Assembly: GCF_024806835.1 (NCBI RefSeq)
Contig: NZ_JANTYU010000007.1
Location: 1-64,000, forward strand
DNA from: Xanthomonas sp. 3793
GTDB lineage: Bacteria > Pseudomonadota > Gammaproteobacteria > Xanthomonadales > Xanthomonadaceae
Length of the DNA: 64,000 bases
Direction: 5' to 3'
Translations under genes and position numbers: made by a program
Notes under the pieces: generated by a model
What the model saw: only the letters and a program-made list of their open reading frames with translations
Databases searched by the model: none
What the model was told of the DNA's origin: nothing
Shown here: one piece after another, positions 1 through 64,000 of the stretch
Numbering within the stretch: position 1 is the first letter of the stretch
How the letters are laid out: each line of letters starts with the position of its first letter

Positions 1-32
1 AACTCCGCCGTGAACCGCTGCCGCTTCTGCAT
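1..32 (-). CDS. IS3-family transposase OrfA, first 10 codons only
   Basis: The minus strand encodes MQKRQRFTAE before running off the left edge, preceded at 7-8 bases by GGAGG. K-[RK]-x-R-F-[TS]-x-E-F-K is the usual beginning of IS3 OrfA (the helix-turn-helix subunit that pairs by frameshifting with the OrfB integrase). Only the first codons are visible, so the call depends on this short match plus the IS-like terminus just outside it. Confidence 0.6.
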   Translation of the reverse strand, partial: MQKRQRFTAE

Positions 33-112
33 CGAACACCTCCGTGCGAGGATTGTCCTCGCTTTCAGGTGTCCGAGTTATCAGGGGTGGCTCAGAAATC
101 GGGGGTAGCTCA
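1..112 (-). mobile_element. End of an IS3-family insertion sequence
   Basis: Reading the minus strand from about 112 leftwards, the sequence begins TGAGCTACCCCCGATTTC, has a nearby second copy of the GAGCYACCCC motif, then a GGAGG ribosome-binding site and an ATG opening a protein typical of IS3-family OrfA. TG...CA ends, this spacing and this OrfA start are what IS3-family elements show at their left end. The rest lies outside the window, so the subgroup and the far end cannot be determined. The right boundary at 112 is inferred from the TG/CA convention; no target duplication could be checked. Confidence 0.7.
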
Positions 113-193
113 GCCAGGCCCTTTTTTCCGCTAGCCGCTCACCCCAAGCATGAGACGCAACGACATTGTTTGCACAATCGGAACCTCGCACAC

Positions 194-559
194 GTGTTTG
201 AGATAACTGCATTGATTTCATCGATTCTGTCGACGCTTATCGGGATTACCTGGATTGCAAAACCGGATGTCTTGTTGAAGAAGTGGGCAGTGCGCCAAGC
301 AAGTTCTGGCTACATCGTTGAGCATCGACTCGGCGCGTTATTGATCACGGTTGGCGTCATCCTCTTTCTAAGCAGTGGGTCAGGCCCATCCGCTGCAAGA
401 ACCGCGATCTCCTGCGGAGTCATCTTTGGCTGTGCGACCTTATTTGTGCAGAACCTTCAGTCCTTACGATCGGGATCCATCGGAAAAGGGATCCTTCCAG
501 GGATGCTATTGCAGGCAATGGCCATCGCAGCTTTCTCCTTGTCGGAATTTGTATTCTGA
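194..559 (+). CDS. Small four-helix membrane protein, unknown function
   Basis: About 121 residues with four hydrophobic stretches (roughly residues 4-22, 48-64, 74-92 and 103-120) and few charged residues, so an integral inner-membrane protein is likely. The open frame continues upstream to position 44 and into the IS end, but that part does not look like protein; GTG at 194 is the first plausible start, without a convincing ribosome-binding site. The true 5' end may have been removed by the IS. I do not recognise a family. The RDD gene follows on the same strand after about 100 bases, so the two may be cotranscribed. Confidence 0.5.
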   Translation: MFEITALISSILSTLIGITWIAKPDVLLKKWAVRQASSGYIVEHRLGALLITVGVILFLSSGSGPSAARTAISCGVIFGCATLFVQNLQSLRSGSIGKGILPGMLLQAMAIAAFSLSEFVF

Positions 560-659
560 TCGCGCGATGATGTACGTTGGCGCGCACCTGCCTGGGCCAA
601 GCGTTGGCGAAAGCGATCCCATGCTTGGTGCAGACATCAACGTTGAAACAAGGAAGAGT

Positions 660-1106
660 ATGGAGCGTTCGGGTATGGACTACGTTGGATTCTGGCCTCG
701 TCTGGGCGCATCGCTCATCGATACCGTCATCGTGTGCTTGATCACCTTTCCGCTGCTCACACTCGTCTATGGACGGTCGTACTGGATTAGCGACAAGTTC
801 ATCCACGGGCCGGCAGATCTGGTGATCAGCTGGATTCTCCCGGCGGTCCTGTGCATCTGGTTATGGGTCGCAACAGGCCAGACCCCAGGGAAGATGGCGA
901 TTGGAGCGGTCATCGTTGATGCCGGTACCGGGCAAAGAATCACTGTGGGTAAGGCGGTGCTGCGCTACCTGGCGTACTTCCTCAGCATGATCGGCCTTTT
1001 CATCGGATATCTTTGGGTTGGCTTGGACCCGAAGAAGCAGGGCTGGCACGACCATATCGCCGGTACCGTTGTGATCAAAAAAGCAACGGCATCACCACAC
1101 AGGTAG
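660..1106 (+). CDS. RDD family membrane protein
   Basis: 148 residues. The start at 660 is preceded by AAGGAAG. The protein begins with GFWPRLGASLIDT, the typical first segment of RDD domains (conserved Arg and Asp at the start of the first helix), continues with GQTPGKMAIGAVIVD after the second helix and ends with LDPKKQGWHDHIAGT, matching the RDD C-terminal Asp/His-Asp motif. Three transmembrane segments are expected. RDD proteins are poorly characterised; some have been linked to ion (Na+/H+) transport. Nothing nearby indicates a substrate. Confidence 0.8.
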   Translation: MERSGMDYVGFWPRLGASLIDTVIVCLITFPLLTLVYGRSYWISDKFIHGPADLVISWILPAVLCIWLWVATGQTPGKMAIGAVIVDAGTGQRITVGKAVLRYLAYFLSMIGLFIGYLWVGLDPKKQGWHDHIAGTVVIKKATASPHR

Positions 1107-1248
1107 GCCTTGCACATTGGCCTCTCACACCGCCGCCGCTCTCCGGCGCAACGTCGGCTGACGCGTTTGACACTGCAGGCGTTCCTGCTCTGCCACGCTC
1201 GCGCCCAGCGCTCCAATCTGTCGTTCCAGCATGGCCGTCAAGGAAAGC

Positions 1249-2040
1249 ATGTTCTCCATCTTCAAGAAGAAGGCCACTCCGTTACTGATCGTTCGAGCAA
1301 ATGGACAGGAGTTGTGTCGTGTTACCCAGGGCGATGTCCCGTGCGAGATCAAGCCTTCTGCTTGGTTGAAAGCCGATAGCGTCCTGGAGTTTGCCGACTC
1401 GGCGGGAGAGGTGCATCGGCATGAACTTGGTGCCGCGACCGGGTGGTTCCACTTCTCGGTTCGCGTACACCCCAACCTCGGTTGCCAGGCGGACTGCGTC
1501 GTTTCGCAGAGCGAGCAGCTCGATCCAGACGCGTTTGCCAACGGCCAGGCATCCGGGATCAGGTTTCAGCCGTTCTTTCTCCCGGGTGCCAGCGTCAGCA
1601 GTTCCGCACTTGCTGGCAAGGGGCTTTTTGCAAGGGGTCTGCACTTCAGCGGATTGGTCACCGGTGGCAACGTGGTGCTTTCCTGCGAGTGCGACTACTG
1701 CAAGCGTTCGTTCCTGATCCGCTCCTATCACGCGGGTTTCAGCAACGCGGGATACCTCTACTCGGCGTCCGGCAGTTACACCATCACGGTCGATAGCCAT
1801 CTGCCCGGCAGTCCTGTAGCGCTGTCCGAGCCTGATACCGAAGCGCTTGCTGCGCTGGAAGATGCACTGCCGTTGGCACCGGATGGGTCCCGCTACGCCT
1901 ACCTCAATCCCTTTCGCTGCCCGCATTGTTCCGAGGCTTACATCGATTTTGAAGCGAACCCCGGGCTGCGGCCGAGCGAGTACTACGGGAACTACTTCGA
2001 CGGTTCGATGCTGCTGCGATACGCTCCGGAAGATGTCTAA
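1249..2040 (+). CDS. Hypothetical protein with two CxxC metal-binding pairs
   Basis: 263 residues from the ATG at 1249, which has AAGGA about five bases upstream; an in-frame ATG at 1231 lacks one. The protein has no signal peptide or membrane segment. CECDYCKRSF near residue 150 and CPHCSEAY near residue 225 supply four or five cysteines in zinc-ribbon-like knuckles about 75 residues apart. The segment between them is rich in Tyr, Ser and Gly. I do not recognise the family; a cytoplasmic zinc-binding protein is the most that can be said. Confidence 0.65.
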   Translation: MFSIFKKKATPLLIVRANGQELCRVTQGDVPCEIKPSAWLKADSVLEFADSAGEVHRHELGAATGWFHFSVRVHPNLGCQADCVVSQSEQLDPDAFANGQASGIRFQPFFLPGASVSSSALAGKGLFARGLHFSGLVTGGNVVLSCECDYCKRSFLIRSYHAGFSNAGYLYSASGSYTITVDSHLPGSPVALSEPDTEALAALEDALPLAPDGSRYAYLNPFRCPHCSEAYIDFEANPGLRPSEYYGNYFDGSMLLRYAPEDV

Positions 2041-2338
2041 GCATCCTTCCTGATGACTCCATTGTTACGTTGCTGCTGGTCTGGCCTTGGTCGCTGAGGA
2101 ACGCTTTACTAACGGTGCTGAGCCCGCTTGAGCAGGCGTCCAGCAATGCATCGCCCGCTGAAACATCGGCCTTTTTGCTGTGGTGGTGTCACGCTACCGC
2201 TGACACGACACACAGGCCTGGTGTTGCAACGCGGGCCCAAGACATTAAAATCAAAACCGTGGCGTGCGTCAGTGGCCGCCTGCGCAGTGACGCGCTATCG
2301 CCAGATGGATCGGTTCAACCATCAACGAAGGAATGCTC
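2041..2338. other. Intergenic region, no supported gene
   Basis: About 300 bases. Open frames here are short and lack ribosome-binding sites or recognisable protein features. It probably holds the promoter of the small membrane protein that begins at 2339. Confidence 0.4.
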
Positions 2339-2521
2339 ATGTTGAAGCCAGCAAATACCAAGCTCTATTCCAGGTTGGTCGGTACCAGCATTGCCATCGG
2401 TGCTGGCGTGGGATCGGCTCTTGGGGCAGCGATGGGCAACCTGCCTCAAGGCATCGCCATCGGTCTCTCATTTGGCGTCGCGCTCGGTATTGTCTTGGCG
2501 CGACGGCGTGGTGCCGTTTGA
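2339..2521 (+). CDS. Small glycine-rich membrane protein
   Basis: 60 residues. AAGGA at 2328-2332 lies six bases before the ATG at 2339, deciding against the in-frame ATG at 2333. The sequence is one or two hydrophobic helices with regularly spaced Gly and Ala (GAGVGSALGAAMG, then GLSFGVALGIV) and a basic end RRRGAV. This glycine-zipper character resembles small inner-membrane peptides. No family is recognised, but codon use and the ribosome-binding site support a real gene. Confidence 0.55.
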   Translation: MLKPANTKLYSRLVGTSIAIGAGVGSALGAAMGNLPQGIAIGLSFGVALGIVLARRRGAV

Positions 2522-2701
2522 CGCCTGCATGGCGTGATACGTGTCGTGCCGTGCGGCCGACTGTGGTTTGTCGCCGGGGCCGACGTTGACACCGCCTGAT
2601 GGCGGCGGTGAAGTGCCTCACGGACTACGCATGCGCAGCGATCGCGCCAATGAATCCGGAGACTGGCGGAAAAGGGGACGTCATGCGCTACCATCCGGTC
2701 G

Positions 2702-3079
2702 ATGAACGCTAACGCTTTTCTTGCCCTACCCATGCTCGCTGTCCTCATGCTCGGTGCGTCTGCCTCTGCATCTGCCCAGGGGGTTTCGCCGGCCACAACG
2801 CGTGAGGTCGGCCAGCTTTTCAAGGTCCTTGCGCAATCCAACTGCGAGTTCTCCCGCAATGGGTCCTGGTACGCGGCGCCCAAAGCCAGCGAACACTTGC
2901 AACGCAAGTACGACTACCTGCAGAAGAAGGGGCTGGTGACCTCCACCGAGTCGTTCATCGAGCTTGCCGCCACCAAGAGCAGCATGTCGGGCAAGCCGTA
3001 TCAGGTTCGTTGCGGCACCGCTGCGCCGGTATCGAGCCAGTCCTGGTTTACTGGCAAGCTCCGGGAGCTGCGCAAGTAA
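2702..3079 (+). CDS. DUF5329-like exported protein
   Basis: 125 residues with a Sec signal peptide ending near ASASAQG (about residue 25). The mature part has two cysteines (SNCEFSRNG and VRCGT) that could pair in the periplasm, the stretch NGSWY, a central KYDYLQKKG and the C-terminal FTGKLRELRK. This arrangement (xxCxFxRNGxWY, then AxxHLxxKYxYL, then YxVxCG) is what I associate with DUF5329 periplasmic proteins of unknown function. Neighbours are unrelated. Confidence 0.7.
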   Translation: MNANAFLALPMLAVLMLGASASASAQGVSPATTREVGQLFKVLAQSNCEFSRNGSWYAAPKASEHLQRKYDYLQKKGLVTSTESFIELAATKSSMSGKPYQVRCGTAAPVSSQSWFTGKLRELRK

Positions 3080-3288
3080 TCGGCAAACGTCGGCACCATG
3101 TCTGCGCGGTCGCATCCGCCTTGCGTCACAGCCTGATGCAGCACCGACCATTGCACTGGACCGTTTCTGTCACCCAGCCAACCCAAAGCAGTGGCTGCAC
3201 AATCGGCTGTGAATACCCGGCGTCAACTCCCACGATGCGGCAAGATCGCCCGTGGCGCGGTCACGCGCCGACGATGCGCCAACCTTGA

Positions 3289-5388
3289 TCAGGCCACACG
3301 CAGCCGCTGCACTGCGTCAGCGCCGGCATCGCGTTCATCGGCCACAAACGTACTCACCGCATCTTCCAGCTGCGCGGCGTGGTCGCTCATCGCGCGTGCG
3401 GCAGCGCTGGCGCCCTGCATCCGAGTGAGGCCGTCGCGCATGTCGGTGTCCACCTCGGTGAGGGTGTGATGCACCTGCGCGATGCTGCCGGCCTCCTGTT
3501 GCGAGGCGACGGCGATCTTGCTGAGCGTGCTGCTGACCTGTCCGATAGTGGCGACGATGTGCTGCATGCCGTCGCCAGCATGGCGCACTTGCTGCACGCC
3601 TGCCTGCATATGCGTGACCGACTCGCCGATCAGCGTCTTGATCTGGCTGGCTGCGGTGGACGAGCGTAGCGCCAGCGCGCGCACTTCGCTGGCCACCACG
3701 GCAAAACCACGGCCTTCGTCGCCGGCGCGTGCGGCTTCCACTGCGGCGTTCAAGGCCAGGATATTGGTCTGGAACGCAAGACCGTCGATCACCGAGATGA
3801 TGTCCTGGATGCGGCGCGATGCGTGCTCCATCTGCTGCATGGTGCCCATCGCCTGCTGCATGGTGTCGCCGCCGCTGCGCGCAGCCTCCGATGCAGCGGC
3901 GGTGAGCTTGTCCGCATCCGCTGCCTGCGCGGTATGTTGCTGCATGGTGGCGAGCACCGTCTGCATCTGGGCCGCGGTGCGGCCCAGGGTTGCCGACTGG
4001 CGCTGTACCTGCTGCTCCAGTGCATCGTTGCGGGTGAGGATGTGGCCTGCGGCCTGGTTGATGGCGGTACTAGAGCTGCGGATCTGCGCAATGATGCGCG
4101 CCAGCTCATCGGCGGTGGCGTTGGCATCGCGCTTCATCTGCTCGAACACGCCTTCGCACTGGCGGTCGATGCGTTGCGACAGATCGCCGCGCGACATCGC
4201 AGCCAGCATCTGGCGCATGTCCTGCAGGCTATCGTCGGTGATGGCAAGAAAGCGGTTGACGCCTTCGGCCAGCTGGCCGAGCGTGCCGCCATTGGCATGC
4301 CCGTGCAGGCGTGCCCCCAATTCGCCGCGCGTTGCCTGTGCGATGACCGTCGCCAGCTGCTCTTCCAGCACCAGATCCTGAGTACGGTCCTGCCACTCCA
4401 CCACCACGCCCAGCGAGCTGCCGTCGTGATCGTGCACAGGCGTGATGTTCTCCTGCAGCTGCAGTGCGGCCAGTGCGCGCGTCCTGCTGGTGCCGGTGGC
4501 ATGCCCCAACTGCACCGCATCGGCCAGCGCGGTCTCCAGCACATCGGTGTCGACGTGCGTGCTCAGGTGCTGGAACGATTGGTTGCGATAGATGGCGGTG
4601 CCCTGCCCGTCGACGATGGCCACGGCCATCGCCGAGGCATCCAGTGCCAGACGGATGCGGCGGTTTTCCAGCAAGAGGCGTTGTTGCTGGGCGATGCGTT
4701 CTTCCACCTGCACGCTCATGCGCACCAGCGCTTGCGCCAGCGATCCGCTGCGGAAGGTCTGCTGCATGATGGCCGGCGGCAAGGTCGCACCGGTCGCCAA
4801 CGTGTCGGCCAGTTCCGCCAATGCGTCGGCCTCGTGATCCAACGCATCGACCTGGCGCCGCAGTTGGATGGCCATCACGCAGACGAAGGCGGTTTCCACG
4901 ATCACGTAGCCGGCATGCAACAGCACGATGCCGAAGCCGCTGCCGGCAGTGAAGGCCTGCACCGGCATCCCGCGCGCTTGCAGCCAATAGAACGCAAGAT
5001 GGTGTACGGCGATGGCGCCGGCAGCCACCACCACCGGTAACCAGTCGCGGTAATACAGCAACAACGCCAGGATCACGAACACGCCGAAGTGCATTTCCAC
5101 CAGGCCATGCGCCTGCTGGATGGTGGCAGCAACCAGGGCCATCAGCACCAGCGCGTTGGTGATGCGCGTCAGGCGCGTGCCGGGGTTTGCATGCACTTGC
5201 CAGGCCATCAGCATCAGGCTGGGCAGCGTGACCGCCAGAAAGGTGGTCCATTGGCCCTGGCTCCAGGCCAATGCCAGCGAGCCTGCGCTCTGCAGCACCG
5301 CCAGCCACAGGAACAACCGGTCGGCCTTGATGGCCAGACGCGTGGCGTAGTTGGAGGTCGGCGGCGCCGATGCGGACAGTTCCATCAT
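3289..5388 (-). CDS. Methyl-accepting chemotaxis protein with His-rich membrane sensor
   Basis: 699 residues from the ATG at 5388, which has GGAG 8 bases upstream and overlaps the stop of the preceding gene as ATGA. The N-terminus (about 25-175) holds roughly six membrane helices with His at 94, 100, 129, 130 and 158 and no large periplasmic domain. It is followed by a PAS-like domain (about 240-340), a HAMP-like linker (380-435) and a full MCP signalling domain with the hairpin tip near 545-575 (EAARAGDEGRGFAVVASEVR). It should pass a membrane or redox signal to CheA/CheW. Translational coupling to the small exported protein upstream suggests the two sense together. No C-terminal CheR-tethering pentapeptide is seen. 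Confidence 0.9.
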   Translation of the reverse strand: MMELSASAPPTSNYATRLAIKADRLFLWLAVLQSAGSLALAWSQGQWTTFLAVTLPSLMLMAWQVHANPGTRLTRITNALVLMALVAATIQQAHGLVEMHFGVFVILALLLYYRDWLPVVVAAGAIAVHHLAFYWLQARGMPVQAFTAGSGFGIVLLHAGYVIVETAFVCVMAIQLRRQVDALDHEADALAELADTLATGATLPPAIMQQTFRSGSLAQALVRMSVQVEERIAQQQRLLLENRRIRLALDASAMAVAIVDGQGTAIYRNQSFQHLSTHVDTDVLETALADAVQLGHATGTSRTRALAALQLQENITPVHDHDGSSLGVVVEWQDRTQDLVLEEQLATVIAQATRGELGARLHGHANGGTLGQLAEGVNRFLAITDDSLQDMRQMLAAMSRGDLSQRIDRQCEGVFEQMKRDANATADELARIIAQIRSSSTAINQAAGHILTRNDALEQQVQRQSATLGRTAAQMQTVLATMQQHTAQAADADKLTAAASEAARSGGDTMQQAMGTMQQMEHASRRIQDIISVIDGLAFQTNILALNAAVEAARAGDEGRGFAVVASEVRALALRSSTAASQIKTLIGESVTHMQAGVQQVRHAGDGMQHIVATIGQVSSTLSKIAVASQQEAGSIAQVHHTLTEVDTDMRDGLTRMQGASAAARAMSDHAAQLEDAVSTFVADERDAGADAVQRLRVA

Positions 5389-5882
5389 GACAACGACTCC
5401 ACGGCACACGGACAAGGGGACGCCACCGCCGCACTTGCCGCGCGGCTCAATACATCGGGCAACCAGCGCGACCATGCCGCCGCGCCGGCAGTCCCGCAGA
5501 CCGCACCACCGTCCGCGGGGCCGGCATAGCGCGGTTGACCATCGGCACCGAGCAGCCACACCGCGTAGCCGCTGCCATGCAGTGCCGGGCGGTCGAGCAG
5601 CCGCACCTGGCCGCCGCGGGCGCGCACCGCGTCGCTGAGCACCACCCAGGCGCGATCCGATGCGAGATCGGTACAGGCGCAGGCGCCCACCACGCCGATC
5701 AACATCGGCGACGGCTGCGAGACTGGCAGGCTGGCCTGGACCTGCGCCCAGGCACCGCCCAGATCACCGGCCTGCGCGCGCGGGGTTGTCCAGGCCACGG
5801 CAATCCAACCGCACCACAGCGCGAGCAGGGCAGCGCCCAGGGTGCGTCGCGACGCGGAGGACAGGCTGCCGAAGATGGGCAT
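5385..5882 (-). CDS. DUF6436-like exported protein coupled to the chemoreceptor
   Basis: 165 residues beginning with a hydrophobic signal or anchor (LGAALLALWCGWIAVAW) cut near AQAG. The mature part has a beta-strand segment MLIGVVGACACTDL with a CxC pair, then VRLLDRPALHG and YAVWLLGADGQPRYAGP, resembling a reduced thioredoxin fold with G-x-x-x-Y-x-G-P. This fits what I know of the DUF6436 family but is tentative. The stop overlaps the chemoreceptor start (ATGA at 5385-5388), so the two are translated together; a periplasmic partner delivering a redox or metal signal to the receptor is an inference. Confidence 0.6.
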   Translation of the reverse strand: MPIFGSLSSASRRTLGAALLALWCGWIAVAWTTPRAQAGDLGGAWAQVQASLPVSQPSPMLIGVVGACACTDLASDRAWVVLSDAVRARGGQVRLLDRPALHGSGYAVWLLGADGQPRYAGPADGGAVCGTAGAAAWSRWLPDVLSRAASAAVASPCPCAVESLS

Positions 5883-6331
5883 GGAAGATGGGCTCGGCGA
5901 GATAAGGTGAGCCCTTATCGGACAAGGCGGTTTGCGCTTGAGCCAGCTTGCGATTGAAGTTTGCGATGGTTGCGATAGCCGGATGCGTGGCCATTGCGCT
6001 GCAAGGGTTTGCCGTCCGGCGCACCAATCTAGAGGCGATCGGGCGTTTAGCTGACGCGGGATTTTGTGAGCACGCGTTCACACAATCGCAGGTGCCTGCA
6101 TCCATTTGAAACGCTGCTGTATGCGGGAAGCGCCGTCGCTCTGCGCGCCGGTCATCCCTGATGCGCCGTTGCTCCCGCAGATGCCACCAGGCGGCTGCCC
6201 TCGCCCTGCCATACGCCACCGGAGCTGAGCGCTGGCAGCGCGGGGCGCATCCGGCCACCAGACAGTCTGCGGCAGCCGGCAGCCACGCCGCAAACGTCGT
6301 CCGGCCGTCAGCGCAGCGGCAACTGTCGCCC
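5883..6331. other. Intergenic region with a TGTGA/TCACA dyad
   Basis: About 450 bases between the start of the chemoreceptor operon and the end of the HxlR gene. Positions 6064-6085 read as an imperfect palindrome with TTGTGA and TCACACAA arms, about 180 bases upstream of the DUF6436-like start. The arms match CRP/Clp sites, but the central spacer is eight rather than six bases, so I do not claim a functional Clp site. No convincing gene is present. Confidence 0.35.
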
Positions 6332-6769
6332 TTACGCCTGTGCCATGGCCTCTTCGGCATCCAGCGCGACATGCGGCTGCTGGGCACGATCGAAGCGTTC
6401 GCGGGCGGCACGGATGCCGGCATGGTTTTCGCCGGCCCAGTTGAGCAGTTGCGAGACCGGGCCGAGCAGGGCGACGCCGAGCTTGGACAATGCGTATTCC
6501 ACGCTGGGCGGCTTGGTGGCGTAGACCTTGCGGGTGATCATGCCGTTGCGCTCGAGGTTGCGCAGGGTCTGGGTCAGCATCCGCTTTGAGATGTCCGGCA
6601 CGGCGCGCTGGATGGCACTGAAGCGGGATGGGCCGGGGATCAGCGTCAACAGGATCAGCAAGGTCCACTTGTCGCCGATCTGATCGAGCACATCGCGCAC
6701 CGGGCACTTGGTGGCATCGAAGGGGCCTTCCAGGGAGGGCGGCGGTGGGAACAAGGCAATCGCATTCAC
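6332..6769 (-). CDS. HxlR (DUF24) family redox-type regulator
   Basis: 145 residues with the HxlR winged helix-turn-helix: [12 protein letters not shown], then [28 protein letters not shown] and a wing [19 protein letters not shown]. There is one cysteine, Cys22, just before the first helix (ATKCPV). Known quinone or diamide sensors of this family (YodB, QorR) use a single N-terminal cysteine at this place. The divergent neighbour is a quinone-oxidoreductase-like gene, the same pairing as qorR-qor2 in corynebacteria. A perfect dyad lies between the two genes. Thiol-based derepression is therefore likely but inferred. Confidence 0.9.
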
Positions 6770-6855
6770 TGGGGTATCTCACAGTAACCAGGGGGAGTAA
6801 AACTGCCTCCTTGCGAAGGACCGGGCGGTCCTGACAATAGGCTCGCTGACCACAA

Positions 6856-6872
6856 GGTCTAGATACTAGACC
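6856..6872. promoter_or_regulatory. Perfect inverted repeat, predicted HxlR operator
   Basis: GGTCTAG-ATA-CTAGACC: two seven-base arms that are exact reverse complements around a three-base spacer. It sits 32 bases upstream of the oxidoreductase ATG (6905) and 86 bases upstream of the HxlR start, in the expected position to block the plus-strand promoter. HxlR dimers bind short palindromes of this size. Confidence 0.7.
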
Positions 6873-6904
6873 AAACCTCTTCTCTAAACCTATTGGAGCA
6901 CGAC

Positions 6905-7792
6905 ATGGCACATGCCTCCCCCCTGATTCTTGTCACCGGCGCCAGCGGGCAGCTGGGCGCGCTGGTCGTCGACGCACTGCTGAACCATGTGCCTGCCAGC
7001 CGCATCGTAGCAACGGCCCGTGATACTGCGTCACTTGCCGAGTTCGCAAAACGCGACATCACGGTGCGTCAGGCCGACTACGCCGACCCGCACAGCCTGG
7101 ACCTGGCGTTTGCGGGCGTCGGCCGGGTGTTGCTGGTGTCGTCCAACGCGGTGGGCGCGCGCGTGGAGCAGCATCGCAATGTGATCGACGCGGCCAAGCG
7201 TGCCGGCGTGAAGCTGCTGGCCTACACCAGCATCCTGCATGCCGATACGAGCACGCTGTCGCTGGCCGCAGAGCATGTGGTCACCGAGGCGCTGCTGCGC
7301 GAGAGCGGCGTACCGCATGTGCTGCTGCGCAATGGCTGGTACACCGAGAACTACACCGGCTCGATCGCGGCCGAAGTGGCGCACGGCGGGGCGATGGGCA
7401 GCTCGGGCGAGGGCAAGATCAGCGCTGCCACACGTGCCGACTACGCGGCGGCCGCAGCCGCGGTGCTGGCCTCGGATGCACCGCAGGCCGGGCAGGTCTA
7501 TGAGCTGGCCGGCGATACCGCCTTCACGATGGCCGAGTACGCAGCAGAGGTCTCCCGGCAGGCCGGCAAGCCGGTTGCTTACCATGACCTGCCCGAAGCC
7601 GACTATGCCGCAGCGCTGGTGCAGGTGGGCGTGCCTGCCGGGTTTGCGCAGGTGCTGGCGCAGTGCTCGGCGTCCTCGCGCGGCGGCAGCCTGTTCGACG
7701 ACAGCCACACGCTGAGCCGCTTGATCGGCCGCCCTACCACGCCATTGCGTGACGCCGTGGTGGCAGCACTGGCAGCACAGCCGGCCGGGTGA
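6905..7792 (+). CDS. NAD(P)H-dependent quinone oxidoreductase-like SDR (QorB/NmrA type)
   Basis: 295 residues; ATG at 6905 with GGAG six bases upstream. The N-terminus has the Rossmann motif VTGASGQLG and then NADP-type residues, followed by YADPHSLDLAFAGVGRVLLVSS, AYTSILHADTS and the LLRNGWYTENY segment that is characteristic of the QorB/YtfG group of atypical short-chain dehydrogenases. These reduce quinones with NADPH in the cytoplasm. It is divergent from a single-cysteine HxlR regulator, consistent with induction by electrophiles. A strong terminator follows. Confidence 0.85.
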   Translation: MAHASPLILVTGASGQLGALVVDALLNHVPASRIVATARDTASLAEFAKRDITVRQADYADPHSLDLAFAGVGRVLLVSSNAVGARVEQHRNVIDAAKRAGVKLLAYTSILHADTSTLSLAAEHVVTEALLRESGVPHVLLRNGWYTENYTGSIAAEVAHGGAMGSSGEGKISAATRADYAAAAAAVLASDAPQAGQVYELAGDTAFTMAEYAAEVSRQAGKPVAYHDLPEADYAAALVQVGVPAGFAQVLAQCSASSRGGSLFDDSHTLSRLIGRPTTPLRDAVVAALAAQPAG

Positions 7793-7849
7793 GCCAGGGC
7801 CGGCCGCTAGACGCAGCGATGCGTTGAACGGCCGGCGGCGAAGACATGC

Positions 7850-7881
7850 AACGCCATGCCCGCGGGTGTGGCGTTTTTTTT
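7850..7881 (+). terminator. Rho-independent terminator
   Basis: Stem AACGCCA (7850-7856) pairs with TGGCGTT (7869-7875), with an additional CCCGCGGG palindrome inside, followed by an uninterrupted run of eight T (7874-7881). It ends the quinone-oxidoreductase-like transcription unit about 60 bases after its stop codon. Confidence 0.85.
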
Positions 7882-8073
7882 GGCCAGTGCCCGCGCGATG
7901 CGGATGACGCACTCGGTGGGACTGGGTGTGCCGGCCGGATATGGCGTCGCTTTGCGGTTGCCGCCCGCTGGCGGCTGGGCGGCCGTGCCACGCCGGCATC
8001 AAGGCAGCCAGGCAGCCTGGGCTCCCGCCGTAGCGGGTCGCCGCCTCTTCTCGACATGGCGGGCGTCGCCAGA

Positions 8074-8091
8074 CTGACATCTACCGGACAC
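8074..8091 (+). promoter_or_regulatory. Second, upstream Pho-box-like element
   Basis: CTGACAT at 8074-8080, followed 11 bases later by CGGACAC (8085-8091). The spacing is that of a Pho box (two seven-base direct repeats 11 bases apart); the second half matches the CTGTCAY consensus at five of seven positions. It lies 55 bases upstream of the better site and could bind a second PhoB dimer. Confidence 0.45.
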
Positions 8092-8127
8092 GCGGTTGAC
8101 ACAGTCGTCGGTCGGTTGCCGGTCCGG

Positions 8128-8161
8128 ATGTCACCAAACTGACATCAAACCTAAATATAAC
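8128..8161 (+). promoter_or_regulatory. Pho box and -10 element of the porin promoter
   Basis: ATGTCAC (8128-8134) and CTGACAT (8139-8145) are direct repeats 11 bases apart, each one or two mismatches from CTGTCAT. Ten bases later is TATAAC (8156-8161). In PhoB-activated promoters the Pho box replaces the -35 element at exactly this distance from the -10. This supports phosphate-starvation induction of the porin downstream. Confidence 0.7.
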
Positions 8162-8296
8162 TGCACCCCATCGCTGCTACGGCAGCAGTGCGGAGCGCCA
8201 TGACGGTGCCCGGCGCCTGGCCGCACGCGCCCCCTGCGAGGGCGCCCCTGAAGGGCCACGCCACCGCCGCCCAGTTTCCCTTGCCGAGCCGTGTCC

Positions 8297-9748
8297 ATGA
8301 AAAAACGCAATCTCGCCACCGTCCTGTGCGCCCTCAGCGCGACCGCCAGCGGCAGCACGCTGGCTGCCGAGCTGGAGCTGTACGTCGACCGCAAGACCAA
8401 GCAGATCTTCGCCGAGCCGGCGCCCGGGCGCGACAAGCTGGGCACCTTTGTGCAGGTGGACGAAAACGGCAAGCTGCCGGCCTCGGCGATGCCTGCCGCG
8501 CCGGCACAGTCCCTGCCACCGGCACCTGGCGCAACCGTGCCTGCCGATACCGGCATCGCGCAGGCCGCCCCTGCACCGGCGCCTGCCGCGGCACCGGCCA
8601 AGGCCGCCGATGCCGGCAAGAAGTGGTACGACAAGCTGAGCCTGCGTGGCTACACCCAGATCCGCTACAACCAGGGCATCGGCGGCGATGCCCAGGACTT
8701 GCGTGCGCCGGGCGACCGCTTTATCGGCAACGACCAGAGCCTGGGCATCCGCCGCGCGCGCCTGGTGCTGAGCGGCGATCTCAACGAGCACGTGTCGCTG
8801 TATTTCCAGCCGGACTTTGCGAGCACGCCTACCGGTTCCACCACCTCCAACTTCGCGCAGCTGCGCGATGCGTACGCCGATATCTTCTTCGACAAGAAGC
8901 GCGAGTACCGCGTGCGCGTGGGGCAGTCGAAGATGCCTTACGGCTGGGAGAACCTGCAGTCCAGCCAGAACCGTCTCACCCTGGATCGTGCCGACGCGCT
9001 CAACTCCGGCCTGCGCGACGAACGCGATATCGGTGCGGTGTTCTATTACAGCCCCACCGTGGCCAAGGCCCGCTTCCAGGACCTGGTCAAATCCGGCCTG
9101 AAGGGCTCGGGCGATTACGGTGTAGTGGGCGCGGGCGTGTACAACGGTCAGGGCGCCAACCGCGCCGAGCGTAACGACGGCATGCATGCGGTGGTGCATG
9201 CCACCTACCCGTTCAAGTTCGCCAATGGCCAGTACCTGGAAGTGGGCGCCGATGCGTACAGCGGGCGCTTCGTGCCGACCGCTGCGGCGGTGAACATTGG
9301 TGGCCGCAGTTTCACCCCGGCCATCACCGACCCCAATGGCTATACCGACCAGCGCGTTGCCGCGCACGTCATTTACTACCCGCAGCCGTTCGGCCTGCAG
9401 GCCGAGTGGACGGTGGGCCGCGGCCCGGAGCTGGATGTGGCGCAGCGCCGTATCCGTACCCGCTCGCTGAGCGGCGGTTATGTGCAGGCGATGTTCAAGC
9501 ACGACTTCAATTACGGCACCCTGCTGCCGTACCTGAAATGGCAGACCTACCGCGGCGGCTCCAAGTTCGATACCAATGCGCCGCGCATGCGCCTGGACGA
9601 AGTGGAAGCCGGTGTCGAATGGCAGCCGATGGATGCGCTGGAGTTGGTGTTTGCGTATTCGAAGATGAAGCGCACCGATGTCACCACTGCGCCGTATCCG
9701 GTGGTGGAAGGCGATCTGCTGCGGTTGCAGTTGCAGGTCAACTACTGA
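8297..9748 (+). CDS. oprO: OprO/OprP family phosphate-selective porin
   Basis: 483 residues. Signal peptide about 1-23 (ending STLAAE), an Ala/Pro-rich linker of about 80 residues, then a C-terminal beta-barrel of the OprP/OprO family from about residue 110: LSLRGYTQIRYNQG, GIRRARLVLSGDLNEH, YRVRVGQSKMPYGWENLQS and the final strand LLRLQLQVNY. In Pseudomonas these trimers take up phosphate or pyrophosphate across the outer membrane. Tandem Pho-box-like sites upstream agree with this. Linker segments like this one are common in xanthomonad homologues. A decayed second copy of the 3' end occurs at 18.5 kb. Confidence 0.9.
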   Translation: MKKRNLATVLCALSATASGSTLAAELELYVDRKTKQIFAEPAPGRDKLGTFVQVDENGKLPASAMPAAPAQSLPPAPGATVPADTGIAQAAPAPAPAAAPAKAADAGKKWYDKLSLRGYTQIRYNQGIGGDAQDLRAPGDRFIGNDQSLGIRRARLVLSGDLNEHVSLYFQPDFASTPTGSTTSNFAQLRDAYADIFFDKKREYRVRVGQSKMPYGWENLQSSQNRLTLDRADALNSGLRDERDIGAVFYYSPTVAKARFQDLVKSGLKGSGDYGVVGAGVYNGQGANRAERNDGMHAVVHATYPFKFANGQYLEVGADAYSGRFVPTAAAVNIGGRSFTPAITDPNGYTDQRVAAHVIYYPQPFGLQAEWTVGRGPELDVAQRRIRTRSLSGGYVQAMFKHDFNYGTLLPYLKWQTYRGGSKFDTNAPRMRLDEVEAGVEWQPMDALELVFAYSKMKRTDVTTAPYPVVEGDLLRLQLQVNY

Positions 9749-10370
9749 GGCAGCTCACGCGGCCTGCGCCGCGCGCCCCAGGTCAGCGTTGGGCATGCTG
9801 CAACGCTGCCGTGCCGGTACTGCCAACGCCCCGCTCTCTGCGGGGCGTTGGCGTTGCGGGGCGTTTGCGTTGCGGCGCTGCGCATTGTGGTGTCGATGCG
9901 GTGGAGTCAGGTGCTGCATGCAGATTGCGTAGATCGCCGTCGCTTGCCGCTGCAAGCAAGCCAACCCTCCACGAGCGCACACGGTGACCGGCGTCTGCCC
10001 CGGGGCCGCAGCCGGCGATGCCTGGCAGCGTGTGTCGGCGTGCCGCCTCGGCACCACTCCGGCGCTTTCGCACCCGGCTCTGCCGCACCTCTCGTCAAAG
10101 CAACCGCGACCGTCTCTCATCCCTCACGACGTTCCCGCCTCGCCCTCGCCCTGCGCTTCTGTGTCCAGTGCCTTGGCCGCCGCCGCGCGTCCGCGATCCC
10201 TGGTCAGAACCGCGTCACCGGTGCGTGTGGCATGCTCGCATGCATCGCTGCTCGTGGCGGTCGGCAACGATCTGTGCCAACGGTCTATCGCACAGCCATT
10301 TGATTCTTCAGTCAGGCCGATACGCTTGGCGGTGCGGCCTTGCTCGGGTCTCGGACTCCACGGCAGCATC
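9749..10370. other. Long intergenic region, no supported gene
   Basis: About 620 bases. It contains the hairpin at 9822-9852 behind the porin and otherwise only open frames of Arg/Pro/Ser-rich composition typical of noncoding GC-rich DNA. The promoter of the DUF1801-like gene should lie near its right end. Confidence 0.4.
9822..9852 (+). terminator. Strong hairpin after the porin gene
   Basis: Thirteen-base perfect stem, GCCAACGCCCCGC with GCGGGGCGTTGGC, around the loop TCTCT, 75 bases after the oprO stop. There is no T tract behind it, so it may act as a 3' stabiliser or an attenuator-type terminator rather than a classical intrinsic one. Confidence 0.6.
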
Positions 10371-10766
10371 ATGGCGACCAACACGACACTCGCAACGCTC
10401 GACGACATCTTGTCCATTGCAAAACCGCAGCCGCGCCTGGTTTGCGCGGTATTGCGCAGCAAGATCGTTTCGCTGCACAGCGACGTTGTCGAGCTTGCAT
10501 GGCCAAAACTCAAAATCATCAGCTTCGGCATTGGCCCCAGGAAGATGACCGAGCACTACGTCTACATCTCGGTCCACGACGCCCATGTCAACCTGGGTTT
10601 TTACCATGGCACCTCGCTTGCGGATCCGCACGGCATCATGCAAGGGACCGGCAAGACACTACGCCATGTCAAGGTTCGAGATGTCTCGACGATCAACAGT
10701 GCGCCCGTCATCGAGCTGCTGCAGTTGGCGATCGCCGATCGCAAGTGGCATGCAAATCGCGCCTGA
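10371..10766 (+). CDS. DUF1801-like cytoplasmic protein
   Basis: 131 residues from the ATG at 10371. The order ATLDDILSIAKPQ, LHSDVVELAWPKLKIISFGIGPRKMTEHYVYISVHDAHVNLGFYHG and HVKVRDVSTINSAPVIELLQLA follows the DUF1801 (YdhG/CyaY-like fold) pattern: an initial helix, a strand pair with YxxISxHxxHVNLGFxxG, and a terminal helix. Function is unknown in this family. The gene stands alone; upstream sequence in the same frame is low-complexity and is not taken as coding. Confidence 0.75.
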   Translation: MATNTTLATLDDILSIAKPQPRLVCAVLRSKIVSLHSDVVELAWPKLKIISFGIGPRKMTEHYVYISVHDAHVNLGFYHGTSLADPHGIMQGTGKTLRHVKVRDVSTINSAPVIELLQLAIADRKWHANRA

Positions 10767-10967
10767 CCAGCCGCATGGGCGGACGCGTGCGAATCGGTGC
10801 GGCACGGCCGCGCGCCAACACGCGCCAACGATCGCCTGGCCAGGGTGTGAGGTTCGCAGTTCATCCCGGCCAACCGCGGGGCTGAGCACGCATTCAAGCC
10901 GGCGTCGCCTCGCGCGCAGGCTGACGTCCCACGGTCGGCACTACACAGGCATATGAGAGGTGAAATC

Positions 10968-11600
10968 ATGAGCAAGGTATTCGTCAGTATCGGCCTTAGC
11001 CTTGATGGCTACATGGCGCCGGAGGGAATGACCATGGACGACCCCCAGCACAAGAACTGGGGAGCCAAATGGGGCGCGATGATGGGTTGGCTGATCACAT
11101 CGCAGTACTTTCGCGAGAACGTCCTCAAGCTTGCATCGGGCGGTACGACCGGCCCGGTCAATGACATGGTCCGCAGCACCTTCGCACGCATCGGCGCCAA
11201 CATCATGGGCAAGCGAATGTTCGACCAGGGCGAGGTTGCCTGGCCAGAGGAGGCCCCGTTTCACACACCGGTCTACGTACTGACCCACGAGAAGCGCGCG
11301 CCTTGGGTGCGCCCCGGCGGAACGATCTTCCACTTCATCAACGACGGGCCGGAACGTGCGCTGGAACTGGCTCGCGAATCGGCAGGCAGCCGTGATGTTC
11401 GGATTGCCGGTGGCGCGGCTGTGATCCAGCAGTATCTGGCCCTGGGCGTTGTCGACGAGCTGGAGATTGCGTTGGCACCGGTCCTGTTCGGCAGCGGACG
11501 ACGCCTGTTCGAAAACCTTGGCGAGCCCGGGACACAATTTCGTATCGACAAGGTCTTTGACGGGCCTGCGGCTACACACCTACGCTATGTGCGGCAGTGA
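10968..11600 (+). CDS. Dihydrofolate reductase-like (RibD C-terminal domain) protein
   Basis: 210 residues; ATG at 10968 with AGAGGTG upstream. Motifs: KVFVSIGLSLDGYMAP at the start (first strand and substrate loop), GANIMGKRMFDQGE, TPVYVLTHEKR, a glycine-rich IAGGAAVIQQYLALGVVDELEIALAPVLFGSGRRLF that binds NADPH, and a last strand. This is the YyaP/RibD C-terminal group, which adopts the DHFR fold; cellular substrates are mostly unknown. Nothing in the context indicates riboflavin or folate synthesis. Confidence 0.85.
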   Translation: MSKVFVSIGLSLDGYMAPEGMTMDDPQHKNWGAKWGAMMGWLITSQYFRENVLKLASGGTTGPVNDMVRSTFARIGANIMGKRMFDQGEVAWPEEAPFHTPVYVLTHEKRAPWVRPGGTIFHFINDGPERALELARESAGSRDVRIAGGAAVIQQYLALGVVDELEIALAPVLFGSGRRLFENLGEPGTQFRIDKVFDGPAATHLRYVRQ

Positions 11601-11674
11601 GCTGAGGCATTCTCATCCATCAGGCGGGACGCCAACACGCGTCTGTTGCCACCAATTCGATCCGGAGAACGTTC

Positions 11675-12082
11675 ATGGGGTGCTGGGGCATCGGTTCTTT
11701 TGACAACGACACTGCTGCAGATTGGGTCTGCGACCTCACCGAGGCTGGCGACTTGTCGCTCGTTCGCGAGGCAGTTGCAGCAGTCCTTGCAACCGACGGC
11801 GATGTGGATGCAACGGATGCAACCACTGCGTTGGCGGCCATCGAGGTGATCGCTGCAGCCTTGGGACGTCCTACCGCCGAGGCGCTGGATGAGCCGGATG
11901 TCGTGGAATGGATCGACAGAGTGAAGCCGCTCGCTGACGCCCGGTTGGCCAGCGACGCTGCGCAGGCGATTGATCGCATTCTTGGTCCAACCTCGGAGTT
12001 GCGCGAGCTGTGGGAGGACACCGATGACTTCGACGACTGGCAAGCGGACGTGCGTGGTTTGCGATCCCGGCTGCAGGCCTGA
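11675..12082 (+). CDS. DUF4259-like protein
   Basis: 135 residues starting MGCWGIGSFDNDTAADWV. Proteins with W-G-x-G-x-F-x-N-D-x-A-x-D-x then helical repeats and a C-terminal L.ELWEDTDDFDDW segment form the DUF4259 family. It is acidic, predicted all-helical and cytoplasmic. Related proteins occur in polymorphic-toxin immunity settings, but no toxin is next to this one, so I assign no function. Ribosome-binding site is GGAGAACGTTC just before the ATG. Confidence 0.8.
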   Translation: MGCWGIGSFDNDTAADWVCDLTEAGDLSLVREAVAAVLATDGDVDATDATTALAAIEVIAAALGRPTAEALDEPDVVEWIDRVKPLADARLASDAAQAIDRILGPTSELRELWEDTDDFDDWQADVRGLRSRLQA

Positions 12083-12405
12083 CGATTCATGCGATCCGAG
12101 GCCGCCTAGCAGCGCGCCTTCATTGATCTGCGAAGCCGCCATGCGACATCTTCCCGTGCGTGATATTCCAGCGAGATTTCGTCGCGGCAAGTCGGTCGAG
12201 CAATTGCTTGGACGCAGCCCCATGCATCCGCACTACCTTCGCCCTGCCGGGTTGCGTCCCGTTGTGGGATCGATACAGATCTGGGTAGCCAGCCCCGTAG
12301 ATGGCACAGACACAAACGGGGTGGGCACCCTGCCCTCCCCGTTGTCGCTTCAACCCACGGCAGCATCGCTATCACCGATGCTGCAGCAGTGGGTAATCGC
12401 TGCTG
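12083..12405. other. Intergenic region with a possible degraded reading frame
   Basis: About 320 bases between convergent genes. An ATG at 12141 opens a plus-strand frame that begins like a real protein (RRGKSVEQLLGR, then LRPVVGSIQIWV) but loses protein character after about 60 codons and would run into the oppositely oriented dehydrogenase. It could be a decayed gene fragment; I cannot name it. Confidence 0.3.
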
Positions 12406-13404
12406 CTACAACGTCACCACGACCTTGCCTTTGACGCGGCCGGTGTCTACATGCGCCAGCGCTTCTTGCGCGCGCGCGAACGGATACACCGTGTCGATCA
12501 CCGGGCGCAATGCACCGCTGTCGAGCAACGCTGCCAACGTCCGCAGCTGCGGACCATCGCCGCGCATGAACAGGAACGTGTAGGACACCCGGCGCTGTCT
12601 GGCCTGCGCACGCACCTTGCGGCTGAGCAGGCGCATCACCAGCCGGAGCGGAAACGCCAGGCCGAGCTGCTGCGCGAATGCGGGGGTCGGCGGACCGGAC
12701 AGCGAAATCAGGCTGCCGCCGGGCTTGAGCAGCTGCAGTGACTTGAGCAGCGTCGGCGTATCCAGGCTATGCAGCACCACATCGTAATCGCGCACCAGCG
12801 CCTGGAAATCCTGCTGCGTGTAGTCGATCACCAGATCGGCACCCAACGACTTGACCAACTCCACATTGGCAGTGCTGGTAGTGGCGGCCACGTACGCTCC
12901 CAGATGCTTGGCAAGCTGGATCGCGATGGTGCCCACGCCGCCGGAGCCGGCATGGATCAGCACCTTCTGCCCTGGCTTGAGCGCAGCGGTTTCCACCAGT
13001 GCCTGCCAGGCGGTCAGGCCGACCAGCGGAAACGATGCGGCCTGCTCCATGCTCAGGCTGGCCGGCTTGGGTGCCACCACTGCCGCATCGATCGCCACGT
13101 ACTCGGCCAGGGTACCGATGCGGCCGGGTTCGATCTTGGCGAACACCGCATCGCCGACCGCGATGTCGCGCACCGCGGTGCCGACCTGCGTCACCACGCC
13201 GGCCACATCGTTACCCAGCACGAACGGCGTCTTGAATGGCAGCAGCATCTTGAATTCGCCGTCGCGCACCTTGGCGTCCAGCGGGTTGAGGCTTGCTGCG
13301 CTGACCTTGATCAACACCTCGTTGGGCCGCAGCTGCGGCATCGGCATGTCGCCGATCCGCACCGGGCCATGTTTTTTGTATTGATCGACGATGACGGCTT
13401 TCAT
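12406..13404 (-). CDS. Zinc-independent MDR oxidoreductase (NADP-dependent)
   Basis: 332 residues; ATG at 13404 after GTGGGGGAC. Medium-chain dehydrogenase fold: N-terminal GroES-like domain with PQLRPNEVLIKVSAASLNPLDAKVRDGEF, PFVLGNDVAGVV and GDAVFA; nucleotide-binding domain with ALKPGQKVLIHAGSGGVG (AxxGxVG motif) and ending KGKVVVTL. The zinc ligands of true alcohol dehydrogenases are missing, so this is a quinone-oxidoreductase or enone-reductase type enzyme. Start is 58 bases after the stop of the upstream SDR gene, so the two probably form an operon with the TetR gene upstream. Confidence 0.85.
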   Translation of the reverse strand: MKAVIVDQYKKHGPVRIGDMPMPQLRPNEVLIKVSAASLNPLDAKVRDGEFKMLLPFKTPFVLGNDVAGVVTQVGTAVRDIAVGDAVFAKIEPGRIGTLAEYVAIDAAVVAPKPASLSMEQAASFPLVGLTAWQALVETAALKPGQKVLIHAGSGGVGTIAIQLAKHLGAYVAATTSTANVELVKSLGADLVIDYTQQDFQALVRDYDVVLHSLDTPTLLKSLQLLKPGGSLISLSGPPTPAFAQQLGLAFPLRLVMRLLSRKVRAQARQRRVSYTFLFMRGDGPQLRTLAALLDSGALRPVIDTVYPFARAQEALAHVDTGRVKGKVVVTL

Positions 13405-13462
13405 GCATGTCCCCCACAGGCGCGTGCGCCCATCTTGGCATCGGTGCGATCGATCCTGCGCA

Positions 13463-14323
13463 TCATGCGCGCGCTCCCGCAGCGGACGGGCCACTGGCGC
13501 GGGCCGGCGATGCGACCTGATCCAGCTTGAGTTCCTTGCGCAGCGCCTTGCCGAGCATGCGGTTGGGCAACAGGCGACGTAGCAGGCTCAGCTGCCTGGC
13601 CACCTTGCCGGCGGTGTAGCGCGCCTTCGGTTGCGGATCCTGTGCTGCCTTCACCACAACCTCGGCCACCACGCTCGGCGCATCGGCCTTGCGCATCACC
13701 TCAGCGACGTGCGCGGCCAGATGCGTACGCATGGCACGGTAGATCTCCAGCGGCGCATCCGGCTGCAGCGAATTGGCATCGAACGGCGTCCTGGTATACG
13801 CAGGCTCGATCACCGAGACCCGGATACCCCAATCGCGCAGTTCGTGATCGAGCGATTCGCTGTAGCCCTCGATCGCATGCTTGCTGGCGACATACAGCGC
13901 CGTGTACGGAATCGGCACCAGCCCCAGCACCGACCCGATGTTGAGGATGCGTCCACCGCCCTGCTTGCGCATCTGGCCGATCACCGCATTGGTCATGCGC
14001 ACGGTGCCGAAGAAATTGGTGTCGAACACCGACTGCGCCTGCGCGATGGAGCTTTCTTCCGCGGCGGCGGGCGCGACGCTGAAGCCGGCATTGTTGACCA
14101 ACAGGTCCAGGCGGCCTTCTTTGCGCAGCAGGATGTCGATGGCGGCGGCCACCGACGCGTCGCTGGTGACATCCAGCTCCAGCATCTGCACCCCGGGCGT
14201 CGTGGAGGGGCCGCCGCGGCGGCTGGTGCCATAGACGGTATAGCCGGCCTGGGCCAGGTGGGCGGCGGTGGCTTCTCCGATGCCGGAGGAGGCTCCGGTC
14301 ACGAGCGCGATCTTGCGGTTCAT
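13463..14323 (-). CDS. Short-chain dehydrogenase/reductase
   Basis: 286 residues of classical SDR type: TGASSGIGEATA (cofactor), DLLVNNAGFS, a catalytic Ser in NIGSVLG, YVASKHAIEGYSESL (Tyr-x-x-x-Lys) and PAYTRTPF. The C-terminal extension of about 50 basic residues is typical of SDRs annotated as retinol-dehydrogenase-like in proteobacteria. It lies between a TetR gene and an MDR oxidoreductase on the same strand. A palindrome related to one at the tetR start lies in its promoter, so repression by the TetR protein is likely. Confidence 0.85.
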   Translation of the reverse strand: MNRKIALVTGASSGIGEATAAHLAQAGYTVYGTSRRGGPSTTPGVQMLELDVTSDASVAAAIDILLRKEGRLDLLVNNAGFSVAPAAAEESSIAQAQSVFDTNFFGTVRMTNAVIGQMRKQGGGRILNIGSVLGLVPIPYTALYVASKHAIEGYSESLDHELRDWGIRVSVIEPAYTRTPFDANSLQPDAPLEIYRAMRTHLAAHVAEVMRKADAPSVVAEVVVKAAQDPQPKARYTAGKVARQLSLLRRLLPNRMLGKALRKELKLDQVASPARASGPSAAGARA

Positions 14324-14428
14324 AGGTGGCTGGTCTCAGGTGATGTGCAGAAGCAAGCCATTGAGGCGCTGCCGTCGCACGGGTGGAGGTGGAAGCCGCG
14401 GCTGCGGCGGACTGCTGTCTGCACGTCT

Positions 14429-14452
14429 AAAATATTATGAACATCATATTTT
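14429..14452. promoter_or_regulatory. AT-rich palindrome, predicted TetR-family operator
   Basis: 24-base dyad whose halves read AAAATATTATG and CATCATATTTT around AA, with a single mismatch pair. It lies 106 bases upstream of the SDR start. The core TATGATGnnCAT (minus strand) recurs as TATGATGACCATCAT at the tetR start codon, so both are likely binding sites for the intervening TetR protein. Its AT-richness stands out in GC-rich surroundings. Confidence 0.6.
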
Positions 14453-14481
14453 TTGACCAACGACAAACCCGGGCGCGCTGC

Positions 14482-15075
14482 TCAGGCTGCGTCGAAGTGT
14501 TCGAGTGCCGCCTTGCGCATCGCGGCCGACAAAGCGGGGTCGTCGACGGCACGCGCCAGCATCAAGGTGCCGGCCATGGCGCAAACCGTCACCAGTGCCC
14601 GCGCATGCGCCTGCGGCGTTCCCCAGTCCGGCGACTGGCGGGCGGCCAGATCGATCATCTCCTTGATGCGGCGGGTTGCCGCCTGGCGCACTGCCGGTGC
14701 CTGCCGGTGCATTTCCGACCCCAGCGCGGCGATCGGACAGCCGGATTCGACGTTGCCGACGTGCCCATCGGAGAGATACGCCCGCATCAGCGCCTGCGCC
14801 GCCTGCTCCGGCGGCGCGGCGGCAGCGATCTGCGCGGAGGTGGCCACCGTCTGCGCCCCGGCATGGTCGGCAGCCTCGGCCAGCAGCGCCTCGCGCGATG
14901 CAAAGTGCGCATAGAAGCCACCGTGGGTCAGCCCGGCCTCTTTCATGATGTCGGCCACGCCGGTGCCGTCGTAGCCGGTGCGCCGGATCGCGCGCGCAGC
15001 GACTTCGACGATGCGTGCATGGCTGTCGGCCTTGCGGCCTGACGCTGCCCGGGAACGTGGCGAGGTCTTTTTCAT
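14482..15075 (-). CDS. TetR/AcrR family transcriptional regulator
   Basis: 197 residues from the ATG at 15075; in-frame ATGs at 15084 and 15087 are alternatives. N-terminal helix-turn-helix: ARIVEVAARAIRRTGYDGTGVADIMKEAGLTHGGFYAHFASREALLAEA. The C-terminal ligand domain contains GCPIAALGSEM, as in the AcuR/NemR-like group that answers electrophiles. The following SDR and MDR genes on the same strand are presumed targets. No good ribosome-binding site precedes any start and a -10-like TATGAT lies within 20 bases, so leaderless translation is possible. Confidence 0.9.
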   Translation of the reverse strand: MKKTSPRSRAASGRKADSHARIVEVAARAIRRTGYDGTGVADIMKEAGLTHGGFYAHFASREALLAEAADHAGAQTVATSAQIAAAAPPEQAAQALMRAYLSDGHVGNVESGCPIAALGSEMHRQAPAVRQAATRRIKEMIDLAARQSPDWGTPQAHARALVTVCAMAGTLMLARAVDDPALSAAMRKAALEHFDAA

Positions 15076-15090
15076 GATGGTCATCATACA
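15074..15090. promoter_or_regulatory. Palindrome over the tetR start, predicted autoregulatory operator
   Basis: ATGATG-GT-CATCAT (15074-15087), an exact six-base inverted repeat that overlaps the start codons of the TetR gene. Together with flanking bases on the minus strand it reads TATGATGACCATCAT and matches the core of the dyad at 14429-14452. Overlap with the probable -10 suggests autorepression. Confidence 0.5.
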
Positions 15091-15675
15091 TAAGATCGGC
15101 CGCGATGGACGCTGCGCCAGCTGCTGTCCGACGAGCGGTAGGAGGCGGGCTCAGGCCATCGCCGGCTTTCAGGAGCCAGCGGCGCCGGGGCGGCACACAC
15201 AAGGCACTGGCAGTCGTACGCTTCCCTGAAACGATGGTCTGGCCGGGCGCGGGTTTGCCGGCCAACCGCATGGCGAGGCCGGGCTTGCGCATGGCGGCCG
15301 CCGGGACATGCAGTTGGTCCCATGGTGCCGCCGCCTGCTGTCGCAGTTGCGCATCGCCGCTGCAGGAAAGCATGGTGCCAGAATCTGTCACCACCGATTC
15401 CTACACTGGGCGCCCAACCCGAGGAATGTCCTGGTGACCATCATCACTCGCTTCCGCAGCAACGCCACTGCGATCACGCCAGCGCCCGATGCGCATGCGC
15501 CGACCCTGGTGCCATCGCATGCGGCCACGTCTGCGGCCTGCAGCGCTGGCTGGCCTGGCGTTGGTCGCCGCACCGGGCCTGCCGCCCATTCCGGCAACCC
15601 GGTCGGCCGACCAGGCGTGGATCCCGCCTGCCAGGTCACATCCGCACGCACCTCTGCCATCGGAGCACCGCGCCG
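15091..15675. other. Intergenic region between divergent genes
   Basis: About 585 bases. A GTG at 15434 after CGAGGAA and an ATG near 15489 open plus-strand frames; the second resembles a signal peptide (RPAALAGLALVAAPGLPP) but ends within 60 codons without a folded part. They could be remnants of an exported protein. Nothing else is supported. Confidence 0.3.
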
Positions 15676-16611
15676 ATGAAGCGTCTTCAATACAACCGAT
15701 ATGGCGGCCAGGACGTCATGCAGCTGGCCGACGTCGCGCTTGCTGCGCCTGCAAAGGGCCAGGTCGCGGTGAAGGTGAAGTACGCCGCGATCAATCCGGT
15801 CGACTGGAAGATGCGCAACGGCGTCATGAAGATCGTGACCGGGCGGCAGTTTCCGCGTGCGATGGGCATGGATTTCTCTGGCGTGGTGCTCGCAGTGGGC
15901 GAAGGCGTCGCCCGCTTCAAGCCAGGCGATGCGGTGTTCGGCCTGGCGCGTTTCAAGGAGTGCGGTGCACTGGCCGAGGCGGTGATCACCACCGAAGAGA
16001 ATCTGGTCAGCAAACCCGACAGCGTCTCCTACGAAAGCGCCGCGTGCCTGGGCACGCCCGGGGTCACCGCGTGGAATGGTCTGGTCGACAAGGCTGCGCT
16101 GAAGAAAGGCCAGCATGTGTTCGTCAACGGCTGTGCCGGCGCAGTGGGCGAAGCGGCTGTGCAGTTGGCGCAGCTGCTGGGAGCGACGGTATCCGGGAGT
16201 TGTAGCGCCGGATCGATGGAGCGGGCCGGATCGCTGGGCCTGAAACAGGTCTACGATTACAGGGTGACCCGACCGGAGGACATCCGTGAGCGCTTCGACG
16301 TCATCTTCGACACTTCCGCCGTCATGAAGGCAGCCACGGGATTGGCGCTGCTGCGCGACAAGCGCGGCAGCTTGCTGGATCTGGAACCGGACCTGGGAAA
16401 GTTCGTCCGCGCGGTAGTGGACCGCCGTTTCAAACTGGTGTTCTGCAAGCCCTCCGCCGCCATCCTGGCCCACCTCGCCAACGCGGCGAATGCCGGAACC
16501 TTCGGTTTGCCGATCGGGGAGATCGTTCCGCTGGAAGGGGCCATCGACTTGATGAACGCGCTTGAATCCGGCCAGAAGCGCCCGGGCAAGGGCCTGGTCA
16601 GAATGGACTGA
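15676..16611 (+). CDS. MDR-type NAD(P)-dependent alcohol dehydrogenase-like protein
   Basis: 311 residues, zinc-independent MDR fold: AAINPVDWKMRNG, PRAMGMDFSGVVLAVGEGV, FKPGDAVFG, then ALKKGQHVFVNGCAGAVGEAAVQLAQ for the cofactor and KGLVRMD at the end. It lacks the zinc-binding cysteines. Its stop is separated by one base from the ATG of a WYL-domain regulator, so the pair is cotranscribed and the regulator probably controls it. The ATG at 15676 begins the conserved MKRLQYNRYG and is preferred over earlier in-frame codons. Confidence 0.85.
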   Translation: MKRLQYNRYGGQDVMQLADVALAAPAKGQVAVKVKYAAINPVDWKMRNGVMKIVTGRQFPRAMGMDFSGVVLAVGEGVARFKPGDAVFGLARFKECGALAEAVITTEENLVSKPDSVSYESAACLGTPGVTAWNGLVDKAALKKGQHVFVNGCAGAVGEAAVQLAQLLGATVSGSCSAGSMERAGSLGLKQVYDYRVTRPEDIRERFDVIFDTSAVMKAATGLALLRDKRGSLLDLEPDLGKFVRAVVDRRFKLVFCKPSAAILAHLANAANAGTFGLPIGEIVPLEGAIDLMNALESGQKRPGKGLVRMD

Positions 16612-16612
16612 C

Positions 16613-17311
16613 ATGTCGCGTAGCCAACGCCTGTTGGATCTATTGCAAGTCTTGCGGCGACATCGGGGAACCGTGTCCGGAAGCACGCTTGCGCAAGAGC
16701 TTGGCGTGTCGCTGCGCACGATCCGGCGCGATATCGCGACCTTGCAGGCAATGGGTGCCGATGTCGAGGGAGAGGCAGGCGTGGGATACATCCTGCGACC
16801 GGGCTTTGTGCTCCCACCCCTCGCCTTTACCGAGGAAGAACTCCGCGCGCTGGTCACCGGCGCGCAGTGGGTCAGCCGCCAGAGCGACGCGGCGATGAGC
16901 GACGCGGTGCACAATGCGCTGGCAAAACTCGACGGAGTGATCTCGCAGGAGATGCGCCTGGCGCTGGACGACAGTGCGCTGTATATCAGCCGGGCACCCC
17001 GGCCAGAATCCATCGTCGACCTTGGCAAGATCCGCAAGGCGCTGCATGCACAACGCAAACTGCGCATCGGCTATACGAGCAAGACCGGTGTGGTGTCGGA
17101 GCGCACGGTTTGGCCGATCATGCTGGGCCTGGTCGACGCACGGTGGAAGATCGCCGCATGGTGCGAAGCATGCGGCGATTTCCGCATCTTCCGCACCGAG
17201 GCCATCGACAGGATCGAGTATCTGCAGGAGCAGTATCAGCACAATCGCCGCCAGTTGGTGAAACGATGGCGGGCCAGCGAAAGCCATCCCTGCAAGCAGG
17301 GCGATTGCTGA
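16613..17311 (+). CDS. WYL-domain transcriptional regulator (YafY type)
   Basis: 232 residues. N-terminal winged helix: SQRLLDLLQVLRRHRGTVSGSTLAQELGVSLRTIRRDIATLQAMGADVEGEAGVGYIL. A WYL sensor domain follows from about residue 135 (LRIGYTSKTGVVSERTVWPIMLGLVDARWKIAAWCEACGDFRIFRTEAID), with the R-x-x-x-P-x-x-L-x-x-x-x-x-W-x-x-x-A pattern in place of the usual WYL-x-A. Family members bind small ligands or nucleic acid. One-base spacing from the dehydrogenase gene upstream indicates translational coupling. Confidence 0.9.
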   Translation: MSRSQRLLDLLQVLRRHRGTVSGSTLAQELGVSLRTIRRDIATLQAMGADVEGEAGVGYILRPGFVLPPLAFTEEELRALVTGAQWVSRQSDAAMSDAVHNALAKLDGVISQEMRLALDDSALYISRAPRPESIVDLGKIRKALHAQRKLRIGYTSKTGVVSERTVWPIMLGLVDARWKIAAWCEACGDFRIFRTEAIDRIEYLQEQYQHNRRQLVKRWRASESHPCKQGDC

Positions 17312-17415
17312 GCGCTCGAACGTCAGCGCCCCTCCCGCCGACCGCTATCGCAGCCAAGACGTCGCTGATGGCGTTCTGCACGACGCAACCACCACCAGCG
17401 ACGTTGCCCAACAAA

Positions 17416-18153
17416 CTAGCGGTGATTCATCCGCTCGAACAAGGCTTCACCCAAGCGACGGGTGTCGGCCGAGATCCCGATCAGCACCTCGTCCTGACCG
17501 GCTTCAAGCTGGGCGATCGCCTCCTGGGCGAACTGCTCGGCGGGCATCATGTTGCGCGTGGCGGTGCCCGCACTGCGCATACCGCCACCCAGACCGGTAT
17601 CGACGATGGGCGGCGCGATCTCGATCACGCGGACGGTGCTGTCCTTCAGCTGGTGACGCAGACTCAGGGTGAAGGAGTGCAGCGCCGCCTTGCTGGCACA
17701 GTAGACCGGCACATCGGCCATCGGCGAGAACGCCAGCCCAGAGGTGATGTTGATGATGGCCGCGTGCTGTTGCTGCCGCAGCAACGGCAGCAGCTCGGCA
17801 ATCAGATGGATCGGCGCGGTCAGGTTGATGGCGATTTCCTGGTCGAGATCGGCCACAGCATCGGTGCCGGTGAAATCGCGATGCCGCTGCACGCCGGCAT
17901 TGTTGATCAGCATGTTGCAATGCGGATGGTGTGCCCGCAACCAGTCCACCAGTGCCCGACGACTTGCCGTGTCGGCGATATCGCAGACCTGGGTGATCAG
18001 CGCTGGCAGCGTGTCCTTGGCCTGGCGTAACGCAGCGGCACTACGCCCACAGATGATGACGGTGTTGCCCTGCTCCACCAGCGCGCGTGCGAGCGCAAAG
18101 CCGATGCCGGTGGCACCGCCGGTGATCAAGAGGGTGTTGGAGGTGAAATTCAT
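17416..18153 (-). CDS. Short-chain dehydrogenase (DltE-like)
   Basis: 245 residues from the ATG at 18153. Motifs: LLITGGATGIGFALA, MLINNAGVQ, NITSGLAF with the catalytic Ser, and VYCASKAALHSFTLSLR with Tyr-x-x-x-Lys, then EIAPPIVDTGL. The APPxVDTxL stretch is typical of the DltE/YdfG-like subgroup, whose substrates are not settled. It stands alone on the minus strand, convergent with the WYL regulator. Confidence 0.85.
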   Translation of the reverse strand: MNFTSNTLLITGGATGIGFALARALVEQGNTVIICGRSAAALRQAKDTLPALITQVCDIADTASRRALVDWLRAHHPHCNMLINNAGVQRHRDFTGTDAVADLDQEIAINLTAPIHLIAELLPLLRQQQHAAIINITSGLAFSPMADVPVYCASKAALHSFTLSLRHQLKDSTVRVIEIAPPIVDTGLGGGMRSAGTATRNMMPAEQFAQEAIAQLEAGQDEVLIGISADTRRLGEALFERMNHR

Positions 18154-18159
18154 GCGCAA

Positions 18160-18841
18160 TATCCTTCCAGGGTCAGTGGAGGCGCGCCGATGATGGGTCG
18201 TGAGAGATCAGCGGGCACACCTCGTTCCGGCAAGGCCGGTCTCGGTGTCGCGGATACCCTCGCGGGAGAGCTGGCCACCCTGATCGGATGGATGACCGGG
18301 CTACCATCCGGCCTGCACTCTTTCGACCGCGCAACTGTAGCCAAGCCATGCAACGCGGGCAATCGGGCATGGCGCAGTGACGAACGGGGGTTCAGCATCG
18401 TCACTGTGTCGGCTGCACTCACCGAGCGCGATCCGCTGGCCGCGATGGCGCCACGGCACGCGGCCATCAGGCCGACGGCAGCGGCGTGCACGCGCAGGAG
18501 ATGACCAGGTGGTTCGCCACCGATGCCCCGCGTCTGTGCCTGGATGCAGTGGAAACCGCTGTCCCAGGGCACCGATGGACGGCTGAGAAAGCCGGAGTCG
18601 CGTATTCGTAGACGACGCTTAGCGACGTCTCGGCAGCGCCGTCTTCGGTGGTCTACGGCGACCTGCTGCGGTTGCTGTTGCAGATCACTCACCGAGTCCT
18701 GCAACCCGCTGGAAGACATCGAGTCTCCGCCTGCGGGGGCTCGATGTTGTTGCAGCACCGGTGTCGGTCACCGATTGCTGCGGCAGGAGGGAGCGCGTCG
18801 CCCCACTCCTTCGGCCGCCGATCGACGCCAGCAACGGCGCG
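18160..18841. other. Long intergenic region with a decayed gene
   Basis: About 680 bases between the SDR start and the mesD stop. No intact gene is supported. Its right part (18508-18700) carries a recognisable fragment of an OprO-like porin; the left part probably includes more heavily eroded sequence of the same origin and the SDR promoter. Confidence 0.45.
18508..18700 (+). pseudogene. Remnant of the 3' end of an OprO/OprP porin gene
   Basis: Translated in shifting frames, the region gives FATDAPRLCLDAVETAV, then VAYS and finally VVYGDLLRLLLQIT, which lines up with FDTNAPRMRLDEVEAGV, FAYS and VVEGDLLRLQLQV at the end of the intact porin at 8297-9748. At the DNA level the end GGCGAYCTGCTGCGGTTGC is almost identical between the two. 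Stop codons, frameshifts and loss of the final Tyr show that it is not functional. It indicates that this locus once carried a second porin gene. Confidence 0.65.
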
Positions 18842-19873
18842 TTAACGCGCCGACAGTTCTGCCCGGATGATGTCCGCGCCCGCACTGAGGGCCTTGAGCT
18901 TGCCCCTTGCGACGTCCCGGGCAAGCGGCGCCATCCCGCAGTTGGTGGACGGGTAGAGCTTGTCGGCATCGACAAAGCGAAGCGCCTTGCGCAGCGTATC
19001 GGCTACTTCCTCCGCTGTTTCGATCGTGGTGCTTGCCACGTCGATGGCCCCGACCATTACCTTCTTGCCGCGCACCAGTTCGATCAGATCGATCGGCACG
19101 TGCGAGTTGTGGCACTCCAGCGAGACGATGTCGATGCTGGACGCCTGCAGCTTGGGGAACGACTCTTCGTACTGACGCCATTCCGAGCCCAGGGTCTGCT
19201 TCCAGTCGGTATTGGCCTTGATGCCGTAGCCATAGCAGATATGGACGGCAGTCTCGCACTTGAGCCCTTCCACCGCGCGTTCGAGGGTGGCAACCCCCCA
19301 GTCGTTGACCTCGTCGAAGAAGACGTTGAAGGCCGGCTCGTCGAACTGGATGATATCCACGCCGGCCGCTTCCAGCTCCTTCGCTTCCTCATTGAGGATC
19401 TTCGCAAATTCCCATGCCAGCTTTTCGCGGCTTTTGTAGTGCGCGTCGAACAGGGTATCGATCATCGTCATGGGGCCAGGCAGCGCCCATTTGATCGGCT
19501 GCGCGGTCTGCTGGCGCAGGAACCTGGCATCGTCCACGAAGACAGGCCTGGGGCGGCTCACCGCACCAACGACGGTGGGGACGCTGGCGTCGTAGCGGTT
19601 GCGGATCCTGACGGTCTCGCGCTTTTCGAAATCGACGCCGCTGAGGTGCTCGATGAAGGTGGTGACGAAATGCTGGCGGGTCTGCTCGCCGTCGCTGACG
19701 ATATCGATGCCGGCGTGCTGCTGTTCCTGCAGCGACAGGCGCAATGCGTCCTGCTTGCCTTCGCTCAGTTCCTCGTCCTGCAGCTTCCAGGGCGACCAGA
19801 GTTTTTCCGGCTGCGCGAGCCAGGACGGCTTGGGCAGGCTGCCGGCGGTGGAGGTGGGGAGCAGCTTTTTCAT
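18842..19873 (-). CDS. mesD: Methionine synthase MesD-like (MetE catalytic domain only)
   Basis: 343 residues, equal to the C-terminal half of cobalamin-independent methionine synthase without the N-terminal folate-binding half. Zinc ligands are conserved: His211 and Cys213 (AVHICYG), Glu253 (SLECHNS) and Cys312 (STNCGM); the substrate aspartate lies in QFDEPAF (Asp178). Adjacent DUF1852/MesX places it in the MesD family, which was reported to make methionine from homocysteine only together with MesX and oxygen. The mesX stop lies 28 bases upstream. Methyl donor for this family is unsettled; an MTHFR-like gene across the divergent promoter is suggestive. Confidence 0.85.
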   Translation of the reverse strand: MKKLLPTSTAGSLPKPSWLAQPEKLWSPWKLQDEELSEGKQDALRLSLQEQQHAGIDIVSDGEQTRQHFVTTFIEHLSGVDFEKRETVRIRNRYDASVPTVVGAVSRPRPVFVDDARFLRQQTAQPIKWALPGPMTMIDTLFDAHYKSREKLAWEFAKILNEEAKELEAAGVDIIQFDEPAFNVFFDEVNDWGVATLERAVEGLKCETAVHICYGYGIKANTDWKQTLGSEWRQYEESFPKLQASSIDIVSLECHNSHVPIDLIELVRGKKVMVGAIDVASTTIETAEEVADTLRKALRFVDADKLYPSTNCGMAPLARDVARGKLKALSAGADIIRAELSAR

Positions 19874-19901
19874 GATGAGTGATGTCTTGCGTTCTTGTTG
19901 A

Positions 19902-20885
19902 TTAGACAGCGTGGTGGGAAACCCACTGCGCGAGAATCTTGCCGTAGGGCCTGATGAAGTGCTCCTCGGTGAATTTGCCCTGCGTCACCGCGAGCTGGCT
20001 GCGCTCTTCCCGGTCGTAGACGATCTGGGTAGAGGAATAATCCTGATGCTTCAGGCTCGGCTGGTAGATAGCCCCCGCCGCGGAATTGGCGTTGTAGATC
20101 TCCGGGCGGTAAATCTTCTGGAACGTCTCCATGGTGCTGATGGTGCCGATCAGCTCCAGATTGGTGTAGTCGTTGAGCAGGTCGCCGAAGAAGTAAAAAG
20201 CCAACGGGGCGACGCTGTTGGGAGGCATGAAGTAGCGCACCCGCAGGCCCATCTTCTCGAAGTAGCGATCGGTCAGGGAAAATTCGTCCTGCCGGTACTC
20301 GATGCCGAGCACGGGGTGCCGGTTTCCCGTTCGGTGATAGACCCTGCTGCTGGAGACGCTGATGCAGATGACAGGCGGTTTGGCGAAACGCGCGCTATAG
20401 GCGTCCGAGTTCACGAAATGCTTGAACAACTGTCCATGCAGGCTGCCGAAATCGTCCGGGATGCCGAATGCGGACCTGTCCTGGTTGTGGGCGGGCAGCA
20501 GCACGCTGAAATCGTAGTCGCGGACGTAGGAGGAAAAGTTGTTTCCTGCGATGCCATCGATGCGCGCGCCGGTCGTTCTGTCGAGGATGTTGGTCTTGAG
20601 GATCTCGATCAACGGAAACTCATCGCCCCGTTCGCTCCCGGCAACCGTCATCTGCACCGAGATGATGTCCAGTTCCACAGCGTAGCGGTCGCGCCTGGGG
20701 TTATCCCAATGCGCAAGGTCGTTGAAGCGGTTGTTGATCATCGCAAGCGTGTTGCGCAAGTTTTCCTGGCGACGCTCACCCCTGGCGAGGTTGGCGAAGT
20801 TCGTGGTGTTGCGCGTATTGCCCGCGGGACGATAGTCCTCGTCGAAGCGGAGGCTCTTGATGCCGAAGGTGAATTCTTGAGTCAT
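19902..20885 (-). CDS. mesX: MesX (DUF1852), partner of the MesD methionine synthase
   Basis: 327 residues starting MTQEFTFGIKSLRFDEDYRP. The strings RNTTNFANLARGERRQENLRNTL, MINNRFNDLAHWDNP, DRYAVELDIISV and EHFIRPYGKILAQWVSHH mark DUF1852. This family was shown in Acinetobacter to be required, with oxygen, for methionine formation by MesD. Biochemical role is not known; redox or methyl-donor handling are options. It lies between an msuE-like flavin reductase and mesD on the same strand, so reduced flavin may be its electron source (inference). Confidence 0.85.
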   Translation of the reverse strand: MTQEFTFGIKSLRFDEDYRPAGNTRNTTNFANLARGERRQENLRNTLAMINNRFNDLAHWDNPRRDRYAVELDIISVQMTVAGSERGDEFPLIEILKTNILDRTTGARIDGIAGNNFSSYVRDYDFSVLLPAHNQDRSAFGIPDDFGSLHGQLFKHFVNSDAYSARFAKPPVICISVSSSRVYHRTGNRHPVLGIEYRQDEFSLTDRYFEKMGLRVRYFMPPNSVAPLAFYFFGDLLNDYTNLELIGTISTMETFQKIYRPEIYNANSAAGAIYQPSLKHQDYSSTQIVYDREERSQLAVTQGKFTEEHFIRPYGKILAQWVSHHAV

Positions 20886-21048
20886 TGCGAGCTGACGCCT
20901 TGTTTCCGAGATGAGACGGGCGGGCTTGCCTGCACAGGCGGCGATGCCTGCTGGAGGGAGCCCGGAAATCCGGATCGGCAGGCGATCGCCCGCTGATCCG
21001 GTGGCCGGCAAAGGGCGTTGCGGCCCGCCGGCCTTGGCCGACTGGCCC

Positions 21049-21645
21049 TCAGGCTGCGGCCACGTTTTGTGCTGCGTCGATGGTGCCTGCCGGCCGCGTC
21101 AATGCGATCAGCGGCAGTGCGCGCTGCACTGCCAGCCTGGCGCGCTCGGCCAGGGCCTCGTTGTGCACGCGGTAGTCCAGGAAGTCGCGGTCGGTGGCGT
21201 AGACGCCCAGCGGCAACGTGCGCGCCTGGAAGAAACTGAAAAGTGGCCGCAGCTGGTGATCGATCACCAGCGCATGACGCTCGCTGCCGCCGGTTGCCGC
21301 CAACAGGATGGGCGTGTCGATCAAGGCATCCTGATGGATGAAGTCGAAGAAATGCTTGAACAACCCGGTGAAGGAACCGCGATAGACCGGCGTGGTCACC
21401 ACCACAACGTCGGCCTGCTCCACCGCCGACAGTGCCTGCTCCACCGTTGCCGGCAGCTGCGAGCGCCACATCGCACCAGCAAACTGCGGTGCCAACGCTC
21501 CGAGTTCGACCAGCTGTTGCTCGCACGGCACCGCATCGGCGATCAAGGCCAGCAGGTGCTCGGCCAGGGCGACGGCCTTGGAGGGACGTTGCAGCCCGCC
21601 GGAGACGGCGACGACGCGGAGCGGGTGTGGCACGTTGACAGTCAT
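21049..21645 (-). CDS. msuE: MsuE-like NAD(P)H:FMN reductase
   Basis: 198 residues with a flavodoxin-like fold: VVAVSGGLQRPSKAVALAEHL (phosphate-binding loop), VVVVTTPVYRGSFTGLFKHFFD and LLAATGGSERHALVIDHQLRPLFSFF. These match the NADPH-dependent FMN reductases of the MsuE/SsuE family that feed FMNH2 to two-component monooxygenases. Here no sulfonate monooxygenase is adjacent; instead the gene heads the mesX-mesD unit (gap 163 bases). It starts 97 bases from the divergent MetR-like gene. Confidence 0.8.
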   Translation of the reverse strand: MTVNVPHPLRVVAVSGGLQRPSKAVALAEHLLALIADAVPCEQQLVELGALAPQFAGAMWRSQLPATVEQALSAVEQADVVVVTTPVYRGSFTGLFKHFFDFIHQDALIDTPILLAATGGSERHALVIDHQLRPLFSFFQARTLPLGVYATDRDFLDYRVHNEALAERARLAVQRALPLIALTRPAGTIDAAQNVAAA

Positions 21646-21742
21646 GCGGGGCGGCCTAGAACGACGAGTCCTGATGCTAGGGCTCGCATTCGATGAAGTA
21701 AAATGGTGTTATTTCAACAATCCATGAATTCGGATCATCTGA
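21646..21742. promoter_or_regulatory. Divergent promoter of msuE-mesX-mesD and metR
   Basis: 97 bases, AT-richer than the surroundings. It contains TGAAGTAAAATGGTGTTATTTCA (TGAA and TTCA arms) and a second TGAATTCGGATCATCTGAA stretch next to the metR start. MetR of enterobacteria recognises TGAA-N5-TTCA; here the arms are present but the spacing differs, so assignment as the LysR binding region is provisional. Confidence 0.4.
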
Positions 21743-22657
21743 ATGCTTGAGCGCATCCATCTCACCATCGTCCAGCAGGTCGAACAGCAAGGCTCGCTGA
21801 CCGCCGCCGCCGGCGTACTGAACCTGACCCAGTCGGCGCTGAGCCACAGCATGAAGAAGCTGGAGCAGCAGCTGGGCACCGACGTCTGGCTGCGCGAGGG
21901 GCGCAGCCTGCGCCTGACCCAGGCCGGCCAGTACCTGCTGGCGGTGGCCAACCGGGTGCTGCCGCAACTGGACCTGGCCGAAGAGCGCCTGGGGCAGTTC
22001 GCACAGGGCGAACGCGGCGCGCTGCGTATCGGCATGGAGTGCCACCCCTGCTACCAGTGGCTGCTCAAGCTGGTGGCGCCCTATCTGGCCACCTGGCCGG
22101 ACGTGGATGTGGACGTGAAGCAGAAGTTCCAGTTCGGCGGCATCGGCGCGCTATTCGGTTACGAGATCGATCTGCTGGTCACGCCCGACCCGCTGTACAA
22201 GCCAGGGCTGCGGTTCGAACCGGTGTTCGACTACGAGCAGGTGCTGGTGGTGGCCAAGAGCCATGCGCTGGCGTCGGCTGCCTACGTCAGGCCCCAGCAG
22301 CTGACGCGCGAAGTGCTCATCAGCTATCCGGTGGACCTTGAGCGCCTGGACATCTACAGCCAGTTCCTGTTGCCGGCCGGTGTCACGCCCAGGCGCCACA
22401 AGGCCATCGAAACCACCGACATCATGATGCAGATGGTGGCCAGCGGCCGCGGCGTGGCCGCCATGCCGCGCTGGCTGGTGGAGGAATACGCCTCCAGGAT
22501 GGAGGTGGTGCCGGTGCGGCTGGGCGCGCGCGGCATCCCCAAGCAGATCTTCCTGGGCGCACGCGAAGCGGATATCGCCGTCGACTACCTGCGTGCCTTC
22601 ATCGAACTGGCGCGCCAGCCTGCCAATGGCACCGCCATGACACCCGAAGCCCACTGA
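21743..22657 (+). CDS. metR: MetR-like LysR family regulator
   Basis: 304 residues. LysR helix-turn-helix at 1-60 (QQGSLTAAAGVLNLTQSALSHSMKKLEQQLG) and an effector domain with MECHPCYQWLLKL, DVDVKQKFQFGGIGALFGYEIDLLVTPDPLYKPGL and VASGRGVAAMPRWLVEEYA. MECHxCxxWL and DLVxxxDPxxxxGL are typical of MetR, which senses homocysteine and controls methionine genes. Divergence from the msuE-mesX-mesD operon and co-direction with an MTHFR-like gene agree. Confidence 0.85.
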   Translation: MLERIHLTIVQQVEQQGSLTAAAGVLNLTQSALSHSMKKLEQQLGTDVWLREGRSLRLTQAGQYLLAVANRVLPQLDLAEERLGQFAQGERGALRIGMECHPCYQWLLKLVAPYLATWPDVDVDVKQKFQFGGIGALFGYEIDLLVTPDPLYKPGLRFEPVFDYEQVLVVAKSHALASAAYVRPQQLTREVLISYPVDLERLDIYSQFLLPAGVTPRRHKAIETTDIMMQMVASGRGVAAMPRWLVEEYASRMEVVPVRLGARGIPKQIFLGAREADIAVDYLRAFIELARQPANGTAMTPEAH

Positions 22658-22761
22658 CGGACATCACCACAACGCGCGCGCGCGCTGGCGCTTTTCCAGC
22701 TCGATCGGAGTGGACACACCTCAGCCACCCAATCATCACCTCAGAACGGCAAGAGCCTTTG

Positions 22762-23634
22762 ATGTCTCCGGATACGCCCCGCCTGGCCAGCACCATCACC
22801 GACGCCTATTCCCTGGAGATCGGCGCAACCGACATTGCCGGGCTGACCGCGGCGGCGCCTCGGATCATGCGCGGCTCGACCATTGCCATCCCCTACCTGC
22901 CCAACCAGGACGACGACGCGCGACTGGCCGCTGCACGGAGGGTGCACACACTCGGCTTTCAGCCGATGCCGCACCTGTCCGCGCGCCGCATCGCCTCGCG
23001 CGAGGAGCTCCACACCTTCGTCAGGCGCGCCGTCGATGAGGCCGGCGTCGAGCGTTGCCTGGTGATTGCGGGCGATCCACCCGCTCCGAGAGGGCCGTTT
23101 GCGGACAGCTTGTCGCTGATCGCTACCGGGATCTTCAAGCGCTGCGGCATCCGGACCATCGCCGTGGCGGGGCATCCGGACGGACATCCGGACATGCCTG
23201 CGGCCGACCAATGGGATGTGCTGGAACGCAAGTGTCGCAGCATCGCCGAGCGCGGCATGACGCCGCTGATCGTCACCCAGTTCGCCTTCGACGCCGACCT
23301 GGTGCTGGCGTGGTTGCAGGCGCTGCGCGCGCGTGGCATCGAACATCGCGTGCGTGTGGGCGTTCCCGGTCCCGCGGGCGTGGCGGTGCTCGCACGCTAT
23401 GCCGCACGCTGCGGTGTCGGCGCCTGTGCATCGATGCTGTCCAAGTACGGCATCTCGCTCGGCAAGTTGCTGGGGACCGCCGGGCCGGATCGCTTTGTGG
23501 ATCGCCTGGCCACAGGCCTGACTGAAGCGCATGGAGACGTCAGCCTGCACTTCTATCCCTTCGGCGGCATCGCGCAGACTATCGCTTGGGTGGAGCACTA
23601 CCGCTCCAGCACCGCGCGGGTCAGCGCGGGCTGA
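22762..23634 (+). CDS. Methylenetetrahydrofolate reductase-like protein
   Basis: 290 residues with a TIM-barrel MTHFR-like layout: YSLEIGATDIAGL, ARRVHTLGFQPMPHLSARRI, RCLVIAGDPPAPRGPF (the usual L-x-L-x-G-D-P motif), TPLIVTQFAFDADLVLAWL (ITQxxFD) and LHFYPFGGI at the end. Canonical MetF also has PHLTC near the start; PHLSA here is related. These proteins reduce methylene-THF to methyl-THF with FAD. Its place beside the MetR gene and the MesD module suggests it supplies or replaces the methyl donor for that system. It is shorter and more divergent than housekeeping MetF, so another folate or one-carbon substrate is possible. Confidence 0.75.
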   Translation: MSPDTPRLASTITDAYSLEIGATDIAGLTAAAPRIMRGSTIAIPYLPNQDDDARLAAARRVHTLGFQPMPHLSARRIASREELHTFVRRAVDEAGVERCLVIAGDPPAPRGPFADSLSLIATGIFKRCGIRTIAVAGHPDGHPDMPAADQWDVLERKCRSIAERGMTPLIVTQFAFDADLVLAWLQALRARGIEHRVRVGVPGPAGVAVLARYAARCGVGACASMLSKYGISLGKLLGTAGPDRFVDRLATGLTEAHGDVSLHFYPFGGIAQTIAWVEHYRSSTARVSAG

Positions 23635-23673
23635 CACCGCGCCGAATTGAGCGCTGCACATCGATCGCAACCC

Positions 23674-23850
23674 TCAGGCTTTATCAAGCGATGCGTCGAG
23701 TGCCTCGCCATGTGCACGACCTGGATCACAGTCCGTAGTATTTACTTCTGGCGTTTTTGTTTGCTGCGCGTGAGGTGCTGCAGCGCACAGCAGACCTGTC
23801 ACAAGCGCGAGGTATAACCATCGGCGAATCGCGGCGAGGGGGCGCTGCAT
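23674..23850 (-). CDS. Possible small exported protein
   Basis: 58 codons from the ATG at 23850. Residues 1-29 look like a signal peptide (basic start, LYLALVTGLLCAAAPHAQQ) and the rest is short and polar. There is no clear ribosome-binding site and the frame overlaps the likely promoter of the CMF-like gene on the other strand. It may be spurious. Confidence 0.25.
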   Translation of the reverse strand: MQRPLAAIRRWLYLALVTGLLCAAAPHAQQTKTPEVNTTDCDPGRAHGEALDASLDKA

Positions 23851-23910
23851 CCGGTGTCGCTGCACTGCGCAGCGGCATCGCTTCTGCAACGCTCAAGGAG
23901 AGATGTCGCC

Positions 23911-25863
23911 ATGCCGAAGCCGTCGCTGTTGTCATTGCTGTGCACCCTGTCGATCGTGACCACGCCGCTCGCAGCAGCCGAGCTGCAGCCCAAACAACTG
24001 GCTGGCCCACCGGAGGAGTTCGCGCAGATGCGCGCGCCCGATCCGGCCGAGTCGGCGATCCTGTCCAAGAGTGCGTTGCTGCCGGTGGAACTGACGCCCG
24101 CAGGGACTGCAGCGCGGTGGCAAGGCACGCTGCCGGTGGAGAACGGCCACCTGCGCTTCATGGTGCTGGCGGGCGAACAGGCGTGGGATGCGGCGATCAG
24201 CGCGCCACGCGTTGCCGGCGCGCGCGCCGCTGCCGTTGCACCGCAACTGCAGGCACAGCGCACACTGCTAGGCACGGCCGAGAGCGGCGCCAGCGGCATG
24301 CGCTATGCCGTGGACACCGCCCAGAACGGCAATTGGTCGCTGACGCTGCACTCGGCATCACCAGTGGCGCAGCGTGGCTATGTGCTGATGGAAGGCGATG
24401 CGCGCACGCAGCTGGCCTCATACCCGCGCGATCGCCAGCAGTTGGTGGGCAAGTCGCTCACGCTCAACGCCATGCTCAGCGGCAACGACGCGCATGGAGC
24501 CACCTTGCTTGCGGGCCAGGCCGGCCAGATCGATGAAGCCAGCCTGCGCGTGATCGATCCGCAAGGCGGCGTGCGCGTTCTACCGATGGCCGACGATGGT
24601 GCGCATAACGATGGCGCCGCCGGCGACGGCGTGTATGGGGGCAATTTCCAGCCAACGCGCGAGGGGACCTGGATCGCGCAGGTGATCGTGCGCGGCCACG
24701 ACCAGGCCGGGCAGGCATTTGTCCGCACCAGCGAACACGTGTTGCCGGTGCTGGATACCTCGCTGCGATTGCTCGGCAACGCGCTCAACGCACGTGCTGG
24801 CGAGGCTACGCGGCTGACGGTGGCACTGCCGGTGGCCGCGCGCGGCAATGCACCGTCGCACTATCGGGTGTTCGGGCAGGTGTGGGGTACCGATGCCAAG
24901 GGCAAGGACGTGCCGGTGGCGTGGATCGGCGGCATGCTGACGCCGCAGCAGGGGCAGTTGCCGCTGAGCCTGGACGAACGCTGGATCGCGCGTGCCGGTG
25001 CGCGTGCGCCGTTCACGCTGCGCGGACTGCGTATTGAAGATCCGGATCACTATATTCCACTGGTGCAGGCCGGCACGCTGCCACTGCAGGTGCCCACGTT
25101 GCGACGTGCCAGCATTGCGCGGTCCAGCGCGGCGATCGATGAAAGCATGCGCATGGGGCCGCGCCCGTCGACGCTGGCCACCGCGATGGCACAGCCGCAG
25201 GCAACGGGCTCGCAACTGGTGCTGGTGCACGGCTATTGCTCCAACGGCGTATGGCCGCAGGCGCAGTTCACCAATGCCTCGACATTCCTGGATGCCAAGC
25301 AAAACCGCAGCAACGATCAGTTTGCGCAACGCATCGCACAGTTCGCCAGCCAGTGGTCGTCGTTCTCCACGGTGGCGCACAGCCAGGGCGGCATGGCCGC
25401 ACTGCATCTGTATGCGTACTACTGGAGCGGCCTGGATAACGCCAGCGGCGGGCGCGTGATGCAATCGGTGGGTACGCCGTACCAGGGCACCAATCTGTCG
25501 GGCGTGCTTGCTGCGGTGGGCTCGTGGTTCGGGGTGGGCTGCGGCACCAACACCGACCTCACCTACGACGGCGCCAAGGCCTGGCTGGCCGGCATTCCCG
25601 CCGACGCACGCGCCAAGGTCAACTACTACACCACCTCGTTCGCCAAGACCAACTGGTACACCAACGACTATTGCAACGCGGCCTCGGACCTGGTCTTGAA
25701 CGACCCGGAAGACGGCACCGTGGAGCAGGTCAATGCGCAGCTGCCGGGCGGCGTGAATCGCGGCCACACCACCGGCCAATGCCACACCACCGGCATGCGC
25801 GACCCGGCGCAGTACCTGGACGCAAACCGCAACGCGGTGATGAACGCCAACGCGGCGCGGTGA
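23911..25863 (+). CDS. Exported CMF-like alpha/beta hydrolase with anchor-X domain
   Basis: 650 residues; ATG at 23911 with AAGGAG 10 bases upstream. Signal peptide 1-23 (VTTPLAAAE). The middle (about 180-300) holds a beta-sandwich with DDGAHNDGAAGDGVYGGNF, a metal-binding loop of choice-of-anchor X proteins. From about residue 425 is an alpha/beta-hydrolase: LVLVHGYCSNG (oxyanion), VAHSQGGMAAL (nucleophile Ser in AHSQG), NDPEDGTVE and a late His (RGHTTGQCHTTG). The layout agrees with proteins annotated as conditioned medium factor. Likely a secreted lipase or esterase; the substrate is not known. Confidence 0.8.
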   Translation: MPKPSLLSLLCTLSIVTTPLAAAELQPKQLAGPPEEFAQMRAPDPAESAILSKSALLPVELTPAGTAARWQGTLPVENGHLRFMVLAGEQAWDAAISAPRVAGARAAAVAPQLQAQRTLLGTAESGASGMRYAVDTAQNGNWSLTLHSASPVAQRGYVLMEGDARTQLASYPRDRQQLVGKSLTLNAMLSGNDAHGATLLAGQAGQIDEASLRVIDPQGGVRVLPMADDGAHNDGAAGDGVYGGNFQPTREGTWIAQVIVRGHDQAGQAFVRTSEHVLPVLDTSLRLLGNALNARAGEATRLTVALPVAARGNAPSHYRVFGQVWGTDAKGKDVPVAWIGGMLTPQQGQLPLSLDERWIARAGARAPFTLRGLRIEDPDHYIPLVQAGTLPLQVPTLRRASIARSSAAIDESMRMGPRPSTLATAMAQPQATGSQLVLVHGYCSNGVWPQAQFTNASTFLDAKQNRSNDQFAQRIAQFASQWSSFSTVAHSQGGMAALHLYAYYWSGLDNASGGRVMQSVGTPYQGTNLSGVLAAVGSWFGVGCGTNTDLTYDGAKAWLAGIPADARAKVNYYTTSFAKTNWYTNDYCNAASDLVLNDPEDGTVEQVNAQLPGGVNRGHTTGQCHTTGMRDPAQYLDANRNAVMNANAAR

Positions 25864-25924
25864 TGCTCAAAAAGACGTCAGCGCACTCGGTGGCCGGCGC
25901 GTAAGCACCGGCCACCTGCGGTCT

Positions 25925-26272
25925 TCAAGCCTTGGTGATCCTAAGATTGACGCCTAGTGACCGCTCGCTTTCAGATCCGCCAGTGATTTTAGAAACCACG
26001 GCCGTCACTTCCCCGCCGTGATCCAGGTGTCTTGCCATTTCAGCTGCAAGGTCTGCGGGGGGATAGCCGATCTGTACGGATGCGGAAAAGAAAATCAGCA
26101 CCCGTGCAGTAATGAAGACAGCGACGGCGTTCGCGCCGTAAGGGTTTGCAGGCTCGCGCCGAAGCACGACAGGCATACCAATCCGACAAAACTTCTCGAT
26201 AGAGGCTTGTCGGGATACTCCATTTGCATTGGAGACCGAGACGCCAACGACCTTGGTAGGAAACGTGCCCAT
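25925..26272 (-). CDS. Stand-alone HIRAN domain protein
   Basis: 115 residues. TKVVGVSVSNANG, VVLRREPANPYGANAVAVF and QIGYPPADLAAEMARHLDHGGEVTAVVSKITGG reproduce the HIRAN pattern (V-G-x-x-x..., L-x-R-E-P-x-N-P-x-x-x-N-A-x-x-V, x-I-G-Y-L/P). HIRAN domains bind 3' ends of DNA when fused to helicases (HLTF, Rad5); free bacterial versions are uncharacterised. An in-frame TTG at 26284 is an alternative start; ATG 26272 has GGAAA upstream. GC content is lower than nearby genes, suggesting acquisition. No restriction or helicase gene is adjacent. Confidence 0.8.
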   Translation of the reverse strand: MGTFPTKVVGVSVSNANGVSRQASIEKFCRIGMPVVLRREPANPYGANAVAVFITARVLIFFSASVQIGYPPADLAAEMARHLDHGGEVTAVVSKITGGSESERSLGVNLRITKA

Positions 26273-26425
26273 GAAAGTTTCCAAATAGTCTTGGATGTCT
26301 CAAGCAAGGGCGAGGCGCAGGCGTGATGCAACGGCGCTGGGCGTGATGCATCGATCAAGGGTTGGATGCGTGCGCCGGTCTTCGCCCCAGGTCGCTTTCT
26401 ACGTGCATCTTGTTCGTAGTCCGGT

Positions 26426-27277
26426 TCAGCGAAACACCACCGTACGATGGCCGTTGAGCACGATGCGATGTTCGACATGGCGGCGTACCGCGCGCGCCAG
26501 CACCAGCGACTCGGTGTCGCTGCCCAGGCGCACCAGATCGCGCGGGGTCATGGCGTGGTCCACGCGGGCGACGTCCTGTTCGATGATCGGGCCTTCGTCC
26601 AGGTCTTCGGTGACGTAATGTGCGGTGGCGCCGATGATCTTGACGCCGCGCGCGTGCGCCTGGTGGTACGGCTGCGCACCCTTGAAGCTGGGCAGGAAGC
26701 TGTGATGGATATTGATCGCGCGCCCGGCCAGCGCGCGGCACAGGCCCGGCGAGAGAATCTGCATATAGCGCGCCAGCACCACCAGATCGATGTGCAGGTC
26801 CTCGACCAAGGCGAGCAGCTGCGCTTCCTGTTCGGCGCGCGTGTCTGCGCTCACCGGCAGATGATGGAAGTCGATGCCATAGGACGCGGCCAGCGGTGCG
26901 AAATCGGCGTGGTTGGAGACCACTGCGACGATATCCACCGGCAGTTGCCGGCTATGGGTGCGAAACAGCAGGTCGTTGAGACAGTGGCCCTGCTTGCTCA
27001 CCAGCACCAGCAGCCGCGCGCGGCGACGCGCGTCGTGCAACTGCCATTCCATCCGGAACGCGCCTGCCAACACCGAAAACTGCTGTTCCAGGCTGGCGAT
27101 ATCGGTTGACGGCGGTTTTTCGAAATGCACGCGCAGGAAGAAGCGGCCGCTTTCGTCGTCGCCGAATTGCTGGGCATCGAGGATGTTGCAATCAAGATCG
27201 AACAGCAGGCCGGTGACGCGGTACACGATACCGGTGCGGTCGGGGCAGGACAGCGTGAGAATGTAGTCGGAGCGCAT
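26426..27277 (-). CDS. purU: Formyltetrahydrofolate deformylase
   Basis: 283 residues from the ATG at 27277 (an ATG at 27295 is also in frame). N-terminal ACT domain (YILTLSCPDRTGIVYRVTGLLFD); catalytic formyltransferase-like domain with LVLVSKQGHCLNDLL, YMQILSP, INIHHSFLPSFKGAQPYHQA (Asn-x-His) and GATAHYVTEDLDEGPII carrying the catalytic Asp. It hydrolyses 10-formyl-THF to formate and THF, giving formate for PurT and balancing one-carbon pools. Length equals that of the family. It is monocistronic. Confidence 0.95.
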   Translation of the reverse strand: MRSDYILTLSCPDRTGIVYRVTGLLFDLDCNILDAQQFGDDESGRFFLRVHFEKPPSTDIASLEQQFSVLAGAFRMEWQLHDARRRARLLVLVSKQGHCLNDLLFRTHSRQLPVDIVAVVSNHADFAPLAASYGIDFHHLPVSADTRAEQEAQLLALVEDLHIDLVVLARYMQILSPGLCRALAGRAINIHHSFLPSFKGAQPYHQAHARGVKIIGATAHYVTEDLDEGPIIEQDVARVDHAMTPRDLVRLGSDTESLVLARAVRRHVEHRIVLNGHRTVVFR

Positions 27278-27494
27278 CGGCGCAATGATAGCCAATGCAT
27301 GGCAGCGCGGGCACAGTGCTTGCGTCGGTAACCGTTACATTGCGACGCCGCGCAACTGACACGGCCGCCGCACCGCAGAGAAGCGCGACGGCACGTTACC
27401 CGCCGTGCTGCGGATCAGCCGATCAGCGCATGGCGGGCGTTGCGCTGGTGGCGTGCGTGGCCAAAGGCGATACGCATGCCACTGCCAATAAGGA

Positions 27495-27887
27495 TCAACG
27501 CGGCGGCAGGCGCAGCATCAGCCGGCGATTGATCTCGTCCAGTTGCGCCATTGAGGTCTCCACCGAGGTCTCCATCGCTTCCTGGGTGGTGATGTGCGCA
27601 CGCAGATGTGCGGGGTCGGAGAGTTCGCCACGTACCAGAAATACGTTCTCGCCTACTTCGCCGAGGTGGCGGCTGAGCACCACGTAATCCACCTGATCAA
27701 AGCCGTGCTGCTTGGCCAGCGGCAGCAAGCGCGCGGCCATGCGTACGCTGGCCTCGTCGGTGGGCTTGTCCAACTCGGCGTCGAGCACGCCCACCGCTTC
27801 GCGGATCTGCGCAAACAGATAGTGATCCGGATGCTCGGGATGGTCCGGACCCACCGGGCCCTGGTCGACAACCGGTTCGGCGGTCAT
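27495..27887 (-). CDS. Orphan XVIPCD-type protein (T4SS effector-targeting domain)
   Basis: 130 residues, almost entirely one domain: PEHPDHYLFAQIREAVGVLD, SVRMAARLLPLAKQHGF, QVDYVVLSRHL, ENVFLVRGELSDPAHLRAHI and TQEAMETSVETSMAQL. This is the order and spacing of the XVIPCD, the C-terminal signal by which xanthomonad effectors are recruited to the VirD4 protein of their bacteria-killing type IV secretion system. Usual effectors carry an enzymatic domain before it and a Gln-rich tail after it; both are absent. The start overlaps the stop of a 25-codon leader as ATGA. It could be a trimmed effector, a decoy or an adaptor; no toxin or immunity gene is adjacent. Confidence 0.75.
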   Translation of the reverse strand: MTAEPVVDQGPVGPDHPEHPDHYLFAQIREAVGVLDAELDKPTDEASVRMAARLLPLAKQHGFDQVDYVVLSRHLGEVGENVFLVRGELSDPAHLRAHITTQEAMETSVETSMAQLDEINRRLMLRLPPR

Positions 27888-27961
27888 CGTGCGCCACCGG
27901 CGCAGGTCGGTGCGCGTGGTGCGCGCTCGGTCGAACCGAGCGTGATATGCAGGTGTCGCAT
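27884..27961 (-). CDS. 25-codon leader reading frame upstream of the XVIPCD gene
   Basis: On the minus strand AGGGAGGA (27966-27973) lies four bases before an ATG at 27961 that opens a short Arg/Ala/Thr-rich frame ending in a TGA fused to the ATG of the XVIPCD gene (ATGA). It has a better ribosome-binding site than the downstream gene, so it probably drives translation by coupling. Alternatively the two frames are one gene broken by a frameshift; the leader does not resemble any effector domain. Confidence 0.45.
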   Translation of the reverse strand: MRHLHITLGSTERAPRAPTCAGGAR

Positions 27962-28085
27962 CGCATCCTCCCTGGAGCGGCGGCTATAACGAGCCGGCAT
28001 TTTAGAAGGTCCGCTGCATGTTCGGGTGAGCAAGAGGCATCGCAGGTCGCTTTCGAGTAAGGCGCGCGACACTCTTGCATCGCGA

Positions 28086-28961
28086 TCAGGCCTGTCCCGC
28101 CCGCCGCGCCGACACCTCTGCCAGCACGGCCCAGTCGGCGTTGCCGTCGCCGTGCGCGATGGCCTGGTCCAGGCTGGCGCGCAACAGTTCGCCCAACGGC
28201 ATCGGCACCTGCTTGTCGGCGCCGGCCTGGATGGCCAGGTCCACATCCTTGCGCCCCAGCGTGGCGGTGAAGCCGGCCGGTGTGTACTGGCGCTGCATGA
28301 TGAGCTTGCCGTAGCCCTGGTACGCAGGTGCGGCGAACAAGGTGGTGGTGAGCATCCCCAGGAACTGGGTGGCGTCCACGCCATGCCCGCGCGCCAGTGC
28401 GCTGGCCTCGGCCATGGCGCCGATGGCGCTGGCCAGGCAGAAATTGGCCGCCAGTTTCACCGCGTTGGCCTGCTCCGGGGCATCGCCGATGTGCCAGGTC
28501 TTTTGCCCCAGCACATCCAACATCGGCTGCACCCGCGCCAGCGCCGCAGCATCGCCGGCAGCCAGGATGTTGAGCTTGCCGGCCTCGGCCACGTCGACGC
28601 GGCCAAGCACCGGCGCGGCGACGTAGGCGATGCCGCGCTCGGCATGCAGTGCGGTCAACTCGTGCGCCAGCGCCACCGAGATGGTGGCCATGTTGACGTG
28701 CACGCTGCCGGCCGGCAATGCGTCCAGCACGCCGCCGTCCAGCACGGTCTGACGGACCGCGGCATCGTCGGCCAGCATCGAGAACAACAGCGGGCCGCAC
28801 GCCGCCCCCACCGGCGCATCCACCACCGTCGCCCCGGCATCGCGCAGGCTGCGCGCGCGTTCTGGCGAACGGTTCCAGACACTTATCTCGAAGCCGCCGC
28901 GCAGCAGGTTGTGCGCCATCGGCAGGCCCATCGTGCCCAGTCCCAGAAATCCTATCGGCAT
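28086..28961 (-). CDS. Beta-hydroxyacid dehydrogenase family NAD(P)-dependent oxidoreductase
   Basis: 291 residues. Rossmann start MPIGFLGLGTMGLPMAHNLLRGGFEISVWNRSPER, substrate loop VNMATIS, APVLGRVDVAEAGKLNILAAG and catalytic Lys in NAVKLAANF, then DVDLAIQAGADKQVPMP. The NRSPER after the second strand favours NADP. This is the 3-hydroxyisobutyrate/tartronate-semialdehyde/GLYR family; a short Arg in place of Asp after strand two fits GLYR or beta-hydroxyacid reductases. No pathway partner is adjacent other than the flavin oxidoreductase upstream, 39 bases away. Confidence 0.85.
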   Translation of the reverse strand: MPIGFLGLGTMGLPMAHNLLRGGFEISVWNRSPERARSLRDAGATVVDAPVGAACGPLLFSMLADDAAVRQTVLDGGVLDALPAGSVHVNMATISVALAHELTALHAERGIAYVAAPVLGRVDVAEAGKLNILAAGDAAALARVQPMLDVLGQKTWHIGDAPEQANAVKLAANFCLASAIGAMAEASALARGHGVDATQFLGMLTTTLFAAPAYQGYGKLIMQRQYTPAGFTATLGRKDVDLAIQAGADKQVPMPLGELLRASLDQAIAHGDGNADWAVLAEVSARRAGQA

Positions 28962-29000
28962 GCGTGTGCGTCCTCTTCGGTATGACGTCGGTGGCGTGCG

Positions 29001-30131
29001 TCAGCTGGCGAACACGCCGCGTGCATCGCGCGGCTCGCAACGCAGATACTGCGGGGCTGGCGTGACCGATGCACCCAGCGCGGCGGCGGCATGCCACGGC
29101 CAGCGCGGGTCGTACAGGATGCCGCGTGCCAGCGCGATTGCATCGACCTGGCCGTCCTGCAGGATCGCCTCGGCCTGCGCCGGCTCGGTGATCAGGCCCA
29201 CGCCGATCACCGGCGTGGCGACCTGCGCACGAATCGCCTGCGCAAACGGGATCTGATAGCCGGCCTGCACCGGAATCTGCTGGCGCGGATCCAGTCCGCC
29301 GCTGGAGACATGGATGTAATGCGCGCCGCGCGCATCCAGCGCCTTGGACAAGGCGATGCTCTGCTCCAGATCCCAGCCGCCCTCCACCCAGTCGGTGGCC
29401 GAGATGCGCACGCCGACCGCGATGCGCCCGGACACCGCCGCACGCACCTCATCGAAGATGCGCAACGTCAAGCGCATGCGGTTTTCCAGCGAACCGCCAT
29501 AGGCATCGTTGCGCTGATTGCTCAGCGGCGACAGGAACTGATGCATCAGATACCCGTGTGCGGCATGCAGCTCGATCAGATCCAGACCCAGACGTTCGGC
29601 GCGCGTTGCCGCAGTGACGAACGCGGCAACCACCGTATCGATCCCGGCCTCATCCAGCGCCTGCGGTACGGGCTTGCCCGGCTGGAACGGCTGCGCCGAG
29701 GCAGACACGGTCTGCCAGCCATGCGCGTGATCGGGGGCGATGGCCTGCCCGCCCTTCCACGGCACATCGGTCGACGCCTTGCGGCCGGCATGCGCGAGCT
29801 GGATGCCCACCGGCATCGGCGACCAGCGCCGCACCGACTGCAGCACCTCATCCAGCGCCCGCTCGGTGGCGTCGTCGTACAAGCCCAGATCGGCGTAGCT
29901 GATGCGCCCTTCCGGCAGCACCGCGGCGGCCTCCAGGATCAACAGGCCCGCGCCCGATTGCGACAGCGTGCCCAGATGGATGCGATGCCAATCGCTGGCG
30001 CGGCCGTCCTGTGCGGAGTACTGACACATCGGCGCGATCACGATGCGGTTGGCGAGCGCGAGCGGGCCGAAGGCGATGGGGGTGAACAACTGGCTCAAGG
30101 CAACATCCAGGCGCGAGGTGGGGGTGCCCAT
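29001..30131 (-). CDS. Old-yellow-enzyme family NADH:flavin oxidoreductase (YqjM-like)
   Basis: 376 residues; start at 30131 gives the typical LSQLFTPIAFGPLALANRIVIAPMCQYSAQDGRASDWHRIHLG, with the YqjM-type Cys near residue 35. Active-site LIELHAAHGYLMHQFLSPLSNQRNDAYGGSLENR contains the substrate His pair and the FMN site, followed by VGVRISATDWVEGG and IGVGLI. It reduces activated alkenes with NADPH and FMN. It precedes the beta-hydroxyacid dehydrogenase on the same strand, and a sirtuin gene lies 48 bases upstream, so a three-gene unit is possible. Confidence 0.9.
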   Translation of the reverse strand: MGTPTSRLDVALSQLFTPIAFGPLALANRIVIAPMCQYSAQDGRASDWHRIHLGTLSQSGAGLLILEAAAVLPEGRISYADLGLYDDATERALDEVLQSVRRWSPMPVGIQLAHAGRKASTDVPWKGGQAIAPDHAHGWQTVSASAQPFQPGKPVPQALDEAGIDTVVAAFVTAATRAERLGLDLIELHAAHGYLMHQFLSPLSNQRNDAYGGSLENRMRLTLRIFDEVRAAVSGRIAVGVRISATDWVEGGWDLEQSIALSKALDARGAHYIHVSSGGLDPRQQIPVQAGYQIPFAQAIRAQVATPVIGVGLITEPAQAEAILQDGQVDAIALARGILYDPRWPWHAAAALGASVTPAPQYLRCEPRDARGVFAS

Positions 30132-30179
30132 TGCACTGCGCCGCGCGCCGCCGCACAACCGCTGCGATGGATCACTGCG

Positions 30180-31061
30180 TCATGCAGAGCGCGCACTGTC
30201 GTACCTGGCCGGCACACTCTGCGGCGGGTCAGGCGGCTGCCGCAGAAAGGCCAGCGCCTGCGCGCACGACTGCTCCACCTTCAGGCTGAGCAAGTCGTCG
30301 GCGCGGGTACGCCCGAAATTGAGCGCGGCGATCGGCAGGCCGTTGCGCGCGGCAGTCTGCACGAAGCGAAAGCCCGAATACACCATCAACGACGAACCCA
30401 CCACCAGCACCGCATCGGCGGCCTGCAAGTGCGCGAAGGCACGCTCCACACGCTCGCGCGGCACGTTCTCGCCGAAGAACACCACGTCCGGCTTGAGCAC
30501 GCCGCCACATGCCGGGCACGGCGGCACCACGAAGGTCTCGAAGGCGACGTCGTCCAGATCCGCATCGCCGTCGGGCGCCTGCGCCGCGTCCAGCGCGACC
30601 CAGCCGGGGTTGTCTCGCTCCAGCAGCAGCTGAAACTCGGTCCGCGGCATGCGCTGCTCGCAGCCCATGCAACGCACCACATCGAGCCGGCCGTGCAGGT
30701 CGATCACCGCCTGACTGCCGGCCGCCTGATGCAGGCGATCGACGTTTTGGGTCAGCAGCAGTTCCAGCTGGCCGCGCGCTTCAAGCGCGGCCAGTGCGTG
30801 GTGGGTGGCATTGGGCTGCGCCAGCCCGAAACGCGGCCAGCCGACCAGGCTGCGCGCCCAATAGCGCTGGCGCGTGGACAGCTCGCCCATGAACGCCTGG
30901 AACGTCACCGGTTGCGGACGCTTCCAGCCGCCTTGCAGATCGCGGTAATCGGGAATGCCCGAGTCGGTGCTGCAACCGGCGCCGGAGAGCACGAACAGGC
31001 GCTGGTGGCGCTCGATGAAGTCCTGCAGCGCGCGGTGGTCTTGGGTAGGGACAGCGGTCAT
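30180..31061 (-). CDS. cobB: Sir2-type NAD-dependent protein deacylase (class II/SIRT4-like)
   Basis: 293 residues. LFVLSGAGCSTDSGIPDYRDLQG is the NAD-binding GAG...GIPDxR motif, LLLTQNVDRLHQAAGSQAVIDLHG contains the catalytic His, and the zinc site is CMGC and CPACGG with a long insert. VVFFGENVPRERVE and VVGSSLMVYSGFRF complete the site. GAGCSTDSGIPDYR and the long zinc insert resemble class II sirtuins more than E. coli CobB, so the acyl group removed may not be acetyl; the symbol is used broadly. Confidence 0.85.
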   Translation of the reverse strand: MTAVPTQDHRALQDFIERHQRLFVLSGAGCSTDSGIPDYRDLQGGWKRPQPVTFQAFMGELSTRQRYWARSLVGWPRFGLAQPNATHHALAALEARGQLELLLTQNVDRLHQAAGSQAVIDLHGRLDVVRCMGCEQRMPRTEFQLLLERDNPGWVALDAAQAPDGDADLDDVAFETFVVPPCPACGGVLKPDVVFFGENVPRERVERAFAHLQAADAVLVVGSSLMVYSGFRFVQTAARNGLPIAALNFGRTRADDLLSLKVEQSCAQALAFLRQPPDPPQSVPARYDSARSA

Positions 31062-31332
31062 CTGGCCATTCCGGAAGCGATGGGATCACGTTGCGCCAAC
31101 GGCAAGCGGTTCGCCCGCTGCGGCGCGGCGTCGACGGCCGTCACCGTGCGACTTGCGCGAAGTGCGTCGAACTGTCGCATGGAGCAGGGTGGTCGCAGCG
31201 TGCGGATCAAACCGTTGTACGCACCACGCGCCGGACTGGATGCATCCGTGAAGACGATACAGCATCGGGCCGCGTCCACGCAGTTGGTTCAGCCGTCCTG
31301 TTGCTGCAGGCCAGGGACGCGGTCACTGTCGC

Positions 31333-32259
31333 TCAGCGTGCAACCTGTGCCTGATCGACAAACTGCACCAGGTCCCGATTGAAACGCACGCTGTCCTCCA
31401 GGAATGGCGCGTGGCCTGCATCCGGGTAGAGACGCGTCTGCGCACGCGGCTGCAATTGCCGTGCACGCGCCAGCGTCGGCTCGGCAGTCACCAGCGCATC
31501 GCGCGCGCCATACACCAGCAACACCGGCAGGCGCGTGCGCTGCAGGCCGGCGACATCGATCGACATGCCTTGCACGGCACGCTGCATGTCCCAGGAGGCC
31601 AGTGATGCGTTGGCCAGCAATGTCTCGAAGACCGGCACAGACGGTTGGGTGGCGAAGCACAGCCGCAGGAAGTCGTGCACCGCCTGCAGATGCGTGCGCA
31701 AGTCGTCGGAGACCAGATCGCGATAGATCGCCGGATGCGAGCCCAGCTGTTCCGCGCGGAATTCGATCACGCCGTCGACATACACCACCCCGCCAAGCCC
31801 TTCATCGCCGTAACGTGCGAGGTAGTTCGTGACGACGGCGGCGCCCAGCGACCAACCGACCAGCACCGCGTCTGGCGTCTTTGCCGCTTTCAGCACGGCG
31901 TCAAGATCGTCGGCCCAGCGCATGCCGTCCCGATAGGCCGACGCTGCAGTCGGCTTGCCGGACAAGCCGTGCCCACGCAGATCGTAGGTGATCAATCGAT
32001 AGCCTTGCAGGCGCGCATCGGCCAGCTGCGCGTCCCAATTGATGCGGCTACCGAGCAGGCCGTGCACGAACACGATCGCCGGAGCATCGCTGGCGCCGTG
32101 CTCCTGCACGGCCAGGGTGACGCCATCGGGCGCGGTCACGGCGTAACTGCGCGAAGCAGGGGTGACCGCCGCGGCCAGCGTTGAAGAAAACAGCAACAGG
32201 CAAGCCAGCGCGTAGCGCAGCGGCAGCATGCCGATGACCGGGAAGAAGCGAACAGGCAT
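31333..32259 (-). CDS. Exported alpha/beta hydrolase
   Basis: 308 residues; ATG at 32259 has GGAG eight bases upstream. N-terminal signal peptide (LACLLLFSSTLAAAVTP). Fold: IVFVHGLLGSRINWDAQL (oxyanion), ITYDLRGHGLSGKP, VLVGWSLGAAV with the nucleophile Ser, VYGARDALV with Asp, and PDAGHAPFLED with His. Substrate unknown; lactonase, esterase or C-C hydrolase are possible. A MerR-type regulator is divergent, with a dyad placed between likely -35 and -10 elements of this gene. Confidence 0.85.
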   Translation of the reverse strand: MPVRFFPVIGMLPLRYALACLLLFSSTLAAAVTPASRSYAVTAPDGVTLAVQEHGASDAPAIVFVHGLLGSRINWDAQLADARLQGYRLITYDLRGHGLSGKPTAASAYRDGMRWADDLDAVLKAAKTPDAVLVGWSLGAAVVTNYLARYGDEGLGGVVYVDGVIEFRAEQLGSHPAIYRDLVSDDLRTHLQAVHDFLRLCFATQPSVPVFETLLANASLASWDMQRAVQGMSIDVAGLQRTRLPVLLVYGARDALVTAEPTLARARQLQPRAQTRLYPDAGHAPFLEDSVRFNRDLVQFVDQAQVAR

Positions 32260-32299
32260 CGAGTGAGCTCCAGGCAATGAGAGCGTCCATCCTCCAGCC

Positions 32300-32319
32300 T
32301 GACACCAATGTGAGGGTCA
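32300..32319. promoter_or_regulatory. MerR-type operator dyad between hydrolase and merR genes
   Basis: TGACACC-AATGTG-AGGGTCA, an imperfect inverted repeat. On the minus strand it begins inside TTGACC, a good -35 for the hydrolase gene. Overlap of a dyad with the promoter spacer is the hallmark of MerR-family control. Confidence 0.5.
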
Positions 32320-32347
32320 AGCAGTGCTTGCAACGTATGCTTGGCGC

Positions 32348-32776
32348 ATGGCAACGCCTCCCGAACCCTCGCTGCGCATTGGCGCACTGGCTCTGCAGAC
32401 CGGCGCCAGCGTGCGTTCGATCCGTCACTACGACGCGCGCGGCCTGCTGACGTCCGCGCGCAGCGCCAATGGCTACCGGGTGTTTCCCGCTGCCTGCGTT
32501 GCACAGGTGCGGCAGATCCAGCGGCTGATCGCCACTGGCTTCAGCCTGGACGACATTCTCCGGTTTCCCGATTGCATGCGCCTAGTGGAAGGCGCGCAGA
32601 TGTGCCCGGAAACCGCACATGCGCATCGCGCGCGTCTGCAGCAGATCGAGCGCCAGCTGGCCGATCTGGAACGGCGGCGTGGGCGCCTGCTGGAAACCCT
32701 GGCACAGGGTGCGGCCGATGCGGTCGCCGCGCCGCCTTCTGCAGCGCAGACGGCGCGCAGCAAGCGGGCACGCTAG
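32348..32776 (+). CDS. MerR family transcriptional regulator
   Basis: 142 residues. LRIGALALQTGASVRSIRHYDARGLLTSARSANGYRVFP is the MerR winged-helix start (G-x-x-x-x-x-T-G-x-x-x-x-x-x-R-x-Y-x-x-x-G-L-L), followed by a dimerisation coiled coil with HRARLQQIERQLADLERRRGRLLETL. There is a cysteine pair DCMRLVEGAQMC between wing and coil. Divergent from the exported hydrolase, its probable target. Ligand unknown. Confidence 0.9.
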   Translation: MATPPEPSLRIGALALQTGASVRSIRHYDARGLLTSARSANGYRVFPAACVAQVRQIQRLIATGFSLDDILRFPDCMRLVEGAQMCPETAHAHRARLQQIERQLADLERRRGRLLETLAQGAADAVAAPPSAAQTARSKRAR

Positions 32777-32877
32777 ATCGGAAGGGTGAGCGACAGCCAT
32801 CGCTTCAAGGTTGCTTGCATCGCGCCACCTGCCACCTGCCACCTCGCACAGCGCACACACGGCACAGCAATCGGCCG

Positions 32878-33258
32878 CTACAGCAGGTTGCTGACCTCGA
32901 TCAGGTTGCCGTCCGGATCGCGGAAATAGACCGACAACAACGCGCCGGTTGCGCCGGTACGCTGGATCGGCCCCTGCTCGATGGCGACACCGGCAGCGGC
33001 GATGTGGTCCTGCGCCTGCTGCAGTGGGGTTGTGGTGATCAGGCACAGGTCTGCCGATCCGGGCGTCGGCAACCGCGCCTTGGGTTCGAACTCGCGCCCG
33101 GCGGCGTGCAAGTTGATCTTCTGTTGCCCGAAGGCCAGCGCACGTCGCCCTTCACCAAAACTCACCACCTGCATGCCGAGCACGCGCGCATAAAAATCGC
33201 AGGTGGCTTGCACGTCGGCAACGGTGAGCACCAGATGGTCGAGCCGCTCGATCTGCAT
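32878..33258 (-). CDS. VOC family protein (glyoxalase-like)
   Basis: 126 residues starting MQIERLDHLVLTVADVQATCDFYARVLGMQVVSFGEGRRALAFGQQKINLH, with metal ligands His8, His50-type and a late Glu in DPDGNLIEVSNL. FGxQKINLH and PGSADLCLIT are typical of the single-domain VOC group annotated as virulence or biphenyl-dioxygenase-like proteins. The substrate is not known. Its ATG lies just downstream of the MFS exporter stop (one base), so it is likely cotranscribed and may act on the same compound. Confidence 0.85.
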   Translation of the reverse strand: MQIERLDHLVLTVADVQATCDFYARVLGMQVVSFGEGRRALAFGQQKINLHAAGREFEPKARLPTPGSADLCLITTTPLQQAQDHIAAAGVAIEQGPIQRTGATGALLSVYFRDPDGNLIEVSNLL

Positions 33259-33259
33259 G

Positions 33260-34534
33260 TCATTCGCCACGCGCAGGATGCGGCGCAAACCGGCCATACG
33301 GGCGTGCATCATCGGCGCGTTGGCGCAACACATGCGCGGCGGCAAACGCCAGCACCAGCAGGGTCAGGCACATGCCGACCAGCCCGGCCCAACCGCCGTG
33401 TTGCCAGAACCAGCCGCCGAGCGCACCGATCACGCTGGAGCCGGCGTAATAGGCCAGCAGATACAGCGAGGCGGCATGACTGCGGTGCGCGCCGCCGAGC
33501 CGGCTCACCCAGGCGCTGGCCGCCGAATGCGCGATGAAAAAGCCGATCGTCAGCAACACGATGCCGCCCACCACCAGCGCCAGCGCATGCGCCAGCGTCA
33601 ATGCCACGCCGAGCACGCACAGCACGATGCCGGCACTGACCACCGGCCCACGGCCGAAGCGATCCGACGCGGCCCCAGCCACCGATGAGCTGACGATGCC
33701 GAACACATAGGCGCTGAAGATCATGCCGATCTGGCTCTGGCTCAGGCCAAATTCCGGCCCGCCCAAGCGAAACCCGGCGTAGTTGTAGAGGCTGACGAAC
33801 ACGCCCATCAACAGAAACGGCAACGCAAACAACCACGGCAGGTTGCGATCGCGCAGATGCCCCGCCCAGGCACGCAGATGGAACCGCAGGTTGACCCCAT
33901 GCCGGCGCACGAAATGGCGCGACGGCGGCAGCAGCCACACGAATGCGAAGGCACACAGCAGGTCGAATCCGCTCAAGAGCGCCAGTGCGGTGCGCCAATC
34001 GGTGTGGTCGGTCAGCACGCTCATCATGATGCGCCCGGTCATGCCGCCGAATGCATTGCCGGCCACGTACAGGCCGGTGGCCGCGCCAAGTTTGTTGGCC
34101 GGCAGTTCTTCGCCCAGGTACACCATCGCCACCGCGGGCACGCCGCCCAACGCGATACCGGACAGGGTACGCACCACCACCAGCGCGCCCCAGTGCGGCA
34201 GGAACGCCGAGACCAGGTTGAGCACCGCAGCCAGCGCGATGGAGGCGAACATCAAGCCGCGCCGCCCCAGGTTTTCCGAGACCGCACCGGCGCAGAAGAT
34301 CGCCACTGCCAGCCCGCCGGTGGCCAGCGATAGCGGCAACGAGGCGACCGCCGCATCTACGCCGAAGACCCGCGCGAACTCGGGCAACACCGGCTGCACG
34401 CTGTACAGCAGCGAGAAGGTGGCAAAGCCGGCCAGGAACAAGGCCAGCCGGATGCGGCCGGTGGCGGGCGCAGCGGTCTCGGGAACGGCGGCAGTGGCCG
34501 GCGGGGCGCTGAAGCGAGAGTCGGAAGCAGGCAC
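33260..34534 (-). CDS. MFS transporter (YnfM-like)
   Basis: About 424 residues if GTG 34534 is used. ATGs at 34615 and 34633 would lengthen it but overlap the divergent LysR start and its presumed operator, and the extra residues do not resemble protein. Twelve hydrophobic segments are visible; motif A is AGAVSENLGRRGLMFASI, then GIALGGVPAVAMVYLGEEL and AASDRFGRGPVVSAG in the second half. This is the YnfM group of drug-type exporters. It is divergent from a LysR regulator and followed at one base by a VOC protein, a common resistance-type layout. Confidence 0.85.
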   Translation of the reverse strand: MPASDSRFSAPPATAAVPETAAPATGRIRLALFLAGFATFSLLYSVQPVLPEFARVFGVDAAVASLPLSLATGGLAVAIFCAGAVSENLGRRGLMFASIALAAVLNLVSAFLPHWGALVVVRTLSGIALGGVPAVAMVYLGEELPANKLGAATGLYVAGNAFGGMTGRIMMSVLTDHTDWRTALALLSGFDLLCAFAFVWLLPPSRHFVRRHGVNLRFHLRAWAGHLRDRNLPWLFALPFLLMGVFVSLYNYAGFRLGGPEFGLSQSQIGMIFSAYVFGIVSSSVAGAASDRFGRGPVVSAGIVLCVLGVALTLAHALALVVGGIVLLTIGFFIAHSAASAWVSRLGGAHRSHAASLYLLAYYAGSSVIGALGGWFWQHGGWAGLVGMCLTLLVLAFAAAHVLRQRADDARPYGRFAPHPARGE

Positions 34535-34631
34535 GGGTATCTGGATGAGACCGGGGACAGGAAGTATTCGCCTGCCACCACCCCCTGTCCAATATATGAT
34601 GCTGGCAGTTTCCATATGCAGAACAGATACC
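34535..34631. promoter_or_regulatory. Divergent MFS/LysR promoter region
   Basis: Contains TATGATGCTGGCAGTTTCCATATGC, with TATG and CATA arms, immediately before the LysR start. This is the expected place of the LysR recognition site. The pairing is short, so the assignment is tentative. Confidence 0.35.
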
Positions 34632-35540
34632 ATGGAGCTGCGTCACCTGCGCTATTTCCTGGCGGTTGCCGAGGAAGGCAATTTCACCCGTGCCGCTGCC
34701 CGGGTCGGCATCGGCCAGCCGCCGCTGAGCCAGCAGATCCAGACGCTGGAGCGCGAGCTGGGTACGCCGCTGTTCCGCCGCACCCATAGCGGTGCGGAGC
34801 TGACGCCAGCCGGCGAGGCCTTTCTCGGCGAGGTGCGCCGGGTGCTGGCCGATGTGGAGCGCGCCGCCGAAACCGCCCGGCGTGTGGCGCGCGGCGAATC
34901 CGGCCGCTTGCGCATGGGCTTCACCGCCTCGGCCGCCTTCAGTCCGGTGGTGCCGCGCCTGATCCGCGATTTCCGCCGGCAATGGCCGCAGGTGGAACTG
35001 CTGCTGGAAGAAACCAACACCGCCAGCCTGCTGGTGGGCCTGGCCGATGGCCGCCTGGATGCGGCATTCGTCCGCTACGGCTTGAGCACGCCACAGGACC
35101 TGCAGCTGCTGCGCTTTGCCGATGAGCCGATGAAGATCGCGGTGCCGGCGGCGCATCCGCTGGCGGCCCACCACAGCGCGCCGCTGGCGGCGCTGGCGGG
35201 CGAGCCGTTCATCCTGTTTCCGCGCAGCTTCGGCTCCAGCCTGTACGACGAAATCCTCGCCGCCTGCCGCGAGTCGGGCGTGACCTTGCGCATCACCCAG
35301 GAGGCGCCGCAGATGTCGTCGATCATCAACCTGGTCGCCGCCGAACTGGGCGTGTCGGTGGTGCCCGCCTCCACCGCACAACTGCAGCGTCCCGGGGTGC
35401 GCTACCTCGATATCGAAGGGCGCATGCCGCTGGCCCGTCTGGCCCTGGCGGTTGCGCCGGGTGCGCTGGACAGCACTCCGCTGGTGCGACATCTATGGGC
35501 GCTGGCGGAACTGATCACTGCCGATGAGGTAAGCCAGTGA
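34632..35540 (+). CDS. LysR family transcriptional regulator
   Basis: 302 residues. MELRHLRYFLAVAEEGNFTRAAARVGIGQPPLSQQIQTLERELGTPLFRRTHSGAELTPAG is a classical LysR helix-turn-helix of the CatM/BenM-CbbR type (PPLSQQI). The effector domain includes LRMGFTASAAFSPVVPRLI and AAELGVSVVPAS. It probably controls the divergent MFS-VOC unit. Inducer not predictable from the sequence. Confidence 0.9.
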   Translation: MELRHLRYFLAVAEEGNFTRAAARVGIGQPPLSQQIQTLERELGTPLFRRTHSGAELTPAGEAFLGEVRRVLADVERAAETARRVARGESGRLRMGFTASAAFSPVVPRLIRDFRRQWPQVELLLEETNTASLLVGLADGRLDAAFVRYGLSTPQDLQLLRFADEPMKIAVPAAHPLAAHHSAPLAALAGEPFILFPRSFGSSLYDEILAACRESGVTLRITQEAPQMSSIINLVAAELGVSVVPASTAQLQRPGVRYLDIEGRMPLARLALAVAPGALDSTPLVRHLWALAELITADEVSQ

Positions 35541-36146
35541 TCGCCACTGGTGGAGCTGGCATGCGTGATCCCGGCGGTTGGGCAATGACCGTTGCGCGGT
35601 GGTGGCCTGCTGGATGCGCCGGTTCTGACTGCATCGCACACATTGCGGGGAGCATGGGTAAGCACCGACAAGCGGCTGCGCAACCGTGGCGAGCACTCGT
35701 GAGCTGGGTGTGGATGGCGCACAGGCAGCACGGTTGTCCGAGTGATCCACGCCGCGCCGAGCAGCGGCCGTGCTCGCCCGGCAGTGAGCGCAGCAGTTCT
35801 GTTTGCCGCGCCTGGTCGGCCCCTGATCGAAGGACAACGTTACCGGTGCACCGTGCCGTGTCACGCTCTTGCCTGAACGCATCAATGCACGCTGCACGTG
35901 CGAAAAGCCACGCCCCGATCAGGGTGGCAGGCGAGATCGATCGATCCAAGGCCATCGCTGTAATTGCAGGTGCACACGCCACCGGAAGATGTCGCTCTGC
36001 GAGCACTCATCGCCACGACCGACGACGCGCAGCCCGCCCAGCCAGACACGACGCAGCAGCATCTGCGCCGACTTCAGGTGGCAGCGCTTGACCTCAACTG
36101 CGATTGAGGTTGTTCAATGCGGGCCTCTTCCATCGATCCGAGTGCC
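35541..36146. other. Long intergenic region, nothing recognised
   Basis: About 600 bases after the LysR gene. Reading frames on both strands are Arg/Ala/Cys-rich and lack ribosome-binding sites or similarity to known proteins. I see no repeat or RNA gene in it. Confidence 0.35.
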
Positions 36147-36815
36147 ATGCATCTTCGTCATCTCCTGCTGCCCTGCCTGGATCCGGCACTGACCCGGCGT
36201 TTTTATCGCGATGTGCTGCAGCTGCCGTTGCACGGCGACACCGTCCACATCGGCTGGACCACGCTGGACTGCGTGCAGGCGCAACATCCGGTCGGCAGTG
36301 TGCATCTGGCCTTCAATGTCGCGCCCTCACGCTTCGAGGCCGCAGCGCGATGGATCGGCGCACGCGCCACGCTGCTCGCCGACCCGCAGGGCCGCCAGCG
36401 CTTCGCCCTGGACGGGGTGTGGCAATCGCAGTCGGTGTATTTCGCCGGCCCGGATGGTGCGGTGCTGGAGCTGATCGCGCGCGCTGCGCTGCACGATGTG
36501 GCGACCGGCAAGGGCGAGTTCCACGGCGAAGAATTGCTGTGCCTGAGCGAAATCGGCTTGCCCAGCAATGATGTCGATGCAGTGACCAGCAGCGTGGCCC
36601 ATCATTTTGGCGTACAGCCGTTTGCGCCAGCCGTGGAGGGCTTTGCCGCGCTGGGCGACAATCATGGCCTGTTGATCGTGGTGGACCAGCGCCGGCGCTG
36701 GTTCCCGCAACAGCGCCAACTGCCGTGGGCCGACGGCTTGCGGGTCAGTGTCGATGCACCGCAACCGGGCCTGCGGCTACGCGATGCGCAGGGCTGGGAA
36801 CTGCTGGCTGCGTAA
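36147..36815 (+). CDS. VOC family protein with two half-domains
   Basis: 222 residues from the ATG at 36147 (36117 is an alternative). HLRHLLLPCLDPALTRRFYRDVLQLPLHGDTVHIGWTTL is the first VOC beta-alpha-beta unit and VYFAGPDGAVLELIAR contains the Glu metal ligand; a second, degenerate unit follows (CLSEIGLPSNDVDAVTSSVAHHFG). Similar proteins are annotated as glyoxalase or ring-cleavage dioxygenase-like. Unlinked to other genes. Confidence 0.8.
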   Translation: MHLRHLLLPCLDPALTRRFYRDVLQLPLHGDTVHIGWTTLDCVQAQHPVGSVHLAFNVAPSRFEAAARWIGARATLLADPQGRQRFALDGVWQSQSVYFAGPDGAVLELIARAALHDVATGKGEFHGEELLCLSEIGLPSNDVDAVTSSVAHHFGVQPFAPAVEGFAALGDNHGLLIVVDQRRRWFPQQRQLPWADGLRVSVDAPQPGLRLRDAQGWELLAA

Positions 36816-37075
36816 GCGACGGCAACGCGCGGGCGTCGTATTTCAACGCGCTATCGAGCCGGATCGGTGCCACTTCCGCCATGCATGCCCTGCCCGCTGC
36901 CGGGCTTGTGGACGAGCGCCGCAGGTCCGCTTGCTGCCATCGCGCCATGCACTGCGCCACCGATGCGGCAGCGCAGTGCATGCACGCAACAGCACGCGAT
37001 GGTATCGATCGCCAGCCTGCTCCCTTCCGCGTTGCGCCAGTTCGCCAATGCGGCAGCCGATGCCCGTGTGTGTCT

Positions 37076-37882
37076 TCAACTGTCCGGTTGAGCGGCCGGC
37101 AAACGGAAAAACGCACGTGCCGCAGCGGTGCTGTTGGCGGCGGTCACGGCGACGTCTTCGCCGCGGTCGCGCGCCAGTTCTTCGACGATATGCGACAGAA
37201 ACATCGGCTCGTTGCGGCGGTCCTTGGGCATGGGCTTGAGCGTGCGCGGCAACAGGTAGGGCGCGTCGGTTTCGATCATCAAACGGTTGGCGGGGATATT
37301 GCGTACCAGCTCGCGCAGATGCGCGCCGCGGCGTTCGTCGCACAGCCAGCCGGTGATGCCGATGTAGTAATCGCGGTCCAGATAGGCGAACAGCTCTTCG
37401 CGCGTGCCGGTGAAGCAATGCACCACGGCCGCCCCCAGCTTGCCCTCTAAGCTGCGCATGATGGACAGGAAGTCCTCGTGCGCATCCCGCTGATGCAGGA
37501 ACAGCGGCTTGCCATTGTCGGCAGCCAGTTGCAGCTGGCGCTCGAAGGCCTTGTGCTGTGCCGGGCGCGGCGCGAAATCGCGGAAGTAATCCAGCCCGCA
37601 TTCGCCCACCGCCACCACCTGCGGATGCGCCTGCAAGGTGCGCATTTCGGCCTCGCACTCGGCGGTGAATTCCACGGCGTGATGCGGGTGTACGCCGGCG
37701 GTGGCATACAGAAATCCGGGATGTTGTTGCGCCAGTTGCAGGGCCAGCGGCGAATGCTCGCGGCTGGCGCCGGTGATCACCAACTGCGCCACACCCGCCT
37801 CGCGTGCGCGTTGCAGCACAGCATCGCGGTCGCGATCGAAGGAATCATGGGTGAGGTTGGCGCCGATATCAATCAACTGCAT
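37076..37882 (-). CDS. tatD: TatD family metal-dependent hydrolase
   Basis: 268 residues. Metal ligands: an altered first motif DIGANLTHDSF (usual D-x-H-x-H replaced as in TatD proper), GECGLDYFRD (Glu), PLFLHQRDAHEDF (His), VVHCFTGTREE (His) and IETDAPYLLPR (Asp), ending EPMFLSHIVEELARDRGE. MQLIDIGANLTHDSFDRDR is the start of E. coli TatD itself, a 3'-5' DNase/RNase. It belongs to quality control of nucleic acids rather than Tat transport. Confidence 0.93.
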   Translation of the reverse strand: MQLIDIGANLTHDSFDRDRDAVLQRAREAGVAQLVITGASREHSPLALQLAQQHPGFLYATAGVHPHHAVEFTAECEAEMRTLQAHPQVVAVGECGLDYFRDFAPRPAQHKAFERQLQLAADNGKPLFLHQRDAHEDFLSIMRSLEGKLGAAVVHCFTGTREELFAYLDRDYYIGITGWLCDERRGAHLRELVRNIPANRLMIETDAPYLLPRTLKPMPKDRRNEPMFLSHIVEELARDRGEDVAVTAANSTAAARAFFRLPAAQPDS

Positions 37883-37954
37883 GGTTCGGGTGTCGCCTGA
37901 AAGAGCAGATGCGATTGTACTGGGTGGGCGTTGCCCTCATCCGCCCTGCGGGCA

Positions 37955-37978
37955 CCTTCTCCCGCAGGCGGGAGAAGG
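37955..37978. repeat. Intergenic palindromic repeat, copy 1
   Basis: Eleven-base perfect stem CCTTCTCCCGC with GCGGGAGAAGG around AG, preceded by GCCCTGCGGGCA. It is the best-kept of a set of related hairpins in this window (see 38086, 60538 and 60654). Confidence 0.6.
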
Positions 37979-37985
37979 GACATCT

Positions 37986-38032
37986 ACAACGGGATCTGGA
38001 TCTCCACGACAGGTTCTCCACAACGGGATCTG
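37986..38032. repeat. Direct repeat of 13 bases
   Basis: ACAACGGGATCTG occurs at 37986-37998 and again at 38020-38032, between the two hairpins at 37955 and 38086. It may be part of the same composite intergenic repeat. Confidence 0.5.
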
Positions 38033-38085
38033 CATGCAGTCCGCCACACCTGCACACCATCAGCCTGCGCGAACGCCGTGCCTTT

Positions 38086-38111
38086 CCCCTCTCCCGCCTG
38101 CGGGAGAGGGG
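38086..38111. repeat. Intergenic palindromic repeat, copy 2
   Basis: Twelve-base perfect stem CCCCTCTCCCGC with GCGGGAGAGGGG around CT, followed by CAGGGGTGAGGG. It lies 30 bases after the stop of the HpxR-like gene (minus strand) and could also end that transcript. Confidence 0.6.
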
Positions 38112-38140
38112 CAGGGGTGAGGGCCGCTTGCGCAGCACGC

Positions 38141-39058
38141 TCAGCCAACCACCGGCACCGCCATCGCATCGATCTTCGCCGCCAGCGCCTGGATCGCCAG
38201 CTGCGCCGAGCGCGAGAGCTGACGCTGCGGGGCCACGCACAAGGCCAGCGTCATCGGTTTGGTCAGGTGCTGACGGAACGGCACGAACGCCAATCGCCCG
38301 TCGGCCACGTCGGGCGCGGCGTCCAGCCACGACATCAGCCCCACGCCCGCACCGGCGCGCACCAGCCCGCGCAAGGTGCGCACGTCGTTGCAATGGGTGA
38401 GCCGCTTCACGTCGATATGCTGGCGCTGGTACAGCACCTTCGCGTGCTCGCCCACGATCAACGGCGCGGCCGGCAGCAGCAACCGGTGCTCCAGCGTCTC
38501 GCTCAGCTGCAGCTCGGTGCGCGTGCTCAACGGGTGGCCCACCGGCATGGCAATCCCCAGCGGGATATCCGCAAATGCGCGCACCTCCAGGTCCACGCTG
38601 CTCACCGGGTCCAGCAGCAGGCCGATGTCCACGTCCGCCGAGGTCACCATCTCCATCACCCGCTGGTTGCGCGCGGTGGACAGGTTGAAGGTGATGCCGG
38701 GGTACTCCTGCACCAGCGCGGCCACCGCCGCCGGCACCACGCCCTCGCTGAGCGCGTCGATCATGGCGATCTCCACGTGCCCGCGGCGCAGCCCCTTGAG
38801 CTCGTCGAAACGCTCCAGGGTGCGCGCGTAGGCCTTCTCCCAGCCGCGTACATCGACCAGCAACAGCTCGCCGGCGGCGGTCAGCCGCAGCCGGCCGGGC
38901 AGGCGCTCGAACAGCTGCGCGCCCAGCTCTTCCTCGGCCTTGAGGATCTGCCGGTCGATCGCCGAGGCCGACACATGCAGCACCTCCGAGGCCTTGCGGA
39001 TGCTGCCGCAGCGGGCCACTTCGATGAAATAACGGGTGAAGCGGGAAAAGGTCAGCAT
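38141..39058 (-). CDS. HpxR-like LysR family regulator of purine catabolism
   Basis: 305 residues. LysR helix-turn-helix: MLTFSRFTRYFIEVARCGSIRKASEVLHVSASAIDRQILKAEEELGAQLFERLPGRLRLTAAG (the AIDRQI form is typical of regulators next to hpxDE-type or bkd genes). Effector domain: EIAMIDALSEGVVPAAVAALVQEYPGI, ADVDIGLLLDP and VRAGAGVGLMSWL. It is divergent from the hpxDE-like genes, as hpxR is in Klebsiella. A palindrome with LysR-box geometry lies between. Inducer is probably hypoxanthine or xanthine, by analogy. Confidence 0.85.
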   Translation of the reverse strand: MLTFSRFTRYFIEVARCGSIRKASEVLHVSASAIDRQILKAEEELGAQLFERLPGRLRLTAAGELLLVDVRGWEKAYARTLERFDELKGLRRGHVEIAMIDALSEGVVPAAVAALVQEYPGITFNLSTARNQRVMEMVTSADVDIGLLLDPVSSVDLEVRAFADIPLGIAMPVGHPLSTRTELQLSETLEHRLLLPAAPLIVGEHAKVLYQRQHIDVKRLTHCNDVRTLRGLVRAGAGVGLMSWLDAAPDVADGRLAFVPFRQHLTKPMTLALCVAPQRQLSRSAQLAIQALAAKIDAMAVPVVG

Positions 39059-39078
39059 GTGGCGGAGCCCGGTTGGCG

Positions 39079-39093
39079 TTGCATTTTTTGCAA
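39079..39093. promoter_or_regulatory. LysR box upstream of hpxDE-like genes
   Basis: TTGCA-TTTTT-TGCAA, a perfect five-base dyad that contains the T-N11-A core of LysR sites, 22 bases from the regulator start and 92 bases from the hpxD start. An ATCGATGTTTGAT stretch about 20 bases downstream could be the second, activation half-site next to the hpxD promoter. Confidence 0.65.
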
Positions 39094-39184
39094 TGGCTTG
39101 GCTGAAAATCGATGTTTGATAACACACCCCCGGCTTCCTAGAGTCAATCCGGCACTGCTCCCGCCTCACGCCAGAGACCGCCCC

Positions 39185-40237
39185 ATGGATGTCGCCGTTC
39201 CCACCCTGCCGCTGCACTGCACCTTCGAAGCCGCCGACTGGCAGCGCCTGGCCCAGCATTGGCACGCGGTGGCGCTGAGCAGCGAGGTGAGCGAGGCGCC
39301 GTTCAAGGCCACCCTGCTGGACGAGCCGCTGGTGCTGTACCGGCTGGGCGAGGAACTGGTGGCCGCGCGCGATGTCTGCCCGCACCGCGGCGTGCCGCTG
39401 AGCATGGGCACCGCCGATGGCGGCGGCGTGGTCTGCGCCTACCACGGGCTGCGCTTCGGCTCGGGCGGGCGCTGCAACCATATCCCCGCCAGCCCCAGCC
39501 AGAACATCCCGGCCAAGATGCGCCTGCACACCTATGCGGTGGCCGAGCGCTACGGCTTGATCTGGGTGTGCCTGTCCAAGCCGGCCGGGGTGAGCGAGGC
39601 CGAAGTGCAGATTCCGCCGATGCCGGGCTGGGACGAGGACGGCTTCCAGCAGATCGTCTGCCCGGCCTTCGACATCGGCGGCAGTGCCGCGCGCCAGCTG
39701 GAAGGCTTCATCGATGTGGCGCATTTCGCCTTCGTGCACACCGCCACCTTTGCCCAGCCGGACAAGCGCGAGGTGCCGGCCTACACCACCACCGAGACGC
39801 CGACCGGCTTCAATGCCGATTACCTCAGCAGCGTGGCGAACTATTCGGTGGACATGCCGTTGCCGGAGGTGGCGCCGGATTTCCAGTGGTTACGCCATTT
39901 CGAGGTGCATCTGCCGTTCACCGCAACGCTCACCATCCACTTCCCGGTGCCTGGCAAGCGCTTGGTGATCATGAATGCGGCCAGCCCGGTGTCCAAGCAC
40001 AAGACCCGCCTGCTGGTGCCGATCGCGCGCAATTTCGACACCCATCTGCCGGTGGAGGACGTGCACGCCTTCAACCTGCGCGTGTTCGAGGAAGACCGCG
40101 CCATGGTCGAGGCGCAGCGCCCCGAATACCTGCCGCTGGACCCGCTGCTGGAGGTGCACATCCCGGCCGATCGCAGCTCGATCGCCTACCGCCGTGGCCT
40201 GCGCAGCCAGGGCTACAGCGACTTCTTCCTGCGTTGA
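39185..40237 (+). CDS. hpxD: Rieske non-heme iron oxygenase, HpxD-like
   Basis: 350 residues. Rieske cluster: CPHRGVPLSMGTADGGGVVCAYHG (Cys-x-His, Cys-x2-His) near residues 65-90. Mononuclear iron site: EGFIDVAHFAFVHT near 175, with Asp/His/His. The rest is an aromatic-ring oxygenase alpha-subunit fold. HpxD of Klebsiella, with HpxE, oxidises hypoxanthine/xanthine in place of molybdenum xanthine dehydrogenase. The next gene is the matching reductase (17 bases away) and purine transport genes follow, so a purine substrate is likely; vanillate-demethylase-like enzymes are the alternative. Confidence 0.85.
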   Translation: MDVAVPTLPLHCTFEAADWQRLAQHWHAVALSSEVSEAPFKATLLDEPLVLYRLGEELVAARDVCPHRGVPLSMGTADGGGVVCAYHGLRFGSGGRCNHIPASPSQNIPAKMRLHTYAVAERYGLIWVCLSKPAGVSEAEVQIPPMPGWDEDGFQQIVCPAFDIGGSAARQLEGFIDVAHFAFVHTATFAQPDKREVPAYTTTETPTGFNADYLSSVANYSVDMPLPEVAPDFQWLRHFEVHLPFTATLTIHFPVPGKRLVIMNAASPVSKHKTRLLVPIARNFDTHLPVEDVHAFNLRVFEEDRAMVEAQRPEYLPLDPLLEVHIPADRSSIAYRRGLRSQGYSDFFLR

Positions 40238-40254
40238 CCGCCAAGGAGCGCGCC

Positions 40255-41214
40255 ATGAGCCTGCATGAAGTGCGTGTGGCCGCAGTGGCCGAGCAAGGCC
40301 ACCGCCAGCGTGCGATCCGGCTGGAGCCGATCGACAGCGAGTTGCCCGCGTTCGAGGCCGGCGCGCATGTGGACCTGCACCTGCCCGATGGCTTGATCCG
40401 CCAGTATTCGATCGCCAGCGCGCCGCATGTGCGCGATCACTATCTGCTGTGCGTCAAATTGGCCGATGCCTCGCGCGGCGGCTCGCGACATCTGTGCGAG
40501 CAACTCAGCGCCGGCGATCGCCTGCAGATTTCCAGCCCGCGCAATCTGTTCCCGCTGCATCCGGGCGAGCGGCATGTGCTGCTCGCCGCCGGCATCGGCA
40601 TCACCCCGCTGCTGTCGATGGCCGAGGCGCTGGAGGTGCGCGGCGAGCCATTCGTGCTGCACTACTACGCGCGCCGGCATGCCGACGTGGCCTTCGTGCA
40701 GCGGCTGCAACAAGGCTTCGCCCATGGGCAGGTGCATGTGCATCTGAGCGATGGCGGGCAAAGCCCGCGCGTGCATGTGCCCGACGCGCTTGTCCAGGCA
40801 GGCGCGCACGACCAACTGTATCTGTGCGGGCCGGCCGCGTTCATGGACCACTTCACGCAGCTGGCCAGGACGCATGGATGGGCTGACGCGCAGCTGCACC
40901 GCGAACACTTCGCTGCCGCCAGTGCCGGCCTTGCGCATGACGCCGACAGCGCCTTCGAGGTGGAGCTGGCTGCCAGTGGTCGCGTGGTGCAGGTGCCGGC
41001 CGATTGCAGCATCGCCAGCGCCTTGCTCGCTGCCGGTATCGAGGTACCGCTATCGTGCGAGCAAGGCATGTGCGGCGCCTGCCTGACCGGCGTGCTTGCC
41101 GGGACCCCGGATCATCGCGACAGCGTGCTCAGCGACAGCGAGCACGCCGCCAACACCCAGATCACGCTGTGCTGCTCGCGCAGCCGTTCGTCACGCCTGG
41201 TGCTGGATCTTTGA
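40255..41214 (+). CDS. hpxE: PDR/VanB family ferredoxin reductase, HpxE-like
   Basis: 319 residues; AAGGAG precedes the ATG at 40255. FMN site RQYSIAS, NADH-binding LLAAGIGITPLLSMAEAL and LYLCGPAAFMDHF, and a C-terminal plant-type [2Fe-2S] domain CEQGMCGACLTGVLAG with the last Cys in TLCCSRS. It carries electrons from NADH to the Rieske oxygenase encoded just upstream. Same two-gene order as hpxDE. Confidence 0.88.
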   Translation: MSLHEVRVAAVAEQGHRQRAIRLEPIDSELPAFEAGAHVDLHLPDGLIRQYSIASAPHVRDHYLLCVKLADASRGGSRHLCEQLSAGDRLQISSPRNLFPLHPGERHVLLAAGIGITPLLSMAEALEVRGEPFVLHYYARRHADVAFVQRLQQGFAHGQVHVHLSDGGQSPRVHVPDALVQAGAHDQLYLCGPAAFMDHFTQLARTHGWADAQLHREHFAAASAGLAHDADSAFEVELAASGRVVQVPADCSIASALLAAGIEVPLSCEQGMCGACLTGVLAGTPDHRDSVLSDSEHAANTQITLCCSRSRSSRLVLDL

Positions 41215-41612
41215 GCGCTGCGCGTGTGTTGCGCCTGTGCAGGCAGGACGACAGCGGGCGCGCAGGTGGCTGATGCCGGTCACGCCGCAGCGCGAAGCAG
41301 CCGCCAACGTTGCAGTGGCCTGTTGGATGGGCGTGGGCTGCGCATCGTCTTGCACGATGCGGTTGCTGCATGCACAAGGCAACGCGGGCGCAGCCGCGCC
41401 AGGCGCTGGCGATCATGCCACTGCGCTGCACAACAGGCGTTGCGCTGGCCACGCATTCCGTGCCCAAGGTCCGTGGCAATTGCCGTTGCGCAGTGCAAGA
41501 TGTTCGGCCCGCGCGTCTGCGCAGCGACCGCGCGGGCCCCCCCTGTGCCAATGAGATGTCTGCCGATGGTCGTGTGTGTGATCGCCCTCCCCCACCGTTG
41601 CCGGAGCGTCCG
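41215..41612. other. Intergenic region before the purine permease
   Basis: About 400 bases. Reading frames are of low quality and continue into the permease frame without homology. Presumably holds the permease promoter; no operator is evident. Confidence 0.35.
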
Positions 41613-42929
41613 ATGAGGCGCTGGCCCGGATTTGCGCTGGCTGCCAATGGCAGCAGCGTGCGCACGGAGGTCCTGGCCGGCGCCACCACCTTCCTGACGA
41701 TGGCCTACATCGTCTTCGTCAACCCCGACATTCTGGCCACCACCGGCATGGAGCACGGCGCGGTGTTCGTGGCGACCTGCCTGGCTGCCGCGCTCGGCTC
41801 GCTGCTGATGGGCGTACTGGCCAACTACCCCATCGGCATGGCGCCGGGCATGGGTTTGAATGCATTTTTCGCGTTCTCCGTGGTGGGCACGCTTGGCTAC
41901 AGCTGGCAGCAGACGCTGGGGCTGGTGTTCGTGTCCGGCTGCGTGTTCCTGCTGCTCAGCGTCACCGGCGCGCGGCGCTGGCTGGTGGACGGCATCCCGG
42001 CCCCGTTGCGCAGCGCGATTGCGGCGGGCATCGGCCTGTTCCTGGCGTTGATCGGCTTGCAGAAGGCCGGCCTGGTGGTGGCGCATCCGCAGACGCTGGT
42101 GACCCTGGGCGACCTGCATCGGCCCGAGCCCTTGCTTGCGCTGGCGGGGCTGCTGCTGATCGGCGTGCTGGAGGTGCGCCGCGTGCGCGGAGCGATGTTG
42201 CTTGGCATCCTGGCGGTCACCGTCGCGGCACTGGCGCTGGGTCTGGTGCACTACCAGGGCGTGCTGTCGCTGCCGCCAAGCCTGGCGCCGACGCTGCTGC
42301 AGCTGGACATTGCCGGCGCCTTGCAAGGCCATGGCAGCGGTGGCGCATTGACCGCCGTGCTGCACGTGGTGCTGGTGTTCGTGCTGGTGGAAATGTTCGA
42401 TGCCACCGGCACCTTGATGGGCGTGGCCCAGCGCGCCGGCCTATTGCACACACACACGCACCGTCGCCAGTTCGACCGCGCCCTGCTCGCCGACAGCACC
42501 GCCATCCTGGCCGGCTCGCTGCTCGGCACCTCCAGCACCACCGCGTACGTGGAGAGCGCTGCCGGTGTACAGGCAGGCGGGCGTACCGGGCTCACCGCAC
42601 TGGTGGTGGCAGCGCTGTTTCTGCTGGCGCTGCTGTTCTCGCCAGTGGCGGCGATGGTGCCGGCGTATGCCACCGCTCCGGCGCTGATCTACCTGGCATC
42701 GGTGATGCTGCGCGAGTGCACGCAGATCCAGTGGGACGACGTCGGCGACGCGTTACCGGCCGCGATCTGCATGCTGGCCATGCCGCTCACCTACTCCATC
42801 GCTACCGGCCTGGCCTTCGGCTTCATCACCTATGCGGCACTGAAGCTGGGCAGCGGCCGCTGGCGCGCCGTGCATCCGGCCACCTGGGCGATTGCCGGCC
42901 TGTTCGTGCTGCGCTATGCGCTGGAGTGA
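41613..42929 (+). CDS. NCS2 family purine permease (AzgA-like)
   Basis: 438 residues; ATG at 41613 has GGAG eight bases upstream, preferred over an ATG at 41553. EVLAGATTFLTMAYIVFVNPDIL, GMAPGMGLNAFFAFSVV, SAIAAGIGLFLALIGLQKAGLVV, VLVEMFDATGTLMGVAQRAGL and LLGTSSTTAYVESAAGVQAGGRTGL are signatures of the AzgA branch (adenine, guanine, hypoxanthine:H+ symport). About 13 membrane segments. It lies between hpxDE and the exported adenosine deaminase and likely imports the bases they work on. Confidence 0.92.
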   Translation: MRRWPGFALAANGSSVRTEVLAGATTFLTMAYIVFVNPDILATTGMEHGAVFVATCLAAALGSLLMGVLANYPIGMAPGMGLNAFFAFSVVGTLGYSWQQTLGLVFVSGCVFLLLSVTGARRWLVDGIPAPLRSAIAAGIGLFLALIGLQKAGLVVAHPQTLVTLGDLHRPEPLLALAGLLLIGVLEVRRVRGAMLLGILAVTVAALALGLVHYQGVLSLPPSLAPTLLQLDIAGALQGHGSGGALTAVLHVVLVFVLVEMFDATGTLMGVAQRAGLLHTHTHRRQFDRALLADSTAILAGSLLGTSSTTAYVESAAGVQAGGRTGLTALVVAALFLLALLFSPVAAMVPAYATAPALIYLASVMLRECTQIQWDDVGDALPAAICMLAMPLTYSIATGLAFGFITYAALKLGSGRWRAVHPATWAIAGLFVLRYALE

Positions 42930-43046
42930 GCGAGGCGCCGCGGGAGTTTTCTGCTCCTCCCACTGGCCACCCAACGCGCCGCGCGGCAAGCTGCATCGCA
43001 ACCGGCGGCGCCGCAACGCCGCCGTCTCACTCTCAGAGCTCACCGC

Positions 43047-44591
43047 ATGCCACATCGTTATCGCTGTCTGATCCTCGGCTTGTGCACCCTGTTGCCCGGC
43101 ATGACGCTCGCACGCCCGGTGCAGGCGCCTGCGCAACAACGCGAGCAGCAGGTGGCGCAGCTGTTTCGGGACGCGGCCGCGCAACCTGCGCAATTGCGCG
43201 CATGGCTGCAGGCCATGCCCAAGGGCGGCGACCTGCACAACCACCTCTCCGGTTCGGTGTATGCCGAGAACTATCTGCACTGGGCCAGCGAAGACGGCGC
43301 CTGCGTGCAGCTGGACGACCTGAGCCTGCGCGCCGCGCCGTGCGGCAAGGGCCAGGAGCCCGCCCGCGGCCTGGCTGCGCGTAATGCAGACTTGTACGGC
43401 CGGGTGGTCGATGCGTTGTCGATGCGCAAGTTCCTGCCCAGTACGAGCCAACCCACCGGGCATGACCAGTTCTTCAGCACCTTCGGCAAGTTCGACGCGG
43501 TAGTGCGTGCGCGTGTGGCAGACACCGTGGCCGCAGTGCTCGATCAGGCCGCACGCGACCGCGTGCCGTATGTGGAGATCATCGCCAACCCGCCGCAGAT
43601 GGCGCAGGCCGCACAGCGCATGCAGTCGCTGCCGTGGAATGGCGATGACGATGCCGCCAACCTGCGCGCCCTGCAGGACGCCCTGCCGCCGCTGGTGCAG
43701 GCCGCGCAACGCGAGCTGGCTGCCACCGACACGCAGGTGCGCCGCGTCCTGCACTGCGACCAGGCCGATGCGCGCCCCGGCTGCCGGGTGAGCTACCGCT
43801 ACGTGCCGTATGTGCTGCGCGTCCTGCCGCAACCGATGGTGTTCGGGCAGATGGCGCTGGCGCATGCGCTGATCGCTGCCGGCGGCAGCCGCGCAGTGGC
43901 GGTGAACATCGTCGCGCCCGAGGACAACCCGGTGGCATTGGCCGATTACACCCGGCACATGGCCATGTTCCGCTTCTTCGCCACGCGCTATCCGGGGGTG
44001 CCGCTGTCCCTGCATGCCGGCGAGCTGACGCTGGGGCTGGTGCCGCCGGCGCAGCTGCGCTCGCATATCCGCCAGGCCGTGGACGCCGGGGCGCGGCGCA
44101 TCGGCCATGGGGTGGACCTGCCCTATGAAGACGATGCCAATGGGCTGCTGCAACAGATGCACGGCAAACAGGTCGCGGTGGAGGTCAACCTCACCAGCAA
44201 CGATGTGATTCTGGGCGTCAAGGGCGCCGCGCATCCGCTGGCGATGTATCTGCGCGCCGGTGTGCCGGTGGTGCTTTCCACCGATGATGCCGGCGTCTCG
44301 CGTGCGGACATGACGCACGAGTATCAGCGCGCGATGCAGGAGCAAGCCATCGACTACCCGACTCTCAAGCAGCTGGCACGCAATGGCCTGACCTACAGCT
44401 TCCTGCCCGGCGCCAGCCTGTGGACCGCCGAGGGCGCCGCCGTGCCGGACTGTGCGGCAGCGCTGCAGCACGACACCGACGACGCGGCCTGCAGCCAATT
44501 CCGCAAGGCCAGCGAAAAGGCACGTCTGCAATGGCAACTGGAAACCGATCTTGCGCAGTACGAGCGCACGCTGCTGGCGCAACGCAACTGA
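43047..44591 (+). CDS. Exported adenosine deaminase
   Basis: 514 residues with a signal peptide (LILGLCTLLPGMTLARP). Metal and catalytic motifs of the adenosine deaminase family: GGDLHNHLSGSVY (His-x-His), SLHAGELT, RIGHGVDLP and VVLSTDDAGVSR. It is about 150 residues longer than cytoplasmic Add, and resembles the secreted ADGF/CECR1-like layout. It would convert adenosine to inosine in the periplasm or outside the cell, feeding purine salvage. It follows the purine permease by 117 bases on the same strand. Confidence 0.88.
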   Translation: MPHRYRCLILGLCTLLPGMTLARPVQAPAQQREQQVAQLFRDAAAQPAQLRAWLQAMPKGGDLHNHLSGSVYAENYLHWASEDGACVQLDDLSLRAAPCGKGQEPARGLAARNADLYGRVVDALSMRKFLPSTSQPTGHDQFFSTFGKFDAVVRARVADTVAAVLDQAARDRVPYVEIIANPPQMAQAAQRMQSLPWNGDDDAANLRALQDALPPLVQAAQRELAATDTQVRRVLHCDQADARPGCRVSYRYVPYVLRVLPQPMVFGQMALAHALIAAGGSRAVAVNIVAPEDNPVALADYTRHMAMFRFFATRYPGVPLSLHAGELTLGLVPPAQLRSHIRQAVDAGARRIGHGVDLPYEDDANGLLQQMHGKQVAVEVNLTSNDVILGVKGAAHPLAMYLRAGVPVVLSTDDAGVSRADMTHEYQRAMQEQAIDYPTLKQLARNGLTYSFLPGASLWTAEGAAVPDCAAALQHDTDDAACSQFRKASEKARLQWQLETDLAQYERTLLAQRN

Positions 44592-44943
44592 GGCCGACAC
44601 CATCCCCATCAAACGCACGACCCAGGCACGCTGCTGTGATGCGACGCCCGCCCCATCGTCGCCGCACTGCAGTGCTTGCCACGACTACAGCGCAGTGATC
44701 CACCGGCATGCCGCCAGTACTCCGGACATTCCCCACCTATCGGGCACGCTTGCGCCCAATGCATCCCCCATCGGATGGGTCGGCAGGCCCGAACCGGACG
44801 CGCTGAGACAAAACCGCCGCACTTTCCCGCCGCAGCGTGCTTTGATCGTGTGTCCGCAGCGTCGCCTGGCCCCACAGCCGCAGGCGCAGCGGTCAAGCAT
44901 CGCACCGCACACCCGCCGCTTCCCCAGCAACCCAAGGTGACCC
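44592..44943. other. Intergenic region before the hpxXY fusion gene
   Basis: About 350 bases without a supported gene. Codon-like structure is absent; it should contain the promoter of the hpxXY-hpxW unit. I see no clear operator or terminator. Confidence 0.35.
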
Positions 44944-46404
44944 ATGCAACTCCCAGCGCAGTGGCAGGCCGGCATCGATCGCAATAGCGAGGTCCTACGC
45001 GGCCACGCACAATTACTCGCCAACTTCGTCGCTCCACGTCCCGCATCGCCGGACGCAGCCATTCCGCGCGGCCAGATCGCAGCGATCGTCAGCACCACCC
45101 GCAGCCAGCCCACGCTGGCCGCACGTCATGCCACCCAGACGCTGACGCGCATCAACCAAGCCAACGACCGGCTGTGCGCGATCACCCGCCTGCTACCCGC
45201 ACGCACCGCTGCCGATGCGGCGCGGGTGCAGGCCGCACTGGCCTGTGGCAGCGATGGCGGTGGGTTGGCCGGGGTGCCGTTCGTGGTCAAGGACCTGTTC
45301 GATGTCGCCGGCCAGGTCACCACCGCCGGTGCGGTGATCCGCGCGCAGTGCGCCCCTGCCGTCCGCGATGCAGCGGTGGTGCAGCGCCTGTGCGATGCCG
45401 GAGCGGTGCTGGTGGGCACCGCCAACATGGACGAATTCGCCTACGGCTTTGCCACCGTCAACGCGCATTACGGCACAACCGCCAACCCGCACGATCACCG
45501 GCATCTGGCCGGCGGCTCGTCGGGTGGCTCGGCAGCGGCGGTCGCGGCCGGGCTGGTGCCGTTTGCGCTGGGCTCGGACACCAACGGTTCCATCCGCGTG
45601 CCGGCCGCGTTGTGCGGCGTGTACGGCCTGCGCCCAACCCACGGTGCGTTGCCGCTGGAGGGGGTCTTTCCGTTCGTCGATGCGCTGGATGTGGTCGGCC
45701 CGTTCGCCACCTCCGTGGCCGATCTGCGCCGCGTCTACGAGGTCATGCATGGCCATGCGCTGCGTCATTGCAACGTCGCCAACCTGCGTATCGCCCGACT
45801 CGGCGGCTGGTTTCAGCGCAATCTCGATCCCGAGCTGGATGCCGGCATCGGCGCCTTGCTGACCGCCTGCAACAGCACCACGCACATCCAATTGCCGGAA
45901 GCAGAACGCGCCCGCGCCGCGGCCTTCGTGCTCACTGCGGCCGAAGGCGGCCATCGCCATCGCACAGCGCTGGGCACGCACGGCGATCAATTCGACCCGG
46001 CCACGCGCGACCGCCTGTTCGCCGGCCTGCAGCTGCCGGCCAGCGCGGTGGCCGATGCACAGCGCTTCGCGCAGTGGTTTCGCGCAGCCATGCAACAGCT
46101 ATGGGACGACGTGGACGTGCTGATCGCCCCCGCCGTGCCCTGCGTTGCGCCACGGATCGATCAGGACACCATCGTGATCGATGGCCTGCCCGTGTCTGCG
46201 CGCGCCAATCTCGGCATCTTCACCCAACCGCTCGGCCTGGCCGGCTGCCCGGTGCTGGCCGCACCGTTGCCGCGTCCGGGGCGGCTGCCGCTGGGCGTGC
46301 AGTTGATCGCCGCACCCGGCCGCGAAGACCGCCTGTTCGCACTCGCCGCGCAACTCGAGCGCGACGGCCTGCTCGCCTTCAACGCGCCACCGGAGACACC
46401 TTGA
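44944..46404 (+). CDS. hpxY: Amidase HpxY/AtzE-like with N-terminal HpxX/AtzG-like segment
   Basis: 486 residues. From about residue 42 it is an amidase-signature enzyme close to HpxY/AtzE: GVPFVVKDLFDVAG (catalytic Lys), NMDEFAYGFATVNAHYGTT, LAGGSSGGSAAAVAAG (cis-Ser and nucleophile Ser) and GSDTNGSIRVPAALCGVYGLRPTHG. The first 40 residues (WQAGIDRNSEVLRGHAQLLANF...PR) read like DUF4089 (HpxX/AtzG), the small subunit that in other bacteria is a separate gene required by AtzE. So two subunits appear fused here. Its stop shares a base with the hpxW start. Substrate in the purine pathway is not established; ureide-derived amides are likely. Confidence 0.8.
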   Translation: MQLPAQWQAGIDRNSEVLRGHAQLLANFVAPRPASPDAAIPRGQIAAIVSTTRSQPTLAARHATQTLTRINQANDRLCAITRLLPARTAADAARVQAALACGSDGGGLAGVPFVVKDLFDVAGQVTTAGAVIRAQCAPAVRDAAVVQRLCDAGAVLVGTANMDEFAYGFATVNAHYGTTANPHDHRHLAGGSSGGSAAAVAAGLVPFALGSDTNGSIRVPAALCGVYGLRPTHGALPLEGVFPFVDALDVVGPFATSVADLRRVYEVMHGHALRHCNVANLRIARLGGWFQRNLDPELDAGIGALLTACNSTTHIQLPEAERARAAAFVLTAAEGGHRHRTALGTHGDQFDPATRDRLFAGLQLPASAVADAQRFAQWFRAAMQQLWDDVDVLIAPAVPCVAPRIDQDTIVIDGLPVSARANLGIFTQPLGLAGCPVLAAPLPRPGRLPLGVQLIAAPGREDRLFALAAQLERDGLLAFNAPPETP

Positions 46405-47984
46405 TGCTGCATACCCTGCGCGCGCGCCGCGGCATGGTCGTCGCCCCGCACCATCTGGCCGCGCAGGCCGGTCGCGACATCCTGCGTGCCGGCGGCAACG
46501 CCATCGAAGCGGCTGTCGCCACCGCCGCCAGCCTGGCCGTGGTGTATCCGCACATGACCGGCATCGGCGGCGATGGCTTCTGGCTGATCCATGAGCCCGA
46601 TGGCCGCGTGCACGCCATCGATGCCTGCGGCCGCGCCGCGCAGGCGGCCACGCCGGACTTCTATCGCGGTCACACGCAGATCCCCTGGCGCGGCCCTGGC
46701 GCAGCCAACACCGTGGCCGGCACCGTCTCCGGCTGGGCGCTGGCGCTGCAGCACGGCGGTGGCGCACTTCCCTTGCCGCAGTTGCTGCAAGAGGCCATCC
46801 ATCACGCCGACACAGGCGTCCCCGTCACCCTGGGCGGTGCGCAGGTTGCCGCCAGCAAGGGCAATGCACTGCGCTGCCTGCCCGGTGCGTATGCACGCAT
46901 CTTCGAGCCGCGTGGCGCGCCCCTGCACGAAGGCGCGGTGCTGCAGCAGCCGCAGCTCGCGCGCACCCTGCAGCGGCTGGCAAGCGATGGGCTGGACGGT
47001 TTCTATCGCGGCGCGCTGGCGGCCGACATCGCCGCCGATCTGCAGGCGCTCGGCAGCCCGCTGCACGCCGACGACCTGGCCACGCATACCGCCGAGGCCA
47101 GCGTTCCGCTATCGGTGGCCGTTACGGGGGCGCGCTTGTACAACCATGCACCGCCTACGCAAGGCCTGGCCTCGCTGCTGATCCTGGCCTTGTTCGATCG
47201 CCTGCATGCCGAGCAGCCCGACGGCTACACGCATCTGCACGGATTGATCGAAGCCACCAAACAGGCCTTCCTGATCCGCGATGCGCACATCGGCGACCCG
47301 GCCTGGATGTCGCTCGATGCACAGGCGCTGCTGGACGACAGCGCCGCGCTCGATGCGCTGGCCGCTCGCATCGACATGACCACCGCGTTGCCTTGGCCGC
47401 AGCCATCGCAGGCCGGCGACACTGTCTGGTTCGGCGCCATCGACGCGCATGGCCGCGCGGTCAGCTGCATCCAGTCCACCTACTTCGAATTCGGTTCCGG
47501 CCTGGTCCTGCCACGCACCGGCATCACCTGGCAGAACCGCGGTTGCAGCTTCCGTCTCGCCCCCGACGGCTGGAACGCCCTGGCCCCGGGACGCAAACCG
47601 TTCCACACCCTCAACCCCGCCTTGGCCACCTTCGACGACGGCCGCGTCATGGCCTACGGCACCATGGGCGGCGAAGGGCAACCGCAGACCCAGGCAGCGC
47701 TGTTCTCGCGTTACGCCCGTTACGGCATACCGCTGCAGCAGGCCATCACCGCACCGCGCTGGCTGCTCGGCCGCACCTGGGGCGAAGACAGCACCACGTT
47801 GAAGCTGGAAGACCGCTTCGACCCGGCCGTGGTGCAGGCACTACGCGATGCCGGACATGCAGTGGAGCTTTGTCCTGCATATACCTCGGTGATGGGACAT
47901 GCTGGCGCGTTGGTCCGCGAGGTCGACGGCGTGATCAGCGGAGCAAGCGATCCGCGATCGGATGGGGCGGTGGCTGGATGGTGA
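46404..47984 (+). CDS. hpxW: HpxW-like Ntn hydrolase (oxamate amidohydrolase family)
   Basis: 526 residues, gamma-glutamyltransferase fold without signal peptide: RGMVVAPHHLAAQAGRDILRAGGNAIEAAVATAASLAVVYPHMTGIGGDGFWLI, AACGRAA-type loop, and the autocleavage point before Thr in GDTVWFGAID, followed by CIQSTYFEFGSGLVLPRTGITWQNRGCSF and GRKPFHTLNPALA. The FEFGSG...QNRG...PFHTL run is that of HpxW, a Klebsiella oxamate amidohydrolase. ATG overlaps the upstream stop (TGATG), so it is coupled to the HpxXY gene, as in hpxWXYZ. HpxZ is missing here. Confidence 0.88.
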   Translation: MLHTLRARRGMVVAPHHLAAQAGRDILRAGGNAIEAAVATAASLAVVYPHMTGIGGDGFWLIHEPDGRVHAIDACGRAAQAATPDFYRGHTQIPWRGPGAANTVAGTVSGWALALQHGGGALPLPQLLQEAIHHADTGVPVTLGGAQVAASKGNALRCLPGAYARIFEPRGAPLHEGAVLQQPQLARTLQRLASDGLDGFYRGALAADIAADLQALGSPLHADDLATHTAEASVPLSVAVTGARLYNHAPPTQGLASLLILALFDRLHAEQPDGYTHLHGLIEATKQAFLIRDAHIGDPAWMSLDAQALLDDSAALDALAARIDMTTALPWPQPSQAGDTVWFGAIDAHGRAVSCIQSTYFEFGSGLVLPRTGITWQNRGCSFRLAPDGWNALAPGRKPFHTLNPALATFDDGRVMAYGTMGGEGQPQTQAALFSRYARYGIPLQQAITAPRWLLGRTWGEDSTTLKLEDRFDPAVVQALRDAGHAVELCPAYTSVMGHAGALVREVDGVISGASDPRSDGAVAGW

Positions 47985-48279
47985 TGGCTTCACACATTGA
48001 ACAGCTTTTCCCGAAGCAACTTCATGATAGCGTCATACCTAGTTGGCCAAGGAAGCGCTAAGCCATGAAGACGCAACTACAACTTTTCAAGCAGGCACTG
48101 CTGGATGCCATCCCACGCATCGCCGTTGCCAAATGAAAACCTAAGGATTTCGACTTTGAACGCCTTCATTCTGTCCTGTTAAATAGCCTGAGCACACTTT
48201 CCTTGGAGCATTGCACAGGCCCTCAAATGGCATCGACTGCATCCAACCTGAAGCACTTCATACGGCCAACTAATCAATC
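47985..48279. other. AT-richer intergenic stretch with tiny frames
   Basis: About 295 bases of distinctly lower GC than the purine genes before it. It contains a 23-codon frame at 48065-48136 (MKTQLQLFKQALLDAI...) that looks like the start of an amphipathic protein but ends at once. These may be scraps of genes lost from this island. Confidence 0.3.
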
Positions 48280-48645
48280 ATGAAAACCACCTGGGCAATT
48301 TCAGCTGCACTTTTGTTGGTTGCGACACCAGCCACCGCCAGCAGCACAATGTGCACGTTCACTGTCCCGAGCGGCAGCTCAACTTATGACCTTGAGTTCC
48401 TTGGCTACGGCGAAATTCAGCAAATCCTGTTCCGCCCACCTGGATCAGATGAGCCGAAAAGCCTGCCAATTGGCTCGTATCAAGTCATTGAATTCCAAGA
48501 AACAACCAGAACAATTGACTTGACTTATCGCAACCCTGGAAATGCGCACCTTCCACAATCCCTGACACTCAGGGGAGTTGGCAAAAACACCTTGATGAAG
48601 ATCGCTGGCAAGACAATTGTCGGCGAATTTAATTGCGACCACTAA
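48280..48645 (+). CDS. Small exported protein, unknown
   Basis: 121 residues with a signal peptide (AISAALLLVATPATASS). The mature part is beta-strand rich with two cysteines, MCTFTVPSG at the start and EFNCDH at the end, which could form one disulfide joining both termini. No family recognised. GC content and codon use (AAT, CAA, TTG) differ from the window average, consistent with horizontal acquisition. Confidence 0.6.
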   Translation: MKTTWAISAALLLVATPATASSTMCTFTVPSGSSTYDLEFLGYGEIQQILFRPPGSDEPKSLPIGSYQVIEFQETTRTIDLTYRNPGNAHLPQSLTLRGVGKNTLMKIAGKTIVGEFNCDH

Positions 48646-48906
48646 TTCTGCCTCTAAATTGGGTAGCTTGCCGATGCAATTTTTCATCGCGCCCAATGCG
48701 CAGACACGGCAGGACCCGCGATTGGTTTTGAGCCAAACCCACGTGAGCAAGGACATCCCCGGGAAGATTGATTTATTCTGTCACATCATCGCTCACGGAC
48801 TACTCACAAGGATGGATTGACGGCAGGGCGTCTTTACCAATTTCACAGACGGCACTTAATTCCAGATCCATGCGAAAGCCAATCTTGCGACTGAACTGAG
48901 TTTACG

Positions 48907-49200
48907 ATGAAACCGTCCTTGAAGATTCTTAGCGCTGCATGGCATTTCTTTGCGGTGCTTCGCATCACCTTCTTTCTCACACTGACGCTTGGGGCTGCCC
49001 TGCTTATATCAGGCAGGGATCATGGAATTTTTGTTGTAATGCTTTCTTTTATCCTCGGCTATGCCTCTACCTTCTATCGTTGTCGCAACTGCCACAAGCA
49101 TGTTGCTCATATCGATACATTCTGGATCGCATTCGCCCATCCGTTTGCCACTCGTTGCATCCATTGCAGCCACCCAATCCGCAGGCCTCGTGACGAGTAA
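48907..49200 (+). CDS. Small membrane protein with C-terminal zinc ribbon
   Basis: 97 residues: two hydrophobic helices (about 11-35 and 40-55), then YRCRNCHKHVAHID and CIHCSHPIRR, two Cys-x2-Cys pairs that form a zinc ribbon facing the cytoplasm. It belongs to the AT-richer island. The family is not recognised; small ribbon-membrane proteins of this kind occur beside unknown cargo genes in xanthomonads. Confidence 0.6.
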   Translation: MKPSLKILSAAWHFFAVLRITFFLTLTLGAALLISGRDHGIFVVMLSFILGYASTFYRCRNCHKHVAHIDTFWIAFAHPFATRCIHCSHPIRRPRDE

Positions 49201-49542
49201 GTTCGCTCGATCTTTCGCTCTGCGGTGTCGACTCAACTTGGACGCGAGGGTCGACATGCAAGATCTTTTGCCCGGCCTGTGGCGCCAGCAGTGGTGCGCG
49301 GGATGATGCAGTGGTGCCGCAGCACACGCTAGCGCCGAGGATCAAGACTCCAGCCAGGGCGGGCCAACAAGGGAAACATGTCATAGACTCTGGGCATGCT
49401 CTCCAAGGCGACGATAGCGGACCCAACCGCGTCACTCACTGGACAGGACGCACTTGCTTTCTTGGGCATGCGGGGCGATGCGCAGGCACGTCGTCACGCT
49501 TATTTCGACATACGCGTTAGACCTTTCACCAAGGAGAGCCAC

Positions 49543-50001
49543 ATGACAGAGCAAGACGACAATCAACCGAGCCTGGAAGACGTCAAACTGGCGTTCGACG
49601 GCCAGAGCGTGGATTGGTATCTGCAGAAGCTGGTCGCCACCGTCAATACCTCGAACGTGCAGTTCGGCATCACGCTGTTTGTCGAAGGCATCATCGTGTC
49701 CGGCCAGCTTGTCAGCGGGAAGCAGTACTTCGAGGCATTTGCACAGGAATTCTCTGCTGCCTATCCCGGCGATGCGGAGGAAAAAGAGGATATCCGTCGC
49801 GCGTTTGCCAGCCACGCCAGCATCTACGACACCGAGGACGATGCGCAGCAAAGCAGCAAGCCGCCGCAGTTCATTCACCTGATCGAATCGCGTTGCTTCT
49901 CACCCGGTGGACAGCCGCTGCCCAGCAACCGTGGTGTGCTCTGGCGCGGCAAGGTGAATGCCGTGTCCGGCTTTACGCTGGGATCGCTGTCGGCAGATTA
50001 A
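49543..50001 (+). CDS. GvpU-like protein (gas vesicle accessory family), no gvp genes nearby
   Basis: 152 residues; AAGGAGA lies 6-7 bases before the ATG at 49543. VDWYLQKLVATVNTSNVQFGITLFVEGIIVSGQLVSGKQYFEAF matches the GvpU pattern (WL..L...N....GITL.V.G..I.G.L..G..YFE) and a C-terminal strand KPPQFIHLIESRCFSPGG. GvpU is named after Bacillus gas-vesicle loci, but stand-alone members occur in many bacteria lacking gas vesicles, so a different role is likely here. The next gene on the strand is a cytosolic-PLA2-like lipase. Confidence 0.7.
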   Translation: MTEQDDNQPSLEDVKLAFDGQSVDWYLQKLVATVNTSNVQFGITLFVEGIIVSGQLVSGKQYFEAFAQEFSAAYPGDAEEKEDIRRAFASHASIYDTEDDAQQSSKPPQFIHLIESRCFSPGGQPLPSNRGVLWRGKVNAVSGFTLGSLSAD

Positions 50002-50398
50002 GCCCGGCACGCTCCCCGCGCTGGTGTGAGGTGCTCGCCACCTCACATCGCACCGTTGTACAGATCGCCACGCATGCTCCAGCGCTACGCAACGGCCCAA
50101 GCTGCCTGCGTTGCCGCCATCGTTCCAAATCGATCGCCGCATGGCTGCCGCGTTGCCACCTGCCGGTATGCCGGTGGCACCCAGTTGTTGCGCCCGGTTA
50201 AATCAGTGGGCCAGTGCGAGCCACGCGCCGGACTATGACTGAAGCCAGGGTTCTTTACGCCTTTTCGTGTTCGACTCTCTCTTGCTGGATCAAGCTCGGC
50301 ACGCCGCTGTGCGCGCGCATCGCGCAGCGCGTGGATGCGGAGCCCCCAGGCTTGCGACGACGCATGTGAAACGGTGAAGCACCACACGGGGAGAATAC
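50002..50398. other. Intergenic region before the lipase
   Basis: About 400 bases without a supported gene. The lipase ribosome-binding site GGGGAG sits at its right end. No hairpin with a T run was found behind the GvpU-like gene. Confidence 0.35.
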
Positions 50399-51991
50399 AT
50401 GGCGACATTCAGCGTGGTAATCGATCCACTGGGCACCCCTCCAGGCCAGACGCCGTCGACTGCGGTCGGTATCTGTCTCTCCGGCGGCGGCAGTCGTGCG
50501 CTGTCGTGTGCGCTGGGCCAACTGCGCGGGTTGCGCTATCTGGGGCTGCTGGACAAGGTGGCCGCGATCTCCTCGGTGTCCGGCGGGACGTGGGCCAATG
50601 TCCTGTTCAGCTATCTGCCGGAGTCGATCAGCGACGACGATTTCCTGGGGCCGGTGGTGCTGGATCCGTCAACGCTCACGCTGGAAGTGCTGGGCCAGAT
50701 GGGGGACAACAATCTCGGCCAGGTGCCGTATCGGCTTGGCACGCTGCCGATCGTCGATGAACTGGCAGAGTATCGGCTGAGCAAACGCTACGCGCCCTCG
50801 GACATGTGGCAGGCGGTGATTGGCAAGCTGGTGCTGAAGGATTTCGGCTTGTGGAATCCGGATGTCACCGGTGTCGACCCGCGTTATTTCAGTGGCACGG
50901 CGAAGTATCTGGCGGAAGGCCCGCTGGTGCGCAATCCGCAGCTGACCAGCGACGACTTCTACACCGTGCGCGACGGGCGGCCGTTGCCGATCTTCAATAC
51001 CTCGGTCTTCCTCAACGATAGCGTGAGCTCGGATCTGGTGCCGTTCGAGGCCAACTGGTTTCTCGGCGTGCGCAGCGTCTTCAACCAGCCGCAGCAACTC
51101 GGCGTCATCGGGGGAGGCCTGATCGAATCGTTTGCGATGGGCAGCGATTACATCGCCGACAACGGTACGGGCGAGGTCACCACCAGCGTGCCGCCACGCG
51201 CCTTCAGCCTCGCCGATATCGCCGGCTGCAGCAGCATGGCGCCGGCGCAGGACTTCGAAGAGAAGTTTCCCGAGATCAATGGCCTGGTGCCGCGGTATCC
51301 GTACTGGCCGGTCGATGGTCGTGAAAGCCAATCGACGCTGAGTTACCGCTTCGCCGACGGCGGCAACCTTGAAAACCTGGGCATCATGCCGCTGCTGGCG
51401 CGCGGCGTTCCGCGTCTGCTGGTGTTCGTCAACTCCGATCAAGGGGTCAACATCGATCCGGAATCGGGCGAGACGGTGGTGGCCGACGACCTGCCGCCGC
51501 TGTTCGGGCTGCAGCCGTTCTGCGACAAAACCCGTAGCTACCCCGCATACGCCGACGAGCAATTGTGCGTGGACGCCAATGGCATGTTCCGGCAAAACCA
51601 GGTGTTCGACACCGCCGCATTCGATGCACTGAAACAGGGGCTGTTGGCGGCCAAGAAATCCGGTGGTTCGCTGCTGGTGCGACAGACCCTGAGCGTGCTG
51701 GCGAATGACTGGTTCAATGTGCCTGCGCAGCAGTCGGTCGAGGTGCTGTGGGTGTACAACGATCTGGTGCGTGCATGGTGGAAGCAATTGCCGGATGAAA
51801 CGCAGGCCGACCTGGATCTGCAAAGCGTGGACGATTTCCCGCTCTATGGCACGGTCACCCAACTGCATCTGTCCTACACGCTGGTCAACGCACTGGCGCA
51901 CCTGAGTTGCTGGAACCTTGCCTCCGACAGCACGGTCGGCAATCCCGATGGGCAGAGCAATGCCGATGTGGTACGTGGCATGTTTGCGTGA
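50399..51991 (+). CDS. Cytosolic-phospholipase-A2-like hydrolase
   Basis: 530 residues without a signal peptide. Oxyanion loop GICLSGGGSRALSCALGQLRGL, nucleophile Ser in AISSVSGGTWANVLFSY, and the catalytic Asp in YRFADGGNLENLGIMPLLARG. G-G-G-S-R, V-S-G-G-T-W and D-G-G-x-x-x-N are more like eukaryotic group IV PLA2/lysophospholipase than bacterial patatins. Between them is a long insert of about 230 residues. It probably hydrolyses phospholipids or lysophospholipids. With no export signal it may act inside the cell or need a dedicated exporter; no XVIPCD or T6SS tag is visible. Confidence 0.75.
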   Translation: MATFSVVIDPLGTPPGQTPSTAVGICLSGGGSRALSCALGQLRGLRYLGLLDKVAAISSVSGGTWANVLFSYLPESISDDDFLGPVVLDPSTLTLEVLGQMGDNNLGQVPYRLGTLPIVDELAEYRLSKRYAPSDMWQAVIGKLVLKDFGLWNPDVTGVDPRYFSGTAKYLAEGPLVRNPQLTSDDFYTVRDGRPLPIFNTSVFLNDSVSSDLVPFEANWFLGVRSVFNQPQQLGVIGGGLIESFAMGSDYIADNGTGEVTTSVPPRAFSLADIAGCSSMAPAQDFEEKFPEINGLVPRYPYWPVDGRESQSTLSYRFADGGNLENLGIMPLLARGVPRLLVFVNSDQGVNIDPESGETVVADDLPPLFGLQPFCDKTRSYPAYADEQLCVDANGMFRQNQVFDTAAFDALKQGLLAAKKSGGSLLVRQTLSVLANDWFNVPAQQSVEVLWVYNDLVRAWWKQLPDETQADLDLQSVDDFPLYGTVTQLHLSYTLVNALAHLSCWNLASDSTVGNPDGQSNADVVRGMFA

Positions 51992-52141
51992 TGCGTGCAC
52001 GGCGACGTGGCTGCCCATGCAGCCACTGACCAAGTGGCAGCCGCAGCGTGCTTTACCGGACCGCATCCGCCTGCAAGGAACGCCTCAAGCCTGCACTGCT
52101 GCCACGCCAGCTTTGAATAACACGCTGCATTGGCGTGCCAC

Positions 52142-54646
52142 TCACTGCTTCGGCTTGCTGGTGGTGTCGCGCGGCGGCGCGTTTTTCACGTAACGATCGA
52201 ACCAGTCCAGCATCTCGGCAACCACATCTTCGGTGGATTCGCGCGCGGTATACCAATGCGGTTCGAACGGCAGGAGTACCAGCCGCGCGGTGCCACCGTT
52301 GCCGCGGATCGCCTGGAACAGCCGCGGCGCCTGTGTGGTTTCGGTGCCGGGATTGGCGTCGTCCATGCCGTGCACGATCAGCAACGGCTCGTTGATCTTG
52401 TCGGCGTGGAAGAACGCCGAAGCCTGCGCATAGACCTCCGGCGCGGCCCAGAACGAACGGCGCTCGTTCTGGAATCCGAACGGCGTCAGCGTCTTGTTGT
52501 AGCTGCCGCTGGTGGCAGCGCCGGCGCGGAACAGGTCGGTCTGTGCGAGCAGGTTGGCCGTCATCAGCGCGCCATGGCTATGCCCGGTGACGCCGATCCG
52601 CTGGCGATCGACCACGCCCAGTTCCACCGCCTTGTCCACCGCAGCGGTGGCGTCGTCCACCAGTTGCTGCAGGTAGGTGTCGTAAGCGGTCTTCGGGTCG
52701 CCGACGATGGGGAAGGCGGCATCGTCGATGATCGCGTAACCGGCCAGCAACAACAGTTGGTAGTAGCTCAGGCGGGTGAAGTCACGCTCGCTGGCGCCAC
52801 TGACCTGTCCAGCCTTGGAGGGATCGGCATAGTCCAGCGGATAGGCGTACAGGATCGCCGGCACGCGCGTGCCTTCGGTGTAGCCGGGCGGCGTGTACAG
52901 GGTGAATGACAGCTCCACCCCGTCCTTGCGCTTGTAGGTCACCAGGCGTTTTTTGATCTGACGCACCAGCGGGGTCGGATCCGGAAAATGGGTCACCGGC
53001 GTGGCAGTGGAGGCAAGCACCGCCTCACCCGTCGCCGCTGTCGGCAGCGCTTGGCCCAGCGTGCGCAGATACACATTGGGCGGGTCGGTCAGCGACTGGT
53101 GCCAGGTCAGCAGCCGCGCCACGTCGTCGCCGGCAAACCCGAAGAACACCTCGTCCACACTGGCATCGCTGCGAAACAGCCGCTGGGTCTTGCCACTGGC
53201 CAGCGCATAGCGATCCAGAAACGGCCGGTCTCCCGCCGGGGAGGCGCCCTGCCCGCTCAGGAACACCGCGCCCTGTTCTTCGCGCAACACGGCCTGGCCG
53301 TTGGCAACCACACGCATCTCCGGCAGACCGGGATCGGCGTACAGGTCGTCGGTGGACAGGTCGAACAACACCCGTCCGGCAGTGCCGGGGCGGTCGGCAT
53401 CCAACAAGGTGGTGCGACGCCAGTGGCGGTTTTCATCGTAGTCGTCCAGCAGCGCCTGGCCGCCTGCGGCAAACCACGACAGGCCGGCATAACGCTGCTG
53501 CACGCGCGTGAGTTCACGCGGCTTGGCGGTGAACGGTGCCGCCAGCGACATCAACCTGTCGCGCGCGGGCACGCTGGTTTTCCAGTCGCCGCCATCCAGC
53601 GCCTCGGCCCACACCAGGGTGGCCGGCTGGTTGGCGCGCCAGGAATAGGCACGCGGACCGACAGGCACGCCTTGCACCGGCACCCGGTCGGCAACCGGCA
53701 GATCGGCCAGCACGCGCTCGCTGCCGTTGGCCAGATCCAGCACCGCCACATCATGGGCAAACCGCGCATAGGTGGTGACGTAGGAATACGGCTGCTTCAG
53801 CCGTTCCACCAGCACATGGCGGCCATCGGGCGCGCCATCCACATTGCTGTACACCGCTGGCGTACCGAGCTTGCGCTGGCTGCCGCTGCCCGCATCCACC
53901 GTGAGCAGCTGGGAGGTGGCGTAGTAGGTGAACAAGGCCTCGTCTTCAGGGCTGGAGAGCGTGTCGCGCGCCTCGTAGGTGCTGCTTTCGCCCTTGCCCT
54001 GAATGGTTTCCTTGACCTCCGGGCCGGGCGGCACTGCAGCCTTGCGTGGCGCCGCGCCCAGGTCTTGCGGCACCGTCTTCAACAGCAGGGTGTCGCTGCC
54101 GCCAAGCCACTGGATCTCACCGCCCAGCACCGGGTTGAGTTGCACACCCTCGATCCTGCGCACGTTGCCGGTGGCCACCTCGCCCACCCATAGCTCGACG
54201 CGGTCGGCGGCAGTGTTGTTGAAGGCGAAACGACGCCCGTCCGGCGACCATACCGGCGATGCCGGACAGGCGCCGGCCGGCAAGCTCACCGCGGTCTGCC
54301 TGCCACTGGCGACATCCACCAGGCTGAAGCCCTGCAGGCAGGAGCGAATGCCGTAGCCGTTGGACATGTCGTGGCGGCTATGCGTGCGCGGCTCCACACG
54401 CACGCCGGCCAGCTTCAGATACGGCTCGGCCACGCGCGCGATCGGCGGGTACTGGGTGCGCTGCACCAGCAACAAGGTCTTGCCGGAGGGATCCAGCCGC
54501 GGCGATGGATTGAGCGGCGCCCGCAATACGCTCAATAGCGGCTCCGGCGGCTGCCGGTAACCCCCATCGGGCGTGCCGGCAAGGACAGCCACAGGCAACA
54601 GGCTGGCAAGGATCAGTAGCCCGCTCCATCGGTACGCGCTGAGCAT
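52142..54646 (-). CDS. S9 family peptidase, glutamyl-endopeptidase-like
   Basis: 834 residues with signal peptide (LLILASLLPVAVLAGTP). An N-terminal beta-propeller part (repeats around SPVWSPDGRRFAFNN, SNVDGAPDGRHVLVERL) precedes the catalytic domain from about residue 580: FTLYTPPGYTEGTRVPAILYAYPLDYADP, nucleophile Ser in VTGHSHGALMTANLL, Asp in VHGMDDAN and His in LLPFEPHWYTARES. ARES after the His and TANLLAQTDLFRAG are typical of plant chloroplast glutamyl endopeptidase (S9D). His replaces the common Tyr in GHSYG. Probably a periplasmic peptidase. Confidence 0.88.
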   Translation of the reverse strand: MLSAYRWSGLLILASLLPVAVLAGTPDGGYRQPPEPLLSVLRAPLNPSPRLDPSGKTLLLVQRTQYPPIARVAEPYLKLAGVRVEPRTHSRHDMSNGYGIRSCLQGFSLVDVASGRQTAVSLPAGACPASPVWSPDGRRFAFNNTAADRVELWVGEVATGNVRRIEGVQLNPVLGGEIQWLGGSDTLLLKTVPQDLGAAPRKAAVPPGPEVKETIQGKGESSTYEARDTLSSPEDEALFTYYATSQLLTVDAGSGSQRKLGTPAVYSNVDGAPDGRHVLVERLKQPYSYVTTYARFAHDVAVLDLANGSERVLADLPVADRVPVQGVPVGPRAYSWRANQPATLVWAEALDGGDWKTSVPARDRLMSLAAPFTAKPRELTRVQQRYAGLSWFAAGGQALLDDYDENRHWRRTTLLDADRPGTAGRVLFDLSTDDLYADPGLPEMRVVANGQAVLREEQGAVFLSGQGASPAGDRPFLDRYALASGKTQRLFRSDASVDEVFFGFAGDDVARLLTWHQSLTDPPNVYLRTLGQALPTAATGEAVLASTATPVTHFPDPTPLVRQIKKRLVTYKRKDGVELSFTLYTPPGYTEGTRVPAILYAYPLDYADPSKAGQVSGASERDFTRLSYYQLLLLAGYAIIDDAAFPIVGDPKTAYDTYLQQLVDDATAAVDKAVELGVVDRQRIGVTGHSHGALMTANLLAQTDLFRAGAATSGSYNKTLTPFGFQNERRSFWAAPEVYAQASAFFHADKINEPLLIVHGMDDANPGTETTQAPRLFQAIRGNGGTARLVLLPFEPHWYTARESTEDVVAEMLDWFDRYVKNAPPRDTTSKPKQ

Positions 54647-54759
54647 CTTGGCAATCTCTGGGGGAGTGATCGCAGCAAACTAGCACGCGCATGCAGCCTG
54701 CACCCGCACGCGGACGCAGCCCCGTCGCCGCGCCCGCAGTTCCCGCGCAAATGCACCGG

Positions 54760-55812
54760 TTACGCCGATGCGGCAAGCGTACGCCGCAGGAAATCCTCGA
54801 TGTGCTGCGCGATCTCAGGCGCATGCGTTTCCAGTGCAAAATGGCCGGCATCCAGCAACTGCACCTCGGCCATCGGCAGGTCCGTGCGATACGCCTGCGC
54901 ACCCGCCGGAATGAAGGCCGGATCGTGCCTGCCCCACACCGCCAGCAACGGCGGCTGATGCTTGCGGAAATACGTATGGAATGCCGGATAGGCGGCCACA
55001 TTGCTGCGGTAGTCCAGGATCAGATCGAGCTGGATGTCTTCGGCACCCGGTCGCGCCATGTATGCGATATCCAGCGTGTAGCCATCGGGCGAGAGCTTGC
55101 GCGGATCGGCACCGGTGCCGTATTGCCAGTCGCGTGTAGTTTGCGGCGACAGCGAGGCACGGCATGCCTGGCGATTGGCCACCGTCGGCTCGCGCCAATA
55201 CGTCTGCCACGGGCCCCATTGATCGCTGAAGCCTTCCAGATAGGCATTGCCGTTCTGGCTGATGATGGCACTCACCTTGTGCGGGTTTGCCGCAGCCAGA
55301 CGAAACCCGACAGGCGCGCCGTAATCGAACAGATACAGTGCGTAGCGACTCAGTCCCAGTGCTTCGGTAAAGCCTTCGATCACCTTGTAGAGCTGTTCGA
55401 AGGTGTATGCGAACTGCCCGCGTGGCGGCGCCTTGGTATTGCCGAAGCCTGGCAGGTCCGGCGCAATCAACCGGTAGTGACGTGCCAGCAGCGGCATCAG
55501 ATCGCGGAACATGTGGCTGGCGCTGGGAAAGCCGTGCAGCAACAGCAGGACAGGCGCATCCGCGCGCCCGGCCTGGCGATAGAACACTTCGACATCGCCA
55601 ACGCGTTGGGTCTGGTAGCTGATGCCGATGCTCTGGTCATGGGACATGGCGGTTCCTTGGTCGGTCTGCGTGTTGCCGGAGCGTTCGCCTGCACGCACCG
55701 CACAGGCGCCCAGCGCGAACGCCGTTCCAATACTGGAGACCAGCATCTGGCGGCGGCCGAATGCAATCGGAAGATCGGCGTTGCGCGGCATGGACGAATC
55801 GGAGTGCGTCAT
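54760..55812 (-). CDS. Tat-exported lipoprotein alpha/beta hydrolase with Asp nucleophile
   Basis: 350 residues from the ATG at 55812. FGRRQMLVSSIGTAFALGACAV has a twin-arginine start and a lipobox LGAC, so a Tat-translocated lipoprotein is likely. Fold of haloalkane dehalogenase/epoxide hydrolase: LLLLHGFPSASHMFRDL, LIAPDLPGFGNT, nucleophile position occupied by Asp in LYLFDYGAPVGFRLA, VWGRHDPAF and DAGHFALET. Divergent from a LysR gene that probably controls it. The substrate is unknown; a chloro- or epoxide compound is the inference from the Asp nucleophile. Confidence 0.82.
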   Translation of the reverse strand: MTHSDSSMPRNADLPIAFGRRQMLVSSIGTAFALGACAVRAGERSGNTQTDQGTAMSHDQSIGISYQTQRVGDVEVFYRQAGRADAPVLLLLHGFPSASHMFRDLMPLLARHYRLIAPDLPGFGNTKAPPRGQFAYTFEQLYKVIEGFTEALGLSRYALYLFDYGAPVGFRLAAANPHKVSAIISQNGNAYLEGFSDQWGPWQTYWREPTVANRQACRASLSPQTTRDWQYGTGADPRKLSPDGYTLDIAYMARPGAEDIQLDLILDYRSNVAAYPAFHTYFRKHQPPLLAVWGRHDPAFIPAGAQAYRTDLPMAEVQLLDAGHFALETHAPEIAQHIEDFLRRTLAASA

Positions 55813-55994
55813 GGCAAATCGGGGACCGGAGGGAGTAGCCGACATGCTAGGCATCGTCCGCCGGCAGCAGAACCGCCATGCCCATCAATTGATCATTGCG
55901 GCTGACGCAATGCTGCAGCCTTGCCTGCACCGCGCATCGACGATCCGCCACGGCGCACTGCTATTCTGTAGCGATCGCCAAGCGTGAGATACCG

Positions 55995-56903
55995 GTGGAT
56001 CGCATCCAGGAAATGACGCTGTTTGCAGCACTGGCAGAGCAAGCGAGCTTTGCCGGCGTCGCGCGTCGCCTGGGCATTTCCACCGCCACGGTGACGCGCA
56101 CCATCGCGCAGCTGGAAAAGCGTCTCGGCGTGCTGCTGGTGGTGCGTACCACCCGCAACATGCGGCTTACCGAGGCCGGCCTCCAGTACGCCATCGACTG
56201 TCGACGGCTGCTTGCCGATCTGGAGGATGTCGAGAACACAGCGGCCGGATTGCATGCACTCCCCAGCGGATCGCTGACCGTGACGGCTCCGCAGATGTTC
56301 GGCGCGTTGCATGTCATGCCCGTGTTGACGCGCTTTCTCAGTCGCTACCCCTCGGTTACCGCACGCGCCATTCTGGTCGACCGCGTGCTACCGCTACTGG
56401 AGGAGGGCATCGACGTCGCGGTGCGCATCGGCGCACTCCCCGATTCATCGCTGACCGCGATCCCGGTGGGCAGCGTGCGTCGCATGGTCTGCGCGTCGCC
56501 CGGCTATCTCGCAGAACAGGGCATTGCGCAGCATCCGGACGATCTGGTGCAGCACACCACCATCTCCACCGCATCGTCCGAGCGCGCACCCAGGTGGCCG
56601 TTTCGCATCGATGGGCGCGGGTCGCTGGTCGAGGTTGGCTCACGCCTCAGCGTGACTTCCTCCGGCGCTGCCATCACCGCCGCAGTGCAGGGCTGGGGAC
56701 TGACGCAAGTGCCGGCTTACCAGATCCGCCAACACCTGCGCAGCGGCACGCTGGCCTGCATCCTCGAGGCCTTCGAAATCGCACCGGAACCGGTGCATGT
56801 GGTCTACGTGGAAGGCCGTCGCGGCTCATCCAAGATACGCACGTTTGTCGACGACTGCGTGGATGCCCTGCGGAAGGACCTGGGTTTTGACGTTGGCGTC
56901 TGA
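55995..56903 (+). CDS. LysR family transcriptional regulator
   Basis: 302 residues from the GTG at 55995, which gives the usual MDRIQEMTLFAALAEQASFAGVARRLGISTATVTRTIAQLEKRLGVLLVVRTTRNMRLTEAG. Group with dehydrogenase/efflux regulators (TAPQMFGALHVMPVLTRFLSRYP, DVAVRIGALPDSSL). Divergent, 182 bases from the Tat-hydrolase start. Confidence 0.88.
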   Translation: MDRIQEMTLFAALAEQASFAGVARRLGISTATVTRTIAQLEKRLGVLLVVRTTRNMRLTEAGLQYAIDCRRLLADLEDVENTAAGLHALPSGSLTVTAPQMFGALHVMPVLTRFLSRYPSVTARAILVDRVLPLLEEGIDVAVRIGALPDSSLTAIPVGSVRRMVCASPGYLAEQGIAQHPDDLVQHTTISTASSERAPRWPFRIDGRGSLVEVGSRLSVTSSGAAITAAVQGWGLTQVPAYQIRQHLRSGTLACILEAFEIAPEPVHVVYVEGRRGSSKIRTFVDDCVDALRKDLGFDVGV

Positions 56904-57045
56904 GCTTACGCTGTGATCGAGCAGCTGCACCATCGAGAGCTGGGCACCGGGTTGGGTTGATGGTGCGTTCTCATGACTTTCGATGCATGCGCATATCCTG
57001 CCCCGTGTGGGATGCTCGGCATCCTCGATGCGCGAAAGGATGCAC

Positions 57046-57495
57046 ATGATCACCTCTCGCTGGCTAAGCGCAACTGGCCTGATGTTTCTGCTGTATGCCG
57101 GCATCGGCAATGGCAGAGCGGCGACACCATCCACCGCGCAGGAGGCCCTGCGCCAGTACGTGAATGCTGAAAACACGTTCGACCTGAAACGCCTGGATGC
57201 AGTACTGGGCCCGCAGTTCGTGGAGATCAGTCCGCTGGGCCAGGTGGACACGCGCGCAGCTGTGCTGTCGTTCTATGCACCGGACAAGAAGGTTGCGGCA
57301 CCGCCAGTGACGCTGGGCGAGATCGCGCTGCACACACAGGCAGACGTGGCCGTCATGACGACCCAGATCAGCTACCGCGTGGGCGAGCGCAGCATGACGC
57401 TCGCCATTGGGGCGGTCGCCCGGCATGCGCCATCGGGCTGGACGTTGCTTTCGGTGCAGTACACGCCGATCAGGCCGAGTCGGAACACGCCTTGA
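57046..57495 (+). CDS. Exported NTF2-like (SnoaL/DUF4440) protein
   Basis: 149 residues from the ATG at 57046 (AAAGGA five bases upstream). Signal peptide to about residue 25 (LMFLLYAGIGNGRAAT). The mature part AQEALRQYVNAENTFDLKRLDAVLGPQFVEISPLGQVDTRAAVLSFYAPD with ALHTQADVAVMTTQISYRVG is the NTF2-like cone fold, in the DUF4440 group. Usually ligand-binding or scaffold proteins; role unknown. Confidence 0.75.
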   Translation: MITSRWLSATGLMFLLYAGIGNGRAATPSTAQEALRQYVNAENTFDLKRLDAVLGPQFVEISPLGQVDTRAAVLSFYAPDKKVAAPPVTLGEIALHTQADVAVMTTQISYRVGERSMTLAIGAVARHAPSGWTLLSVQYTPIRPSRNTP

Positions 57496-57645
57496 TGCTG
57501 TTGTTGCCGGCTTGCATTGCTACGTGTGATGTCGGGCTCTGCCAGCCGGCAAGCCAATATGAAAGAGCCGGCGCCGACTCCGGCATCGTCGCGTGGTACG
57601 TGCTGACGCGGTGCGATGCGCGCGGCATCGTACAACCGCCATCAC

Positions 57646-58845
57646 TCACGGCTGCAAGCGATCGCCCCGCCCTGCAACCAACGACGATGCCAGCAGCAAT
57701 ACGCTTGCGCCGACGAATGTGGCGCCGATCGACAGGTGATCCAACAGCGCGCCGCCCAGCGCGCCACCGAGCATGATGGACAACTGGATCGCGGCCACCA
57801 TCAGGCCGCCGCCGCTGTCGGGCGCATCCTTGATACAGCGGCTCAGCCAGGTGGACCACGCCACCGGAATGGCGGCGTTGAGCGCGCCCCAGGCGATCAT
57901 GGCCATCGCAACGGCCCACAACAGATGGCCGCCCAGCAGCATGCCAAGCGTGACGATGCCCAGTGCGGCCGGCAACACCGTGAGCAGCTTGAACAGACGC
58001 TTCGCGACCAGCACGGTTGCCGCGTAGGTGCCAGCGAAACCGGCAAGGCCCAGACCAAGCAACAGCAATGACAACTGCGACACATCGACCTGCGCAACGG
58101 TTTCCAGGAACGGGCGGAAGTAGGTGAACGCGGAGAATGCGCCAGCAAAGCCGAGCATCACCGCGAGCATTGCGCGAGCAACGTAACGACGCTTCAACAA
58201 GCCGGCGATGTCGCCCAGCGAGCTGGCGCCTTGCGCCGGCATCGACGGCAGGCTGCGCCATTGCCACGCGATGGCCAGCACCACCAACGGCGCCATTCCC
58301 CAGAACACACCACGCCACCCGATCACCGCACCGAGATAACTGCCCAACGGTGCAGCGAAGGCGGTTGCCACGGCATTGCCGATATACACGATGCCCAATG
58401 CCTTGGGCACCGCATGCTCGGGCATGATGCGCATCACTGTGGCGGTGGATAGCGCCCAGAAGCCACCGATGGTGATGCCGAGCAGCGCACGCGCGGCCAT
58501 CAACAGGCCAAAGCTGTGCGCGCTGGCAATCAGCAACAACGACAGCAACATCACCGCGCTCAGGCCCAGCAAGACATGTCGGCGGTTCAATCGCGACGAC
58601 AGCGGCGCGATCAGCAGGCTGGCAATGACCGCAAACAGACCGGAGATGGAGATCGCCTGCCCGGCCATGCCGGCGCTTGCGTGCAGGTCCGCTGCGATCG
58701 GCGTGAGCAGGCTCACCGGCATGAATTCCGATGCGATCAGCAACGCAACGCATAACGACATCGAGCCAACCGCACTCCAGGTCTGGCGCGTGGCAACAAC
58801 GGTGTCGGGCTGGGCTGTGTCGGCAATCAAGGTATTGGCTGGCAT
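57646..58845 (-). CDS. MFS transporter (sugar-efflux/AraJ-like)
   Basis: 399 residues with 12 hydrophobic segments. LIASEFMPVSLLTPIAADLHASAGMAGQAISISGLFAVIASL and RALLGITIGGFWALSTATVMRIMPEHAVPKALGIVYIGNAVATAFAAPLGSYLGAVIGWRGVFW are those of the AraJ/YdeA/PbuE sugar and purine-ribonucleoside efflux branch of MFS. PbuE-type purine efflux would match the cluster theme, but sugar efflux is equally possible. A LysR gene is upstream on the same strand. Confidence 0.88.
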   Translation of the reverse strand: MPANTLIADTAQPDTVVATRQTWSAVGSMSLCVALLIASEFMPVSLLTPIAADLHASAGMAGQAISISGLFAVIASLLIAPLSSRLNRRHVLLGLSAVMLLSLLLIASAHSFGLLMAARALLGITIGGFWALSTATVMRIMPEHAVPKALGIVYIGNAVATAFAAPLGSYLGAVIGWRGVFWGMAPLVVLAIAWQWRSLPSMPAQGASSLGDIAGLLKRRYVARAMLAVMLGFAGAFSAFTYFRPFLETVAQVDVSQLSLLLLGLGLAGFAGTYAATVLVAKRLFKLLTVLPAALGIVTLGMLLGGHLLWAVAMAMIAWGALNAAIPVAWSTWLSRCIKDAPDSGGGLMVAAIQLSIMLGGALGGALLDHLSIGATFVGASVLLLASSLVAGRGDRLQP

Positions 58846-59368
58846 GGATGAAGCCTTACGTGGGAGGCAGCACGCACGGCGCATCGCGAGGGCGCGCAGA
58901 GACGAGTGCTGTTCGGGACGGGAGCGCCAGGGGAGGCGACGGACTGCAGCGGCCCGCTTGCTTCTGCCGCATGAGCAACGCGACACAGCGCGCGATCGCG
59001 GCACGCGAGGGCGCGTCTGTGCAGGTAGCGCAGGTTACGTGGTCCGCATGCAGCGAGTAAGACGCCTGCGCCGCACGGGTTTATGAAACGCACTCATGAG
59101 CGTGGCAGGAGGCTGATCGTGACCGGACGCGCGGGGCGCTGCAGTTCGATGGTGCCTCCATCCGAGTACAGATCGGAAGACCGACTGCATGTAGTCGTGC
59201 AGCATCCGGGCAGACATGCCCTTGTGGAAGCTATTGGCCCGCGCCCTCCATCCTGGGCGCGACGCTCTGGCCCGCAACACCATCATTGGACGCACGCCGG
59301 CGACGCCGTGCTGATCCATGCAACGCTTCGCACAACTGCCGCGCATGCTCAACCACCACGCTCGCGCA
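58846..59368. other. Intergenic region, possible gene fragment
   Basis: About 520 bases. On the minus strand 59099-59330 has two consecutive frames of protein-like character (ANSFHKGMSARMLHDYMQS, then YSDGGTIELQRPARPVTIS) that shift near 59170-59180, where there is also an 11-base match to a sequencing adapter. Whether this is a frameshifted gene fragment or noncoding cannot be decided by eye. Confidence 0.3.
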
Positions 59369-60262
59369 TCAGGCCTTGTAGCGCAATGCATCCAGCACCA
59401 GGTTGAAGGCTGGCGAAGAATGCCGGCGACTGGGATAGAAGGCATGCAGGCCCGGCCAGGTCGGCGACCAGTCCTTCATGATCCAGCGCAGACGCCCGGC
59501 CTTGAGATGCGGGCGTACAAGATCCTCCTGCACGAAAGCGATACCGAAACCGTCCACAGCCGCATCCACCGCTTCATAGACACCGTTGAAGGTCAGCTGG
59601 CCCTGCACGCGCACGATGACTTCGCGGCCGTCCTTCTCCAGTTCCCAGGCGTACAACCCACCGGCCGTTTTCATGCGCAGGTTGATGCAGCGATGCGCGG
59701 TGAGATCCTGCGGCGTTTTCGGCAAAGGCCGGCGTGCCAGATACGACGGCGCTGCGACGATGGCCATGCGCATGTCCGGCGCGATGCGCGCGGCGATCAT
59801 GTCCTTTTCGACCTGATCGCCCAGACGCACGCCCAGGTCGTAGCGGTCGGCGACGATGTCGGTCAGCCCGTTGTCGACGACCATTTCGACGTGGATGTCC
59901 GGGTACTGCTGCAACAGGTTGGATAGCTTGGGCCACAGGATCTCGCGCGCGGCATAGTCGGTGGCGGTGATGCGCACCGTGCCTGCCGGGGTATCGCGCA
60001 TTTCGCTCAACGCAGACAACGCCTCTTCGATTTCCGTAAAACGCGGCGCCACGGTCTGGATCAGTCGCTCGCCCGCTTCGGTCGGTGCCACGCTACGGGT
60101 GGTACGCGTCAGCAGGCGCAAGCCGAGGGTGGCTTCCAGCCCGCGGATGGTATGGCTCAGCGCCGATTGCGAAACACCCAGCTTGGCCGCTGCCCGGGTA
60201 AAGCTGCCTTCGCGAACGATGGCGATCAGCGCCAGCAGGTCCCTGAAATTGTCGCGGGCCAT
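59369..60262 (-). CDS. LysR family transcriptional regulator
   Basis: 297 residues: FRDLLALIAIVREGSFTRAAAKLGVSQSALSHTIRGLEATLGLRLLTRTTRSVAPTEAGERL, effector domain VRITATDYAAREILWPKLSNLLQQYPDI, YDLGVRLGDQVEKDMIAARI, GFGIAFVQEDLV. This YafC/DmlR-like group usually regulates an adjacent oxidoreductase or transporter. The MFS gene downstream on the same strand is a candidate. Confidence 0.88.
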   Translation of the reverse strand: MARDNFRDLLALIAIVREGSFTRAAAKLGVSQSALSHTIRGLEATLGLRLLTRTTRSVAPTEAGERLIQTVAPRFTEIEEALSALSEMRDTPAGTVRITATDYAAREILWPKLSNLLQQYPDIHVEMVVDNGLTDIVADRYDLGVRLGDQVEKDMIAARIAPDMRMAIVAAPSYLARRPLPKTPQDLTAHRCINLRMKTAGGLYAWELEKDGREVIVRVQGQLTFNGVYEAVDAAVDGFGIAFVQEDLVRPHLKAGRLRWIMKDWSPTWPGLHAFYPSRRHSSPAFNLVLDALRYKA

Positions 60263-60537
60263 TAGTGAATCTCTTTCATGGAATGCGCCGACTGTAGCAG
60301 GCGCTTGTAGTCGGGGAGCGCGGTTATTGCCCCTCCCCGGCGGGACGTCAAGCTGTGGCCTGCGCGCTGCTGGCGCGCGTGCAGTGGTACGCCCTCGCCG
60401 CTTGCGCGGGCCGGGCTGGGCCGCAGCGGTGGTTGGGGTGAGGGGCTCGGCGAACCAGGCGGTGCGTCACTTCCAAAGCGTTGCCACGCGTTTGTCATTG
60501 CACGCACTGACATTTCTCTGTGACACATCCGCGTCTG

Positions 60538-60569
60538 CCCCGCAGGCACCTGCTCCCGGCGTGAGGAGG
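60538..60569. repeat. Intergenic repeat, copy 3
   Basis: CCCCGCAGGCACCTGCTCCCGGCGTGAGGAGG. The same 32-base unit, with five differences, is at 60654-60685 and a related form is at 37944-37979. Confidence 0.55.
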
Positions 60570-60583
60570 AAGAGCAAGCCCCT

Positions 60584-60602
60584 CCCCTTCGAGAGAAAGG
60601 GG
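60584..60602. repeat. Small hairpin within the repeat region
   Basis: CCCCTT at 60584-60589 pairs with AAGGGG at 60597-60602, followed by TTAGGGTGAGGG. It resembles the trailing part of the hairpin repeats at 38086 (GGGGTGAGGG). Confidence 0.4.
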
Positions 60603-60653
60603 TTAGGGTGAGGGTACGGCTGCTCAGCTCGATGCTGCCGCACGCTCGCCCCG

Positions 60654-60685
60654 CCCCGCAGGCACCTTGTCCCGGCGTGAGAAGG
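60654..60685. repeat. Intergenic repeat, copy 4
   Basis: CCCCGCAGGCACCTTGTCCCGGCGTGAGAAGG, followed by GACA. It resembles copy 1 at 37955 with its GAGAAGGGACA trailer. Confidence 0.55.
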
Positions 60686-60948
60686 GACACCGTGCAGCAC
60701 ACCCTGCCTGTCGCGTTTTTTGCAACGCGCGACCCTAAAAAAACCGCTTTGGGGTGACGGGGGCGGTTCGTATAGTCGATTGAAGGCCTCGCACGCTCGC
60801 CGCGCCTGACCCACGACCTCGTTCGGGCGCTCCATCGCCCGGCGATGCCTCGCCCTTTCTCCACCGCCTGCGGAGGCTCCATGCATCAGTCGCTATCGCA
60901 TCGCGGTCCGTACAGTGCCGATGGATCGGCGCACCCGCTTGGCGCCCT

Positions 60949-62220
60949 ATGCTGAGCATGCAACGCAGCGCCTCGTCCGACGGTGCCGGCGCACGCGCGG
61001 TGGCGCGCTGCGATGCATTGGGCGTGGCGCCCTATAGCGACACCCCGGGCGGACTGTTCCGCGCCTGGCTCAGCCCGGCGCACCGCGCCGCCATCGCGCA
61101 GGTCAGCGAGTGGATGCGCCAGGCCGGCATGCAGGTGCGTCTGGACGCGGCGGCAAACCTGATCGGCCGCTACGACGGCACCCATGCCGACGCACCGGCG
61201 CTGCTGATCGGCAGCCATCTGGACAGCGTGCGCGATGCCGGCCGCTACGACGGCCCGCTCGGCATCCTGCTCGGTATCGAATGCGTGGCCGCACTGCAGG
61301 CGCAAGCGCGGCGCTTGCCATTCGCCATCGAAGTCATCGCCTTCGGCGACGAAGAAGGGTCGCGCTTTTCCGCCTCCATGTTCTGCAGCCGCGCGGTGGC
61401 CGGCACGCTCGACCCGACCACGTTGGCGGTGACCGACGCCGCCGGCATCGACGTCGCCAGCGCGCTGGCAGACTGGGATCTGGACATCGCGCAGATCCAG
61501 CGCGCCGCGCGCGCCCCGGGCAGCGTGCTGGCGTATCTGGAGACCCATATCGAACAAGGCCCGGTGCTCGAGGCAGCAGGCCTGCCGGTGGGCATCGTCA
61601 CCGCGATCGCCGCGCAACGCCGGTTTGCGCTGCGCTTCGACGGCCGCGCGGGGCATGCCGGCACCACCACGATGGCGCTGCGTCGCGATGCCCTGAGTGC
61701 AGCGGCCGAAGCGTTGCTGGCGATCGAGCGCATCGCACGCGATGGCAGCGACGATCTGGTCGCCACCGTCGGCAAGCTGCAGCTCGCACCCGGCGCCGTC
61801 AACGTGGTGCCCGGCCGCGTGGACTGCACGCTGGATGTGCGCGCCGGCGATGACGCCACCCGCGACGCCGCCGTGCGTGCCATCGAACACGCACTGGCGC
61901 GCATCGGTGCGGCACGTGGCATCGCCATCGCCATCGACCCGCTGCAGGCCCTCGCCGCCAGCCCGTGCGCGGCGGCGCTGATGACCCGGCTCGAACACGC
62001 TGTCACTGCGCAGGGCATCGCCCCCCGGCGGCTGGTCTCCGGCGCCGGTCACGATGCGATGACCATGGCCGCGCTCTGCCCGACCGCGATGCTGTTCGTG
62101 CGCTGCGCCGGCGGCATCAGCCATCATCCGGACGAACACGTCGACCCGGGCGATGCCGAGGTCGCCCTGGCGGTCATGCGCCACTTCATCGAACACCTGG
62201 GAGCGCCCCTTGTCACCTGA
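60949..62220 (+). CDS. allC: Allantoate amidohydrolase (AllC/HpxK-like)
   Basis: 423 residues, M20 di-zinc amidase of the allantoate amidohydrolase/N-carbamoylase family. GSHLDSVRDAGRYDGPLGIL (His, Asp), IAFGDEEGSRFSASM (Glu pair), YLETHIEQGPVLEAAGLPVGIVTAIAAQ and GRAGHAGTTTM (His), ending ISHHPDEHVD. Releases ammonia and CO2 from allantoate to give ureidoglycine. First gene of a three-gene unit: its stop lies 8 bases inside the next gene. ATG at 60958 is an alternative start. Confidence 0.92.
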   Translation: MLSMQRSASSDGAGARAVARCDALGVAPYSDTPGGLFRAWLSPAHRAAIAQVSEWMRQAGMQVRLDAAANLIGRYDGTHADAPALLIGSHLDSVRDAGRYDGPLGILLGIECVAALQAQARRLPFAIEVIAFGDEEGSRFSASMFCSRAVAGTLDPTTLAVTDAAGIDVASALADWDLDIAQIQRAARAPGSVLAYLETHIEQGPVLEAAGLPVGIVTAIAAQRRFALRFDGRAGHAGTTTMALRRDALSAAAEALLAIERIARDGSDDLVATVGKLQLAPGAVNVVPGRVDCTLDVRAGDDATRDAAVRAIEHALARIGAARGIAIAIDPLQALAASPCAAALMTRLEHAVTAQGIAPRRLVSGAGHDAMTMAALCPTAMLFVRCAGGISHHPDEHVDPGDAEVALAVMRHFIEHLGAPLVT

Positions 62221-63466
62221 TCTGCGTCACCTGCACACCTTCGCCGAACTCGATCCTCCACAGCGCCTGTTGATGGGGCCGGGCCCGGTCAATGCGCATC
62301 CGCGCGTGCTGCGCGCGATGGCGGCCGATCTGCTGGGACAGTTCGACCCGGAAATGACCACCTACATGAACGAGGTGATGGCGCTCTACCGGCCCTTGTT
62401 CGGCACCGAGAATCGCTGGACGTTTCTGGTCGACGGCACTGCGCGTGCCGGCATCGAAGCGGCGCTGGTGTCGCTGGTGCAACCGGGCGACCGCGTGCTG
62501 GTGATCAACTTCGGCCGCTTCGGCCTGTTGCTCACCGAAATCCTGCAGCGCCTCGGCGCCGACGTGCACAGCGTGGATGCGCCATGGGGGCAGGTGGTAC
62601 CGCTGGCAGCCATTGCCGAGGCGATCGAACGGGTGGCGCCCAAGCTGGTGGCCACCGTGCACGGCGACACCTCCACCACCATGGCGCAGCCGCTCGATGG
62701 CCTGGGCGCGCTGTGCCGCACGGCCGGCGCGCTGAGTTACGTGGATGCCACCGCCACCATCGGCGGCATGGAGATCGCCAGCGATCGCTGGGACGTGGAC
62801 GTGGTGACCGGCGGCCTGCAGAAATGCCTGGGCGGGCCGTCCGGATCTGCACCGATCACCGTCTCCAACGCGGCAGCCGAGGCGATCTTCGCGCGCCGCC
62901 ATGTCGAACGCGGCATCGTGCGCGATGACATCGTCAATGGCCGCGGGCCGCGCATCGCTTCGAATTATTTCGACCTGGCGATGATCATGGATTACTGGTC
63001 GGACAAGCGCCTCAACCACCACACCGAGGCCACCACCATGCTATACGGCGCCCGCGAATGCGCACGCGTGGCGCTGCAGGAAGGCCTGCACGCACGCTTC
63101 GCGCGCCACGCCGCCGCCGGCCGTGCGGTGAGCGCCGGCGTCACCGCGATGGGCCTGGAGGTGTTTGGCGACGCAGCGCATCGCATGACCAATGTCACCG
63201 GCGTGGTGATCCCTGCAGGAATCGACAACGACGCCGTGCGTCGGCGCATGCGCGAGGATTTCGAGATCGAGATCGGCACCGCTTTCGGCCCGCTGCAAGG
63301 CAGGATCTGGCGTATCGGCGCGATGGGCTACAACGCGATGAAGCACAAGGTACTGATCACCCTGGCCGCGCTGGAAGCGGTGCTGCGCGCCGAGGGCTAC
63401 ACCTGCACACCAGGCCTGGCGGTGGAAGCCGCCCTGGCCGCCTGGCATGCGGAGCCGGCTGCATGA
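62210..63466 (+). CDS. pucG: (S)-ureidoglycine-glyoxylate aminotransferase (PucG/HpxJ-like)
   Basis: 418 residues if TTG at 62210 is used; GGGAG just upstream supports it, giving MSPDLRHLHTFAELDPPQRLLMGPGPVNAHPRVLRAM. Fold type I aminotransferase of the alanine-glyoxylate class: FGTENRWTFLVDGTARAGIEAAL, VHGDTSTTMAQPLDGL, DATATIGGMEI and catalytic Lys in GGLQKCLGGPSG, SNYFDLAMIMDYW, AFGPLQGRIWRIGAMGYNAM. It transfers the amino group of ureidoglycine to glyoxylate. The first 11 bases overlap allC and its stop overlaps the allantoinase start. Confidence 0.9.
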   Translation: MSPDLRHLHTFAELDPPQRLLMGPGPVNAHPRVLRAMAADLLGQFDPEMTTYMNEVMALYRPLFGTENRWTFLVDGTARAGIEAALVSLVQPGDRVLVINFGRFGLLLTEILQRLGADVHSVDAPWGQVVPLAAIAEAIERVAPKLVATVHGDTSTTMAQPLDGLGALCRTAGALSYVDATATIGGMEIASDRWDVDVVTGGLQKCLGGPSGSAPITVSNAAAEAIFARRHVERGIVRDDIVNGRGPRIASNYFDLAMIMDYWSDKRLNHHTEATTMLYGARECARVALQEGLHARFARHAAAGRAVSAGVTAMGLEVFGDAAHRMTNVTGVVIPAGIDNDAVRRRMREDFEIEIGTAFGPLQGRIWRIGAMGYNAMKHKVLITLAALEAVLRAEGYTCTPGLAVEAALAAWHAEPAA

Positions 63467-64000
63467 GCGCGATGCGCGATCTGGTCGGCTACGGCGCCAC
63501 ACCGCCGCCTGCGCAGTGGCCCGGTGGTGCGCGCATCGCGGTGCAGTTCGTCATCAATTACGAAGAAGGCGCGGAAAACTGCGTACTCAACGGCGATGCC
63601 GGCTCGGAAGCCTTCCTGTCGGAAATGGTCGGCGCACAAGCGCAGCCCGGCGCACGCGCCATCGCCATGGAAAGCCTGTACGAGTACGGCAGCCGCGCCG
63701 GGTTCTGGCGGCTGCATCGGCTGTTCGCCGCACGCGCGGTGCCGGTGACCGTGTTCGGCGTTGCGAACGCGCTTGCCGCCAATCCAGAAGCAGTGGCCGC
63801 GATGCAGGCCGCCGACTGGGAAATCGCCAGCCACGGGCTGCGCTGGATCGACTATCAACACATCGACGAGGCCACCGAGCGCGCGCATATCGCGCAGGCC
63901 ATCGCCTTGCACACACGCGTTACCGGCAGCCGCCCACTGGGCTGGTACCAGGGCCGCACCAGCCCCAACACCGCACGGCTGATCGCCGAAGAAGGCGGCT
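63463..64000 (+). CDS. puuE: PuuE-type allantoinase, N-terminal part
   Basis: 179 codons before the window edge; ATG overlaps the upstream stop (ATGA). RIAVQFVINYEEGAENCVLNGDAGSEAFLSEMVG and SLYEYGSRAGFWRLHRLFAARAVPVTVFGVANALAANPEAV with WEIASHGLRWIDYQHI are the polysaccharide-deacetylase-like (NodB) fold of PuuE, the metal-poor allantoinase described in Pseudomonas. It hydrolyses allantoin to allantoate, the substrate of the first gene in the unit. The end lies outside. Confidence 0.9.
   Translation, partial: MSAMRDLVGYGATPPPAQWPGGARIAVQFVINYEEGAENCVLNGDAGSEAFLSEMVGAQAQPGARAIAMESLYEYGSRAGFWRLHRLFAARAVPVTVFGVANALAANPEAVAAMQAADWEIASHGLRWIDYQHIDEATERAHIAQAIALHTRVTGSRPLGWYQGRTSPNTARLIAEEGG

Follow-up and report, generated by a model that had tools for sequence, protein, structure and literature searches.

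According to the accessible text of Price et al. (2021, PMC7857596), MesD requires MesX and oxygen in another species, and mesDX of S. koreensis rescue both metE and metF deletions of Escherichia coli under aerobic conditions; the same text reports that a flavin reductase is often encoded close to mesDX, proposes reduced flavin as a partner, and holds that the divergent methylenetetrahydrofolate reductase (MTHFR) homologue ACIAD1783/PP_4638 probably does something else. In A. baumannii, the available part of a further report has B12 strongly lowering the transcripts of the DUF1852 gene and of a flavin reductase. Divergent MTHFR homologues have also been associated with methyl catabolism. S6MTHFR of Sphingobium lignivorans SYK-6, which has LigM as its partner, is reported in the available extract to oxidise 5-methyl-tetrahydrofolate (5-methyl-THF), and Yu et al. 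(2025) reportedly carried out a genome survey for the genes of the SYK-6 set; the sections at hand describe metF2 of pCMU01 as essential for chloromethane use in a pathway running opposite to the MetF direction (PMC3621897), and metF2 of Ruegeria as a proposed oxidant of methyl-H4F (PMC12478193). As far as the excerpted study goes, a methylfolate trap exists in bacteria upon MetH failure, and de novo folate synthesis was suggested to keep its effects small (PMC5070874).

In Xanthomonas sp. 3793, a 64-kb stretch of DNA (the window) carries at positions 18842-23634 five open and intact genes (Table 1). Its two adjacent proteins MesD and MesX, with a flavin reductase nearby, are those of the system of Price et al., from which the locus differs in having a reductase of the MsuE type and, in addition, a regulator resembling MetR and an MTHFR of the reverse type; the accessible text of that account ties no MTHFR-like gene to mesDX. 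While the core mesDX system and its flavin reductase are thus already known, what would be new is a reverse-type MTHFR that has come to mesDX from two branches of its family. Our literature search, whose scope lay outside the survey of Yu et al. (2025), found no paper linking an MTHFR-like gene to mesDX.

Table 1. Features of the mesDX locus and its surroundings in the window
Feature	Position	Strand	Basis
mesD, core methionine synthase, 343 aa	18842..19873	-	NF006589 703.7 bits, cut-off 392
mesX (DUF1852), MesD partner, 327 aa from ATG 20885	19902..20885	-	PF08908 612.7 bits, cut-off 25
msuE-type FMN reductase, 198 aa	21049..21645	-	MsuE equivalog TIGR03566 249.6 bits, cut-off 212.5
MetR-box-like palindrome TGAATTCGGATCA (TGAA-N5-TTCA, 1 mismatch)	21725..21737		candidate operator between divergent units
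MetR-like LysR-type regulator, 304 aa	21743..22657	+	best NCBIfam match NF011950 MetR, 220.9 bits
Reverse-type (S6MTHFR/MetF2-type) methylenetetrahydrofolate reductase homologue, 290 aa from ATG 22762	22762..23634	+	PF02219 34.3 bits, cut-off 24
purU, 10-formyl-THF deformylase (near, outside core locus)	26426..27295	-	TIGR00655 332 bits, cut-off 285.95

The MesD of the window is 88% identical to MesD of A. baylyi DSM 14961, where about 55% or more is taken to define membership, and mesX adjoins its gene. It comprises only the catalytic half of MetE (positions 425-753 of the 754 of TIGR01371) and, as a preliminary description of this DNA had stated, lacks the folate-binding N-terminal half. The zinc ligands His, Cys, Glu and Cys are present as H211 and C213 (HICYG), E253 (SLEC) and C312 (NCG), which we equated by motif and by eye with MetE H641, C643, E665 and C726. 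mesX is the single match in the source genome, and an AF2 model of its product reached a pLDDT of 88 and a pTM of 0.89. By analogy with the characterised system, the pair is predicted to form an oxygen-dependent, folate- and B12-independent synthase. Among other proteins, MesX was matched best by one from X. arboricola, and the MTHFR-like protein by one from Xanthomonas sp. 4461; no Rfam family reached its gathering score within the window. The gene identities given in the preliminary description stood for mesD, mesX, the msuE-type gene and the MTHFR-like gene; its MetR, however, falls short of the MetR equivalog cut-off of 382 bits, and we therefore call it only MetR-like. Its suggestion that reduced flavin takes part is supported as likely, and was already in print, since the accessible text of Price et al. 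(PMC7857596) had proposed the same.

The msuE-type and metR-like genes are divergently transcribed across a gap of 97 bases, which holds a palindrome resembling the MetR box, whose consensus is TGAA-N5-TTCA. Such palindromes are not enriched across the whole window, and one with at most one mismatch is found in 29 of the 31 msuE-metR gaps compared (the window and 30 named loci). In 28 of these 31 loci it starts 17-18 bases before the metR-like start, despite gaps ranging from 72 to 441 bases. This conservation suggests that the two divergent units are probably both under the control of the MetR-like protein. MetR of E. coli responds to homocysteine.

We are highly confident, from sequence, fold and tree, that the MTHFR-like gene, which also has an in-frame TTG at 22759, encodes a reverse-type enzyme. 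Its product matches only positions 61-233 of the 287 of PF02219, scores 38 bits in a partial match to the canonical MetF model TIGR00676 (cut-off 293.7) and falls outside the canonical MetF clade. By both sequence and fold it is closer to S6MTHFR of SYK-6 (PDB 7xg9, 7xlf), its closest solved relative, than to canonical MTHFRs; the two share key residues and are not separated by the main split of the tree, but the partner locus of the window enzyme is mesDX, and no LigM-like gene was found in its genome. E. coli Glu28, His88, Asp120, Gln183 and the aromatic residue at 223, which we take to be the MTHFR catalytic positions, are all kept in the window protein and, respectively, in 23, 23, 22, 23 and 23 of the 23 other mes-linked rows; the numbering was transferred through the Erwinia MetF row, and one reverse-type row (L180) may have added stray letters to the canonical line of the alignment. 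At the position of E. coli Thr59, 22 of 23 mes-linked rows have Pro and the SYK-6 enzyme has Thr, and Gln219 is lost in both the mes-linked proteins and the SYK-6 enzyme, so that activity of the MTHFR-like protein is not assured. If it is active, the behaviour of its characterised relative makes it likely that the enzyme acts oxidatively in the cell. When the MTHFR-like gene was compared with neighbour genes, its dN/dS was the higher one in 43 of 44 cases, which counts against the role proposed below.

Two described groups of divergent MTHFR homologues invite comparison. The ACIAD1783/PP_4638 family likewise matches PF02219 without the N-terminal part (the match in A. baylyi covers model positions 70-281, the range given for ACIAD1783 in the available text); unlike the window gene, however, it does not adjoin mesDX, and the window protein had no tblastn match at E up to 1e-3 in the ACIAD1783-type region of A. 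baylyi. The MetF2 proteins of Ruegeria pomeroyi, encoded at an mtg locus, and of pCMU01 are also divergent MetF paralogues, tied to methyl-H4F oxidation or use in the sources at hand, and the pCMU01 protein is 34% identical to the mesDX-linked enzyme of R. tropici; unlike the mesDX-linked enzymes, both serve corrinoid methyl-transfer catabolism.

Our tree comprised 62 rows, 10 of them canonical and L180 among the reverse-type ones. Left out were two rows with over-long starts (L060, L104), a short one of 141 aa (L118), one of doubtful frame (L193) and three repeats (L194, L198, L199), and L190-L192 had given no tblastn match. The split from the 10 canonical rows received support of 100/100, to be read with a long-branch warning. 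The window gene, 22 other mes-linked genes and a Delftia-type gene form a clade of 24 rows (100/99), to which a Rhizobium gene with a GcvT-like neighbour is sister (99/92). Six genes linked to LigM, of which two come from plasmids of Sphingobium and Novosphingobium, lie next outward, and the whole group of 31 rows has support of 100/99. Because the 24-row clade is nested within this group, it would most simply be derived from a demethylation module. The SYK-6 row branches outside this mes/LigM group. The mesDX-linked gene of R. tropici lies on a separate branch, together with the Mtg-linked rows; the rows with MtgC- or MtgD-like neighbours, which are not the Ruegeria and pCMU01 MetF2 proteins themselves, group with it and not with the window gene. 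The Delftia-type gene adjoins a metR-like gene.

How widely the MTHFR family accompanies mesX was assessed in the 80 named loci nearest the window MesX, the best 80 of at least 590 confirmed relatives, a choice that biases frequencies to the lineage of the window. An MTHFR-family gene lies within 5 kb of mesX in 26 of these loci and is absent beside mesX in 54, and since 26 of 80 loci carry both genes the grouping is not due to chance. The positive loci are from Xanthomonas (9), Stenotrophomonas (8), Janthinobacterium (3) and, with one each, Burkholderia, Hydrogenophaga, Corticibacter, Bordetella, Achromobacter (a short copy) and Rhizobium; L118 was counted as positive despite its short gene. 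Of the 80 loci, 32 have an msuE-type reductase gene no more than 5 kb from mesX, and the MTHFR-family gene is present at 25 of these, compared with 1 of 16 loci with a PF01613 flavin reductase and none of the 32 matching neither reductase probe. In a phylum-wide draw of 398 genomes, mesX was present in 44, and an MTHFR-family gene adjoined it in 4, the window genome included. The gene is therefore a minority trait among mesX genomes, and the preliminary expectation that the flavin reductase and the MTHFR-like gene are conserved beside mesDX holds within the lineage and fails across mesX genomes. In a fifth genome of the draw, the Delftia-type assembly (G196), contig ends may hide such an adjacency.

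The same linkage is found on the second branch. In R. tropici the order is mesX-mesD-flavin reductase-MTHFR, and it recurs in G549, which was placed with the R. tropici branch by identity, outside the tree. A family member occurs in 34 of 148 genomes of the genus of R. tropici, and a close one (65-68%) in two genomes other than R. tropici itself; mesDX was not found beside the R. tropici-like gene of G461 or of a Shinella plasmid relative. Recruitment of the MTHFR family to mesDX-flavin reductase loci from two branches, as these sequences indicate, would argue for a functional tie.

Outside mesDX loci, the family keeps different company. We inspected the neighbourhoods of 20 relatives, 19 from mesX-free genomes and the Delftia-type one, whose mesX is on another contig; the labels LigM, MtgC, MtgD and GcvX are our own putative assignments from Pfam and annotation, LigM-like in particular being based on Pfam GCV_T and the record annotation rather than on a comparison with SYK-6 LigM. 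In 14 of the 19, the gene adjoins GcvT-like, pterin-binding or B12-binding methyl-transfer genes: a LigM-like GCV_T gene in five, MtgD- or MtgC-like (pterin-binding, B12-binding) genes in six, and another GcvT-like gene in three. One further relative lies beside purU and an adenosylhomocysteinase-like gene, and four, L180 among them, had no probe match within 5 kb. Annotated plasmid loci of Sphingobium and Novosphingobium have GcvT-like, purU and folD neighbours, and one of Agrobacterium a neighbour of the aminomethyltransferase family.

As to the source genome, no PF01717 match other than mesD was found, hence no MetE; it has a split MetH and, elsewhere, a canonical MetF, and no match of the de novo B12 marker CobI/CbiL exceeded the cut-off. 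A LigM-like search of 33 genomes, with a Sphingobium LigM-like protein as query, gave no match at E 1e-6 in the source genome and none over 32 bits in the 21 genomes with a mes-clade gene, four of which had matches of 28-31 bits; these 21 are the window genome, G094, G302, G393, the Delftia-type assembly (G196 and G431 are apparently one assembly and were counted once) and 16 named genomes, one with a short copy (G412). MetF is thus the only source of 5-methyl-THF found among those sought.

With somewhat less than an even chance of being right, we propose that the locus is a homocysteine- and B12-responsive methionine module with a folate-repair arm. MesX, using FMNH2 from the MsuE-type reductase in a putative flavin step together with O2, would deliver a methyl group to MesD, which would transfer it to homocysteine independently of folate and B12. 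A rise in homocysteine is expected when MetH idles for lack of B12. MetF would make 5-methyl-THF, for which the exits sought and found are the split MetH, which needs B12, and the reverse MTHFR, there being no MetE. With MesDX in use and MetH idle, 5-methyl-THF would pile up, and the reverse MTHFR, if it runs like its characterised relative, would drain it via FAD to 5,10-methylene-THF. The reverse-type enzyme may therefore safeguard the folate pool instead of supplying the synthase; that relief of the trap is the reason for its presence at mesDX we consider somewhat less likely than not.

This trap role can be set against the gene complements of 50 of the 80 mesX genomes, chosen by us: 17 of the 26 with the MTHFR gene beside mesX and 33 of the 54 without. 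The lack of strong LigM-like matches and the presence of MetF in all 17 are consistent with it. MetE, an enzyme that would relieve the trap as well, is equally common in both groups (6/17 and 12/33, p = 1; 11/33 excluding one weak, split match), so that its distribution does not support the trap role; the marker of de novo B12 synthesis occurs in 2/17 and 8/33 (p 0.46). Moreover, 19 of the 33 manage with MetF and MetH although they lack both MetE and an MTHFR-family gene at the locus, which shows that there is no general need for the gene; of the 33, G431 carries a mes-clade gene on a different contig, while G422, G424 and G430 have other family members. The suggestion that de novo folate synthesis keeps the effects of the trap small (PMC5070874) also counts against this role. 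Nor does the trap model explain Stenotrophomonas mori, which keeps a MetF (87.6% identical to that of Xanthomonas), the reverse MTHFR and MesDX, with neither MetH nor MetE detected and MesDX as its only detected methionine synthase.

The best surviving alternative, unlikely as it is, is general C1 salvage apart from MesDX, in which 5-methyl-THF from an unrecognised demethylation route would be oxidised and only the MetR-like regulator would account for the shared locus. Methyl catabolism is indeed the setting of most other family members, in the 14 of 19 relatives and the plasmid loci, the Delftia-type assembly has its metR-MTHFR pair on a different contig from mesX, and purU, whose product acts late in such routes, is found in the window at 2.8 kb from the core locus. 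Of the 9 named Xanthomonas mes loci, 6 have a PurU-like gene at up to 9 kb, and none was found in any other mes-linked locus, many of which span only a few kb on that side. However, no LigM-like gene was found in the 21 genomes with a mes-clade gene, and the tie to mesDX and flavin reductase arose from two branches. We consider it quite unlikely that the gene encodes a second, reductive MetF isozyme raising the supply of 5-methyl-THF for MetH under the MetR-like regulator. It does follow the metR-like gene on the same strand, as would befit a regulator that controls metF in enterics, the catalytic residues including the aromatic one at 223 are kept, and 16 of 17 MTHFR-positive genomes have a MetH match; but MetH is equally common without the gene (32/33), canonical MetF is already present in 17/17 (30/33 without the gene), and the protein groups with enzymes encoded beside demethylases, not with MetF.

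Weaker still is the reading that folate feeds MesDX, the MTHFR-like enzyme supplying 5-methyl-THF or turning over folate-bound C1 for MesX: the shared locus, recruitment from two different branches and S. mori speak for it, but MesD lacks the folate-binding half, the gene is missing at 54 of the 80 nearest loci, the subfamily's solved member works in the opposite direction according to the available extract, and in the accessible text of PMC7857596 mesDX of another species, S. koreensis, rescued E. coli metE and metF deletions without such a gene, results that also turn against the folate-derived methyl donor that the preliminary description had read from the MTHFR-like gene. S. mori, where MetF is kept with MesDX as the only detected synthase, is nevertheless the observation that most favours a direct link to folate; together with the two-branch recruitment, it is the reason to entertain, as a long shot, that the reverse MTHFR participates directly in the MesX reaction, with 5-methyl-THF as methyl source, electron source for the flavin/oxygen chemistry, or both.

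Recruitment from two branches would mean that the turnover of methyl-folate is connected with MesDX in the cell, be it as damage control, as in the folate-repair arm proposed here, or more directly, and this linkage bears on the identity of the MesX methyl donor. To our knowledge, and from a single literature search, no other genes dedicated to countering the methylfolate trap are known in bacteria. If our proposal is true, the reverse-MTHFR subfamily would extend from demethylation catabolism to amino-acid synthesis, and the name 'methylenetetrahydrofolate reductase' would become questionable in records from Xanthomonas, Burkholderia, Achromobacter and Janthinobacterium. If, on the other hand, 5-methyl-THF serves MesX, this would be an oxygen-dependent, B12-free use of methyl-folate for methionine, tying the MesX donor to the C1-folate pool.

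MesD is 56–58% identical to the window's protein at loci L078, L082, L085, L087, L095 and L122, as well as at L027, L044 and L050, and the MesX proteins adjoining these divergent copies share about 61–75% identity with the window's MesX. At the remaining loci with a full mesD, MesD identity to the window's is 81–96%. Judged by sequence, the divergent form is a distinct, second MesD type.

The metR-like gene is separated from the MTHFR-like gene by a queH gene (PF02677) at 11 of the 80 named mesX loci, these being the nearest 80 of at least 590 relatives; the carriers comprise eight of the nine Xanthomonas loci, together with Burkholderia, Hydrogenophaga and Corticibacter. The L061 copy scores 218 bits against PF02677. 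In the window, the same interval is a gap of only 104 bases, without queH.

queH genes between the metR-like and MTHFR-like genes
Gene	Locus	Coordinates
queH	L061	6987-7655
queH	L087	7618-8286

Xanthomonas phaseoli ATCC 49119 (genome G401) carries two equally scoring MTHFR-like genes on one chromosome (C1:44359 and C1:5171168), reflecting either a duplication or an assembly overlap. The MTHFR-like gene adjoining mesDX in Achromobacter sp. MYb9 (L118) looks broken, its match spanning just 128 residues. Genome G082 (L051) combines a full-length mesX with a second site of mesX and mesD fragments, likely a remnant copy.

The AF2 model of the window's MesX (m00dde1fc3ec7) is confident (pTM 0.89); Foldseek found no clear match to it in the PDB, and its VIA-align list is weak and mostly GNAT-like, with scores below noise.

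In Stenotrophomonas mori (G404; L067/L199), a metR-like gene was sought at the locus and MetH and MetE matches in the genome, and none was found. This species retains both canonical MetF and the reverse-type MTHFR homologue, and MesDX appears to be its sole methionine synthase.
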